Below are positions 1 through 46,282 of a stretch of DNA of 46,282 bases, piece by piece. Under the pieces are notes generated by a model. It made no database searches and was not told the DNA's origin. It saw nothing but the letters and a program-made list of their open reading frames with translations. Made by a program: the position numbers and the translations under genes. Source of the DNA: Bacteroidia bacterium. Lineage in GTDB: Bacteria; Bacteroidota; Bacteroidia; Bacteroidales; VadinHA17. The DNA lies in the NCBI GenBank assembly GCA_026391595.1, contig JAPLDY010000092.1:1-46282 (forward strand). The letters are read 5' to 3'. Every line of letters begins with the position of its first letter. Position 1 is the stretch's first letter.

Positions 1-611
1 AGGAACCGGTATGCATAAACAGGACTCAGTGCCTTCAGGATTGACGGATGTTGTATCAATTGCAATAATCCAAGAACGCTAATTGTCAGGAACCAGATAA
101 ACATAATGGGCCCGAATGAGCTCCCGATTAACTTGGTTCCAAACTGCTGGATAAAAAAGAGAACTCCAAGTATGATCAGAACAATAGGAACTACGGGTAT
201 ACCCGGATTTAGAAGACGTAATCCTTCAACAGATGAAGTAACCGTGATGGCAGGTGTTATTACGCCGTCGGCCAGCAATGCTGCTCCTCCAATCATGGTA
301 AGAATTGGTGCCCACGCAGATTTAGTTTTCAGAAGCGCCATAAGGGAAAAAATGCCACCCTCACCATTGTTATCAGCATTCAGGGTGATGACAATATATT
401 TTATTGTGGCTGAGAGAGTAAGCGTCCAGAATATGCATGACAGGCCTCCATATATAAGAAGTTCATTGTAATCCTCTGCACCACCGTTGACAATGGCCCT
501 CATGGTATACAGAGGGCTTGTCCCGAGATCGCCAAAAACAATACCGAGGGTTATGAGAGCTCCGGCAAGCGAGAATTTCTTTATATCAGGTTGATAATAA
601 GTTCTTTTCAT
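1..611 (-). CDS. kup: Kup-family potassium uptake protein, 3' part cut by window edge
   Basis: Inner-membrane K+ uptake permease of the KUP/HAK family, probably a K+/H+ symporter. The first 203 codons are present and the frame runs off the left edge; the family is normally 600-700 residues. Reading the minus strand from the ATG at 611 gives family hallmarks in order: GIVFGDLGTSPLYT in the first membrane segment, NNGEGGIFSLMALL, then ADGVITPAITVTSSVEG. The remaining hydrophobic stretches fit the first four or five membrane helices. The ATG at 611 is chosen because it starts just before the conserved region and a TAACTTTG promoter element lies 47 nt upstream. It is divergent from the capA-like gene. 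Recognition is secure; only the C-terminal part is unseen. Confidence 0.93.
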   Translation of the reverse strand, partial: MKRTYYQPDIKKFSLAGALITLGIVFGDLGTSPLYTMRAIVNGGAEDYNELLIYGGLSCIFWTLTLSATIKYIVITLNADNNGEGGIFSLMALLKTKSAWAPILTMIGGAALLADGVITPAITVTSSVEGLRLLNPGIPVVPIVLIILGVLFFIQQFGTKLIGSSFGPIMFIWFLTISVLGLLQLIQHPSILKALSPVYAYRF

Positions 612-657
612 GAATTTTCCGGACAACATTATTGATGTTGCTTCTTAAGAAAGGGGA

Positions 658-665
658 CAAAGTTA
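658..665 (-). promoter_or_regulatory. Bacteroidetes-type -7 element for kup
   Basis: On the minus strand this reads TAACTTTG, matching the Bacteroidetes primary-sigma -7 consensus TAnnTTTG. Transcription would begin near 651 and run into kup. No clear TTTG -33 element is seen at the expected spacing. It sits 9 nt from an oppositely directed element at 675-682. Confidence 0.5.
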
Positions 666-674
666 TAAATAATT

Positions 675-682
675 TATCTTTG
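675..682 (+). promoter_or_regulatory. Bacteroidetes-type -7 element for the CapA-like gene
   Basis: TATCTTTG matches TAnnTTTG. Transcription would start about 6-7 nt downstream, which is almost exactly the ATG at 689. The message would therefore be leaderless or nearly so, and the upstream in-frame ATG at 632 is excluded as the start. No clear -33 TTTG is seen. Confidence 0.5.
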
Positions 683-688
683 TGCCCT

Positions 689-1852
689 ATGAAGATAAAA
701 ATCATTAGCGGCTTACCCGGAAGAACGGCTGTTTCCTTATGCTTCATATGTTTGTATATAAGCTCGTTGGCACAATCATCAACAGCTGCTGAACAGAAGA
801 TTTCGCTGCTCTTTATGGGAGATATTATGGGTCACGACTCACAGATCTGGGCAGCAGAGAATATTTCCACGCATACCTGGAATTATGATGATGTATTCTC
901 TTATATCAAACCATTGATCTCAGATGCCGATATGGCAATAGCCAACCTTGAAGTGACTCTTGCCGGCCCTCCTTACAAGGGTTATCCGCAGTTCAGCTCA
1001 CCTGCAGCTTTAGGCGTGGCATGTAAAAGTGCAGGAATAGATTGCCTGGTTACGGCAAATAATCATTCCGCCGACAGGGGAAAAACAGGAATAACCGGGA
1101 CTATCTTCAGGCTCGACAGCATCGGCATGCCGCACACCGGTACATTCTCTGACCGGGATTCAAGAGATAAACTTCAACCTTTGATCCTTACAAAAAATAG
1201 TATTTCAGTAGCTCTTCTGAATTATACTTATGCCACTAACGGCATAAGTGTTCCGGCACCGGTAATTGTCAATATGCTCGATAAAAACCTTATTGCTGCC
1301 GATATTTTGAAAGCGAAAAAGCTGAAACCCGACCTGATAGTTTTGTTTCTGCATTGGGGAACTGAGTATGATACTGTACCATCAACCGGTCAGACAGCAA
1401 TAGCGGAATATTTTTTATCAACGGGGGTAGATATTGTCATTGGTTCTCATCCGCATGTTCTGCAGAAAATGGTATGGTACAATGATGGATCACCTTTCCA
1501 GGGTAAAGCAATAGTTTATTCTCTGGGCAATTTTATTTCAAACCAGCGAAAACCTAAAACCGACGGAGGTTCAATGGTGAGAATGGAATTTGTAAAGTCA
1601 AGCGGATCAATAAAGATGATTAGCGCCGGATTCTACCTTACATGGGTTTATACACCTGTTTTTAAATATAGTCAGAAGTTTTACATCCTTCCCTGTTCCG
1701 AATTTGAGAACAGGTCTGGCTTCTTTTCTAAAGAAAATGAATACGATCAGATGAAAAAATTTATAACAGACTCTCGTTCATTGCTTTACAAGCAGAATGA
1801 TTGTTTCAGGGAATATATTTATAACGGAAGTGGTTGGCTGTTAAATAATTAA
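689..1852 (+). CDS. CapA-family (PGA_cap metallophosphatase-like) exported protein
   Basis: A 387-residue protein of the CapA/PGA_cap family, a calcineurin-like metallophosphoesterase fold. Family members take part in poly-gamma-glutamate capsule assembly or other envelope polymer processing, but most bacterial copies have no proven substrate. Visible motifs are LLFMGDIMGHDSQ, the NLEVTL strand, VTANNHSADRGKTG, FLHWGTEY and VDIVIGSHPHVLQ, in the usual order and with the His/Asn/Asp residues expected at the metal site. The N-terminus from the ATG at 689 is a signal peptide ending near LYISSLAQS. The frame extends upstream to 632, but that part is hydrophilic and lies before the promoter. No capB/capC partners are nearby, so a capsule role is not supported by context. 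Confidence 0.85.
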   Translation: MKIKIISGLPGRTAVSLCFICLYISSLAQSSTAAEQKISLLFMGDIMGHDSQIWAAENISTHTWNYDDVFSYIKPLISDADMAIANLEVTLAGPPYKGYPQFSSPAALGVACKSAGIDCLVTANNHSADRGKTGITGTIFRLDSIGMPHTGTFSDRDSRDKLQPLILTKNSISVALLNYTYATNGISVPAPVIVNMLDKNLIAADILKAKKLKPDLIVLFLHWGTEYDTVPSTGQTAIAEYFLSTGVDIVIGSHPHVLQKMVWYNDGSPFQGKAIVYSLGNFISNQRKPKTDGGSMVRMEFVKSSGSIKMISAGFYLTWVYTPVFKYSQKFYILPCSEFENRSGFFSKENEYDQMKKFITDSRSLLYKQNDCFREYIYNGSGWLLNN

Positions 1853-1949
1853 CAGTATGGCAAGAAAGATTCATTAAACTGTTTGAATATTCTCAGAATT
1901 TATCAATATTATTGCATAAAATTGAGCCTCATATAAATAAGACTCTTCC

Positions 1950-2660
1950 ATGAATGAATCCCTTGTACTGCTCTCGGTAACAGCGATCACTATTGGATTC
2001 GTTCATACGATTCTTGGACCTGATCATTACCTGCCCTTCATAGTACTCAGCGAAGCTAAAAAATGGACACTCAGGAAAACTATTTTCATTACATTCCTTT
2101 GTGGACTTGGCCATGTAGGAAGCTCCGTTCTACTTGGTCTGATAGGCATTGGGGTCGGTATTTCACTGAATAAGCTTGTGGCTGTAGAATCATTCCGGGG
2201 CAATATTGCAGCCTGGCTCTTTATTGCATTCGGATTTGTATATCTGGTAATCAGCATCAGGAACCTGGTGAAAAAAAAGAAGCACAGCCATTCCCACTTT
2301 CATACCGGAGGAGAACATCATTCACATGAGCATGATCATTTTTACGAACACACGCATGTGCATGAGAATGGTGTACTTAAAACGACTCCCTGGATTCTGT
2401 TCCTGATATTCATTTTTGGGCCCTGTGAACCTCTTATTCCTCTGGTAATGTATCCTGCCGCACAAAGCAACGTATCTGGTATAGTAATTGTATCATTGCT
2501 CTTTTCCATCGTGACAATAGCGACAATGATGTCAATAGTTATAGCTTTTAAGCTTGGGCTGAGCAGGATCAATCTTAAGCCTGTTGAAAAATACAGCAAC
2601 GTTATTGCCGGTTCCATGATACTGTTCTCGGGACTTGCCATACAGTTTCTGGGATTGTAA
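1950..2660 (+). CDS. UreH/NicO-like membrane metal transporter with His-rich loop
   Basis: A 236-residue polytopic membrane protein. Hydrophobic segments surround a very histidine-rich loop (about residues 107-142, with repeated HSH, HEHDH and HTHVH). The first helix carries H19 and the motif GPDHYLPF (residues 23-30). An HxxxxxxDH-type helix plus a His-rich cytoplasmic loop is typical of the NicO/RcnA and UreH-like families, which move Ni/Co or assist metalloenzymes. A second conserved helix contains FGPCEPLIP. The neighbour 33 nt downstream is a ZIP-like transporter, so the pair probably forms one metal-handling operon. Import or export, and which metal, cannot be decided from sequence. Some databases label such proteins sulfite exporter TauE/SafE-like. 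Confidence 0.7.
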   Translation: MNESLVLLSVTAITIGFVHTILGPDHYLPFIVLSEAKKWTLRKTIFITFLCGLGHVGSSVLLGLIGIGVGISLNKLVAVESFRGNIAAWLFIAFGFVYLVISIRNLVKKKKHSHSHFHTGGEHHSHEHDHFYEHTHVHENGVLKTTPWILFLIFIFGPCEPLIPLVMYPAAQSNVSGIVIVSLLFSIVTIATMMSIVIAFKLGLSRINLKPVEKYSNVIAGSMILFSGLAIQFLGL

Positions 2661-2693
2661 TATATGTTTATATAACTTTAATTGTTCAGTTTC

Positions 2694-3989
2694 ATGACGG
2701 GTATTATTGAACTTGATGCTTTTATATTTGGCATAATCAGCGCTGTTGCTCTTCCACTGGGAGCTTTGCTTTCTTTTGGATGGACACCCAAGCCAAAGGT
2801 TCTTGCCTCCATGATGGCAATAGGAGCCGGAGCTTTGCTTGCAGCCCTCACAATAGACCTGGTATCTGTTTCAGTCGAGAAAGGACATTTTTATCCCTTG
2901 GCTACAGGAATGGTTGCAGGTGGAATATTTTTTGTCCTTCTGAATAAGGTGGTCAACAGCAAGGGTGGTTTTCTCCGCAAAACAGCCACAACCCTGACTC
3001 ATATTATTTCCAAGCAAAACCGCAGACAAAAACTTCTTTTTCAGCAGCTTAGCAAGGTTCATTTTTTTCATAACCTTACTCCTTTGCAGGTGCATCAGAT
3101 TACTCCATACTTGCACAGGTTCCATTACAGACAGGGGAAGATCATGGTCCATGAAGGAGATCCCGGCGATCTTTTCTTTGTCGTGGAGGATGGAGAAGCA
3201 ATAGTTATGGATGACCAAAATAACGCAGTTAAAAGTTTTCTTAAGCCGAACGACACGTACGGTATTGTTGAGATGATGACCGGTATAACTCATAATTACA
3301 CTGTTATTGTCAAACAAGATATGCACGTCTGGGTGATCAACAAGGAATCACTGGACCGTGTGATAACTTTTAATCCGGCACTTTCCGCAGAGATTAAAGA
3401 CCTGGTTACCAATAAGATACATTTACTTGAAATTTCCAGTGAAATTCCACAGGATAAGTCTGATAAATGGTATAATGAGGCTCTAGAACATTTTGAAGGG
3501 AGAAAAACTTTTCCTACTCAATCCGATGTAAATGAAGAAATTGCAGAGCATGGTAATCCATCTCTGGCAATCTGGCTTGGTATAATGCTCGATGGTGTAC
3601 CGGAATCAATCGTAATCGGGTCCAGTCTCCTGCTTCATCCTACAATGAGCATGTCTCTTCTTGCCGGACTCTTCCTTTCAAATTTCCCTGAGGCGCTTTC
3701 AAGCTCAGTGGGGATGAAAAAACAGAAGATGTCCAGTATGAAGATATTGATGATGTGGACTTCAATTATGCTAGTCACAGGTATCGGAGCATATTTCGGA
3801 AATGTTTTTTTTGAAAATGTTGACCCGGGAGTTTTTGCCCTTGTCGACGGAATGGCTGCTGGCGCAATGCTGACAATGATCGCAGAAACAATGCTGCCTG
3901 AGGCATTTCACATAGGCGGAACTGTCACAGGATTGTCAACCCTTGGAGGTTTCCTTGCAACTCTCCTTTTCAAAGTGCTGGGAAATTAA
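2694..3989 (+). CDS. ZIP-family metal transporter with inserted cyclic-nucleotide-binding-type domain
   Basis: A 431-residue membrane protein. The first three helices (about residues 3-88) and the last five (about 288-428) follow ZIP (ZRT/IRT-like) topology; the last part has LDGVPESIVIG in TM4, SNFPEALSSSVG in TM5 and MIAETMLPEA in TM7. The cytoplasmic loop between TM3 and TM4, usually short and His-rich, is replaced by a domain of the CRP/cNMP fold (about 119-241: FFHNLTPLQVHQI, HEGDPGDLFFVVEDGEA, then a helix). The usual phosphate-cassette Arg is absent (GITHNYTVIV at 197-206), so the ligand may not be a cyclic nucleotide. The usual ZIP His ligands in TM4/TM5 are also replaced. ATG 2694 is preferred to the TTG at 2682. 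Probable operon with the UreH-like gene. The domain calls come from motif reading. Confidence 0.78.
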   Translation: MTGIIELDAFIFGIISAVALPLGALLSFGWTPKPKVLASMMAIGAGALLAALTIDLVSVSVEKGHFYPLATGMVAGGIFFVLLNKVVNSKGGFLRKTATTLTHIISKQNRRQKLLFQQLSKVHFFHNLTPLQVHQITPYLHRFHYRQGKIMVHEGDPGDLFFVVEDGEAIVMDDQNNAVKSFLKPNDTYGIVEMMTGITHNYTVIVKQDMHVWVINKESLDRVITFNPALSAEIKDLVTNKIHLLEISSEIPQDKSDKWYNEALEHFEGRKTFPTQSDVNEEIAEHGNPSLAIWLGIMLDGVPESIVIGSSLLLHPTMSMSLLAGLFLSNFPEALSSSVGMKKQKMSSMKILMMWTSIMLVTGIGAYFGNVFFENVDPGVFALVDGMAAGAMLTMIAETMLPEAFHIGGTVTGLSTLGGFLATLLFKVLGN

Positions 3990-5578
3990 ATGACTTCTCT
4001 GAACAACAGTCTTGCTTCCGGATCAATAATCAATTCAGCATCAGGAGAAGCTTTCACATTGACGGTGCTCTTCCTTTCATTTACCGGAATAAAAATAATC
4101 CGGCTTCCTGAATTATCCTTAAGCATTATCTCAAGATTAAAAGTAAAAATATAATCCTGCATTTGTTCTATAATAATTTCTGAAGTCCTCTTATTCTTGC
4201 TGTCGGCCAGCCTAATCCTTAGTTCAGGTTGCCCGGCAACATAGAGCCACTGATGAAAGAACTTTTTCAGGTCTTTTCCGCTTACATCTTCCATGGTCTT
4301 CATAAAATCTTCTGATAAGGCATTTCCGTTTCTGAATCGTTCATAAAACAGTCTCATCCCCTTCCAGAAATTTTCTTCACCAATTTCTGAGCGAAGCATA
4401 TGAAGCACCCATGCACCTTTTTCATATGAGTTTGTATTCAGAAGCTTCATCAGATTGGTTATGGTCGTATCTATTACCGGTTGTGTTGTATTTTCTGAAT
4501 CCCGTAATATCCTTTCACGGGACTTCTTCATGCTTTCAGCCAGCTTCTCCTTTCCATATGTCATCTCATTATAAACCGATGTAAGATATGTTGCAAAACC
4601 TTCGCTAAGCCATATATGATGCCAGTCGGCTTCAGTGACGGAATTGCCGAACCACTGGTGTGCAATTTCGTGGGCGATAAGGTTTTCACTCCGACCCTGA
4701 CCAGTCACTGACCTCTCGGAATAAAAGATACAGCCCGCATTTTCAAGTCCTCCGAAAATCGTTTTTGACTGGACATTTGCAAGTTTTTCAAAAGAATAAG
4801 GACCAATAAGTTCTGAATAAAACTCCAGCGGTTTAAGTGCTACAGCATAATCATAGAATCCTTCTTTGCGGTTCTCGGGGTAAACCCATGTCCAGACCGG
4901 AATATTACCAACAGTTCCGGCAAGCTGAACGGCAAAATCAGCTGCTCCGAAAGTCATCACTTTGACAGGAATTTTAACATCCTCTTTCCAGTGTGTAAGT
5001 TTCAACCCGTCCGGAAGATCACTTTCTTCAACAAGATAACCGCTTGCAACTACCTCATAATGAGATGGTGCAGTTATAATAAAATCAACTGTAGCCTTAT
5101 CTGAAGGATGATCAACTACAGGAAGGTATGCTGAAGCCCTGTCGGGCCAGTGATCGGCGAAAAATGTACGATTACCAAATTTGTTTTTGGAAATTATCAG
5201 TCCGTCGGAAGGGATTCCTGAATAGACGATCGAAATTTCAGCTGAACTTTTTTCAGTTGATTTTGCAGGTGTTTTTATGCTTATTATGTTATCGCGATGG
5301 AACCATTCCGTCTTCATCCCATTGCATAGTAAGGAACTTATCTTCATCCCTTTGCCTTCATTATTAACATTGTCAAAGTCAATATGGAATGAAGAAACAG
5401 TGTCTTTATAATCCACTTCAATATTAGCCATGCAATTTATTGTATCGCAGGTATCGCTTAGTTTAATATTAAATTCATAGTGCTTAACATCTACCAGAGG
5501 ATCAGGCTTGATCCCGGGTTGAGCTGCCAGCGAAACATATATCAGATAAAGGAAGAAACAAAGAAGGACACTTTTCAT
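3986..5578 (-). CDS. Secreted M1-family (gluzincin) aminopeptidase
   Basis: A 530-residue zinc metallopeptidase of family M1, expected to remove N-terminal residues from peptides outside the cytoplasm. There is a signal peptide (MKSVLLCFFLYLIYVSLAAQ). The zinc motif HEIAH is at 303-307 with the third ligand E326 in WLSEGF (HExxHx18E). GGLEN at 276-280 takes the place of the GAMEN exopeptidase motif. An N-terminal beta domain precedes the catalytic domain, followed by a short helical part and a C-terminal beta segment. It is shorter than aminopeptidase N (about 870 residues) because the long C-terminal helical domain is missing, as in many Bacteroidetes paralogues. The stop overlaps the stop of the convergent ZIP-like gene by 4 nt. 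Confidence 0.9.
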   Translation of the reverse strand: MKSVLLCFFLYLIYVSLAAQPGIKPDPLVDVKHYEFNIKLSDTCDTINCMANIEVDYKDTVSSFHIDFDNVNNEGKGMKISSLLCNGMKTEWFHRDNIISIKTPAKSTEKSSAEISIVYSGIPSDGLIISKNKFGNRTFFADHWPDRASAYLPVVDHPSDKATVDFIITAPSHYEVVASGYLVEESDLPDGLKLTHWKEDVKIPVKVMTFGAADFAVQLAGTVGNIPVWTWVYPENRKEGFYDYAVALKPLEFYSELIGPYSFEKLANVQSKTIFGGLENAGCIFYSERSVTGQGRSENLIAHEIAHQWFGNSVTEADWHHIWLSEGFATYLTSVYNEMTYGKEKLAESMKKSRERILRDSENTTQPVIDTTITNLMKLLNTNSYEKGAWVLHMLRSEIGEENFWKGMRLFYERFRNGNALSEDFMKTMEDVSGKDLKKFFHQWLYVAGQPELRIRLADSKNKRTSEIIIEQMQDYIFTFNLEIMLKDNSGSRIIFIPVNERKSTVNVKASPDAELIIDPEARLLFREVI

Positions 5579-5599
5579 TAATAATAATTAGTAAAAAAC

Positions 5600-5607
5600 C
5601 AAAGGTA
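5600..5607 (-). promoter_or_regulatory. Bacteroidetes-type -7 element for the M1 peptidase
   Basis: Minus strand TACCTTTG, matching TAnnTTTG, 21 nt upstream of the ATG at 5578. A TTTG sequence lies upstream, but the spacing (15 nt) is shorter than the usual 19-21. Confidence 0.5.
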
Positions 5608-5691
5608 GCAAGAGGTATGAAACAAAAAAATTTTGATGACATGAGCCTATGCGCCCGGTACTTATTCTTTCGTGAATTGTCATTTAATTAT

Positions 5692-5699
5692 TAGCTTTG
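5692..5699 (+). promoter_or_regulatory. Bacteroidetes-type -7 element for DUF4290-murA
   Basis: TAGCTTTG matches TAnnTTTG, 20 nt before the ATG at 5720. It supports that ATG over the in-frame GTG at 5672, which lies upstream of the predicted transcript start. A TTTC at 5667-5670 could serve as a weak -33 element. Confidence 0.5.
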
Positions 5700-5719
5700 C
5701 AGTAAATAATAAAAGACTA

Positions 5720-6364
5720 ATGCCATACGATTACAACACTCAGAGAAAAAGGATGGCGCTACCGGAGTACGGCAGAAACGTCCAGAAAATGGTTGACCAC
5801 ATAAAAACCATCCAGGACAGGGATGAAAGAAACCGTGCTGCAAAAACCATAATTCAGATCATGGGTAACCTCAATCCGCATTTGCGCGATGAAGGCGACT
5901 TCAGGCACAAATTATGGGACCACCTTGCACTGATTGCAGATTTTGATCTCGATATCGATCCTCTTTATCCTTTTCCGGAACCGACAAAGTTTATCGAAAA
6001 ACCTAATCAGGTACCCTACAAACAGGGCAATATAAAATTTCTACACTACGGCCGTATCATTGAATTGCTGATTGATGCCGCATGCGAGATGAAGGACGGA
6101 GAGGAAAAAGAGTATCTTACCACGCTGATAGTGAACCAGATGAAAAAATCATATATCACCTGGAACAGGGGACAGGTTGCTGATGAAGTGATTATCGGTG
6201 ATCTTAAATTATTATCTGGCGGCAAGCTTAAGATCACTGAAGGAGTTAAAATCCTTGAAATAAAAGAACTGATACCTCCGGTAAAAAAGAAACCTTTGGG
6301 CAAACCTCACGGCAGACTACAAAACAAACCGTTCAATAAGAAGAAAGGATATATCCGCCATTAA
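5720..6364 (+). CDS. DUF4290 family protein
   Basis: A 214-residue soluble, highly charged protein. The N-terminus PYDYNTQRKRMALPEYGRNVQKMVDH is the typical opening of DUF4290, a family found in Bacteroidetes. No catalytic motif is visible and the biochemical function is unknown. The C-terminus is very basic (KKKPLGKPHGRL, then Lys-rich to the end), so RNA or ribosome contact is possible but only a guess. Its stop overlaps the murA start (TAATG), meaning translational coupling. DUF4290 next to murA is a recurring arrangement in this phylum. The start at 5720 is chosen from family alignment and the promoter position. Confidence 0.85.
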   Translation: MPYDYNTQRKRMALPEYGRNVQKMVDHIKTIQDRDERNRAAKTIIQIMGNLNPHLRDEGDFRHKLWDHLALIADFDLDIDPLYPFPEPTKFIEKPNQVPYKQGNIKFLHYGRIIELLIDAACEMKDGEEKEYLTTLIVNQMKKSYITWNRGQVADEVIIGDLKLLSGGKLKITEGVKILEIKELIPPVKKKPLGKPHGRLQNKPFNKKKGYIRH

Positions 6365-7668
6365 TGGGAACTTTTGTTGTCAATGGAGGAAGATCACTAA
6401 AAGGTGAGATTACTCCTCAGGGCGCAAAAAACGAGGCACTCCAGGTTATCTGTGCCGTATTACTCACCCCGGAGAAGGTTACCATTCAGAATATTCCTGA
6501 CATTGCTGACGTAAATAAACTGATTGAGCTTATAGGCTCCATGGGAGTGAAAGTGACCAGGGAGTCTGGATCAGCCGCCAGCTTTGAAGCACGCACCATT
6601 AACCTTGATTATCTTCAGACACCCGAATACAGGGCTCAAAGCATCAGCCTGAGAGGATCGGTAATGATCGTGGGGCCCCTGCTTGCACGCTTTGGAAAAG
6701 CATATATCCCAAAACCCGGTGGTGATAAGATCGGACGGCGAAGACTTGATACCCATTTCATTGGTTTCCAGAAACTCGGAGCAAAATTTGAATTCGATTC
6801 ATCTGATCCCTTCTTTAAAGTGGAAGCCGGATCACTCAAAGGCGCTTATATGCATCTCGAGGAAGCCTCAGTGACAGGTACCGCAAATATTATTATGGCC
6901 GCAGTCATGGCTGAAGGCAGGACAACAATTTATAATGCAGCCTGTGAACCTTATGTACAGCAGCTTTGCAGTATGCTCGTATCGATGGGTGCAAAAATTG
7001 ATGGCATCGGGTCTAACCTTCTTTTTATAGATGGCGTCAGTGAACTCAAAGGCTGTTCACATACCATTCTTCCCGACATGATAGAGATCGGCTCTTTCAT
7101 AGGTATGGCAGCTATGACGGAATCAGAACTCACTATCAGAAACGTATCCTATGAAAACCTGGGAATCATTCCCGGCTCCTTCCGCAGATTGGGCATCTCT
7201 CTTGAAAGAAGAGGTGACGACATCTTTATTCCGAAGCAGAATCATTATGAAATTGAGACATTCATAGACGGTTCAATAATGGTCATTGCTGATGCCATAT
7301 GGCCTGGCCTTACACCCGACCTGCTGAGTGTTTTCCTGGTTACCGCCACCCAGGCTAAGGGTTCCGTTCTCATTCACCAGAAAATGTTCGAGAGCCGTCT
7401 CTTCTTTGTTGACAAGCTGATCGACATGGGGGCACAGATAATACTCTGCGATCCGCACAGGGCAGTGGTAATTGGAATGGATAAGATGATAAAACTCCGT
7501 GGTACAACAATGTCGTCTCCCGATATAAGGGCTGGCATAGCCCTTCTCATTGCAGCAATGTCGGCTGAAGGAAAAAGTGTGATCCACAATATTGAACAGA
7601 TAGACAGGGGTTACCAGAATATCGATAAAAGGTTGAATGCTCTGGGGGCAGATATTAAAAGGATTTGA
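6364..7668 (+). CDS. murA: UDP-N-acetylglucosamine 1-carboxyvinyltransferase MurA, Asp-loop type
   Basis: Cytoplasmic enzyme that transfers enolpyruvate from PEP to UDP-GlcNAc, the first committed step of peptidoglycan synthesis. It has 434 residues, as expected. The substrate-binding K22-N23 pair is in QGAKNEAL. The catalytic loop reads KPGGDKIGRRRLDTHF, so the residue equivalent to E. coli Cys115 is Asp121 (codon 6724-6726). Asp at this position supports catalysis in Mycobacterium and Chlamydia MurA and prevents alkylation by fosfomycin. The C-terminal half has the expected ADAIWPGLTPDLLS and DIRAG motifs. It is translationally coupled to DUF4290. The stop is followed by a short purine-rich, imperfectly repeated stretch. 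Confidence 0.97.
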   Translation: MGTFVVNGGRSLKGEITPQGAKNEALQVICAVLLTPEKVTIQNIPDIADVNKLIELIGSMGVKVTRESGSAASFEARTINLDYLQTPEYRAQSISLRGSVMIVGPLLARFGKAYIPKPGGDKIGRRRLDTHFIGFQKLGAKFEFDSSDPFFKVEAGSLKGAYMHLEEASVTGTANIIMAAVMAEGRTTIYNAACEPYVQQLCSMLVSMGAKIDGIGSNLLFIDGVSELKGCSHTILPDMIEIGSFIGMAAMTESELTIRNVSYENLGIIPGSFRRLGISLERRGDDIFIPKQNHYEIETFIDGSIMVIADAIWPGLTPDLLSVFLVTATQAKGSVLIHQKMFESRLFFVDKLIDMGAQIILCDPHRAVVIGMDKMIKLRGTTMSSPDIRAGIALLIAAMSAEGKSVIHNIEQIDRGYQNIDKRLNALGADIKRI

Positions 7669-7765
7669 AAAAGGCTCAGAGGCACAAGGGGCTCAGCAGC
7701 GCTAAGGCAATACCATTCTGTTTCTTGCCATTGAAGCATCGTGCACCTGTACCGTTGCGCCTCCC

Positions 7766-7778
7766 TGCCAAATTGTCA
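7766..7778. promoter_or_regulatory. TGNCA-N3-TGNCA element upstream of grpE
   Basis: TGCCA-AAT-TGTCA. The element ends 13 nt before the GG of the -24/-12 promoter, exactly the spacing seen upstream of hsp20. Its centre is about 45 nt upstream of the predicted start site. It also forms the left arm of a 7-bp inverted repeat (7765-7771 with 7790-7796). Probable operator or activator site; the binding protein is unknown. Confidence 0.55.
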
Positions 7779-7789
7779 ATTCTTGCCGG

Positions 7790-7806
7790 TTGGCAGACAT
7801 TTTGCT
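7790..7806 (+). promoter_or_regulatory. Sigma-54 (-24/-12) promoter of grpE-dnaJ
   Basis: TTGGCAGACATTTTGCT matches the sigma-54 consensus TTGGCAcgnnnnTTGCW. The GG (7792-7793) and GC (7804-7805) are separated by exactly 10 nt. The predicted start is near 7817, 24 nt before the grpE ATG. No CIRCE/HrcA inverted repeat is present. Sequence match only; no expression data. Confidence 0.7.
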
Positions 7807-7840
7807 GATTAAGGAAATATCAATCGAAAATTTAATAGTA

Positions 7841-8476
7841 ATGGTGAAGAAGAAGACTCCTGAAGAGGAACAGGAAAGGCATGACGAAACATCTGATATT
7901 AAGGCGGATAACCATATTAAGAAAGATACTGACCAGACCGGATCAGTCGCTCCACCTTCAGAGGACCCTGCAGGAGAGGCTGATAAACCAGCCGGGGAAG
8001 AGGATAAAGCATCTGACAAAGTTGTAAAAGAGGGTAGCCTGCCTGAAGAAAAACTGGCAGAAATGCAAGACAAATATCTGCGTCTGTCAGCTGAATTTGA
8101 TAACTACAGAAAGCGTACCCTGCGCGAGAAAATGGAACTTTCAAAATATGCAAACGAAGATGTTCTCCTTAAGATCCTTCCGGTAATGGATGATTTCGAA
8201 AGAGCCCTTGTAAATATGGAAACTGCGACTGATTGCGCGGCTATAAAAAGCGGAATCGACCTTATTTACGTGAAGCTAACTGATTTCCTCAAACAGAACG
8301 AGATAAGTGAAATAGAATCTCTCAATTGTGCTTTCAATGTCGACCTTCACGATGCCGTTACCAAGACTCATGTTGAGGATGAATCTAAAAAAGGATTGAT
8401 AGTCGATGTTGTTAAAAAAGGATACTATCTGAAGGACAAGGTAATAAGACATGCTAAGGTTGTAATAGGAGAATAA
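7841..8476 (+). CDS. grpE: GrpE nucleotide-exchange factor
   Basis: Cochaperone that releases ADP from DnaK and so works with DnaJ in the Hsp70 folding cycle. It has 211 residues. A long acidic, low-complexity N-terminal region (to about residue 75) leads to a coiled coil ([28 protein letters not shown] is the central helix region, residues about 71-98) and then the beta domain with [11 protein letters not shown] and the terminal [16 protein letters not shown] signature. The ATG at 7841 is chosen because it falls 24 nt after the predicted sigma-54 transcript start; the frame is open back to 7790, which is inside the promoter. dnaJ follows after 4 nt. dnaK is not in the window. Confidence 0.95.
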
Positions 8477-8480
8477 TTGC

Positions 8481-9629
8481 ATGGAAAAAAGAGATTTTTA
8501 TGAGGTTCTCGGTGTATCCAAAAATGACACCAAGGATGAGATCAAAAAGGCCTACAGAAAGCAGGCTTTGAAATATCATCCTGATAAAAATCCTGGAGAC
8601 AAGAAGGCTGAGGAAAACTTCAAGGAGGCTGCTGAAGCCTATGAAGTCCTGAGCAACGATGAAAAGAAAGCCAGGTACGATCGTTTTGGTCATGCAGGTA
8701 TGAGCGGAGCCAGTGGCGGATTCAGTGGCGGTGGAATGACAATGGATGATATTTTTTCCTCCTTTGGTGATATTTTCGGTGATGCATTCGGAGGTTTCGG
8801 TGGATTCGGTAACAGCAGACGAAGCTCACGCAGAGTAAACAAGGGAACCAACCTGAGAGTAAAAGTCAAGCTTTCTCTTAATGAAATAGCCAATGGCGCT
8901 GAAAAAAAGATCAAAGTCACAAAATACGATACATGCGCTGCCTGCGGGGGAACTGGCGCTGCTGATTCAAACAGCATTTCAAGTTGTGCAACCTGCCACG
9001 GATCAGGACATGTGACCCGGCTTACAAATACCATACTCGGGCAGATGCAAACTTCGTCGGTTTGTCCGGCATGCGGTGGAGAAGGAAAGACAATAACCAG
9101 AAAATGTCCTTCGTGCTATGGCGAAGGAGTTGTTCAGAAAGAAGATATTATTAAGATAAATATCCCTGCAGGGGTTGGTAAAGGGATGCAGATGACTGTC
9201 AATGGAAAAGGCAATGCCCCCCGTCGTGGCGGTGTAAACGGCGACCTTCTTGTAGTTATTGACGAAGAAGAGCATCCTGATCTGATAAGGGAGGGTAACG
9301 ACCTGATTTACAATCTTTTTATAAGCATCCCAGATGCAGTCCTGGGGACGCACGTAGAGGTGCCTACAGTTGATAATAACGTAAAAATAAAAATTGAACC
9401 CGGCACTCAGCCAGGAAAGATTCTGCGTCTCAGGGGAAAAGGCCTGCCGGAAGTGAACGGCTATGGCCACGGAGACCTTCTCGTTAACGTCAATGTATGG
9501 ATACCCAGGAACCTGAACAGGGAGGAAATCAAGATCATCGAAAAATTCAGGGAGTCCGGCTCTTTTACACCAAACCCCGATAAAGACGATAAGGGTTTTT
9601 TTGAAAGGATGAGAGGGTACTTCGAGTAA
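8481..9629 (+). CDS. dnaJ: Chaperone DnaJ
   Basis: Hsp40 cochaperone that delivers unfolded clients to DnaK and stimulates its ATPase. It is a full-length type I DnaJ of 382 residues. The J domain has H33-P34-D35, followed by a Gly/Phe-rich linker (about 72-112). Four zinc-finger repeats start near residue 152: [24 protein letters not shown] and CPSCYGEG. The client-binding beta domains and a dimerisation tail end the protein. It lies 4 nt after grpE and clearly shares its transcript, so it is probably under the same sigma-54-like promoter. Confidence 0.97.
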
Positions 9630-9678
9630 CAGAGTTTTCTTATATTTACATCTTACTTTTAACTTAACCATCATATTT

Positions 9679-10587
9679 ATGCCACTTTTCGAAGCAAAGA
9701 ATGTAACCAAGATGTTCGGGGATTTCACGGCACTTGATAACGTCAGCATTTCGGTGCCGGAACGATGCATCTACGGGCTTCTTGGACCAAACGGTGCCGG
9801 GAAAACCACTTTGATCAGGATAATCAATCAGATAACCGGTCCCGATTCAGGAGAACTTTTCCTTAATGGCAAAAAGCTTAAACCTGAAGATGTTGCAACA
9901 ATAGGCTACCTGCCTGAAGAACGCGGCCTGTACAGAAAAATGAAAGTCGGCGAAGAGGCCGTTTACTTTGCCCAACTGAAAGGACTTCCAAAAGCTGAAG
10001 CCATAAGAAGGCTTAAGTACTGGTTTAAAAAACTGGATATGGTCGACTGGTGGGGGAAGAAAGTGGAAGAGCTTTCCAAGGGAATGCAGCAGAAGGTTCA
10101 GTTTATAACAACTATCCTTCATGAGCCAAAACTGATAATCTTTGATGAACCATTCACCGGATTCGACCCCGTCAATGCAAACACCATCAAGAATGAGATC
10201 CTTTTCCTGAGGGAAAAAGGCGCCACAATTATCTTTTCAACCCATAACATGGCTTCTGTTGAGGAATTATGCGATAATATTACACTTATCAATAAGGCAA
10301 AAACCATTCTTGAGGGAAGCGTGGATGAAATAAGGAGCAAATGGGCTGCAAACGAGTATGATCTTATTCTCCATGGAGATGTCAAAATACAGGGAAATGG
10401 CCAGTATAATATACTTAAACAGGTATTTGAAAATGACAGATCTACCGTAAGGCTGAAAACAGTCAGTGATATCTCGACAAATGAGATCCTGAATAATATC
10501 ATGAAATCAGGGAAAATCATTTCTTTTAATCCTGCCCTTCCATCGATGAACGAAATATTCATCAGGGTTGTTGAATCACGCAACTAA
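9679..10587 (+). CDS. ABC transporter ATP-binding protein (NatA-like)
   Basis: A 302-residue ATPase subunit of an ABC-2 type exporter. Walker A GPNGAGKTT at 36-44, the Q-loop region YLPEERGLYRKM, signature LSKGMQQK near 134, Walker B LIIFDEP and the H-loop STHN are all intact. The C-terminal 80 residues form the extension typical of the DrrA/NatA group. The next gene, 30 nt downstream, is the matching permease; NatAB-like pairs are proposed to export Na+ or other small solutes, but the substrate here is unknown. It starts 49 nt after dnaJ; an imperfect TACTTTTA in the gap could be its own promoter. Confidence 0.92.
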   Translation: MPLFEAKNVTKMFGDFTALDNVSISVPERCIYGLLGPNGAGKTTLIRIINQITGPDSGELFLNGKKLKPEDVATIGYLPEERGLYRKMKVGEEAVYFAQLKGLPKAEAIRRLKYWFKKLDMVDWWGKKVEELSKGMQQKVQFITTILHEPKLIIFDEPFTGFDPVNANTIKNEILFLREKGATIIFSTHNMASVEELCDNITLINKAKTILEGSVDEIRSKWAANEYDLILHGDVKIQGNGQYNILKQVFENDRSTVRLKTVSDISTNEILNNIMKSGKIISFNPALPSMNEIFIRVVESRN

Positions 10588-10617
10588 GACCTACCAAAAA
10601 ACTGAAAAATACTGATT

Positions 10618-11973
10618 ATGAATAAGGTATCTGTTATAATAAAAAGAGAATATCTGACAAGGGTCAGGAAGAAATCATTTCTCGTAATGACAATTCTTGC
10701 TCCATTGCTGATGGCATCTCTCATCATTATTATGCCTGCAATGATGGTTACCGGCAATAAGGAGTTCAAGAAAATAGCTGTTATCGACGACGGAGCCAAC
10801 ATATATGGAACTGCAATTCCCGATACAAAGGATGCAGACTTTATATACCTGGGGAACGCAGACAAAAACGCACTGATACAGAATTTTGATTCTGCAGGAT
10901 ATTATGCAGTTCTTTATATTTCTCCGAAATCAGAAAATTCCCCGATAATCTATTCCAAGAAACAGCCTCCGATTATGCTGCTCGATCACATTTCAGGATC
11001 ACTTGAAAAAGAGATTGAAAAAACGAGGCTGCTTCAGTACAACATTGAGAATCTTGATTCGATCCTCAAACAGATAAGGACACAGGTTGTACCCGTCACA
11101 AAAATAGTCGACGAAGCCGGGAAGCAGACTGAAACCAGCACAGGGATAGCGATGGCTCTAGCCTATATCGGCGGATTCGTTATGTATATGCTCGTATTCA
11201 TGTTCGGCGCACAGGTTATGAGAGGCGTCATTGAAGAAAAAGTCAGCCGGGTGGTTGAGGTTATTGTATCATCCGTGAAACCGGTACAGCTTATGATGGG
11301 AAAGATCATAGGTGTTGCACTGGTTGGTCTTACACAGTTCATGATCTGGGTCATCCTGACAATGGGAGCTGTCGCCGTTCTCAAATCGGTGGTCCTCAAG
11401 AAAACCAATATGACTGAGATTACACAGAACATAACTCAAAGCGTTATGACAGAGAATCAGACGCCAGCCCCGGCATCTGCTACACCAGCCACTCAAATAT
11501 CTCCGGAAATGGCAGAGTTTTCAAAGCTCTTCGACAATGCAATGAACCAGAACTGGCCCCTGATAATATTATCATTCATTTTCTATTTTATTACCGGCTA
11601 CCTTCTTTATGCATCTGTCTTTGCGGCGATAGGGTCGGCTGTCGATAATGAAACTGAAACACAGCAGTTTATGCTGCCTGTTACAATACCTATTATTCTG
11701 GGCCTTATTGTCGCAATGGGAACAATGCAAAATCCTGAAAGCCCTCTTTCCTTCTGGTTTTCAATGATTCCATTGACTTCACCCATAGTTATGATGGCAA
11801 GAATTCCTTTTGGCGTACCGGCCTGGCAAATCATTCTGTCAATGTCCCTGATGGTGGTTACATTCCTTGCTTTTGTATGGATGGCCGCCAAGGTTTACCG
11901 GACAGGTATCCTTATGTACGGCAAAAAAGCTTCCTGGAAGGAAATGTGGAAATGGCTGAGATATACGGGATAG
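10618..11973 (+). CDS. ABC-2 type transporter permease (NatB-like)
   Basis: A 451-residue membrane subunit partnering the preceding ATPase. An N-terminal amphipathic region (IIKREYLTRVRKKSFLV) leads into the first helix, followed by a large extracytoplasmic domain (about residues 45-180) and then five or six helices. There is a Pro/Ala/Thr-rich loop (about 280-298: TPAPASATPATQ). This arrangement is typical of ABC-2 (PF12698-type) permeases such as NatB and YhaP. The stop codon TAG runs straight into a heptamer repeat array, so the 3' UTR is repeat-derived. Confidence 0.9.
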   Translation: MNKVSVIIKREYLTRVRKKSFLVMTILAPLLMASLIIIMPAMMVTGNKEFKKIAVIDDGANIYGTAIPDTKDADFIYLGNADKNALIQNFDSAGYYAVLYISPKSENSPIIYSKKQPPIMLLDHISGSLEKEIEKTRLLQYNIENLDSILKQIRTQVVPVTKIVDEAGKQTETSTGIAMALAYIGGFVMYMLVFMFGAQVMRGVIEEKVSRVVEVIVSSVKPVQLMMGKIIGVALVGLTQFMIWVILTMGAVAVLKSVVLKKTNMTEITQNITQSVMTENQTPAPASATPATQISPEMAEFSKLFDNAMNQNWPLIILSFIFYFITGYLLYASVFAAIGSAVDNETETQQFMLPVTIPIILGLIVAMGTMQNPESPLSFWFSMIPLTSPIVMMARIPFGVPAWQIILSMSLMVVTFLAFVWMAAKVYRTGILMYGKKASWKEMWKWLRYTG

Positions 11974-12003
11974 GCGACCGGCGACCGGCGAACAGTGACC
12001 GGC
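11973..12003 (+). repeat. Heptamer tandem array abutting the permease stop codon
   Basis: Starting at the G of the TAG stop, the sequence has a clear 7-nt period: GGCGACC at 11973-11979 and again at 11980-11986, GGCGAAC at 11987-11993, AGTGACC at 11994-12000, then GGC. One of four heptamer arrays in the window that begin directly at a stop codon. Confidence 0.75.
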
Positions 12004-12013
12004 CAAAAAAGAT

Positions 12014-12029
12014 CCCCTCCCGGGAGGGG
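12014..12029. repeat. 16-bp GC-rich perfect palindrome
   Basis: CCCCTCCCGGGAGGGG is a perfect palindrome, followed by AAGGGGGTGGG. It looks like a short member of the CCCCC...GGGGG intergenic family seen at 13237, 30901, 30986, 44080 and 46017. It lies 31 nt upstream of the response-regulator start and could also fold as a hairpin in the leader. Confidence 0.6.
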
Positions 12030-12060
12030 AAGGGGGTGGGTTCATTTAATTAAAAGAATA

Positions 12061-13236
12061 ATGTCCAAGATCTTAGTTATTGATGACGAGAAGGCGATCC
12101 GGAACACTCTGAAGGAGGTCCTTGAATACGAGAAGCATGAAATTGATCTCGCAGAAGACGGACCTACGGGACTTGAACTTTTCTCAAACAACACATATGA
12201 CATTATCCTCTGCGACATCAAAATGCAGAAGATGGACGGCATTGAGGTTCTCCAGAAAATTATGGAGATCTCCACAGTCACGCCCGTAATTATGATCTCA
12301 GGTCACGGAAATATCGACACAGCTGTTGATGCAATAAAGAAGGGAGCTTTCGACTTTCTGGAAAAACCTCTTGATCTTAACAGGCTACTGATCACCATTC
12401 GCAATGCAAAGGATAAATCCACATTGATAAACCAAACTCAGGTGCTGAAGAACAAAGTCAGCAAAATATATGAGATTGTCGGCGAGTCTGATGCTATCCT
12501 TAAGTTGAAGGAGATGATCGACAGGATAGCGCCCACTGAAGCAAGGGTTCTGATAACCGGTGCAAACGGTACCGGCAAGGAACTTGTGGCTCACCAGATA
12601 CACGAAAAAAGCAGCAGGGCAAAAGCACCGTTTGTTGAAGTAAACTGCGCAGCCATCCCTTCGGAACTTATTGAGAGTGAGCTGTTCGGACATGAGAAAG
12701 GATCATTTACTTCTGCTATAAAGCAGCATATCGGGAAATTTGAACAGGCTAATGGGGGAACCCTGTTCCTAGACGAGATCGGCGATATGAGCCTGTCAGC
12801 ACAGGCTAAAGTGTTGCGTGCCCTCCAGGAGAACAGGATAACCCGGGTAGGCTCCGACAAGGATATACAGGTAAACGTAAGGGTGATAACCGCTACCAAT
12901 AAAAACATAAAAAAAGAGATCGAAAGCAACGGTTTCAGGGAAGATCTTTATCACAGACTGAGTGTAATCCTCATTCATGTACCTTCTTTAAACGAGCGCG
13001 AAGAAGATATACCTCTTCTTGCGGATCATTTTAACTCACTGATCTGCAAGGAGTACGGCATGAGCAAGAAGAGTATCAGAAAAGATGCAATAAAAGAACT
13101 TCAGAAAATTCAGTGGACCGGCAATATCCGGGAGTTCAGGAATGTACTGGAACGACTGATTATTCTCTGCAAGGACGAAATAACCGGAGCTGATGTTCTG
13201 GCATATGCCCGGCCGGTTTCAGCTGGAAATGTCTGA
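12061..13236 (+). CDS. Sigma-54-type response regulator (receiver + AAA+), no HTH
   Basis: A 391-residue regulator. The receiver domain (1-120) has D9-D10 and phosphoacceptor D52. The AAA+ domain (about 135-375) has Walker A GANGTGK at 167-173, Walker B GGTLFLDEIGDM and the R-finger region FREDLYHRL. The sigma-54 contact loop, usually GAFTGA, is GSFTSA at 214-219. The protein ends 15-20 residues after the AAA+ lid, so the Fis-type DNA-binding domain normally present (total about 450-470) is missing. It may act from solution without an enhancer site, or rely on a partner. The ATG at 12061 starts the conserved SKILVIDDE; the upstream open frame is in repeat DNA. No histidine kinase is nearby. 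Related HTH-less regulators appear to be common in Bacteroidetes. Confidence 0.92.
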   Translation: MSKILVIDDEKAIRNTLKEVLEYEKHEIDLAEDGPTGLELFSNNTYDIILCDIKMQKMDGIEVLQKIMEISTVTPVIMISGHGNIDTAVDAIKKGAFDFLEKPLDLNRLLITIRNAKDKSTLINQTQVLKNKVSKIYEIVGESDAILKLKEMIDRIAPTEARVLITGANGTGKELVAHQIHEKSSRAKAPFVEVNCAAIPSELIESELFGHEKGSFTSAIKQHIGKFEQANGGTLFLDEIGDMSLSAQAKVLRALQENRITRVGSDKDIQVNVRVITATNKNIKKEIESNGFREDLYHRLSVILIHVPSLNEREEDIPLLADHFNSLICKEYGMSKKSIRKDAIKELQKIQWTGNIREFRNVLERLIILCKDEITGADVLAYARPVSAGNV

Positions 13237-13300
13237 CCCCCCTGCCCCTCCCGATACGTTTTCGCTCCGCTCAAACTATCGGGACAGGCTCTAAAGGGGG
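13237..13300. repeat. CCCCC...GGGGG intergenic palindrome element
   Basis: Outer arms CCCCC (from 13237) and GGGGG (13296-13300) enclose an inner stem CCCGATA (13250-13256) / TATCGGG (13277-13283), followed by ACAGGCTC. It lies directly after the response-regulator stop and 14 nt before aspA. Same layout as the elements at 30901 and 30986. Confidence 0.75.
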
Positions 13301-13314
13301 TTAATTAATATAAT

Positions 13315-14754
13315 ATGTATCGTATAGAAAAAGACTCTCTGGGCGAACGGCAGATTCCAGCCGATGCACTTTACGGGATACATGCCCTGAGGGCCAGAGA
13401 GAATTTCCCAGGTAATAATTCATTCCCTGTCGAATGGTATAAGGCTGTAGGTATTACAAAATCAGCATGCTACCGGACCTACAGAAAATTTCGCAATGCT
13501 GCATTTTCGAAGCTCGGCGATAAGATTCCATTCAGAACAATTAACGATACAACTCTTGAGGCCCTTATAAAAGCAGCCGGTGAGGTTGCCGGCGGGTTGC
13601 ATTACGATCAGTTTATTGTTCCTGCAGTTCAGGGAGGAGCAGGAACAAGCATTAATATGAATATCAATGAGATAATAGCCAACGCTGCCCTTCTGGGCAC
13701 TGGGAAGAGATGCGGCGACTACAGCTTTATAGATCCCACTGAAGACGCAAATATTTACCAGTCGACGAATGATGTTATTCCAACGGCACTTACTGTTGCC
13801 GTAATGAAATTACTCCGGGAACTTGAAGATGCAATAAACAATCTCCGTCAGACGATCGAGCAGATTGAACAGCACAGCAGGGATAAGCTGCGTCCCGGCT
13901 ATACACAGATGCAGGAGGCTGTGCCTTCATCTTTCGGAAAGCTTTTCAGTACTTATAATGAAGCGCTCTCACGCGACTGGTGGAGGGTTTCAAAATGCTT
14001 CGAAAGGATCAAGCAGGTGAACCTGGGAGGCGGTGCCACCGGAACAGGTATGTCTATCCCACGCTACTTCATTATGGAAGTGGTACCTGAACTTAGGAGC
14101 CTTACAGGATTGCAGTTATCACATAGTGAGAATCTTCCGGATGCCACTTCGAATCTCGACAGATGGGTTGAGATGCATGCCACCCTAAAAGCCCATGCTG
14201 TAAATATCGAAAAGATGGCATCAGATCTCCGCCTCCTGGCATCTGATATTGCTGTTCACAGAACAATTTCTATTCCTGAAAAGCAGGTGGGAAGTTCTAT
14301 CATGCCGGGTAAGGTTAATCCTGTCATCCCTGAATATGCAATTTCTGTTTCACACAAGGTGTACTCCAACGATATCCTCATCAGTTCGCTCAGCGGCCAG
14401 GGTACGCTTGAGCTGAATGCATATCTACCGGTAATCGGTTGTGCTGTCATCGAAAGTCTCAATTTGCTCATATCCTGTAATAACACTCTTTTGGAAAATC
14501 TCTTTAAAGGTCTTATTATCAACGAATCGGCAGGATATAATTCATTGATACATAGTCCCTCCGTTACTACTGCTCTTACGCCATATATAGGTTATCATAA
14601 AGCTTCTGAACTGGCGAAGCTGATCAGGGATAGGAAGATCGATATCTTCGAAGCAAACAGCATTCTTAAAGTAATTGACCAGGAAAAACTAAAGACAATT
14701 CTTTTACCGGGCAATCTCCTGAAATTGGGTTTTTCGCTTGATGAAATTTGCTAA
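13315..14754 (+). CDS. aspA: Aspartate ammonia-lyase
   Basis: Cytoplasmic homotetrameric lyase that converts L-aspartate to fumarate and ammonia. It has 479 residues, the expected length. The N-terminus follows the aspartase pattern (RIEKDSLGERQIPADALYGIHALRARENF), and the flexible catalytic loop reads GSSIMPGKVNPVIPE. The VxPE ending favours aspartase over class II fumarase, which normally has TQCE there. TSTND-type sequence QSTNDVIPTALT is also present. hydF follows in the same direction after 94 nt. Aspartase genes are known to occur beside [FeFe]-hydrogenase maturation genes, so a link to H-cluster assembly or to fumarate/ammonia supply is plausible. Confidence 0.92.
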   Translation: MYRIEKDSLGERQIPADALYGIHALRARENFPGNNSFPVEWYKAVGITKSACYRTYRKFRNAAFSKLGDKIPFRTINDTTLEALIKAAGEVAGGLHYDQFIVPAVQGGAGTSINMNINEIIANAALLGTGKRCGDYSFIDPTEDANIYQSTNDVIPTALTVAVMKLLRELEDAINNLRQTIEQIEQHSRDKLRPGYTQMQEAVPSSFGKLFSTYNEALSRDWWRVSKCFERIKQVNLGGGATGTGMSIPRYFIMEVVPELRSLTGLQLSHSENLPDATSNLDRWVEMHATLKAHAVNIEKMASDLRLLASDIAVHRTISIPEKQVGSSIMPGKVNPVIPEYAISVSHKVYSNDILISSLSGQGTLELNAYLPVIGCAVIESLNLLISCNNTLLENLFKGLIINESAGYNSLIHSPSVTTALTPYIGYHKASELAKLIRDRKIDIFEANSILKVIDQEKLKTILLPGNLLKLGFSLDEIC

Positions 14755-14777
14755 TTTTTTCTTTGACTGAGCTCGCT

Positions 14778-14800
14778 GGCGCGGATTTGCAATCCATGCC
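14778..14800. repeat. Imperfect palindrome between aspA and hydF
   Basis: GGCGCGGATT (14778-14787), spacer TGC, then AATCCATGCC (14791-14800); 8 of 10 positions pair. It looks like an interspersed hairpin rather than a terminator, since no T-run follows. Confidence 0.4.
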
Positions 14801-14823
14801 TGATCAGGTGTATATTAAATTAC

Positions 14824-14831
14824 TACTTTTG
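14824..14831 (+). promoter_or_regulatory. Bacteroidetes-type -7 element for hydF
   Basis: TACTTTTG matches TAnnTTTG, 17 nt upstream of the hydF ATG. It implies that hydF has its own promoter despite following aspA. No TTTG -33 element is seen at 19-21 nt. Confidence 0.5.
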
Positions 14832-14848
14832 CATCAAATTGATAACTA

Positions 14849-16078
14849 ATGTCCAAGGGCAGGGAATCAAAACCGCATATTGGTATCTACGGCCGGCGCA
14901 ATAATGGAAAGAGTAGTCTTATTAATTGCCTTGCAGGTCAGGATATTGCAATTGTCTCCGATCATGCAGGTACTACTACTGATCCTGTAAAAAAGTCATT
15001 TGAGATTACAGGTTTTGGTCCTGTGATCCTTGTCGATACTGCCGGGATAGACGACTCAGGCGACCTTGGAAATAAAAGAGTAGGGAAGACATTACAAACC
15101 CTGGATATCATTGATCTGGCCTTGCTGGTTGTCTCTGAAAATTCCTGGAGTGAATTTGAGGAGAGCCTTATTTCGAAATTCAGGTCTCATGATATACCTT
15201 TCATTATAATCCACAATAAATCAGACATTAGCGAACCTACCCCGGAATTCATTTCCGTGGTCCGGGAAAAAGCAGATACAGAACTGTTCGAATTTTCTGC
15301 TGTCGATAAAAGAAATTATGAAAAACTGATAGGCCTTATCCGCACAACCATTCCGGAACATTCATACAGGACCCCTACTCTTCTTGGAGATCTGATAAAT
15401 TACGGCGACATAGTCATTCTGATCACTCCTATCGATGTGGAAGCCCCGGCCGGAAGGCTCATTCTGCCACAGGTGCAAGCTATCCGTGATATTCTTGATA
15501 ATGACGCAGTTGCTATTGTACTGAAAGAAAGGGAGGTGGATGCATTCCTTAAGAAAACGAAGATCAGACCGGCTCTCGCTGTCACTGACTCACAGGTCTT
15601 CGTAAAAGCCGACGCTTCAATCCCGCATGATATTCCTCTTACCAGCTTCAGCATTCTTCTGGCAAGGTTCAAGGGCGATTTTGAAAATTACCTGAAGGGA
15701 ACCCCAAAAATATCAGAACTAAAGGATGGCGACAGGGTACTGCTCCTTGAATCATGCTCGCATCATGTTGCCTGCGACGATATCGGCAGAACTAAGATCC
15801 CGAGATGGATTACCAGTTTTACCGGTAAAAAGATTGAATATGATGTTGTTGCCGGTCTCGATATCTTACCCAGGCCTATTACCGATTATTCCCTGCTCAT
15901 CCAGTGTGGAGGATGCATGATTACAAGAAGACAGCTTTTTAACAGGCTGCAGCCGGCAATAAAAGAAGGTATACCTGTAACTAACTATGGAATGGCAATA
16001 GCTTATGTACAGGGTATCTACAAGAGGGCGATTGCGCCTTTCATCTTAGGAAGAAACCATACCGATACATATCTTTAA
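14849..16078 (+). CDS. hydF: [FeFe]-hydrogenase maturation GTPase HydF
   Basis: Scaffold/GTPase on which the 2Fe subcluster of the H-cluster is built before transfer to HydA. It has 409 residues. The GTPase domain has the P-loop GRRNNGKSS (15-23), switch G(T)TTDP, the DTAG box and NKSD. A dimerisation domain and a C-terminal Fe-S domain follow. The expected CxHx46-53HCxxC motif is met as C303-x-H305, 46 residues, then Q352-C353-x-x-C356, so the third His is Gln here. The three cysteines that hold the 4Fe-4S cluster are kept. The partners HydE and HydG and the hydrogenase itself are not in the window. Its presence predicts an active [FeFe]-hydrogenase elsewhere. Confidence 0.95.
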   Translation: MSKGRESKPHIGIYGRRNNGKSSLINCLAGQDIAIVSDHAGTTTDPVKKSFEITGFGPVILVDTAGIDDSGDLGNKRVGKTLQTLDIIDLALLVVSENSWSEFEESLISKFRSHDIPFIIIHNKSDISEPTPEFISVVREKADTELFEFSAVDKRNYEKLIGLIRTTIPEHSYRTPTLLGDLINYGDIVILITPIDVEAPAGRLILPQVQAIRDILDNDAVAIVLKEREVDAFLKKTKIRPALAVTDSQVFVKADASIPHDIPLTSFSILLARFKGDFENYLKGTPKISELKDGDRVLLLESCSHHVACDDIGRTKIPRWITSFTGKKIEYDVVAGLDILPRPITDYSLLIQCGGCMITRRQLFNRLQPAIKEGIPVTNYGMAIAYVQGIYKRAIAPFILGRNHTDTYL

Positions 16079-16123
16079 TGCTTGTTGCCTTACGCCTGAT
16101 GCCTGTCGCACAATGCCTTTTTA
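16075..16123 (+). repeat. Heptamer array between the stops of hydF and the MBOAT gene
   Basis: Six 7-nt units ending in GC run without interruption from 16075 to 16116, for example TTGTTGC (16082-16088), CTTACGC (16089-16095), CTGATGC (16096-16102) and CTGTCGC (16103-16109). CTTTTTA at 16117-16123 follows, whose TTA is the minus-strand stop of the MBOAT gene. The same CTTTTTA junction occurs at 44216-44222. The array fills the whole gap between the two convergent genes. Confidence 0.75.
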
Positions 16124-19033
16124 AAATCTGAAATAAATAAAAGGCATCACATCGGTTGTCCTCATCTGCAATAACAGTACCGCTACCATCATTACCACCA
16201 CCAGCTGGAGTATCAGCGGCATTCTGATGAACAGTCCCCGGTAAGATTCCTTAACCTTTTCTGGAAGAAAATGGATTATATAACCTGCAGCCATCAGAAG
16301 AAATACGCTGGCATATGAGGGCAGAAGAGTCATATATGAACCCGGAGAGAAATTCTCTCCTATCTGCCTGATCATCATTATGGCACTATGCAGGTCAGGA
16401 GCCCTGAAGAAGATCCAGCAGAAGCTTACAAAATTGAAGGTCAGGAATATTGCAAATATACGTCCAAAACGGTTCGATCTAAACCTCCCGCCAAATATTG
16501 AATTCAATATCTTGCTGATTACAAGGCCAATGCCATGCAGCCCTCCCCAAATCACAAACCTGATTGATGCACCATGCCATAAACCCCCAAGCAGCATTGT
16601 GATCATAAGGTTCAGCCAGGACCTGAATTTTCCTTTCCTGCTACCTCCCAGGGAGATATATAGATAGTCCTTAAGCCATCGTGAAAGTGAGATATGCCAC
16701 CTTTTCCAGAAATCTGAGATGTCTGAGGCTTTATACGGAGAATTGAAGTTTACAGGCAGCCTGAATCCCAGGATCAGCGCCACTCCTATCGCAATGTCGG
16801 TGTAGCCCGAGAAATCACAGTAGATCTGCAAACCGTAGCCATAGACAGCCATCAGATTTTCAAATCCTGAAAACATTGAAGGAATATCAAAAACGCGGTC
16901 GACGAAATTGACAGCAATGAAATCGCCGATCACGATCTTTTTTATCAGACCCTTTGAGATCATGAAAAGCGCATGGCCGAATTCCCTTTTTGTGAGGCTG
17001 AAGGGAGCATACAGCTGAGGAATGAATTCTGAAGCTCTTACAATTGGCCCGGCTACAAGTTGAGGAAAGAATGATACATAAAATCCAAAATCAATAATGT
17101 TTTTAACAGGTTCAAGCTTGCCCCTGTAAATATCAATTGTATAGCTGAGCGACTGGAAAGTAAAAAATGATATCCCTGCAGGAAGGATTATTGTTATGAT
17201 ATCGAAGTTTGTACCCAGCAGAGTGTTCGAAAAGGAAGCAAGAAAATCGTATACCTGAAAATTGGTCCCTGCGAGATCGTTTATCGTGCCGACAATAAAT
17301 CCGGTGTATTTGAAATATGCCAGGATCCCCAGGTTCGAGAGCAGACTGAAGATAATGAAAAGTCTTTTGAATATCTTCCTGCGCGAACGGAATATCAGGT
17401 AGCCGCAGGTAAAATCAATGAGTGTTACAAAAACAAGAAGGAAAAGGAACAGACCACCGGTTTTATAATAAAAGAAAAGACTTACGATCAGTAGATAAAA
17501 ATTTCTCAGAAATAATTTTTTGTAAATCAGGCTGTAACCGGCTAAGACAATCAGCAGGAAGAGCCAGAAGGCCGGTGCAGAAAAAATAAAGGGCTTGTCA
17601 GGTTCATAGCTTAATATCTGCGATATCACCGATCCTGCAGAAAATTTTTGCTGGTCACCTGCCTGTACTGTTTCCCCCCCTGCAGATTGAACCGATGTCA
17701 CTGAGTCAATCTCAGGCAGAGGCATTTCATTCTGTAGAGAATCTTCCGGCCTTACCATGAACATTGCCTTATTCAGCATCATTGACAATGTATCAGCCCC
17801 GGGATACGTAAAATGCACATAATCATACTGAGCCAGAGGAGGCTTCTTTTCTGCCCATTTAACAATTGACATGCTTCCGCCCATAGCTGTGTAAGAGTCC
17901 CAGAAAGCAGCTCCTGCCTCCAGGGCAGCCTCTTTCTGAGCCCTGATTATTGCCGGAATATTGGTATACGATCTTATTGAGTCCCCGCTGCCCCGGGCCA
18001 TATCGGAGACTCCGATAACCAGAACCGGAGTGCAGGGAGCTACCTCCTTAAGAGCTTTTATCTGTCTGGAAAGCCCTCTCTTATAATAGGTATAATCATT
18101 TCTTACATTTTTCACTATGTTAAGACCGTAATGAAGAATGATAAGATCTGGAGAAAGCATTCCATAAACGGCTTTCAGGTTGTCACTTCCGGTCATGGTG
18201 AATTCAAGTCCGGCGCTGCCTCTCTGGGGGATATTGTCGACAATTACCCCTTTTTTGCTTTCTATGCTGATCCCATAGATATCAGGACTCACTTTACCTT
18301 CAAATCCGATCACAATCTCATGTGCACCTTTCAAGTCGCTGACTAGCTCATGAACTCCCGGTCCACTTTGGAGTGTGTCCGAAAATAGCTGATTATGCCC
18401 TTTAATGGAAACATTCACTTTCCCTTTATTAAGAAAATAGAAGATCCTCATTATTTCAAAGGAAGCCGAAGCAGTGTCGGAGTAGTCAGAAGGCCTGATC
18501 TTTATTTCTGCTTTGACAGGTTCAGCAGATATTACACCTTCAGGCAGATAACGGCATATGGCCATAAAAGGTCCAAGGTTATTATGGCTTAGCTCTCCGG
18601 ATTTATAGGAGAGATAATTATATCTTTTCCATTCAGGTGAGGATCGGATCCATATCGTTTTTGTATACATCACCGGCATCACGGGAAGGAACAATCCTGG
18701 TCCGGTTCCCTCTCTTCCCTCTCTTAACAACTGACGCAGATAAAATGTAATACGGTCGCCCTCGAGCTGCGAATCACCATAATACATGATCCTTACCTGG
18801 CCTTTTGACCTGCTGAGAGAATCCATGAAAGGTGCCAGCGGATCAGCAGTGTCAGCAATTGCCGTAATTATTTTTTTAGAGGGAATGACACTAGTATCTG
18901 AAATAATAGCCGTATCAGCTATTTCAGGTGATGAAGACCTGGAAATCAACTCTTTGAAAGGGAAAATATTAAAAAACCATGTCAGGCAGACAAGGAATAT
19001 CAGCAATACTAAAAACGACCTGAAAGGGCGCAT
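16121..19033 (-). CDS. SGNH hydrolase-like / MBOAT O-acyltransferase fusion
   Basis: A 970-residue membrane protein. After an N-terminal anchor (about 5-25), the extracytoplasmic half resembles an SGNH/GDSL esterase: block I GDSQ at 86-89, HYGLN near 305, and the late D404-x-x-H407. Residues about 475-970 are a multi-helix MBOAT domain of the AlgI/DltB type, with the conserved WHG (about 819) and His in GGLHG (about 831). In alginate-type acetylation systems AlgI moves acyl groups across the membrane and a separate SGNH protein (AlgJ/AlgX) places them on the polymer; here both steps seem joined in one chain. The substrate is unknown: peptidoglycan, exopolysaccharide or teichoic-like glycan are possible. 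It begins 16 nt after mltD and is probably cotranscribed. Confidence 0.85.
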   Translation of the reverse strand: MRPFRSFLVLLIFLVCLTWFFNIFPFKELISRSSSPEIADTAIISDTSVIPSKKIITAIADTADPLAPFMDSLSRSKGQVRIMYYGDSQLEGDRITFYLRQLLREGREGTGPGLFLPVMPVMYTKTIWIRSSPEWKRYNYLSYKSGELSHNNLGPFMAICRYLPEGVISAEPVKAEIKIRPSDYSDTASASFEIMRIFYFLNKGKVNVSIKGHNQLFSDTLQSGPGVHELVSDLKGAHEIVIGFEGKVSPDIYGISIESKKGVIVDNIPQRGSAGLEFTMTGSDNLKAVYGMLSPDLIILHYGLNIVKNVRNDYTYYKRGLSRQIKALKEVAPCTPVLVIGVSDMARGSGDSIRSYTNIPAIIRAQKEAALEAGAAFWDSYTAMGGSMSIVKWAEKKPPLAQYDYVHFTYPGADTLSMMLNKAMFMVRPEDSLQNEMPLPEIDSVTSVQSAGGETVQAGDQQKFSAGSVISQILSYEPDKPFIFSAPAFWLFLLIVLAGYSLIYKKLFLRNFYLLIVSLFFYYKTGGLFLFLLVFVTLIDFTCGYLIFRSRRKIFKRLFIIFSLLSNLGILAYFKYTGFIVGTINDLAGTNFQVYDFLASFSNTLLGTNFDIITIILPAGISFFTFQSLSYTIDIYRGKLEPVKNIIDFGFYVSFFPQLVAGPIVRASEFIPQLYAPFSLTKREFGHALFMISKGLIKKIVIGDFIAVNFVDRVFDIPSMFSGFENLMAVYGYGLQIYCDFSGYTDIAIGVALILGFRLPVNFNSPYKASDISDFWKRWHISLSRWLKDYLYISLGGSRKGKFRSWLNLMITMLLGGLWHGASIRFVIWGGLHGIGLVISKILNSIFGGRFRSNRFGRIFAIFLTFNFVSFCWIFFRAPDLHSAIMMIRQIGENFSPGSYMTLLPSYASVFLLMAAGYIIHFLPEKVKESYRGLFIRMPLILQLVVVMMVAVLLLQMRTTDVMPFIYFRF

Positions 19034-19049
19034 ATATTGATGTCAGGGA

Positions 19050-20606
19050 TCAGCTCTTCTTTTTTATTTTAAGCACCTGTCCCGCTTTAATTTTTTCAGG
19101 ATCCGAAATATTGTTCAAAGTCAGAACCTCGGTCGTCGTGACATTGTCATATAGCTTCACAATATCCCAGATTGTATCTCCGTCACGAACAGTATGTATA
19201 ATGTAGTCACCGTCAGTCTGAACCGGGGCAGCTGACTGAAAGGTTGCAGATGTTGTATTTGAAGACACGCTCTTACCTATCATCGCCTGTTTCTCTGCAA
19301 AGGACATCTCGTTCACCTTTGAATAATATTCTGATTTTGTAGGATCAATGTAAACGACAAGCTTCTGTCCTATCCTGATAGTGTTACGGTAAATATCATT
19401 CCAGTAACGCAGCTCGGATAATCCGACCCGGTACCATTCAGAAATAAAACCCAGATTATCGCCATCCCTGACAGTATAAATCAGCTTTGTTTTCCCCTTT
19501 ATGTCAGCTGGTGCATAAATTGACCTCGTAGGATCGGCAATCTGAGTGGTCCTGTTCAAATATATATCTGATTTATATTGACGGATTGTATCATTAAGGT
19601 CGATAAAATCACCGAGATGGTTCAACGGCAATGTAAGAGATTGAGGTTTTGAGGATCCCGGGATCAGGCCGGTTTTATATTGTGGATTCAGAGCCTTTAA
19701 CTCGCCATAAGGGATTTTCATCACTTCGGATATCTGAATAAGATGAATATCCTTATTGACCATTATCGTATCAGTTGCAACAGGTATATTCAGCGGTAAT
19801 GGTCTGATATTATGTTCAGGATAATAATTTATGGCATACACTGCTGCAACATATTGAGGGATATAACCCCTGGTCTCTCGCGGAAGCCTGTAATAGATCG
19901 CCCAGTAATCTTTTTTGTTTCCTGATCTCCGTATTGCCTTATTTACGTTTCCCGGACCGCAGTTATACGCAGCAATTACCAGTATCCAATCGTTGTAAAT
20001 TTTGTACAGGTCCTGGATATATTTTGCAGCAGCATAAGTCGATTTCACAGGACTTCTTCTTTCATCGACAATTGAATTTATCGTAAGTCCGCACATCCTT
20101 CCTGTGCTGTACATGAATTGCCATAAGCCTGTCGCGCCGGAATACCTGTTAACGGCATTTGGATTGAGAGCTGATTCAATTACTGCCATGTATTTGAGTT
20201 CAGTCGGGATCCCGCACTTATCGAAAATATCTTCGATCATCGGAAAATAATAGTCCATAAGTCCCAGCACCGCAGCGAATTGCTCCCTCTGCTTAATTGT
20301 ATAGACATGTATATGATTGCGTATTATGCTATTATAATCAAGTTTTACTATTGAATTTATCTTGCTGAGCCTCTCTTTATATACACTGTCAGAATATTGA
20401 ATGCCAGCTGTATCGTTTGAAAAAATATCCGGATCGTTTTGAAGCGCCATCTTCACATACCATGAGCTTAACAGACTGTCAAGATCAGCGGTTATCCTTT
20501 CTGTGTCGATATTGTTTCTGATGATGATGGTATCGGCATCAGCCGATGCCATAACATTAATAACAGCGGTTAAAAATATTGCAAGCAAAATACAGATCTT
20601 CTTCAT
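19050..20606 (-). CDS. mltD: Membrane-bound lytic transglycosylase with two LysM domains (MltD-like)
   Basis: Cleaves peptidoglycan glycan strands to 1,6-anhydro ends. It has 518 residues with a signal peptide (MKKICILLAIFLTAVINVMA). The SLT catalytic domain spans about 120-270: catalytic E144 in VIESALNPN, GATGLWQFM, and AAYNCGPGNVNKAI. Two LysM modules follow in the C-terminal third (TVRDGDNLGFISEWY near 375-420 and TVRDGDTIWDIVKLY near 468-515), which bind GlcNAc residues. The final residues are basic. It is fourth in the parA operon, separated by 12 nt from DUF5683. This gene order is common in Bacteroidetes and suggests coupling of cell-wall remodelling with chromosome segregation genes. 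Confidence 0.93.
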   Translation of the reverse strand: MKKICILLAIFLTAVINVMASADADTIIIRNNIDTERITADLDSLLSSWYVKMALQNDPDIFSNDTAGIQYSDSVYKERLSKINSIVKLDYNSIIRNHIHVYTIKQREQFAAVLGLMDYYFPMIEDIFDKCGIPTELKYMAVIESALNPNAVNRYSGATGLWQFMYSTGRMCGLTINSIVDERRSPVKSTYAAAKYIQDLYKIYNDWILVIAAYNCGPGNVNKAIRRSGNKKDYWAIYYRLPRETRGYIPQYVAAVYAINYYPEHNIRPLPLNIPVATDTIMVNKDIHLIQISEVMKIPYGELKALNPQYKTGLIPGSSKPQSLTLPLNHLGDFIDLNDTIRQYKSDIYLNRTTQIADPTRSIYAPADIKGKTKLIYTVRDGDNLGFISEWYRVGLSELRYWNDIYRNTIRIGQKLVVYIDPTKSEYYSKVNEMSFAEKQAMIGKSVSSNTTSATFQSAAPVQTDGDYIIHTVRDGDTIWDIVKLYDNVTTTEVLTLNNISDPEKIKAGQVLKIKKKS

Positions 20607-20618
20607 CCAATCACACTT

Positions 20619-21245
20619 TTAAAAAGTTACTCTCATTGTCACTCCAACTCCCGGTGCAGCCTGACCTTCCAGAGGGACCTTCATGGGTACTAGATTAATA
20701 TCCAGGTCGTCGCTTACGTCGTAATTAAAAAGGCTTGCATCGACATTAGCATCCAAAATGGATACCATGTACCAGAGTGCTATGCCAATATATGAAAGAT
20801 CACGATATTTTCTAAAATAATCCATTCTGCTTGAAATCCTGTCTCTGTACCAGGAATAGGATGCCGGATTGATTACCGGGTCAAAATCAGACGGATTCAC
20901 GCCCTCCAGTCCTTTGAGTTTCAGATAACTTGCCGTTTCAGGAAAAGCATCAGTAAGATCCTGGTATGCTTTCAACAAGGTATTATAATTTGAACCATTG
21001 TAATTCGCCGCATAAGCTATCCCGGCAAATCCTGCATATACCACCGGGATCTTCCAGTATTTCCGGTTATAGATCTGTCCGAGTCCGGGAAGAGCAATTG
21101 CCAGCATGGTCGCACGCTGGGGCTCAGGTTTGAACAGCCGTTTCTCCTGTTTTGGAATGGCCAATGTATCCTGAGCGCTGCTATTCAGCTGAAAAAATAA
21201 CAGCAAGGCGATAATGATAATTAATATTTTCTGACAGCTCTTCAA
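20619..21245 (-). CDS. DUF5683 family protein
   Basis: A 208-residue envelope protein of unknown function. The N-terminus has a signal peptide (LIIIIALLLFFQLNSSAQ), followed by PQRATMLAIALPGLGQIYNRKYWKIPVVYAGF, typical of DUF5683, then a membrane segment, a helical region with YRDLSYIGIALWYMVSILDANVDASLF, and a beta-rich tail. The start is a TTG at 21245; no in-frame ATG precedes the signal peptide, and the first internal Met (residue 47) is beyond it. It lies between parB and mltD, its usual place in this phylum, and may be an outer-membrane or periplasmic partner of the transglycosylase. Confidence 0.85.
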   Translation of the reverse strand: MKSCQKILIIIIALLLFFQLNSSAQDTLAIPKQEKRLFKPEPQRATMLAIALPGLGQIYNRKYWKIPVVYAGFAGIAYAANYNGSNYNTLLKAYQDLTDAFPETASYLKLKGLEGVNPSDFDPVINPASYSWYRDRISSRMDYFRKYRDLSYIGIALWYMVSILDANVDASLFNYDVSDDLDINLVPMKVPLEGQAAPGVGVTMRVTF

Positions 21246-21308
21246 AATATAAACACGCCTGTACCGAGAGGCGATACTGGTAAAATAAAGCGATAAAGAT
21301 AATTATTT

Positions 21309-22196
21309 TCAGGAGTTGAGGCGGTCAAAGACTCCCAAAATGCGTTCCATCTCTTCGGGATTTTCAAACGGGATAACGATCTTCCCTTTCCCGAATTCGT
21401 TTATTCTGAAGTTTACTTTGGCTGAAAATATCTTATCCAGATGCTCGGTAAGCTGTGCAAAATCCTGATTAAGCTTTTTCTTTCTTTCAAGTTTTTCCGG
21501 ATCCTTGATCTTATCTGACTGAAGCTGTCGTACGAGCTCTTCGGCCTGCCTGACTGAAAGATCTCCGTCAACAATCTTATAATATACGTTGATCTGTTTT
21601 TTCGGATCTTCAATATTGACAAGTGTCCGTGCATGTCCCATAGTAAGGTTCTTGTTCTTTATACCGAGCTGAATTTCAGCTGGGAGCTTGAGAAGCCGAA
21701 GGTAGTTTGCAACTGTCGATCTCTGCTTGCCAACCCTTTCACTAAGCTGTTCCTGTGTCAGTTTGCACTCTTCAATAAGACGTTGAAAGCTTATCGCAAC
21801 CTCAACAGCATCCAGATCTTCACGCTGAATATTCTCAACAAGTGCCAGCTCAAGCATGGCCTGATCATCAGCAGTACGTATGAATGCAGGAACATGTGTA
21901 AGTCCTGCCAGCCTGGCTGCTCTTAAACGTCTTTCTCCGGCAATTAGCTGATATCTTCCGCCTCCTGATTCACGTACAGTAAGTGGCTGGACAATACCAA
22001 GTTTCTTTATTGATGCAGCCAGTTCATCGAGTGACTGTCCGTCAAATGTGGTTCTTGGTTGAAATGGATTGCCATCGATGGAGTCGATAGCAATGTCCTG
22101 ATTTGCTTCAACTTTTTTCTCAAGGACCTCTTTCTCAACGCCGTCAATCAAAGCACCGAGGCCTCTTCCCAATGCATTTTTCTTTGTCATGTTCAT
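21309..22196 (-). CDS. parB: Chromosome-partitioning protein ParB
   Basis: CTP-dependent DNA clamp that loads at parS and works with ParA in chromosome segregation. It has 295 residues. The N-terminus contains ALGRGLGALID, the ParA-interacting motif. The N-terminal domain has GNPFQPR and the CTP-binding GERRLRAARLAG. A helix-turn-helix follows (LTQEQLSERVGKQRSTVANYLRLLKLP), and the C-terminal part is the dimerisation domain. The start may be the ATG at 22196 or 22190 (Met3). It lies 18 nt after parA. I found no classic 16-bp parS site in the window. Confidence 0.96.
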   Translation of the reverse strand: MNMTKKNALGRGLGALIDGVEKEVLEKKVEANQDIAIDSIDGNPFQPRTTFDGQSLDELAASIKKLGIVQPLTVRESGGGRYQLIAGERRLRAARLAGLTHVPAFIRTADDQAMLELALVENIQREDLDAVEVAISFQRLIEECKLTQEQLSERVGKQRSTVANYLRLLKLPAEIQLGIKNKNLTMGHARTLVNIEDPKKQINVYYKIVDGDLSVRQAEELVRQLQSDKIKDPEKLERKKKLNQDFAQLTEHLDKIFSAKVNFRINEFGKGKIVIPFENPEEMERILGVFDRLNS

Positions 22197-22214
22197 TGTT
22201 TTATCAGTTGAATG

Positions 22215-22997
22215 CTACGCCTGCTTAACTCTTGCTTCCTCTTTCTCGATCAGCTCCTTGGCAAGGTTGAGGTAGTTGACGGTTCCCCTTGAATCAGCAT
22301 CATACAAGATCGCCGGCTGGCCAAAACTAGGGGCTTCAGACAACTTTACATTTCTCTGAATGATTGTTTTGAATACCATCTGCTGGAAATGCTTATTCAC
22401 CTCATCTGCAACCTGGTTTGAAAGCCTGAGCCGGGAGTCGTACATAGTCAGAAGGAATCCTTCAATTTCCAGATCGGGGTTCAGGTTGTTCTGGATTATT
22501 TTTATGGTATTGAGCAGCTTCCCGAGTCCTTCCAGCGCAAAATATTCGCACTGTACAGGTATAATCACTGAGTTGGAGGCTGTAAGGGCATTTACGGTAA
22601 GAAGTCCGAGAGAGGGTGAGCAATCGACAAGCACATAATTATAATCGTCGCTTATTCTGGCCAGTACCCGCTTCATTATCTTCTCCCTCTCAGGCCTGTC
22701 AAGCATTTCAATTTCTGCACCGACAAGATCAATATTTGAAGGCATCAGCGAAAGGTTTTCCACCTCGCATGCAAGAATTGCCTCTTTGGGATCGCGCCCG
22801 TCAATCAGACAATCGTAAATGGTACATGTTATTTTGCGGGTATCCATACCTATTCCTGATGTAGCATTTGCCTGCGGATCAGCATCAACTATAAGGACCT
22901 TCTTCTCCAGTGCAGCCAGGCTGGCTGCCAGATTGATCGCTGTTGTTGTCTTACCCACGCCGCCCTTCTGATTCGCTATTGCTATTATCCTTCCCAT
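22215..22997 (-). CDS. parA: ParA/Soj family chromosome-partitioning ATPase
   Basis: Deviant Walker ATPase that binds DNA non-specifically and drives ParB-parS movement. It has 260 residues. The deviant Walker A is KGGVGKTTT near residues 11-19 and switch II is DADPQAN; the ATP-binding domain continues with VLVDCSPSLG. Length and motifs match chromosomal Soj rather than plasmid ParA, since no N-terminal HTH is present. It is first in the minus-strand operon parA-parB-DUF5683-mltD-MBOAT, with a promoter element at 23038-23045. Confidence 0.96.
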   Translation of the reverse strand: MGRIIAIANQKGGVGKTTTAINLAASLAALEKKVLIVDADPQANATSGIGMDTRKITCTIYDCLIDGRDPKEAILACEVENLSLMPSNIDLVGAEIEMLDRPEREKIMKRVLARISDDYNYVLVDCSPSLGLLTVNALTASNSVIIPVQCEYFALEGLGKLLNTIKIIQNNLNPDLEIEGFLLTMYDSRLRLSNQVADEVNKHFQQMVFKTIIQRNVKLSEAPSFGQPAILYDADSRGTVNYLNLAKELIEKEEARVKQA

Positions 22998-23037
22998 CTG
23001 ATTCCTTTTAATGTTTTTACTGTTTAGTTTTGAGCTT

Positions 23038-23045
23038 CAAATTTA
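23038..23045 (-). promoter_or_regulatory. Bacteroidetes-type -7 element for the parA operon
   Basis: Minus strand TAAATTTG, matching TAnnTTTG, 40 nt upstream of the parA ATG. No -33 TTTG is evident at the expected distance. Confidence 0.5.
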
Positions 23046-23183
23046 CTATATAAAGCACCACCCGCTCCGGAACGGAAAGATGTAATTGTAAACATTTTTT
23101 TTACGATTTTCAACATCTTATTAACATACTGTTTTTTTGGTAAAAATCATATTATATTGATTTATTGACTATTAAGATTACCG

Positions 23184-23191
23184 TATCTTTG
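23184..23191 (+). promoter_or_regulatory. Bacteroidetes-type -7 element for the lipid kinase gene
   Basis: TATCTTTG matches TAnnTTTG, 82 nt before the ATG at 23274, giving a leader of about 75 nt. The 22998-23273 gap is very AT-rich; apart from this element, the divergent parA promoter and one DnaA-box-like sequence, I see nothing else in it. Confidence 0.45.
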
Positions 23192-23273
23192 TGGAAAAAT
23201 ATTATTCATTTCAATAATAAATCTATTTTCCGGGTTATTTTTACATCTTTACATACCATAATAAACTGATCAT

Positions 23274-24227
23274 ATGACAAATAATCCCGTACGTCCTGAA
23301 TGGTTCACCATCGTTAATCCTAATGCCGGCAATGGCAAGGGGAAAAAAGACTGGGAAAGGATTTCCGGTCTTTTTGCCAGAGAAAACATTCTTATAGTAT
23401 CAAAATTCACTGAAAGAAAAGGTCAGGCTACCGAGGTCATCAGGGAAGCCCTTGCTGCAGGCTTCAGAAAAATAATCTCGGTCGGCGGCGATGGAACCCT
23501 GAACGAAGTGGTAAACGGCATATTCACTCAGGATATCTGCCCCACAAAAGAAATAGTTGTAGGCATGATACCTGTCGGAACAGGCAACGACTGGGGACGT
23601 ATGTTCGGACTCCCGCTCATATATGAGGGGGCAGTAAAAGTGATCAAGGACAATAAGATCATGTTACACGATGTCGGAACAATCACATTTTTCAGCGGAG
23701 AAGGTCAGGAGAAGAGATATTTCATGAATATAGCCGGACTGGGTTTCGAGGCGGTCGTGGTAAGAAAGACCAACAAGCAGAAAGATAAAGGCAGAACCAG
23801 CCAGGCAGTCTATTTATATAACCTTCTTTCGAGTCTGATATCATACAAAAGACCTGTTGTGAATATTACAATCGACGGAAAGAGTATTACCACAAAGGCC
23901 TTTTCGATTAATGTAGGTAACGGACGCTATTGCGGCGGCGGAATGCGGCAAACACCTGAAGCACTGCCTGACGATGGACTGCTTGATATCACCGTTATAA
24001 AGGATATGGGAAGGATTGAAATTATTAAGGCTCTCAAGACCCTGTACGACGGGACCATTCTCAGCCATCCGAAGATTGACGGTTATCGCTGTACCAAACT
24101 GAAAGTTACCTGTGAAACGGCCCTTTATGCCGAGGCTGATGGAGAATCGCTCGGACATACTCCGGTTGAATTCGGTATAATACCGGGTGGTGTGAATGTG
24201 ATTTACGGAACGAAGATCACTCAGTAA
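23274..24227 (+). CDS. Diacylglycerol/lipid kinase family protein (YegS/DagK-like)
   Basis: A 317-residue soluble kinase of the DAGK catalytic-domain family, which phosphorylates diacylglycerol or related lipids at the inner membrane. Motifs are VNPNAGNGKGKK near residues 14-25, the hallmark GGDGTLNEVVNG near 73-84, and IPVGTGNDWGRMFGLP near 102-117; a C-terminal beta domain follows. A role in recycling diacylglycerol to phosphatidate, which CdsA then uses, would fit the pssA, cdsA and psd genes in this window, but the true lipid is not shown. Its 3' end overlaps the convergent glutaminyl cyclase gene by 11 nt. Confidence 0.92.
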   Translation: MTNNPVRPEWFTIVNPNAGNGKGKKDWERISGLFARENILIVSKFTERKGQATEVIREALAAGFRKIISVGGDGTLNEVVNGIFTQDICPTKEIVVGMIPVGTGNDWGRMFGLPLIYEGAVKVIKDNKIMLHDVGTITFFSGEGQEKRYFMNIAGLGFEAVVVRKTNKQKDKGRTSQAVYLYNLLSSLISYKRPVVNITIDGKSITTKAFSINVGNGRYCGGGMRQTPEALPDDGLLDITVIKDMGRIEIIKALKTLYDGTILSHPKIDGYRCTKLKVTCETALYAEADGESLGHTPVEFGIIPGGVNVIYGTKITQ

Positions 24228-25338
24228 GCCTGATCTCAAAAAGCTTCGGCCAGTTTTTTCCCGTAATAAATATCCTGCCGCCTTCACTGTCGAAGGCAAT
24301 TCCGTTCAGGACATTAACGCCGGTATCTGTATCAGGATCATTAAGTATTCCTTTGAGATCAATATAGCCTATCACCTTCCCTGAAGCAGGATCGATCCTG
24401 GCAATAAGGTCAGACATCCAGATATTGGCCCAGATCTCACCATTTATATATTCCAGCTCATTAAGACTGTCAACCTTTTCTTTATTGTCGTACACCTCAA
24501 TCCTCGACACGACTGTAAATGATTCAGGCTCATAGAAATACAGCACATTTGTTCCATCGCTCATCACAATGCGGTCCTTTATCGTCGTCAGACCCCAGCC
24601 TTCTGACTGATAGTAAATTTTGTTGAGTTGTTTGAAAGTCTGCCTCTCATACACAAATCCTACTTTTGATTGCCAGGTCACCTGATATATCCTGTCCTTA
24701 TATAATGTAATGCCTTCTCCGAAAAGATCAGAGCTGAGATTCAGCTGCCGGATAACCTTCCCGGTGGTCAGCTCCACCTCTCTAAGTGTCGATCCTGTCT
24801 GCTGACCTGTACCTTCATATAAAACACCATTGTAATAGAACAAACCCTGTGTGAAAGCGCTCCTGTCGTGAGGATAGGTATGTGCCACCTTATATCCGAA
24901 TCTTTTTGGCGGTGTATCTGAATAGACAATAATAAAGCGAGCTACAACAGTGCGGACACTTCCATCCCTGAAAGCAGTGGCTTTGACTGATTTCCTTCCG
25001 GTGCCTGTTGTAAAAGATTGAGGTATCTGATATTCCCAGGGTGTTGATTTCAGTGTTGCGGCATGCTTACCGTCAAAGGTCAGTATCACGGAATCAGGCT
25101 GCTGGTTTACATTTTCTGTTTCAAGGATGACTTTAACAACGTCTCCCAGTTTATATTCTGAGTCCTCTTCAGGAACCAGCATTTTAATGATCCGTGCAGG
25201 GGTATCTACTTCTGCGCCGGCTTTCTTTTCACCTGTTACCACAGACATCTTACCCGACTTGCCGTTGCAAGCGATAGTGAAAGCTGCAATAAGAAAGAGT
25301 GAAAAAGTCAGCAGGTATTTATTTAAATCATTCTTCAT
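24217..25338 (-). CDS. Plant-type glutaminyl-peptide cyclotransferase, lipoprotein
   Basis: Converts N-terminal glutamine to pyroglutamate on exported proteins. It has 373 residues. The N-terminus is a lipoprotein signal (LTFSLFLIAAFTIAC, Cys24), so it is probably anchored in the envelope. An Ig-like beta domain (about 45-125) precedes the five-bladed propeller of the plant/bacterial QC family (about 135-373), with HDRSAFTQGLFY, YEGTGQQTGSTLREV, LFGEGITLY, YQVTWQSKVGFVY, GEGWGL-like SEGWGLTT and NELEYINGEIWANIW. Such enzymes are frequent in Bacteroidetes, where many exported proteins expose Gln after signal cleavage. The start overlaps the 3' end of the HAD gene by 11 nt, so the two are coupled. 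Confidence 0.92.
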   Translation of the reverse strand: MKNDLNKYLLTFSLFLIAAFTIACNGKSGKMSVVTGEKKAGAEVDTPARIIKMLVPEEDSEYKLGDVVKVILETENVNQQPDSVILTFDGKHAATLKSTPWEYQIPQSFTTGTGRKSVKATAFRDGSVRTVVARFIIVYSDTPPKRFGYKVAHTYPHDRSAFTQGLFYYNGVLYEGTGQQTGSTLREVELTTGKVIRQLNLSSDLFGEGITLYKDRIYQVTWQSKVGFVYERQTFKQLNKIYYQSEGWGLTTIKDRIVMSDGTNVLYFYEPESFTVVSRIEVYDNKEKVDSLNELEYINGEIWANIWMSDLIARIDPASGKVIGYIDLKGILNDPDTDTGVNVLNGIAFDSEGGRIFITGKNWPKLFEIRLTE

Positions 25339-25780
25339 CGGTCCCCTTTTTCCTTGAGAATAAACGCTTAAATATATTCATTCGTGCCGATGCGATCCGT
25401 TTTTCAGCTTCTTTTTGCTGAAGCTCAAATGGGAAAATCGTCTGCCATACATCGCTCCAGCCTGTAAAACCACCAAGGTTCTTATCGTCAATATAGATGT
25501 CGGCATCAATTTTCCGGCTTACCTGATCGTCCAGAACCTCTTCAGGATAGTTTTTGTTTACCGCATAAAACTCAATTCCGTTTTGCCTGCAGTATTCAAC
25601 AGCTTCCATAAGCTCCTTCCCTGTTCTGAAGGTCCATAGGATCAGCCTTGCTCCCAACTTTTCGAGCTCCTTCATTGTACGGAATGCGAACAGCTTTTCC
25701 TTGCCTATTGCCGGATATGCATGCTCAACGATCGTTCCGTCGAAGTCGATGGCTATCTTTATGCCTGTAATATCAATCAC
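25328..25780 (-). CDS. HAD-superfamily hydrolase, BT0820-like
   Basis: A 150-residue small HAD-fold protein. Motif I is IAIDFDGTIVE near residues 9-19, with the nucleophile Asp and the general acid Asp two residues apart. The middle has LILWTFRTG (motif II Thr) and the end ADIYIDDKNLGG (motif IV DD). There is no large cap domain. The C-terminal 25 residues are basic and rich in Lys/Arg. The substrate is unknown; a phosphatase role is expected from family residues. The start is a GTG at 25780; no ATG is available before motif I. It overlaps the glutaminyl cyclase gene. Confidence 0.82.
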   Translation of the reverse strand: MIDITGIKIAIDFDGTIVEHAYPAIGKEKLFAFRTMKELEKLGARLILWTFRTGKELMEAVEYCRQNGIEFYAVNKNYPEEVLDDQVSRKIDADIYIDDKNLGGFTGWSDVWQTIFPFELQQKEAEKRIASARMNIFKRLFSRKKGTDEE

Positions 25781-25825
25781 TGCCTGAGTGTAATCAGCAC
25801 AAATCTAATAATAAAAAAATAATCT

Positions 25826-25833
25826 TAATTTTG
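25826..25833 (+). promoter_or_regulatory. Bacteroidetes-type -7 element for pssA
   Basis: TAATTTTG matches TAnnTTTG, 23 nt upstream of the pssA ATG. It is the only candidate in the short divergent gap with the HAD gene. Confidence 0.5.
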
Positions 25834-25856
25834 TTCTCTTCCTGAAACTGACTTCA

Positions 25857-26588
25857 ATGAAAAAACATATTCCCAATTTCATCACTTCACTTAATCTGGC
25901 ATCAGGTTTTATTGCTGTAATCTTTGCCTTTAACGGAGATCTGGTTACTGCATCATGGCTCATCCTGGCAGCAATGATATTTGATTTCCTCGACGGACTC
26001 TCCGCCAGGCTCCTGAAAGCATACTCGGAAATCGGCAAGGAGCTCGATTCACTGGCCGATGTAGTAAGCTTTGGCGTCGCACCTGCTGTTATTTTATATC
26101 AGCTTATCACCGGTACACATTACTTTTCAGGACCGGAATTTACGAATGGTCTGGTAATAAAAGCTCTGGCTATTCAGCTTATACCGGTAATTATGCCTGT
26201 CTGTGCTGCTCTTCGACTTGCCAAATTCAATATTGATACAACACAAACCACCTCGTTCAAAGGACTTCCCACTCCCGCAAATGCCCTTGCAGTAGTATCT
26301 GTTATTATTGCAGACCACTATGGCTCAAGCAGCATAATACCCCAGATCACCGGCTCTTTAGGGATATTGATAATATTCACCATTATAATTTCCCTGCTGA
26401 TGGTTACGCGGATCCCTCTCCTTTCACTGAAAACCTCTCATCTGAAATTTAAGGGAAATGAAGGCAGGTACATTCTTTTGGGATTGATTATCCCTGCCCT
26501 GGCAATCTTCGGGTTGGCAGGCGCCATCCTGATAATTCCGCTATATATAATTGTATCGCTTATCACTCCGCTGATTAAATGGAAATAA
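25857..26588 (+). CDS. pssA: CDP-diacylglycerol-serine O-phosphatidyltransferase
   Basis: Makes phosphatidylserine from CDP-diacylglycerol and serine at the inner membrane, the step before Psd. It has 243 residues with six to eight membrane segments. The CDP-alcohol phosphotransferase motif is exact: D-x2-DG-x2-AR-x8-G-x3-D-x3-D within FDFLDGLSARLLKAYSEIG and KELDSLAD (about residues 43-68). The serine enzyme rather than the PgsA or cardiolipin type is supported by the NFITSLNLASGF opening and by psd in the window. The stop lies 30 nt before the convergent cydB stop. Confidence 0.93.
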   Translation: MKKHIPNFITSLNLASGFIAVIFAFNGDLVTASWLILAAMIFDFLDGLSARLLKAYSEIGKELDSLADVVSFGVAPAVILYQLITGTHYFSGPEFTNGLVIKALAIQLIPVIMPVCAALRLAKFNIDTTQTTSFKGLPTPANALAVVSVIIADHYGSSSIIPQITGSLGILIIFTIIISLLMVTRIPLLSLKTSHLKFKGNEGRYILLGLIIPALAIFGLAGAILIIPLYIIVSLITPLIKWK

Positions 26589-26596
26589 ACACGGGA

Positions 26597-26620
26597 TGTA
26601 CCGGTCGCCGTCAGCCGCTA
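26597..26620 (-). repeat. Heptamer array abutting the cydB stop codon
   Basis: Read on the minus strand, the TAG stop is followed by 7-nt units CGGCTGA, CGGCGAC and CGGTACA (plus-strand blocks 26611-26617, 26604-26610, 26597-26603). The core resembles the array after the ABC permease at 11973. Three units only, so weaker than the others. Confidence 0.55.
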
Positions 26621-27745
26621 ATATATATGACCGTCCTCCTTCATCTCATCCGCGGTTATCTTCTTATCGTTTATTGACTTCCATGCATACCAGATGTATA
26701 CAACTACAAACGGGATAATGAATGAGACGTACATCATTGTCTTCAGGGTGAACTTGCTCGATGCCGACTTGCCCAGAGTAAGTGAGCTATTGAGATCGTA
26801 AAGTGAAGGATAGAAGGCTGTATTATTGAATCCGGCAATCAGGAAAAGCGAAAAAACCACGGCTATTGTTCCTGCTCCGGTGAACCAGATCCCATTCCTC
26901 CTGTCTTTGAAGATAGAGGTTCCGATGCCCCACAGTACTGCAACAACACCTGCAAGGAAAAGTATCAGCACAAAAGGCATCTGCAAGAAATTATGCAGGT
27001 ATTTATACTTTTCAAGAATTACTGTCCCGTCGCCGGTTACAGCAAATCCTTTTGATAACAGGACAGAAACAAGGAAGATCAGGAAAAAGGCAAGGAACGC
27101 GATAGAATTGATGATCATCTTTTTTCGTGACATTGCCAATAGATCCTCATCATTAATTGTATTCACTAAATACAACAATCCATTTATCCTGGTCAGGAAA
27201 AGTACTGCAAGTCCCAGTGCAAGGTTCCTTCCGTCAAGCAGAGCTTCAAGTCCGTGGAGCGGAATAGCCCAAATTACATTATTCATGTAATTAAGGCTGA
27301 AATATGAACCGGTGAAAAAGGTAGCCACAGCGGTTCCTATCAGGAATGGTCCGAGTGATCCGTTAAGGTAAAGAAAGATGTCGAAAGTTTTTTTGCCAAG
27401 CACGTTGGCCGGTTTTGACCGGTACTCATAAGCAACTGCCTGAATTACAAAGCTGAAAAGTATGACTATCCATACCCAGTAAGCGCCTCCGAAACTGGTG
27501 GCATAAAACAGGGGGAAAGATGCAAAAAAAGCTCCTCCGAAAGTCACCAGCGTAGTGAATGTGAACTCCCATTTACGTCCCAGAGCATTTATTATCATCG
27601 TCTTCTGGTTGTCGGTACCCGGAAGGGTAAATATCATTGTCTGTCCTCCCTGTACGAACATGAGAAATACCAGCAGACCGGCAAGCAGTGATATGATCAT
27701 CCACCAGTAATGCTGCAAAAAAATATATGAAATCATTGCTGTCAT
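26618..27745 (-). CDS. cydB: Cytochrome bd quinol oxidase subunit II
   Basis: Membrane subunit of cytochrome bd, the high-affinity quinol:O2 oxidoreductase. It has 375 residues with eight or nine hydrophobic helices. The opening SYIFLQHYWWMIISLLAGLLVF and later VWIVILFSFVIQAVAYEYRSK and NGSLGPFLIGTAVATFFTG match the CydB pattern. The start is taken as the ATG at 27745, 10 nt after the cydA stop; the frame continues upstream to 27835, but that part overlaps cydA and is Arg/Lys-rich. It is the last gene of the DUF4492-cydA-cydB set. Confidence 0.94.
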   Translation of the reverse strand: MTAMISYIFLQHYWWMIISLLAGLLVFLMFVQGGQTMIFTLPGTDNQKTMIINALGRKWEFTFTTLVTFGGAFFASFPLFYATSFGGAYWVWIVILFSFVIQAVAYEYRSKPANVLGKKTFDIFLYLNGSLGPFLIGTAVATFFTGSYFSLNYMNNVIWAIPLHGLEALLDGRNLALGLAVLFLTRINGLLYLVNTINDEDLLAMSRKKMIINSIAFLAFFLIFLVSVLLSKGFAVTGDGTVILEKYKYLHNFLQMPFVLILFLAGVVAVLWGIGTSIFKDRRNGIWFTGAGTIAVVFSLFLIAGFNNTAFYPSLYDLNSSLTLGKSASSKFTLKTMMYVSFIIPFVVVYIWYAWKSINDKKITADEMKEDGHIY

Positions 27746-27755
27746 AGTTTTCCTC

Positions 27756-29321
27756 TTAGTGTTTTGGTCCGGTTTTGATCTGCTTAACCATGATTGACAC
27801 TTCGGCCGCCAGGAGTGCAGTAAAGAGCACCGCAAAAAGGATAAAAGTTGTCATTACCGAGCCTGTACTTAAATGTGAGACTGCCACTGAAATCGGCATG
27901 AGATCCTGGATGATCCAGGGCTGACGGCCCATTTCTGCAACTATCCAGCCTGCCTCGCTGCAGATATAGACAAGCGGGATGGAAAAGAGCGCAATCCACA
28001 GGAACCACCTGTTTTTCTCAAGGGTGCCCCTGTAGAGCATTATAATGGTCAGGATACAGACAAGGATGAAAAAGAAGCCAAGCATAACCATCAGGCGGAA
28101 GGAATAAAACGTCACCGGTACATTTGGAATGGCATCTTCGGGCGATTTAAGGAAAGCATATCCGAAATACCTGAAAGATTCCCCGATAAAATCCTTATCA
28201 CCAAAATATTCATTTTTGATGATGGAAGCTGTCTCCTTGTCATTCAGTAATTTAGCTCGCTTGTAATCGTCCAGGACCTCTTTAGCATACTTGCCTCTCT
28301 GCATCATCTCGGGGATAGGCAATATCTTCCTGTTGGTATCTCCGACATGGATAAGGTCTTTAATACCCGGCACAAATACATCCCTGCTGCCTCCCGTCAT
28401 TATTGAAAGAAGACCCGGGATCTCAATCTTCATAACAGTATTTATTACCTCCTTCTCCTGCAGTATTTTTTCATCAGATTTTTTCAGGACCCCGAAGGCA
28501 ACAAGTCCGGCATCCTTTGAACCATTATACAAAGCTTCCATAGCTGCAAATTTCATCGGCTGCACCTTCGACAGTGTTCTTGCCGACATATCACCGGTAA
28601 AAGCGACCATTAATGAAGATATCAGACCGAAAATTGCAGAAATAAGGATGCTCCGCCTTGTAAGCCATTCTTCCCTTTTTTTCAGCATAAACCATGCACT
28701 CACACCCATAACGAATACCGATGCAAGAAGGAATCCGGAGAAAACAGTATGCAGGAACTTATCGACAGCAACCGGGTTAAAAAGTACAGCCCAGAAATCA
28801 ACCATTTCATTGCGGGCAGTATCCGGATTGAATATCATCCCTACCGGATTTTGCATCCAGGCATTGGCCACCAGTATCCATAATGCCGAAAGGCTTGCAC
28901 CAACAGCTACCAGCCACGTGGAAGCAAGGTGGAATTTTTTGCTCACTTTGTTCCAACCGAAGAACATAACCGCTACAAATGTCGATTCAAGGAAAAATGC
29001 AAGAATGCCTTCAATTGCAAGGGGTGCGCCGAATATATCTCCGACAAACCATGAATAATTTGACCAGTTGGTGCCGAACTCAAATTCAAGGATGATACCT
29101 GTCGCAACCCCTATTGCAAAATTGATCCCAAAAAGTGTCATCCAGAACCGGGTCATGCGCTTCCATTCTTCTTTGCCGGTTTTAACATATATTGTTTCCA
29201 TCATGGCAACAATAAACGACAATCCCAGGGTCAGAGGGACAAACAGCCAATGGTAAATTGCCGTCAGTGCAAACTGGGCCCTCGACCAGTCAACAAGCGA
29301 TAAATCGACATTTTCAATCAT
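27756..29321 (-). CDS. cydA: Cytochrome bd quinol oxidase subunit I
   Basis: Heme-bearing catalytic subunit of cytochrome bd. It has 521 residues, close to E. coli CydA. The N-terminus has SRAQFALTAIYHWLFVPLTLG with the heme b595 His, then GTNWSNYSWFVGDIFGAPLAIEGI and FFLEST. A heme b558 His is in DKFLHTVFSGF, and the conserved GRQPW appears near residue 455. The region between helices 6 and 7 holds the quinol-binding Q-loop. It works with CydB, and with DUF4492 just upstream (8-nt overlap). Expected role: oxygen removal and microaerobic respiration. Confidence 0.96.
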   Translation of the reverse strand: MIENVDLSLVDWSRAQFALTAIYHWLFVPLTLGLSFIVAMMETIYVKTGKEEWKRMTRFWMTLFGINFAIGVATGIILEFEFGTNWSNYSWFVGDIFGAPLAIEGILAFFLESTFVAVMFFGWNKVSKKFHLASTWLVAVGASLSALWILVANAWMQNPVGMIFNPDTARNEMVDFWAVLFNPVAVDKFLHTVFSGFLLASVFVMGVSAWFMLKKREEWLTRRSILISAIFGLISSLMVAFTGDMSARTLSKVQPMKFAAMEALYNGSKDAGLVAFGVLKKSDEKILQEKEVINTVMKIEIPGLLSIMTGGSRDVFVPGIKDLIHVGDTNRKILPIPEMMQRGKYAKEVLDDYKRAKLLNDKETASIIKNEYFGDKDFIGESFRYFGYAFLKSPEDAIPNVPVTFYSFRLMVMLGFFFILVCILTIIMLYRGTLEKNRWFLWIALFSIPLVYICSEAGWIVAEMGRQPWIIQDLMPISVAVSHLSTGSVMTTFILFAVLFTALLAAEVSIMVKQIKTGPKH

Positions 29322-29565
29322 CAGCGACCGGGGTATTAGTTAATTGTTCAAGAACATATTCACTTCTCTTTGAATCATTGTTAAAATTCTTTTTGAGGAA
29401 ATCGGGAAAAAAGAAAACCCTGAGGACTGCAAATATTATAAATAGCTTGATGATTATAATAATCCAGACATTTCTTCCCCATGAAGACATGGTTCTGAAT
29501 CCGTTATAATAGAAACGGAATACTCTTGCTGCAAACAATGAAGATTTTCTCTGCTCTCCTTCCAT
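29314..29565 (-). CDS. DUF4492 small membrane protein, cydA-coupled
   Basis: An 83-residue protein with one strong membrane helix (about residues 33-54: VWIIIIIKLFIIFAVLRVFFF). The preceding FRFYYNGFRTMSSWGRN and following PDFLKKNF match DUF4492, a family typically found just upstream of cydAB. The stop overlaps the cydA start by 8 nt, so translation is coupled. Its size and placement recall the small CydX-type subunits of other cytochrome bd oxidases, but sequence similarity to CydX is not evident. Function unproven; an assembly or stability factor is the best guess. The exact start is uncertain, as the first ~15 residues are poorly conserved. Confidence 0.85.
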   Translation of the reverse strand: MEGEQRKSSLFAARVFRFYYNGFRTMSSWGRNVWIIIIIKLFIIFAVLRVFFFPDFLKKNFNNDSKRSEYVLEQLTNTPVADD

Positions 29566-29589
29566 TAGGGTAATTAATCAAGGATGAGG

Positions 29590-30783
29590 TTACTTCCCCT
29601 GCTTTTTTTCATTCTTTTTTGCTTCTGCCATAATATCTTCCTCATTTGTAATCCCGGCGGAATCACTTTTGTCTCCGGGGGATAATCCTGAGGTTATTTT
29701 CTGGACTGGCTTGAAGTTATAAAAGAACTCTCTGGCAAATACCCTTAACACTGTATAAGCCGGAATTCCAAGGATCATACCGGGAACACCAGCGGCGGTA
29801 CCTGAGGCAAGCACGACGATAAAGATCTCCAGGGGATGTGCCTTTACACTGTTTGAGAAAATAACCGGCTGAAATACGATATTATCGATCAGGTGAACTA
29901 TTGCCTCAACAATAATCATGTAAAAAATAAGCGGAATCACCAGCGTTGAGAAATCCTGGTTTATATGAGAAGCAACGCCCATTATTATTGCAATGAATAA
30001 TCCGATCCATGGCCCCACATAGGGAATGACATTGAGAACACCAAGTATAAGTCCCATTACCAGAGCCTGGTGAAAGTCAATGCCAACTACCGTCATCCCT
30101 ATATCAACCAGGATCATAATGCAGGTGCATTGTATCATTACTCCTATAAAATATCTGGTAAGAAGATTCTTTATCGAATAAAGAGCGCGGGAAAAATTAT
30201 CGGTATATTTATCCGGCACCCACATCAGTATTGATTCAAAGAAAAGATGCTGATCCTTGAGGAAGAAAAATGTAATGAATGAAATTGAAAATATTGCGAT
30301 CAGAATACTGCCAAAAGTCCCAAGTACGGAACCCATGAAATTCTGGATCATAGTGATACTGAGGACCTCCGATACCTTACGATTAAAATAATCCCTCAGC
30401 GATAACTCATCGGTTAAATCCTTGTTCAGGGATTTAATTACATTCTCTATCCGGTCCAGCGGTTGTTGTATAAGCTGTACAATCTTATCACTGTCAATAG
30501 TTGAAAAGTCATTGATCTGCTTGGTGATAAGCGGAACAAAAACAACAAAAAAGAGGACAATGAAGCCCCAGATGATCAATAATGTCATAAGCGCGGCCAT
30601 AGCCCTCGGAAATTTCCATTGCCTGATCCTTAGCTTACATAAAAAATCCACCAGCGGACGCCCCATTATTGAAAGGACACCTGAAACAAGAATATAAACC
30701 ACAATGCTGCGGAAAAACCACACTATGGCAATTAACAGGATAATCCCAAAGAAAATAAGGATGCTTCTCCACGTCACTTTCAT
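29590..30783 (-). CDS. AI-2E family transporter
   Basis: A 397-residue inner-membrane protein of the AI-2E/YdiK/PerM family (PF01594). It has two helices at the N-terminus (TWRSILIFFGIILLIAIVWFF, VVYILVSGVLSIMGRPLVDFL), one more, a long soluble stretch (about residues 90-145), and a C-terminal helix cluster containing GLILGVLNVIPYVGPWIG and DNIVFQPVIFSNSVKAHPLEIFIVVL, which are family signatures. Members have been linked to autoinducer-2 export, Na+/H+ antiport and other tasks, so no substrate is assigned. The C-terminal tail is charged (KKNEKKQGK). It lies 24 nt upstream of DUF4492 and may be cotranscribed with cydAB. Confidence 0.9.
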   Translation of the reverse strand: MKVTWRSILIFFGIILLIAIVWFFRSIVVYILVSGVLSIMGRPLVDFLCKLRIRQWKFPRAMAALMTLLIIWGFIVLFFVVFVPLITKQINDFSTIDSDKIVQLIQQPLDRIENVIKSLNKDLTDELSLRDYFNRKVSEVLSITMIQNFMGSVLGTFGSILIAIFSISFITFFFLKDQHLFFESILMWVPDKYTDNFSRALYSIKNLLTRYFIGVMIQCTCIMILVDIGMTVVGIDFHQALVMGLILGVLNVIPYVGPWIGLFIAIIMGVASHINQDFSTLVIPLIFYMIIVEAIVHLIDNIVFQPVIFSNSVKAHPLEIFIVVLASGTAAGVPGMILGIPAYTVLRVFAREFFYNFKPVQKITSGLSPGDKSDSAGITNEEDIMAEAKKNEKKQGK

Positions 30784-30802
30784 ATACTGAGCTTCATTAA
30801 TA

Positions 30803-30810
30803 CAAACCTA
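30803..30810 (-). promoter_or_regulatory. Bacteroidetes-type -7 element for the AI-2E/cyd cluster
   Basis: Minus strand TAGGTTTG, matching TAnnTTTG, 19 nt upstream of the AI-2E ATG at 30783. Confidence 0.45.
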
Positions 30811-30900
30811 GCTAGATTTTTTGGAATTACATTAATACCCAAAGTGCTACTCAGTGCATGTTTGGTTTGCAGTTCTTCCCATCCTTTCATACGTACTCAT

Positions 30901-30959
30901 CCCCCAAGCCCTCCCGCTGAAGCGGGACAGGCTCTTCTCTGGTAAACCAAAGAAGGGGG
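30901..30959 (+). repeat. CCCCC...GGGGG intergenic palindrome element, copy 1
   Basis: CCCCC (30901-30905), inner stem TCCCGCT (30912-30918) / AGCGGGA (30921-30927), then CAGGCTCTTC and GGGGG (30955-30959). It occupies the gap between the AI-2E gene and hsp20 together with an inverted copy at 30986. Confidence 0.75.
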
Positions 30960-30985
30960 TTTAACGCATTATAAAACAAGCACTT

Positions 30986-31044
30986 CCCCCTCTTTGCTTC
31001 AGCAGAGAGAGCCTCTCCCGACTCGGCGGGAGGGATGCAGGGGG
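30986..31044 (-). repeat. CCCCC...GGGGG intergenic palindrome element, copy 2 (inverted)
   Basis: Same layout in the opposite orientation: outer CCCCC (30986-30990) / GGGGG (31040-31044), inner stem CTCCCG (31015-31020) / CGGGAG (31027-31032). Read on the minus strand, the inner stem is followed by AGGCTCTC as in copy 1. Confidence 0.75.
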
Positions 31045-31065
31045 TGAGTGTATGAAATATTTTCC

Positions 31066-31078
31066 TGTCATATTGTCT
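31066..31078. promoter_or_regulatory. Distal TGNCA-N3-TGNCA-like element of hsp20
   Basis: TGTCA-TAT-TGTCT (last base deviates). The centre is near -77 from the predicted start. The block CCTGTCATATTGTC here matches CCTGCCAAATTGTC upstream of grpE at 12 of 14 positions. Confidence 0.45.
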
Positions 31079-31097
31079 GCTTATTATTTATATTTTA

Positions 31098-31110
31098 TGC
31101 CATTATGACA
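31098..31110. promoter_or_regulatory. Proximal TGNCA-N3-TGNCA element of hsp20
   Basis: TGCCA-TTA-TGACA. It ends 13 nt before the promoter GG, the same distance as upstream of grpE, and lies 32 nt (about three helical turns) from the distal copy. Confidence 0.55.
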
Positions 31111-31121
31111 TATATATTGTT

Positions 31122-31138
31122 TTGGAACGGAACTTGAA
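31122..31138 (+). promoter_or_regulatory. Sigma-54-like (-24/-12) promoter of hsp20
   Basis: TTGGAACGGAACTTGAA against the consensus TTGGCACGnnnnTTGCW: GG (31124-31125) and GA (31136-31137, usually GC) with exactly 10 nt between. Two mismatches, one in each box. Predicted transcript start near 31149. No TAnnTTTG element is seen nearby. Confidence 0.6.
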
Positions 31139-31196
31139 AATAGAGAGATACAAACACAAACAAAGTGTATAACTTAAAATAATGGAGGACAAAACT

Positions 31197-31619
31197 ATGT
31201 TACCAAAAATTACCAGAAGAAATTACAATCCGTTCCTGTCAAACCTGTTTGATGACGATTTTTTTCCTGTACTTACCAACAGGACCAGTTCAATGCCGGC
31301 TGTGAACATTAAGGAGAATGAAAAGAATTTCACCCTTGATCTTGCAATTCCGGGGATAGACAAGAAAGATCTGAAGATCGACATCAATGAAGATGTTCTT
31401 ACGATCTCGTCAGAGACCAAGAATGAAACCGAAGATAACATCGACGGTTACAAGAGAAAAGAATTCAGTTATTCATCTTTCTGCAGGAGCTTCTATCTTC
31501 CTGAAAACGTAAATAAGGAAAAGATCGCTGCATCCTATAAAGATGGGATACTGTCGGTAGAGCTTCCAAAACAGGAAGAAGAAAAAAGCAAGATTTCCAA
31601 GCAGATCAAGATTTCGTAA
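31197..31619 (+). CDS. Small heat-shock protein Hsp20 (alpha-crystallin family)
   Basis: ATP-independent holdase that keeps unfolding proteins soluble for DnaK/DnaJ/GrpE. It has 140 residues. A short N-terminal arm (NPFLSNLFDDDFFPV) is followed by the alpha-crystallin domain (about 35-130: VNIKENEKNFTLDLAIPGIDKKDLKIDI, FCRSFYLPENVN, and the closing AxYKDGILSVELPK) and a short tail. The start is the ATG at 31197, because a strong GGAGG (31184-31188) lies 8 nt before it; a clear Shine-Dalgarno is unusual in this phylum. An in-frame ATG at 31182 overlaps that site. It is expressed from a sigma-54-like promoter and followed by a bidirectional terminator shared with the flavodiiron gene. Confidence 0.93.
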   Translation: MLPKITRRNYNPFLSNLFDDDFFPVLTNRTSSMPAVNIKENEKNFTLDLAIPGIDKKDLKIDINEDVLTISSETKNETEDNIDGYKRKEFSYSSFCRSFYLPENVNKEKIAASYKDGILSVELPKQEEEKSKISKQIKIS

Positions 31620-31636
31620 GAAATCAGAATTAAAGA

Positions 31637-31667
31637 AAAGGTGTCTCAAAAGGACACCTTTATTTTT
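31637..31667. terminator. Bidirectional rho-independent terminator, hsp20 / flavodiiron gene
   Basis: AAAGGTGTC (31637-31645), 7-nt loop, GACACCTTT (31653-31661): a perfect 9-bp stem, followed by ATTTTT on the plus side and a T-rich stretch on the minus side. It serves both convergent genes and touches the stop of the flavodiiron gene. Confidence 0.85.
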
Positions 31668-32889
31668 GTGCACACTCTTCTTCAAACATCCGTGCAAATT
31701 TTCTTCCGTATTCCTTCAGTTCCTTTTCCTTGTCACCTCCCGGAAGGAATTTGAATGCTGCAGACTCTTCAAATATCTTCAGCTTAAGGTTCCTGAATGT
31801 CTCTAACATGATCTTTGGAGCTTCACCGCTCCAGCCGTATGAGCCGAAAGTACCTGCAAGTTTGCCTTTGTCCCTCAACGGGTTAATTATGGCAAACAGC
31901 TTATAAACCGGCAGAAGTGTATTTTGATTTATTGTGGGCGATCCTGCCAGCAGAGCGTCGGATACGGTCATATATGCATCAAGGGCTCCAAGGTCAATGT
32001 GTTCAATATCAACCAAATCCATCGTAAAATCGGACACCTCTTTTATCCCTTCTGCTATGATTTCTGCTGCCATTTTTGTATATCCGTAGGCCGAAACATA
32101 AGCTATAAGAATATGCCTTCTTGCTTTTACCTGTGTCAGGTCAAGGTACTCATTTGCATATTCCAGGGAAAGGTCGATGATAGTGTTACGGTTAGCTCCA
32201 AGTACAGGTCCGTGGCCGGGACATATGTACCTGGTATCAAGAGGCTTAATCCTTTCAATTGCTTTTATCATAAACCTGCTGTAAGGCTTGAGGATCACAT
32301 CAAAATAGTATCTGAATGCCTTCAGGTAATCATCAGTAAGATCATCCTTCATCTCATAGCTGCAAAAATGAGCTCCGAAGGAATCACATGTGAACAGGAT
32401 CCTGTCTTGCTCAAGCCATGTATAGATGGAATCTGGCCAGTGAAGGTTTGGAGCTGAAATAAACCTGAGTTTCTTGTTTCCAAGGTCAAGAACATCTCCA
32501 TCCTTTACGGTCATCGACCTGAAAGGAATATTCAGCATATCCTCAAGGTACCGGATGGCGTTACCGCTTCCGACAACCGTAGCCGAAGGAGCAATTTCCA
32601 GCAGTTGTTTAAGGCTCCCTGAATGGTCAGGTTCAGTATGGTCGAGGATAATATAACTGATCTCCGAAGGATTGGTCACTTCCTTCAACTTCTTTAAATA
32701 GGTATCGAAAAATCTTCCTTTTGCAACTTCAATGAGAGCCTTCTTTTCAGCGTTGATAAAATATGAATTGTAGGTCGTGCCAAAATCTGTGGTCATTACA
32801 ATATCAAATGTCCTGATATCATAATCGAGGATACCTATCCATTTTACATCACCGGTAATATCAATTATCCTGTCGTCTGTATTCTTCAT
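31660..32889 (-). CDS. Flavodiiron protein (FprA family, O2/NO reductase)
   Basis: Cytoplasmic enzyme that reduces O2 to water or NO to N2O, protecting anaerobes. It has 409 residues. The N-terminal metallo-beta-lactamase-like domain carries the di-iron ligands in HTEPDHSGS (near 83-91), then a His in APNLHWPDS, an Asp in FTCDSFGAH and a final His in CPGHGP. The C-terminal flavodoxin domain (about 255-400) begins with HILIAYVSAYGYTKMAAE, the FMN phosphate loop. No rubredoxin or NADH-oxidase extension is fused, so a separate electron donor is needed. It starts 12 nt after psd and probably belongs to the rsfS-ftsH-cdsA-psd transcript. Confidence 0.95.
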   Translation of the reverse strand: MKNTDDRIIDITGDVKWIGILDYDIRTFDIVMTTDFGTTYNSYFINAEKKALIEVAKGRFFDTYLKKLKEVTNPSEISYIILDHTEPDHSGSLKQLLEIAPSATVVGSGNAIRYLEDMLNIPFRSMTVKDGDVLDLGNKKLRFISAPNLHWPDSIYTWLEQDRILFTCDSFGAHFCSYEMKDDLTDDYLKAFRYYFDVILKPYSRFMIKAIERIKPLDTRYICPGHGPVLGANRNTIIDLSLEYANEYLDLTQVKARRHILIAYVSAYGYTKMAAEIIAEGIKEVSDFTMDLVDIEHIDLGALDAYMTVSDALLAGSPTINQNTLLPVYKLFAIINPLRDKGKLAGTFGSYGWSGEAPKIMLETFRNLKLKIFEESAAFKFLPGGDKEKELKEYGRKFARMFEEECAQK

Positions 32890-32901
32890 TTCAAAATGTT
32901 T

Positions 32902-33558
32902 TCAGATTCTGGCGATAATGCTCTTGTTGGCCTTTACCTGCTGAAGGATCGGGATTTCGATTTCGGTGCCAACAGGCAAAAATATGTCAACCCGCGAACC
33001 GAATTTAATGAATCCCAGCTCCTCGCCCTGCTTCACATCCTGGTCCTTCCTCGCATAAGTCACTATCCTTCTTGCAACTGCGCCGGCGATCTGCCTTACA
33101 AGAATTTCAGTACCACCGGATGTTTCAATTACTATTGTGCTTCGTTCGTTCAGCTCAGATGATTTAGGATGCCATGCAACCATTTTATTGCCCGCATGAT
33201 ACTCAACATATTTTATATGCCCCGATACCGGATACCTGTTACTGTGCATATTGAAAGGCGACATGAATATTGATATCTGGAGTCTCATGTCTTTGAAGTA
33301 TTCAGGTTCTTCTGTCTCCTCGATCACAACCACTTTGCCATCTGCCGGTGCATAGATAAGTCCGGGATCAGGGTCCAGATTCCTGGCAGGCAGGCGGAAG
33401 AAAAACAGAAGGAAGACGTAAAGAATCAACGAGCCGATCCCAATCACCCATTTGACGAGCATCAGGTCCTTCACAAAAATGCTGACAAGGATGTTTATCA
33501 GAAGTAAAACCAGGAAGCCGAAAGCCAGGATCTTATAACCTTCCTTATGGATACTCAT
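32902..33558 (-). CDS. psd: Phosphatidylserine decarboxylase (short, soluble-type)
   Basis: Decarboxylates phosphatidylserine to phosphatidylethanolamine. It has 218 residues, the short bacterial type II form. Two membrane segments at the N-terminus (about 8-55) anchor it. The region ISIFMSPFNMHSNRYPVSG contains the conserved His/Pro motif. The self-cleavage site is the GS pair in LGFIKFGSRVDIFLP near residue 186, corresponding to the usual LGST; the Ser becomes the pyruvoyl group. It lies between cdsA (39 nt) and the flavodiiron gene (12 nt). Confidence 0.93.
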   Translation of the reverse strand: MSIHKEGYKILAFGFLVLLLINILVSIFVKDLMLVKWVIGIGSLILYVFLLFFFRLPARNLDPDPGLIYAPADGKVVVIEETEEPEYFKDMRLQISIFMSPFNMHSNRYPVSGHIKYVEYHAGNKMVAWHPKSSELNERSTIVIETSGGTEILVRQIAGAVARRIVTYARKDQDVKQGEELGFIKFGSRVDIFLPVGTEIEIPILQQVKANKSIIARI

Positions 33559-33597
33559 TTCTTGAAAATTTGCATAAAACTAATCAAGTCTTTTCAA

Positions 33598-34440
33598 TCA
33601 TCCAAAAAGTGAAATAAAAAGAAATACCAGAGGGAAGGATATCAGGGTGCTGTCAAAGCGGTCGAGAAATCCACCATGCCCCGGCATTATATCACCTGAA
33701 TCCTTAACTCCCATGCTTCGTTTAAGCATCGATTCGATGAGGTCTCCGTATGTACCTGCGACTGAAATTATCAGTGAGATGATAATCCATTTGCCAGCGT
33801 CGACCACACCAAGCCAGCCTGATAGAAGCCACGCTACAAGAGCCGAAAAGATCATCCCCCCGAAGAATCCTTCCCAGGATTTTTTAGGTGAGATCCTTTC
33901 CAAAAGTCTGTGACGCCCAAACGCAGTGCCAATAAGATAGGCTCCGGAATCATTCACCCAGAGCAGTACAAAAAAGCCAATTATAATTCCCGGGGAGAAA
34001 ACCATCTCTCCGTGAGGAAGAATTGAAGAGAGGCCTGTCCGCGAAAATGCAGAAAAGGGTATCATTGAAACAGGTATGACCGCATATAGCACAGGGAAGA
34101 AAGTATGTGCCAGCGAATCAAAGGGTTTATCCTGTTTCCTGTAAATTTCGGCAATCATTATTGCCAGCATCAACGGTACAAGCACAAGGAAGAATTTGGG
34201 CTTCAGAAAGCCGGCAGCAATGAGTGATGACAGGGCAAAGGTTATCACACCGGTTAAAATACCGGGTATCATCTGTGGTTTTGTACCTGTGTTCCCTATC
34301 ATTATATAGTATTCGTACATGGTACCTACCAGTATGACAAGGCCTGTCAAGACAAATGATACAGGATGGAGCCAAAATCCTCCAAGGGTTAATATTACAA
34401 TATATGCCCCTGTTAATGTCCGTCTTGCCAGATTATTCAA
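33598..34440 (-). CDS. cdsA: Phosphatidate cytidylyltransferase
   Basis: Makes CDP-diacylglycerol from phosphatidate and CTP, the precursor for PssA. It has 280 residues, with seven or eight membrane helices and the C-terminal signature SMLKRSMGVKDSGDIMPGHGGFLDRFDS near 240-268. RISPKKSWEGFFGG is also conserved. The start is a TTG at 34440; the open frame contains no upstream ATG, and the conserved NNLARRTLTG opening is retained from it. ftsH ends 29 nt upstream. Confidence 0.94.
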   Translation of the reverse strand: MNNLARRTLTGAYIVILTLGGFWLHPVSFVLTGLVILVGTMYEYYIMIGNTGTKPQMIPGILTGVITFALSSLIAAGFLKPKFFLVLVPLMLAIMIAEIYRKQDKPFDSLAHTFFPVLYAVIPVSMIPFSAFSRTGLSSILPHGEMVFSPGIIIGFFVLLWVNDSGAYLIGTAFGRHRLLERISPKKSWEGFFGGMIFSALVAWLLSGWLGVVDAGKWIIISLIISVAGTYGDLIESMLKRSMGVKDSGDIMPGHGGFLDRFDSTLISFPLVFLFISLFG

Positions 34441-34469
34441 GATACCTGAATTATTTCAGTGATTTTGTA

Positions 34470-36593
34470 TTAAGTGGTTTTGAACAGATCAGGCGTATTT
34501 CCGGGTGTATCAGTATCCGGGTTAGCCTTTTTCTTTCTTGTTTTCTTTTCTGCCTTTATTTCCGCCTCAGCCGCAATGATATTCCCTTCAGGATTTTTTA
34601 TTCCGGCCTCTTTCAATTCTTTCTTTTCTTTCTGCTCTTTCACCAGCTCTGCCTTCCTTTTGCCGAAGATCCTCTCAAGGTCTTCGCTGAAAATAACCTC
34701 TTTTTCAAGAAGAAGCTCTGCAAGCTCAGTAAGACCTTTCATATTCTTTTTCAGAACCACCTTGGCACGGGCAAACGATTCATCAATGATCTGTTTAACC
34801 TCGAGGTCGATGATCTCTGATGTCTTTTCGCTGTAAGGTTTTGTAAATCCGAAATCAGACTGGCCCGATGAATCATAGAAACTTACATTGCCCACTTTAT
34901 CGCTCATTCCGAAGAATGCAACCATAGCGTATGCCTGTTTTGTTATCTTCTCGAGGTCGCTGAGTGCTCCTGTAGAGATCTTTTTGAAGACAAGCTCTTC
35001 AGATGCACGTCCGCCCAGGGCATAAGCCATCTCGTCAAGCAACTGCTCACGTGTGGTTATCTGCCTCTCCTCAGGAAGATACCAGGCAGCACCCAGGGCC
35101 CTTCCCCTTGGTATTATTGTGACCTTTACCAGAGGACTTGCATGTTCAAGGAGCCAGCTTACAGTGGCATGTCCGGCTTCGTGGTATGCTATTGTCTTTT
35201 TCTCCTGAAATGAAATTATCTTGTTCTTCCTTTCGAGTCCGCCGACAATCCTGTCTATGGCATCGAGGAAATCCTGTTTTTCAACCTCAGTTTTATTTTT
35301 CCTTGCAGCTATTAGGGCCGACTCGTTGCACACATTTGCAATATCTGCACCTGAAAATCCGGGTGTCTGCTTTGCAAGGAAGCTGACGTCAAGATCTTTT
35401 GCCATCTTAATGGGGCGCAGGTGAACTTTAAATATAGCCTCGCGCTCTCTAAGGTCAGGCAGTTCAACATGTATCTGCCTGTCGAAGCGGCCTGCGCGCA
35501 GAAGTGCCCTGTCGAGTATGTCTGCCCTGTTTGTTGCTGCCAGAATGATAACTCCCATGTTTGTACCGAAACCATCCATCTCTGTAAGAAGCTGATTTAG
35601 AGTGTTTTCGCGTTCGTCATTTGAGCCGAAATTGACATTCCTGCCTCTGGCCCTTCCGACGGCATCTATTTCGTCGATAAAAACGATACAGGGTGCTTTC
35701 TCCTTTGCCTGCTTGAAAAGGTCTCTCACCCTTGAGGCTCCGACACCAACAAACATCTCAACAAAATCAGATCCCGAAAGTGAAAAGAATGGAACGTTTG
35801 CCTCACCTGCGACTGCTTTTGCAAGAAGTGTTTTCCCTGTTCCCGGAGGACCTATAAGCAACGCTCCTTTAGGTATCTTCCCTCCCAGCTGGGTATATTT
35901 CTTGGGGTTTTTAAGAAAGTCAACGATCTCCATTACTTCAGTCTTTGCCTCTTCAAGTCCGGCTACATCGCTGAAGTTGATCTTTACGTTGGTATCCTTG
36001 TCAAATATCTGAGCTCTTGATTTCCCCACGCTGAAGATCCCTCCTGCACCACCGGCACCACCACCGCCGCCTGACATCCTTCTCATTATGAGTATCCATG
36101 CAAGGATCAGAATTGCAGGCAGTATGATCCATGGAAGTATAAATTCAGCGAAGTAATTCCTTCTTTCATCATTCCCGGGATAGACCATATTGCTCTTGGT
36201 ATAACCGGCACTTTCCTGTGTGGCAGTAAGAAAGTTTTCGAAATTCTGCTCATCACCGAATCTGATAGAAAACTGAGGCTTTGGCACTTGTTGCCCACCA
36301 AATCCTTTTGACGGCTTGGGAAGATCCGGATACCTGCCCGAACGAATCGCCTCGTCAGTAAGGTAGATCTCAGCCGTTTCTTTATTAATTATAACAATGC
36401 TTTTGATATCGTGGTTCTCAATCATGCTTATGATGGCATTCTTATCTGTCTTCTTCGGAGTTGATTTGGGGTATACGACCTCAAAAAGAAGAATAGAAAT
36501 AAAAAGAATGGCCCAGATCCAGTTGGTGTTGAAACCGGTTTTTATATTCTTGTCGCCCTTTTTTCCGGGTATAATATTTTTATTATCTGCCAT
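34470..36593 (-). CDS. ftsH: ATP-dependent zinc metalloprotease FtsH
   Basis: Inner-membrane AAA+ protease that degrades damaged membrane proteins and regulatory targets. It has 707 residues. Two helices (about 25-43 and 145-170) flank a periplasmic domain. The AAA domain has Walker A GPPGTGKT, Walker B IVFIDEID and the SRH region [13 protein letters not shown]. The zinc site is HEAGH, with a downstream Asp ligand. A Gly-rich patch ([13 protein letters not shown]) lies between TM2 and the AAA domain. The C-terminal tail is long and charged (Lys/Glu-rich, then NTPDLFKTT). It sits 11 nt after rsfS. Confidence 0.97.
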
Positions 36594-36604
36594 AAATCTG
36601 ATCC

Positions 36605-36979
36605 TTACTTAATTTTATCTTTCATCGCTTCAATTTCAGCATCAGCCCAAAGCGATTCAAGGCTGTAAAAACTTCTGTACTCTTCGAGGAAAATATGAAC
36701 TATGACATTGCCATAATCTACAAGAACCCAGTAACAATTTTCAAGACCTTCCACATGTAACGGCTTCTCTCCGGCATCTTTCCGGACTGTATCCTCTACT
36801 GAATCGCAGATTGAATCAACCTGTGTTGCTGATGTTCCATGACAAATAACAAAATAATCAGCTATCTTGTTTTCAAGCTTGCGTAAATCAATCTTAAGGA
36901 CATTATGCCCTTTCTTTTCAAAAATTCCCTTAACTACACTTTTTAAAAGAACATCAGCTTCATCAGATCTTTTCTTCAT
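36605..36979 (-). CDS. rsfS: Ribosomal silencing factor RsfS
   Basis: Binds ribosomal protein uL14 and blocks subunit joining when nutrients are limited. It has 124 residues, the full family length. Core motifs are KIDLRKLENKIADYFVICHGTSATQVDSI, KPLHVEGLENCYWVLVDYGNVIVHIF and the closing YRSFYSLESLWADAE. The ATG at 36979 is chosen over the TTG one codon earlier. First gene of the rsfS-ftsH-cdsA-psd(-flavodiiron) transcript; divergent from birA. Confidence 0.94.
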   Translation of the reverse strand: MKKRSDEADVLLKSVVKGIFEKKGHNVLKIDLRKLENKIADYFVICHGTSATQVDSICDSVEDTVRKDAGEKPLHVEGLENCYWVLVDYGNVIVHIFLEEYRSFYSLESLWADAEIEAMKDKIK

Positions 36980-37028
36980 CAATAATTATCAGTTAGATAT
37001 CAAGCCGCTAAAGTACGAACTTTATCCG

Positions 37029-37036
37029 TATTTTTG
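37029..37036 (+). promoter_or_regulatory. Candidate -7 element for birA
   Basis: TATTTTTG fits TAnnTTTG, 97 nt upstream of the birA ATG. The long leader and the lack of a -33 element make this uncertain. Confidence 0.3.
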
Positions 37037-37133
37037 TCACGAAGACCATATTTGCAATTTCAGTGCCAATCCTGGAAAACCCTGATAAATTGGTAGATTA
37101 CTCAAAATATAATCTTATAATCGCCTTGCAATC

Positions 37134-37874
37134 ATGATAATAGGATCAACCCTTCTTCTTCATGAAACTTTGTCATCCACAAATACGGAGGCTTCACTGC
37201 TATTAAGATCAGGCGAACAAGCCGAGGGTACCGTTATATATTCTGATTTTCAGACAGCAGGGAGGGGACAGACCGGAAATAAATGGGAGAGCGAAAAAGG
37301 CAAGAACCTGTTATTCAGCATAATACTCTATCCGCAATCAATAACTCCGGCAGATCAATTCGTGATTTCCATGGCTATATCATTGGGTATTTGCGATTTC
37401 ATCGGCAGGTATTGCACGGGCGCCCAGATAAAATGGCCAAACGATATTTACGTAAAAAATGACAAAATTGCAGGTATCCTAATCGAGAATTCGATCATGG
37501 GGGAAACTATTGAACATACAATTGCCGGGATCGGCCTTAATGTCAATCAGCAAGATTTCAGCGGGATAAATCCCAGGCCTGTATCTTTAAAGCTTGCAAC
37601 AGGAAAAGAATTTGAGAATAAAGTCAGCCTGAAGGAACTTCTCAGCGATCTTGATATAAGGTATAAACAACTGCTCTACGGCGACAGGACACTGATAAAA
37701 ACTGATTATTTATCAAAGCTTTACAGGCTCGGGGAATGGAGCTCATTCAGTAGTGCCGGTTCTGTCTTCACCGGCCGGATAACAGATGTCCATATCTCAG
37801 GGCAGATAAGTATTGAAGAAGAAAATGGAGGAATCAGGGAATTTTCCTTCAAAGAGTTCAGTTATCTATTCTGA
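37134..37874 (+). CDS. birA: Biotin-[acetyl-CoA-carboxylase] ligase (no HTH domain)
   Basis: Activates biotin with ATP and attaches it to carboxylase carrier proteins. It has 246 residues and lacks the N-terminal DNA-binding domain of E. coli BirA, so it should not repress transcription (group I type). Motifs are the STNTEA opening, AGRGQTGNKWES (biotinyl-AMP loop, near 43-54), IKWPNDIYVKNDKIAGILIE (near 99-118) and GIGLNVNQ. A small C-terminal SH3-like domain is present. The 3' end overlaps the convergent pyrE gene by 17 nt. Confidence 0.95.
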   Translation: MIIGSTLLLHETLSSTNTEASLLLRSGEQAEGTVIYSDFQTAGRGQTGNKWESEKGKNLLFSIILYPQSITPADQFVISMAISLGICDFIGRYCTGAQIKWPNDIYVKNDKIAGILIENSIMGETIEHTIAGIGLNVNQQDFSGINPRPVSLKLATGKEFENKVSLKELLSDLDIRYKQLLYGDRTLIKTDYLSKLYRLGEWSSFSSAGSVFTGRITDVHISGQISIEEENGGIREFSFKEFSYLF

Positions 37875-38712
37875 TCTCCTTCCATCCGTCAAACTTCTCC
37901 ATCTCAGCGACAAGGTTTTCCAGTAACTTGTTTATCGGATCAGCAGCAAGCGTCCCCAGGAAAGGGTTCAGATATGCCTGAACCGACAGCCTGATCCCGG
38001 AATGGGATGGTTCAGTATCGCTTAATCTCGCCACCAGAGAAAAATCATTGACCAGCATGGCGTTTCCGGAAAAGTCAACCTCGCTGAACTCTTTTTTGTG
38101 ATCCACTCTCCACTTCTTGAGTGTTTCCACGTCTGATTCAGTTACATAGCCGGCCTGAGCAGCAGTATCAATCAGGGTGGAATAGTTGCACAACGTGTCG
38201 ATATTGCATTTCCCGGCAGCGAAACTGTCGGATGCCTTTTTGAATTCATAAGTAAAAATAGCGATCATTCCCAGCACTTCGCAGCCGGCTTCCCTCAGCG
38301 CCTTCACGGCATTGAGGCTGCTGCCTCCGGTTGATATGAGATCCTCTACTACAACCACTTTCTGGCCTTTCTCATAGTAACCCTCTATCTGGTTTCCCAG
38401 CCCGTGCTCCTTGGCCTCTGACCTTACATATATAAAAGGTAATCCAAGCTTGTCGGCTGTCAGGACACCATGTGCAATGGCTCCTGTGGCAACACCGGCG
38501 ATCATTTCAACCTGAGGGTAAAGTTCAGGGATAAGTGCACAGAATGAATCCCGGATATATGATCTTACCTCCGGAAATGAGAGCGTTTTGCGGTTATCGC
38601 AGTATATAGGAGATCTCCAACCCGATGCCCAGGTAAAAGGATTTGACGGTTGCAATTTAATTGCTTTAATTTGTAATAGATATTCGGCTATTTTTTTTGC
38701 ACTATTTTCCAT
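37858..38712 (-). CDS. pyrE: Orotate phosphoribosyltransferase with fused C-terminal SRPBCC-like remnant
   Basis: Joins orotate and PRPP to give OMP in pyrimidine synthesis. Residues 1 to about 208 are a complete OPRT with substrate residues in SGWRSPIYCDNRK, EAKEHGLGN and the PRPP loop VVVVEDLISTGGSS (119-132). OPRT normally ends near 210, but this chain goes on to 284. The tail (about 210-284) resembles the last half of an SRPBCC (START-like) protein: NAMLVNDFSLVARL, then IRLSVQAYLNPFLGTLAADPINKLLENL. In related genomes, as I recall, a separate SRPBCC gene lies between pyrE and birA, so an in-frame deletion seems to have fused the two and removed the SRPBCC N-terminal half. The tail may be a passenger. 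Confidence 0.88.
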   Translation of the reverse strand: MENSAKKIAEYLLQIKAIKLQPSNPFTWASGWRSPIYCDNRKTLSFPEVRSYIRDSFCALIPELYPQVEMIAGVATGAIAHGVLTADKLGLPFIYVRSEAKEHGLGNQIEGYYEKGQKVVVVEDLISTGGSSLNAVKALREAGCEVLGMIAIFTYEFKKASDSFAAGKCNIDTLCNYSTLIDTAAQAGYVTESDVETLKKWRVDHKKEFSEVDFSGNAMLVNDFSLVARLSDTEPSHSGIRLSVQAYLNPFLGTLAADPINKLLENLVAEMEKFDGWKEIRIDN

Positions 38713-38717
38713 AAAAA

Positions 38718-39329
38718 ATGTATAAAGTTCATTTCGAAAACAGATTCATTCTGATTAGCTCTGAACCTGACCGGGTACAAAAATACGGCTTATTCCATAA
38801 ATTTCACGATACAAAGGAACTTTATAGATTAATCTCTGATTTCCAGACAGATACAAAGATTTCAGCAATCAATATATATGGACCCGACATCAAGCACATC
38901 TGGAAGATCTTCAGGATCTATTTTACGGAAGTGGGTGCTGCCGGCGGTCTGGTGAAACACTCATCGGGACGCTTCCTCTTCATCGAGAAGAAAGGCAAGC
39001 TTGACCTGCCGAAAGGGCACATTGAGCCCGGTGAAGAACCAGAAGAATGTGCACTGAGAGAGGTAAGCGAAGAGTGCGGGATAGATGGTCATAAAATAAT
39101 CAAGCCACTTGAACCAAGCTACCATACCTATACCTGGGAAGGCATTTCATATCTTAAGAAGACCAGCTGGTTCCTGATGGAATATGATGGCAGGATGGTA
39201 ACGGAACCACAAGTAAGGGAAGGTATTACCACTGTTGAGTGGCTTCTTCCCGAGGAGATAAGCAAGATCAAAAGTTCAGCCTGGCTTTCGCTTATGGATC
39301 TTATAAATCTTTCGGTCTTTAAGGCTTAG
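38718..39329 (+). CDS. NUDIX hydrolase
   Basis: A 203-residue protein that hydrolyses a nucleoside-diphosphate-linked substrate, identity unknown. The Nudix box is exact near residues 101-123: GHIEPGEEPEEC then ALREVSEECGI, fitting GX5EX7REUXEEXGU. About 75 residues precede the Nudix domain. Its ATG is only 5 nt from the divergent pyrE ATG, so each promoter must lie within the other gene. The 3' end overlaps coaD by 4 nt. Confidence 0.9.
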   Translation: MYKVHFENRFILISSEPDRVQKYGLFHKFHDTKELYRLISDFQTDTKISAINIYGPDIKHIWKIFRIYFTEVGAAGGLVKHSSGRFLFIEKKGKLDLPKGHIEPGEEPEECALREVSEECGIDGHKIIKPLEPSYHTYTWEGISYLKKTSWFLMEYDGRMVTEPQVREGITTVEWLLPEEISKIKSSAWLSLMDLINLSVFKA

Positions 39330-39808
39330 TCTTCCTCTCCCCTGTAATCTTTAAGATTTATGGCCGCCGGGACAAAACGCGAGGCATCGCCGCCGCTGCG
39401 TATTATATCGCGTACAATCGAGGAATTGATTGGTGTATGTTCCGGGACTGTCAGCAGGAAAACTGATTCGATATCGTAAGCCATGGCCTTATTGACCTGA
39501 GCGATAGCTCTTTCGAACTCAAAGTCGGCAGCTGTACGTAATCCCCTTAAAATATAATTCGCTCCTTTTCTTTTACAATAGTCAACTGTAAGCCCCTCAT
39601 AATGGTCGATATTTATCCTTGGTTCATCCGCAAACACGCTGGAGATCATTGTTTTTCTCGTTTCCAGCGAATAATAGCTTTTCTTCAGCGCATTGGCGCC
39701 AACGGCAATTATTATTTCGTCAAAAAGGGTAAGAGCACGCCTGACAATTCCTTCATGTCCGATAGTGAACGGATCAAACGATCCCGGGAAAACAGCTATT
39801 TTCTTCAT
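39326..39808 (-). CDS. coaD: Phosphopantetheine adenylyltransferase
   Basis: Fourth step of CoA synthesis: transfers AMP to 4'-phosphopantetheine. It has 160 residues, as expected. Nucleotidyltransferase motifs are PGSFDPFTIGHEGI (TxGH near 14-17) and the C-terminal NSSIVRDIIRSGGDASRFVP; RGLRTAADFEFE is the substrate-binding section. Its ATG overlaps the lon stop (ATGA), so it is translated from the lon transcript. Confidence 0.95.
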   Translation of the reverse strand: MKKIAVFPGSFDPFTIGHEGIVRRALTLFDEIIIAVGANALKKSYYSLETRKTMISSVFADEPRINIDHYEGLTVDYCKRKGANYILRGLRTAADFEFERAIAQVNKAMAYDIESVFLLTVPEHTPINSSIVRDIIRSGGDASRFVPAAINLKDYRGEED

Positions 39809-42267
39809 TCGAATGATATGTTTTTGGGATTACTTACTTTCTGCTTAAGGAGCGCCTGCTCAAGGACTTCCATTATTGTTTCCACATAATGGAACTTCAG
39901 TCCTCTTATATATATCTCCTTTATGTCCTCAACATCCTTGCGGTTCTCTTCGGATAAAATCAGCTCCTTAATGCTGGCACGTTTAGCTGCAAGTATCTTC
40001 TCCTTTATCCCGCCTACCGGCAGCACTTTACCCCTCAAAGTAATCTCTCCGGTCATTGCCAGATACTTCCTTACTTTTCTTTGGGTAAAGGCCGAAGCAA
40101 TTGATGAAGCCATTGTTATCCCGGCAGAAGGACCGTCCTTAGGTATTGCCCCTTCGGGAACGTGAATATGGATATTCCATTTTTCGGCAAAATTATCCGG
40201 AAGTCCGAGAAGATCTGCATTTGCCTTGAGGTACTCAAGTGCAATTATCGCCGACTCCTTCATTACCTCGCCAAGGTTCCCGGTAAGGGTAAGTTTTCCC
40301 GTACCCTTGCTGAGGCTTGTCTCGACAAACAATATCTCACCACCTGCTGCAGTCCAGGCAAGTCCGGTCACAACGCCGGCCTGATCATTGCCAGAATAGA
40401 TATCACGGTTGAATCTTGGCGGGCCCAGCATCTCACCCATATCCTTTTCAGAAAGGGAAGGAGTGTATTTGGTATTTGAAGCAATGTTCTTGGCTGTCAC
40501 CCTTACGATCTTTGCAAGGCGCTTGTCGAGTTCCCTGACTCCCGATTCCCTGGTATAGCGCTCGATCAGCTTTTCCATTATGCCCGGATTTATGATCAGC
40601 TGATCAGGCTTAACTCCATGATTTTCAAGCTGTTTTGGAAGAAGATGTGCCTTTGCTATTTCAAGCTTTTCCTCTACCAGGTATCCTGTTATTTCGATAA
40701 GCTCCATCCTGTCGCGCAGTGCCGGGCTAATGGTTGAAAGTGTATTTGCCGTAGCAATGAAAAGCACCTTCGACAAATCATATTCCAGTTCAATGAAGTT
40801 ATCGAAAAAAGTACTGTTTTGTTCCGGGTCGAGAACCTCAAGGAGTGCTGATGAAGGATCGCCCCTGAAATCCTGTCCTACCTTATCCACCTCATCAAGT
40901 ATAAATACCGGGTTTGACGAGCCGGCCCTTTTTATATTCTGGACAATGCGGCCGGGCATAGCACCGATGTATGTTTTCCTGTGGCCTCTGATCTCTGCCT
41001 CATCATGCAATCCGCCGAGTGACATTCTGACATATTTTCTTCCGAGGGCTTTGGCCACGGATTTCCCCAGCGATGTTTTTCCGACTCCCGGAGGGCCGTA
41101 AAGGCAGAGGATGGGAGATTTAAGGTCGCCCTTAAGCTTAAGCACTGCAAGATGTTCGAGTATTCTTTCCTTTACATCGTCAAGGCCGAAATGGTCAGCA
41201 TCAAGCACCTGGCGGGCATTGTTAAGATCAAGGTTATCCTGGGTATATTCGCCCCATGGCAGATCGAGCAGCGTCTGAATATAGTTTACCTGTACGGAAT
41301 ATTCGGCAGCCGCCGGGTTAAGCCTGTGCAGCTTATCGAGCTCTTTGTCGAATACGTTTTTTACATCTTCCGTCCATTTTTTTGTCTCAGCTTTATTTTT
41401 GTACTCTTCAATCTCCTTTTCAATAGGATTCCCGCCCAGTTCATTCTGTATTGTCTTCATCTGCTGATGCAGAAGGAATTCCCTCTGCTGTTGGTCGAGG
41501 TCGCTCTTTACCTTCGACTGCAATTCATTTTTCAGCTCCAGAACCTGGATCTCCTGTACCAGAAATTCAAGGAGCTGGAAGCCCCGGTCGCGTATACTGT
41601 TTATTTCCAATAACTTCTGTTTGTCCTGCACCTTGATGTCGGTATTGGAACAGATGAAGTTTATGAGGTATGTATTGTTCTCGATATTCTTTATTGCAAA
41701 GGAGGCTTCGGGACTTATATTAGGATTTATTTTGATGATCTTAAGCGAGAGATCCTTCAGTGAGCCTACTATCGCATCGAAGTCCTTGCTCATCTGTTCT
41801 GGCTTGCGTTCCGGCATCGATTTGACCTTGGCAATAAAATAGGGGTCATCAGAAACAAGCTCGCTCAGCACCATTCTTTTACGTCCCTGGATGATGGCTG
41901 TAGTTGAACCATCGGGCATCTCGAGGAGTTTAACGATCTGTCCTATCGTACCCACAGAATGAAGGTCACTGAAACCGGGGTTTTCGAGATCAGGATCCTT
42001 TTGTGCTACGGTACCGACGATCTTATCGCTCCTGTAGGCATCCTTTATAAGCTGTATCGACTTTGGCCGCCCTATTGAAATAGGGAGCACCACACCCGGA
42101 AAAAGCACAGTATTCCTTAGCGACAGTACAGGTATCGTTTCAGGGATCTCAACATCTTCAAGTTCTCCTTCATCGCCATCGGCAATGATGGGGATTATAT
42201 CTCCCTCACCGTCAAGGTTATCCGGAAACAATATTTCGTTATATGTCATTCTGGATTTCTTGTCCAT
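39805..42267 (-). CDS. lon: ATP-dependent protease La (Lon)
   Basis: Cytoplasmic AAA+ serine protease that degrades misfolded and short-lived regulatory proteins. It has 820 residues. The N-terminal substrate domain begins after an acidic leader with [19 protein letters not shown]. The ATPase has Walker [10 protein letters not shown] and Walker [10 protein letters not shown]. The protease domain has the catalytic Ser in [14 protein letters not shown] and a downstream Lys in [13 protein letters not shown]. An AAGGTGA purine stretch on the minus strand sits about 7 nt before the ATG, and a TAATTTTG promoter element lies 26 nt upstream. No CIRCE-like operator or TGNCA element is visible. coaD is coupled downstream. 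Confidence 0.97.
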
Positions 42268-42292
42268 CTTAAATCACCTTCCGAATGAGTGT

Positions 42293-42300
42293 CAAAATTA
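42293..42300 (-). promoter_or_regulatory. Bacteroidetes-type -7 element for lon-coaD
   Basis: Minus strand TAATTTTG, matching TAnnTTTG, 25 nt upstream of the lon ATG. No -33 TTTG is seen. Confidence 0.5.
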
Positions 42301-42350
42301 CTGAATATTTTAATAAATAAGGTGAAATGAGGAGTTGCAAGGATTGTACC

Positions 42351-42378
42351 AAAAAAAAGGGGGCTTTTATGACCCCCT
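42351..42378 (-). terminator. Rho-independent terminator of rpmE2
   Basis: On the minus strand, AGGGGG (plus 42373-42378) and CCCCCT (plus 42358-42363) form a GC-rich stem around a 9-nt loop, followed by eight T. It begins 22 nt after the L31 stop. Confidence 0.85.
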
Positions 42379-42399
42379 GCTTCAAAATGCGTTTTTGAA

Positions 42400-42669
42400 T
42401 TATTCTTCCTTCTTTTTGCCTACGCGGTTTTTGTAACGTGTGTTGAACTTATCAACCCTTCCTGCAGTATCTACAAGCTTCATCTTGCCAGTATAGAAAG
42501 GATGGGACGTGTTCGATATCTCGAGTTTAATAAGAGGATATTCTTTGCCATCTTCCCACTTGATATTCTCTTTTGACGGAGCAGTTGACTTACCCATAAA
42601 AGTATAACCGTTCGACATATCCTGAAATACCACTAACCTGTAATTCTCCGGATGTATTCCCTGTTTCAT
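42400..42669 (-). CDS. rpmE2: 50S ribosomal protein L31 type B (zinc-free form)
   Basis: Ribosomal protein bL31, 89 residues. The family opening [29 protein letters not shown] and [33 protein letters not shown] are clear. The four Cys of zinc-binding L31 are absent, so this is the zinc-independent paralogue that, in other bacteria, replaces the zinc form during zinc shortage. In Bacteroidetes it is often the only L31. The ATG at 42669 is chosen: the frame is open back to 42723, but the promoter at 42721-42750 puts the transcript start downstream of that codon. It has its own terminator. Confidence 0.95.
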
Positions 42670-42720
42670 CGCTTTGTGTTTAAATTCTTTATTCTTAAAA
42701 ATGCCTTTATTTCGGGACTG

Positions 42721-42750
42721 CAAAATTAATCAACATTCCTGAAATTGCAA
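42721..42750 (-). promoter_or_regulatory. Bacteroidetes-type promoter of rpmE2
   Basis: Minus strand: TTG (plus 42748-42750), 19 nt spacer, then TAATTTTG (plus 42721-42728). Both boxes and the spacing match the TTTG-N19-21-TAnnTTTG consensus (first box TTG preceded by A). Leader about 46 nt. Confidence 0.65.
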
Positions 42751-42764
42751 TAGGAAATTACAAA

Positions 42765-43991
42765 TTATTCCACTCCGGCCTTTTTTTCTTCCTTGTTTTT
42801 TTGTTTTTCAGCCATTTCGTCCTTATAACGCATGAAGCTGAGTTTGTCATTTATAAGGTACCTGTAGGTGCAGTGGGTTTTCATTCTTATTCCGCCAAGA
42901 GCTTCATTGCTGGCCATCATCCTGACATTATAGTCGCCCACCCATGAAAGTTCAACTTCCTTGTACCATGGCTTATGTTTGAACACTTCGTAAAGATGAT
43001 AAAAGATCGCTGCTTCAATACCCTGATTCTGGTGCGAATGCATTACACCTCCCACTACCGCCCTCAGTCGGGTGATCTTATGAGTTTTCTTGTAATAAAG
43101 GAATTTGATAATGCTGATAAGGTCGAGTTTACCATTAAGGTATTTCAGTATCTGGTTCAGGTCAGGAAGCAATACCCAGAAACCCACTGGCTTGTCGTTC
43201 TGATAGATGAAGATGACTGTCTCCTCATCGATAACCTGTCTTGCCTTCCTTATCGACTCCTCAAGGATATCCGGTATAAGCGGCGTAAAATCGTCCTTCA
43301 GGTATGACCATGTAGAATTATAGATCTCGCAGATATCATTTATATATTTCCTGGCATTTTTAAACTCAAAATGACGGAATGTATAGCCTGGTTTCTTTGC
43401 CACCCATTCGGCAACCTTCCATACCCTTTCAGGGAACCTGGTTATCTCTCCTTTTTCGTTTCTTGCTTCACGGTGGTAGGAATATTGTTCAAAGTAATTT
43501 TTAAATCCGTACGACTCAAAGAAATCCCTGTAGTATTTCATGCTGTAGGGCATTCCATATCCCTGCTGCATGAAGCCGGCAATTAAGAGGCCCCAGAAGT
43601 TGTCGTTTTCACCAAAATTAACCGGTCCGTCCATCGCTTCCATGCCACGTGATGCAAGCCATGCTTTTGCAGTGTCGAAAAGCAGAAAAGCTGCTTCCCT
43701 CTCTTCTATCACCTCGAAGAAGCCCATTCCTCCTGTTGGCTGCTTCTGTGCGGCAGACCTGACATTATCAATAAATGCAGCAACTCTGCCGATTGTTTTT
43801 CCGCCATTATCCTTCAATATCCAGCGTGTTGCAACTCCTTGTTTGAAAGTATGGTTTTTTGCAGGGTCGAACAATCCCTCGATCTCGGAATCAAGCGGAC
43901 ATACCCAGAAGGGATCATTTTTATATAATCGCTTCGGGAAATCATGAAATTCCTTCCTGTCGTGCCTGGTTACTACCTCAGTTATTTGCAT
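42765..43991 (-). CDS. GNAT/N-acyltransferase-fold protein (YghO-like), function unknown
   Basis: A 408-residue soluble protein. Recurring family features are FPKRLYKNDPFWVCPL at residues 18-33, MDGPVNFGENDNFWGLLIAGF near 117-137, and a C-terminal half resembling an acetyltransferase core (PVGFWVLLPDLNQ, then GVMHSHQNQGIEAAIFYHLYEV and ELSWVGDYNVRMMASNEALGG). This matches conserved proteins annotated as GNAT-like or YghO in Bacteroidetes and Proteobacteria. No substrate is known. The C-terminus is Lys/Glu-rich. It is monocistronic, with a TATATTTG element at 44051. Confidence 0.7.
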   Translation of the reverse strand: MQITEVVTRHDRKEFHDFPKRLYKNDPFWVCPLDSEIEGLFDPAKNHTFKQGVATRWILKDNGGKTIGRVAAFIDNVRSAAQKQPTGGMGFFEVIEEREAAFLLFDTAKAWLASRGMEAMDGPVNFGENDNFWGLLIAGFMQQGYGMPYSMKYYRDFFESYGFKNYFEQYSYHREARNEKGEITRFPERVWKVAEWVAKKPGYTFRHFEFKNARKYINDICEIYNSTWSYLKDDFTPLIPDILEESIRKARQVIDEETVIFIYQNDKPVGFWVLLPDLNQILKYLNGKLDLISIIKFLYYKKTHKITRLRAVVGGVMHSHQNQGIEAAIFYHLYEVFKHKPWYKEVELSWVGDYNVRMMASNEALGGIRMKTHCTYRYLINDKLSFMRYKDEMAEKQKNKEEKKAGVE

Positions 43992-44050
43992 AAAGATAAA
44001 TATCTGATTGATAATATTTTTCGTTTACAGCTGCCGGTAAATTAACTGCA

Positions 44051-44058
44051 CAAATATA
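44051..44058 (-). promoter_or_regulatory. Bacteroidetes-type -7 element for the GNAT-like gene
   Basis: Minus strand TATATTTG, matching TAnnTTTG, 59 nt upstream of the ATG at 43991. A TTTTG lies upstream with a 14-nt spacer, shorter than usual. Confidence 0.45.
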
Positions 44059-44079
44059 GGTAGTTTTTTATTCAAAATA

Positions 44080-44128
44080 CCCCCTTCCCAACCCCCGCCG
44101 AAGCGGGGCAGGCATTCCCCCAAGGGGG
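44080..44128 (+). repeat. CCCCC...GGGGG intergenic palindrome element
   Basis: CCCCC (44080-44084), inner stem CCCCGC (44093-44098) / GCGGGG (44103-44108) with loop CGAA, then CAGGC and GGGGG (44124-44128). Same family as 13237 and 30901. It lies directly upstream of the GNAT-like gene promoter. Confidence 0.75.
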
Positions 44129-44142
44129 TCTTTCGCCCGATA

Positions 44143-44222
44143 CCTTCCCGATAGCTATCGGGAGCCTGATGCCCGATGCCTTCCCGATAGCTATCGGGAG
44201 CCCGATGCCTGACGCCTTTTTA
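44143..44222 (-). repeat. Duplicated 16-bp palindromes inside a heptamer array at the flippase stop
   Basis: Two copies, 36 nt apart, of the perfect palindrome CCCGATAGCTATCGGG (44147-44162 and 44183-44198), separated and flanked by 7-nt units such as CTGATGC, CCGATGC and CTGACGC. The array ends in CTTTTTA (44216-44222), whose TTA is the flippase stop, the same junction as at 16117-16123. Confidence 0.75.
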
Positions 44223-45617
44223 ATGTATATCTATTATCCTGTGGTCGATCAATATGAACAGCACGGTCAGGAGGAAAGTATAAAAGGCATATACTTTTAA
44301 AGGAATATATTCTATGGGCTTTATCTTCATTTTGATCCAGACATATCCAATCAGGAACATTTTTCCAACAGTATAGCCAATGAAGGTGGCGAGAACCACA
44401 CCTACGATATTATAACCCCATTTTATCATGAGGAGACTCAAAGGAATATTTACCGCAAGCTCTATAAGGGCTGCAATGAATGTCACCATTGTCTTTTTCC
44501 TCCCTACAAGGATGGTTTGCGGGAAAACCAGACGGGGTATTATCATCGCTGAATAAACAAGAAAGACATCAGCGCTTCTCTCGAAATCCGGATTGAACAG
44601 CCTCGGGTAGAACCACCTGGCAAAGAGCATTATCAACATAGTGACAGGGAAGAGCAGGTGCATCAGCTTTTTTGATTTGACCTTGATCTTTGTCAATGAC
44701 TCCTTCATAAGCATTCGCGTTGAGAACTCCGGCAGCATTGCGTTGCTCAGACCGTTCGCAAGCATAAGCACCAGAGGAAACTCCTTTGCTCCGTACCTGA
44801 ACCAGGCAAACTGACCCGGATCGCGATAAACGGCTGAAACAATTATCCCGTCAGTATACTGCCCTGAACCGCTAATAAGAGTTGTAATGATAAGAGGGGC
44901 AGCAAGGTAGAGATGCTCTTTAAGAAATTGAGGAGAGATCTTCATCTCCGTATAACGCCGCAGGAGGATGATCAACCAGATCCATCTTATACCTGTTATG
45001 GCCAGAAGACCGTAGACCGACCATATAATATCTTTCCCGAATATAATGGGTGTAATGACTAAAACAAGCTGCGCAAGAAATGTATAGAGACCATACTGAA
45101 AGATCCTGTACGCCCTGTTATTCAGCAGGTAAATATATTCGATCAGGCAGACAGGGCTGCTTAGCATTATATATAAGAGCAGGAGGTTAATGTATGGAAC
45201 GTTACCTGAAACATGGAACACCGAAAAATTGTTTTTTATCGAATGCCCGAAAGCAAATGTCACCAGGCTGAAAAAACACAGCAGAATGAACGCATTGAAG
45301 ATTTCGGGAGATTTCGTTGTATGATTTTCACCAAACTGCCTGTATGTCTTGTTACGGTGATAAAGAGGCAGAAGTGATTGTATTATACCCGTAACCCAGA
45401 AGAAGGTGAGAAATCCCGCAATGAACATGAACATCTCGAAGGAACCTATTTCTCCACGGGTAAGGTGACTCTTAGTAAAAACTATGCTGATTACAAGGAA
45501 TATGACGGGTTTCATCAGCTGAAACAGCTGAAGACCCGAAATATTGTCCATGAATTTAAGTCTTTTCAACCCTTTCTGATTCCTAAGATTTTTAACCTGA
45601 CAGGACGTTTTAACCAT
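44220..45617 (-). CDS. Wzx-like lipopolysaccharide/polysaccharide flippase
   Basis: A 465-residue protein of the MOP superfamily (polysaccharide biosynthesis/oligosaccharide flippase), with 12-14 hydrophobic helices. It probably moves undecaprenyl-linked oligosaccharides across the inner membrane. Visible features include QLFQLMKPVIFLVISIVFTKS in the first helix and AAPLIITTLISGSGQYTDGIIVSAVYRDPGQFAWFRYGAKEFP in the middle, typical of the group. The start at 45617 is chosen: the frame is open back to 45668, but that codon is upstream of the predicted transcript start. No glycosyltransferases surround it, so it is an orphan flippase and the glycan is unknown. Confidence 0.83.
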   Translation of the reverse strand: MVKTSCQVKNLRNQKGLKRLKFMDNISGLQLFQLMKPVIFLVISIVFTKSHLTRGEIGSFEMFMFIAGFLTFFWVTGIIQSLLPLYHRNKTYRQFGENHTTKSPEIFNAFILLCFFSLVTFAFGHSIKNNFSVFHVSGNVPYINLLLLYIMLSSPVCLIEYIYLLNNRAYRIFQYGLYTFLAQLVLVITPIIFGKDIIWSVYGLLAITGIRWIWLIILLRRYTEMKISPQFLKEHLYLAAPLIITTLISGSGQYTDGIIVSAVYRDPGQFAWFRYGAKEFPLVLMLANGLSNAMLPEFSTRMLMKESLTKIKVKSKKLMHLLFPVTMLIMLFARWFYPRLFNPDFERSADVFLVYSAMIIPRLVFPQTILVGRKKTMVTFIAALIELAVNIPLSLLMIKWGYNIVGVVLATFIGYTVGKMFLIGYVWIKMKIKPIEYIPLKVYAFYTFLLTVLFILIDHRIIDIH

Positions 45618-45656
45618 GAAGGCGCCCGTTACAGGTTCATTTTTTTTTGAACCGTG

Positions 45657-45664
45657 CAAATATA
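45657..45664 (-). promoter_or_regulatory. Bacteroidetes-type -7 element for the flippase gene
   Basis: Minus strand TATATTTG, matching TAnnTTTG; a TTTTC lies 20 nt upstream. Transcription should start near 45650, which supports the ATG at 45617. Confidence 0.5.
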
Positions 45665-45701
45665 ACAATAGAAGTGCAGTGGCAGAAAATAAATCTAAAA
45701 T

Positions 45702-45732
45702 TTTGTGAATAAATTTTTTGGGCGTACTTTTG
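45702..45732 (+). promoter_or_regulatory. Bacteroidetes-type promoter of the tRNA-His gene
   Basis: TTTG (45702-45705), 19-nt spacer, TACTTTTG (45725-45732): a full match to the TTTG-N19-21-TAnnTTTG consensus. The tRNA begins 12 nt after the -7 box. Confidence 0.8.
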
Positions 45733-45744
45733 CCATCCTGAAAC

Positions 45745-45819
45745 GGTGGATGTAGTTCAGTTGGTTAGAACGTCGGATTGTGGTTCCGAAGGTCGTGGGT
45801 TCGAATCCCATCTTCCACC
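45745..45819 (+). tRNA. tRNA-His (GTG anticodon)
   Basis: Full cloverleaf. The acceptor stem GTGGATG pairs with CTTCCAC (one T-T mismatch at pair 6), with the extra G at -1 (45745) facing discriminator C73, which is diagnostic for tRNA-His. The D arm is GTTCAGTTGGTTAGAAC, the anticodon stem TCGGA/TCCGA has loop TTGTGGT (anticodon GTG), and the T arm is GTGGG-TTCGAAT-CCCAT. CCA is not encoded. The promoter and terminator flank it closely, so it is a single-gene transcript. Confidence 0.97.
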
Positions 45820-45826
45820 CAAAAAA

Positions 45827-45946
45827 GAAAAAGCCTTTCAGCGTCAGCTGAAGGGCTTTGTTTTTTCGCTGCGTTGAAAGCTCGCTTTCAAAAGCATAGT
45901 GAAAAAACAAAGACCGTAATGAGCGAAGCGAATGAAAGGCTTTTTC
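45827..45946. repeat. 120-bp nested inverted repeat downstream of tRNA-His
   Basis: The outer arms GAAAAAGCCTTTCA (45827-45840) and TGAAAGGCTTTTTC (45933-45946) pair over 14 bp without mismatch. The middle arms CTTTGTTTTTTC (45856-45867) and GAAAAAACAAAG (45901-45912) pair over 12 bp. An inner stem is TTGAAAGC (45874-45881) / GCTTTCAA (45884-45891). The left half alone also makes the tRNA terminator. Origin unknown. Confidence 0.75.
45830..45866 (+). terminator. Rho-independent terminator of tRNA-His
   Basis: AAAGCCTTTCA (45830-45840), 8-nt loop, TGAAGGGCTTT (45849-45859): an 11-bp stem with one T-G pair, then G and six T (45861-45866). Confidence 0.75.
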
Positions 45947-46016
45947 GTTTCTGGTTCCCCCGGGAATCGCTGTCGGAGCGGCGCGTAGACAGCAATCCCA
46001 GAAATTCATGTACTCA

Positions 46017-46118
46017 CCCCCTTCCTACCGACCCGCAGGCTGGCTCCTTCGCTAAAACAGCCAACGAGGCTGTTTATTAACGCTCGGCCCGCTCTCTTCT
46101 GAAGAAGAAAAGAGGGGG
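46017..46118. repeat. CCCCC...GGGGG intergenic palindrome element, long form
   Basis: CCCCC (46017-46021) and GGGGG (46114-46118) enclose an inner hairpin AAACAGCC (46055-46062) / GGCTGTTT (46068-46075). The left part contains GCAGGCTGGCTCC, resembling the CAGGCTC tail of the other copies. The 45820-46183 gap holds this element and the inverted repeat at 45827; I see no gene in it. Confidence 0.55.
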
Positions 46119-46183
46119 ATGGATCCCGGGACGCAGCCATTTGAGATCATTTCCGATACCGATTATATGGACTTTTAACTTCC

Positions 46184-46282
46184 TTATAGAATACTCTCTT
46201 CAAAAAATTCTTCAAATCTGAGTATACGTTTGTTGTTTTCCTTATTGAACAGCAGATGCTCAAAATCTTTGGTTTTGGTTTT
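46184..46282 (-). CDS. C-terminal fragment of an unidentified gene, cut by window edge
   Basis: On the minus strand, frame 46282 stays open for 32 codons to a TAA at 46184-46186 and reads KTKTKDFEHLLFNKENNKR then ILRFEEFFEESIL. The amphipathic, charged composition looks like a real protein end, and nothing else accounts for this stretch. The fragment is too short to name a family. Confidence 0.35.
   Translation of the reverse strand, partial: KTKTKDFEHLLFNKENNKRILRFEEFFEESIL

Follow-up and report, generated by a model that had tools for sequence, protein, structure and literature searches.

What reads the short inverted repeat that stands, at one and the same distance, before two chaperone promoters of this Bacteroidia genome? 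The stretch of DNA analysed (46,282 nucleotides, "the window" in what follows) encodes grpE-dnaJ and hsp20, and the initial annotation had placed upstream of each a TGNCA-N3-TGNCA box ending 13 nt before the GG of a -24/-12 promoter. These positions and this spacing are borne out:

7766..7778, plus strand: palindromic box of grpE, TGCCA-AAT-TGTCA (TGCCAAATTGTCA), centred at about -45
7790..7806, plus strand: -24/-12 promoter of grpE-dnaJ, TTGGCAGACATTTTGCT
7841..8476, plus strand: grpE, ATG at 7841 (Pfam GrpE, 5e-40)
8481..9629, plus strand: dnaJ (NCBIfam TIGR02349, 1e-128)
31066..31078, plus strand: distal box of hsp20, TGTCATATTGTCT (32 bp upstream of the proximal one; one mismatch)
31098..31110, plus strand: proximal box of hsp20, TGCCA-TTA-TGACA (TGCCATTATGACA)
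31122..31138, plus strand: -24/-12 promoter of hsp20, TTGGAACGGAACTTGAA, GG-N10-GA
31182..31619, plus strand: hsp20 open reading frame (Pfam HSP20, 1.9e-26)

The grpE promoter is a complete GG-N10-GC element. The hsp20 promoter, described at the outset as a second one of the -24/-12 kind, keeps its position and spacing and departs from the pattern at its end, reading GG-N10-GA rather than GG-N10-GC; GA occupies the same place in 23 of 28 hsp20 upstream sequences of relatives. (A technical note: the hsp20 frame opens with ATG at 31182; the start of its relatives, aligned by eye, matches the in-frame ATG at 31197, which is probably the conserved start.) RpoN is encoded in the genome (PF00309, 7.5e-14, at G000:C53). 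Neither gene had been credited with the operators of other heat-shock systems, and rightly so: the CIRCE pattern of the HrcA/CIRCE regulon, TTAGCACTC-N9-GAGTGCTAA, has no match in the whole window with three mismatches allowed, and TAnnTTTG does not occur on the coding strand of either upstream gap. (Elsewhere in the window, short related intergenic stretches at about 12000-12050, 13237-13290 and 30900-31040, rich in CCCTCCCG and CGGGACAGGCTCT, resemble a dispersed repeat.)

How much of this likeness could be accidental depends on how much of the pattern is specified. The box followed by N13 and GG is found three times in the window, with 0.14 expected, and 1 of 100 shuffles reached three; the third copy, at 41020 within the lon reading frame, was dropped as chance. 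The same loose pattern is matched 7 times in the whole genome against 3 times for its reversed control, and is consequently weak by itself. Taken by itself, the -24/-12 pattern occurs 4 times in the window, not significantly more often than the 2.3 expected, and its excess in the genome is only moderately significant (23 matches, 8 for the control). Decisive against chance is the full element, TGNCAN3TGNCA-N12-TGGNA-N6-TTG: 60 relatives yield 55 matches, 50 of them at grpE or hsp20 by their coordinates, and the reversed control yields none.

The element is widely and unevenly distributed. Of the 395 class genomes scanned, 161 contain it, and the reversed control matched once; the remaining 234 lack a strict match although 392 of the 395 encode an enhancer-binding protein (bEBP), and this is counted against the activator model offered below. 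A sample of the phylum, made up of 98 genomes of the class and 297 of other classes (rows counted by class), has the full element in 73 of the former and 5 of the latter, the control giving zero. One of the five out-of-class matches precedes DnaK and two precede Hsp20; the other two lie inside reading frames of one family and were set aside. Relaxing the pattern by one mismatch in 36 genomes of the genus gives 80 matches against 9 in the control (summed). This relaxed pattern, by which the genome's own htpG site was found, is noisier, and the noise is held against the model; two of these genus matches share one sequence context within a reading frame of 466 aa and were rejected as coding. A stricter pattern, run over the genomes of 84,980 prokaryote species, returned at least 118 stretches, and among the matches listed all 80 loci belong to Bacteroidota, as read from organism names.

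Which genes stand behind the element? A search of related genomes had been recommended at the start, with chaperone genes as its expected outcome, and the matches do concentrate before grpE, htpG, dnaK, hsp20, clpB, groES and trxA. Among the matches listed there are 139 distinct sites (those with sequence available from the scans of 60 relatives and 395 genomes, not every match), and 109 of them precede htpG, grpE, dnaK, hsp20, clpB, lon or dnaJ. The next gene, identified by blastp comparison with the proteins of the window and with nine representatives (themselves classed by Pfam), encodes HtpG at 48 sites, GrpE at 41, TrxA at 17, DnaK at 8, Hsp20 at 6, ClpB at 3, SecA at 3, LemA at 3, a zinc peptidase at 2, Lon at 2, and DnaJ, MutL and a phosphodiesterase at 1 each, with 3 unassigned; 13 of the 139 thus belong to none of the three groups of chaperones, lon and trxA. 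The 80 loci among the matches listed from the prokaryote scan are distributed similarly: 78 are at chaperone genes (GrpE 64, ClpB 6, DnaK 4, HtpG 2 and GroES 2), one is at another gene and one at a contig edge.

Two classes of target deserve separate mention. Thioredoxin is the third commonest (17 of 139 among the matches listed; for example L150, L178 and L233), and links the element to thiol stress as well as to folding stress. Membrane proteins of the LemA family (L235, L243, L244) and of the Zn_peptidase_2 family (L123, L256) recur behind the element and may belong to the regulon. In the source genome itself htpG is preceded by an in-register box with one mismatch; before groES there are an exact distal box, 45 nt from TGG, and a proximal half-site at 12 nt. 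(The groES distal box, L466:1685-1719, lies within the likely terminator hairpin of secG, GGTGTCAGTTT...AAACTGACACC followed by a T-run; an overlap of terminator and enhancer in the secG-groES gap is possible.)

The box has a shape. Over 203 sites it is an inverted repeat, TGHCA-N3-TGDCA: the search had left positions 3 and 11 free, yet G occupies the former in only 2 of these sites and C the latter in none. (The p-values for this symmetry are too small, because the sites share descent.) Dyad symmetry is what would be looked for in a bEBP enhancer, and a palindrome of this form is a site such as a homodimer would read.

It also has fixed places. Spacing was examined in upstream sequences fetched by gene family instead of by motif: those of grpE in 50 of 59 GrpE-bearing relatives, and those of hsp20 at 30 loci taken from a longer list of matches. 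In both sets two sequences lack TGG-N-A-N6-TTG, leaving 48 and 28. An exact box stands 12 nt before TGG (that is, 13 nt before GG) in 28 of the 48 grpE upstreams, with single exact boxes also at 13 and at 34 nt; with one mismatch allowed, 34 boxes stand at 12 nt, 5 at 13, and one at each of eight other distances below 60 nt. At hsp20 there are two registers (at most one mismatch): a proximal one, occupied in 16 of 28, and a distal one 43-45 nt before TGG, 31-33 bp from the first, occupied in 21 of 28; 15 have both. Upstream copies are otherwise rare: among the 229 sites of all genes there are 28 further boxes (no more than one mismatch), of which 9 lie at 32 bp, and shuffled upstream sequences have 3.

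The enhancers of bEBPs usually lie at about -80 to -150 and tolerate changes of distance. The proximal box lies at about -45 and is held there, and hsp20 has a regular second register at about -77. A box that is nearer than the usual enhancer and fixed in its distance suggests direct docking without looping. A single site fixed at -45 is atypical for a bEBP, and is counted against the model.

Three bEBPs are encoded in the source genome at E 1e-30, and one of them qualifies as the candidate. The protein at C233 (G000:C233) is a bEBP of the NtrC/PspF family, with an AAA+ domain (PF00158, 5.4e-67), a C-terminal HTH_8 domain (9e-13), the loop GSFTGA and no receiver, and its gene is followed by lptE, an unnamed gene, secG, groES and groEL. 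A second, at C139, has the loop GAFTDA and, by eye, an ABC transporter gene beside it; the third is in the window and is considered below. The HTH-bearing proteins mostly have GSFTGA or GAFTGA as their loop, and in 12 of them the HTH is conserved almost as well as the AAA+ domain (mean majority per column 0.78 and 0.82, with 0.43 for the linker). Their surroundings also recur: of 11 HTH-bearing loci outside the source genome, 9 follow a miaB-like gene and at least 6 precede an lptE-like gene, as judged by eye (one miaB-like gene was checked, and has UPF0004 and radical SAM domains). The bEBPs of 14 genomes were compared. Five box-positive ones (G312, G054, G299, G428 and G130) have an HTH-bearing bEBP and no other at E 1e-30. 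Two points are counted on the other side: 1) the bEBP of G130, a genome 86% complete, is cut inside its HTH by the end of a contig; 2) G416 and G084 (0.5 Mb) have only an HTH-bearing bEBP, its loop reading GSFTSA in G084, and no strict match to the element. The most likely regulator of the box, judged from sequence, would be this PspF-like bEBP with its Fis-type HTH, encoded upstream of lptE-secG-groES-groEL.

The initial annotation had proposed a sigma-54-dependent stress regulon with a dedicated TGNCA-binding regulator. The regulon finds support in the concentration of chaperone genes and in the fixed spacing at loci fetched by family; that a regulator binds the box we infer. The further idea that this regulator is a repressor or anti-silencer finds no support: an activator fits better, given the palindrome, the second copy about 32 bp upstream and the HTH-bearing bEBP. 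The reading that we hold to be probable, with some reserve, is that a sigma-54 regulon of proteostasis (heat-shock type) extends through the Bacteroidia, its box bound by the lptE-linked, HTH-bearing bEBP acting as activator. One can picture the sequence of events as follows. The sigma-54 holoenzyme would sit closed and waiting at -24/-12. A homodimeric bEBP would occupy the palindrome TGHCA-N3-TGDCA, whose centre is at about -45, and in some promoters also a further copy at about -77. The likeliest protein for this part is the PspF-like AAA+ factor without receiver, which ends in a Fis-type HTH and whose gene lies ahead of lptE and secG-groES-groEL. On the box it would assemble into a ring, and the AAA+ ring would remodel the holoenzyme once misfolded protein accumulates. 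The signal may be the release of the bEBP from DnaK or GroEL, which is a guess.

Must the protein on the box be a bEBP at all? Another dimeric factor (a co-activator, a DNA bender or a repressor) might bind there, with the bEBPs acting elsewhere or from solution. A fixed -45 resembles the site of a class II activator, the bEBP of the window has no HTH and could act from solution, and the window has two further -24/-12 promoters, before rsfS-ftsH and before lon, at which the TGNCA box was sought and not found:

34470..36593, minus strand: ftsH (Pfam Peptidase_M41, 3e-65)
36605..36982, minus strand: rsfS
37053..37069, minus strand: -24/-12 promoter of rsfS-ftsH, TTGGCACTGAAATTGCA, without box
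39805..42267, minus strand: lon (NCBIfam TIGR00763, 5.7e-274)
42336..42352, minus strand: -24/-12 promoter of lon, TTGGTACAATCCTTGCA, without box

(TACCA-ATT-TATCA, upstream of rsfS, lies 2 nt out of register and differs from the box at two positions; it was not counted as a box.) The promoters of lon and rsfS-ftsH, good matches that lack the box, may be served by a different activator or by one acting from solution; they also count against the model built on the HTH-bearing bEBP. Against a different factor stand the second register about 32 bp upstream, which is the spacing of paired NtrC sites, and the five box-positive genomes in which one HTH-bearing bEBP is the only bEBP at E 1e-30. On balance an unrelated factor is unlikely, although it is the strongest competitor of the lptE-linked bEBP.

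The second competitor is encoded beside grpE-dnaJ itself:

9679..10587, plus strand: ABC transporter ATPase, the next gene after dnaJ
10618..11973, plus strand: ABC-2 type permease (Pfam PF12698)
12061..13236, plus strand: bEBP of 391 aa with receiver and AAA+ domains, without HTH, loop GSFTSA (start codon chosen by eye)

This protein might activate the chaperone genes, alone or in a mixed ring with a DNA-binding, HTH-bearing bEBP, for which the mixed complexes of FleT and FleQ provide a precedent. Its neighbourhood speaks for it: all 13 members of the genus that were examined have the gene order grpE-dnaJ-ABC-ABC-receiver bEBP, in each of them with the GSFTSA loop and the HTH-less end, at 84-92% identity to the window's copy (DnaJ: 76-87%), and in G224, of another family, an HTH-less bEBP follows dnaJ. 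This strong conservation is counted against the model built on the HTH-bearing bEBP. Against the HTH-less protein, in turn, are its absence within 8.5 kb after grpE in all 7 other families of the order, its loop, which departs from GAFTGA, and two sets of genomes: the five box-positive ones lack such a protein at E 1e-30, and G391 and G109 have only this type and no strict match to the box. As the sole activator it was ranked low, and in either form, alone or in a mixed ring, it is an improbable explanation. That it matters in this genus in some capacity, as partner, modulator or separate activator, is likely.

It is very improbable that the box is part of an extended promoter read by the sigma-54 holoenzyme without an additional protein: strict spacing to -24 would suit that arrangement, but only the grpE site has a box among the 8 strict -24/-12 sites outside long reading frames in the genome, and hsp20 repeats its box about 32 bp further up. 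Accidental likeness of two short motifs, to which the weak showing of the loose pattern in the genome lends something, is practically eliminated by the reversed controls in the relatives, the class and the phylum sample and by the concentration of the sites at chaperone genes.

That chaperones are under sigma-54 control in this phylum is already known (PMC9723704; PMC12316311). In Flavobacterium psychrophilum, transcription starts with a sigma-54 motif have been mapped before groES-groEL, lon, dnaK, grpE-dnaJ, htpG, clpB and skp; that organism has one sigma-54 and three PF00158 proteins, and the authors left open which activators serve these genes, their SM4 class (PMC9723704). The SM4 regulon has the same -24/-12 chaperone promoters as are described here, and the accessible text names neither an upstream box nor a chaperone activator. 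A pair consisting of a sigma-54 regulator and lptE appears in its Table 2 under another promoter class, SM5, and the locus tags are neighbours: 0733 for the sigma-54 regulator, 0732 for LptE, 0729 and 0728 for GroES-GroEL (PMC9723704). According to a computed survey, the genes enriched behind sigma-54 promoters in classes of the Bacteroidota include those for GrpE, GroES, GroEL, IbpA, DnaK, DnaJ, HSP90 and ATP-dependent proteases (PMC12316311); these are the same chaperone classes as ours, with no activator site in the accessible text, and its sentence on GrpE and GroES cites a Blattabacterium genome paper (its reference 80). The hrcA-grpE operon of Chlamydia is likewise a heat-responsive grpE operon with a sigma-54 promoter and differs in its tandem sigma66-sigma54 promoters, its HrcA and its AtoC activator (PMC8762339).

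The main texts of the openly accessible literature yielded no earlier description of the box or of a chaperone activator. As far as that literature goes, the box with its symmetry and fixed registers is new, and so is the candidate activator. A fixed palindromic box and a named candidate make the activator of the Bacteroidota heat-shock switch directly testable. If the reading is right, a core heat-shock set would answer to sigma-54, through an enhancer site so close and so rigid that looping may be needless.

How would such a switch compare with the classical ones? The paired enhancers of NtrC are likewise palindromic dimer sites about 32 bp apart, read by an activator with AAA+ and Fis-type HTH domains; the present promoters have their proximal site at -45, and those of grpE mostly carry just one site, its distance fixed. 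PspF, like the candidate, consists of an AAA+ domain followed by an HTH with no receiver; the candidate would regulate chaperones, not psp. Control by HrcA/CIRCE and by RpoH reaches the same target genes, and the window is without CIRCE. One might go further, and regard the receiver-less bEBP encoded with lptE and groESL as the master heat-shock activator of the Bacteroidota. It would work from a nearby palindrome held at -45, and within the genus it would either form a mixed ring with the HTH-less bEBP or be tuned by it. So extended, the proposal is tentative and on the doubtful side; it would give this protein the place that RpoH has in the Proteobacteria.
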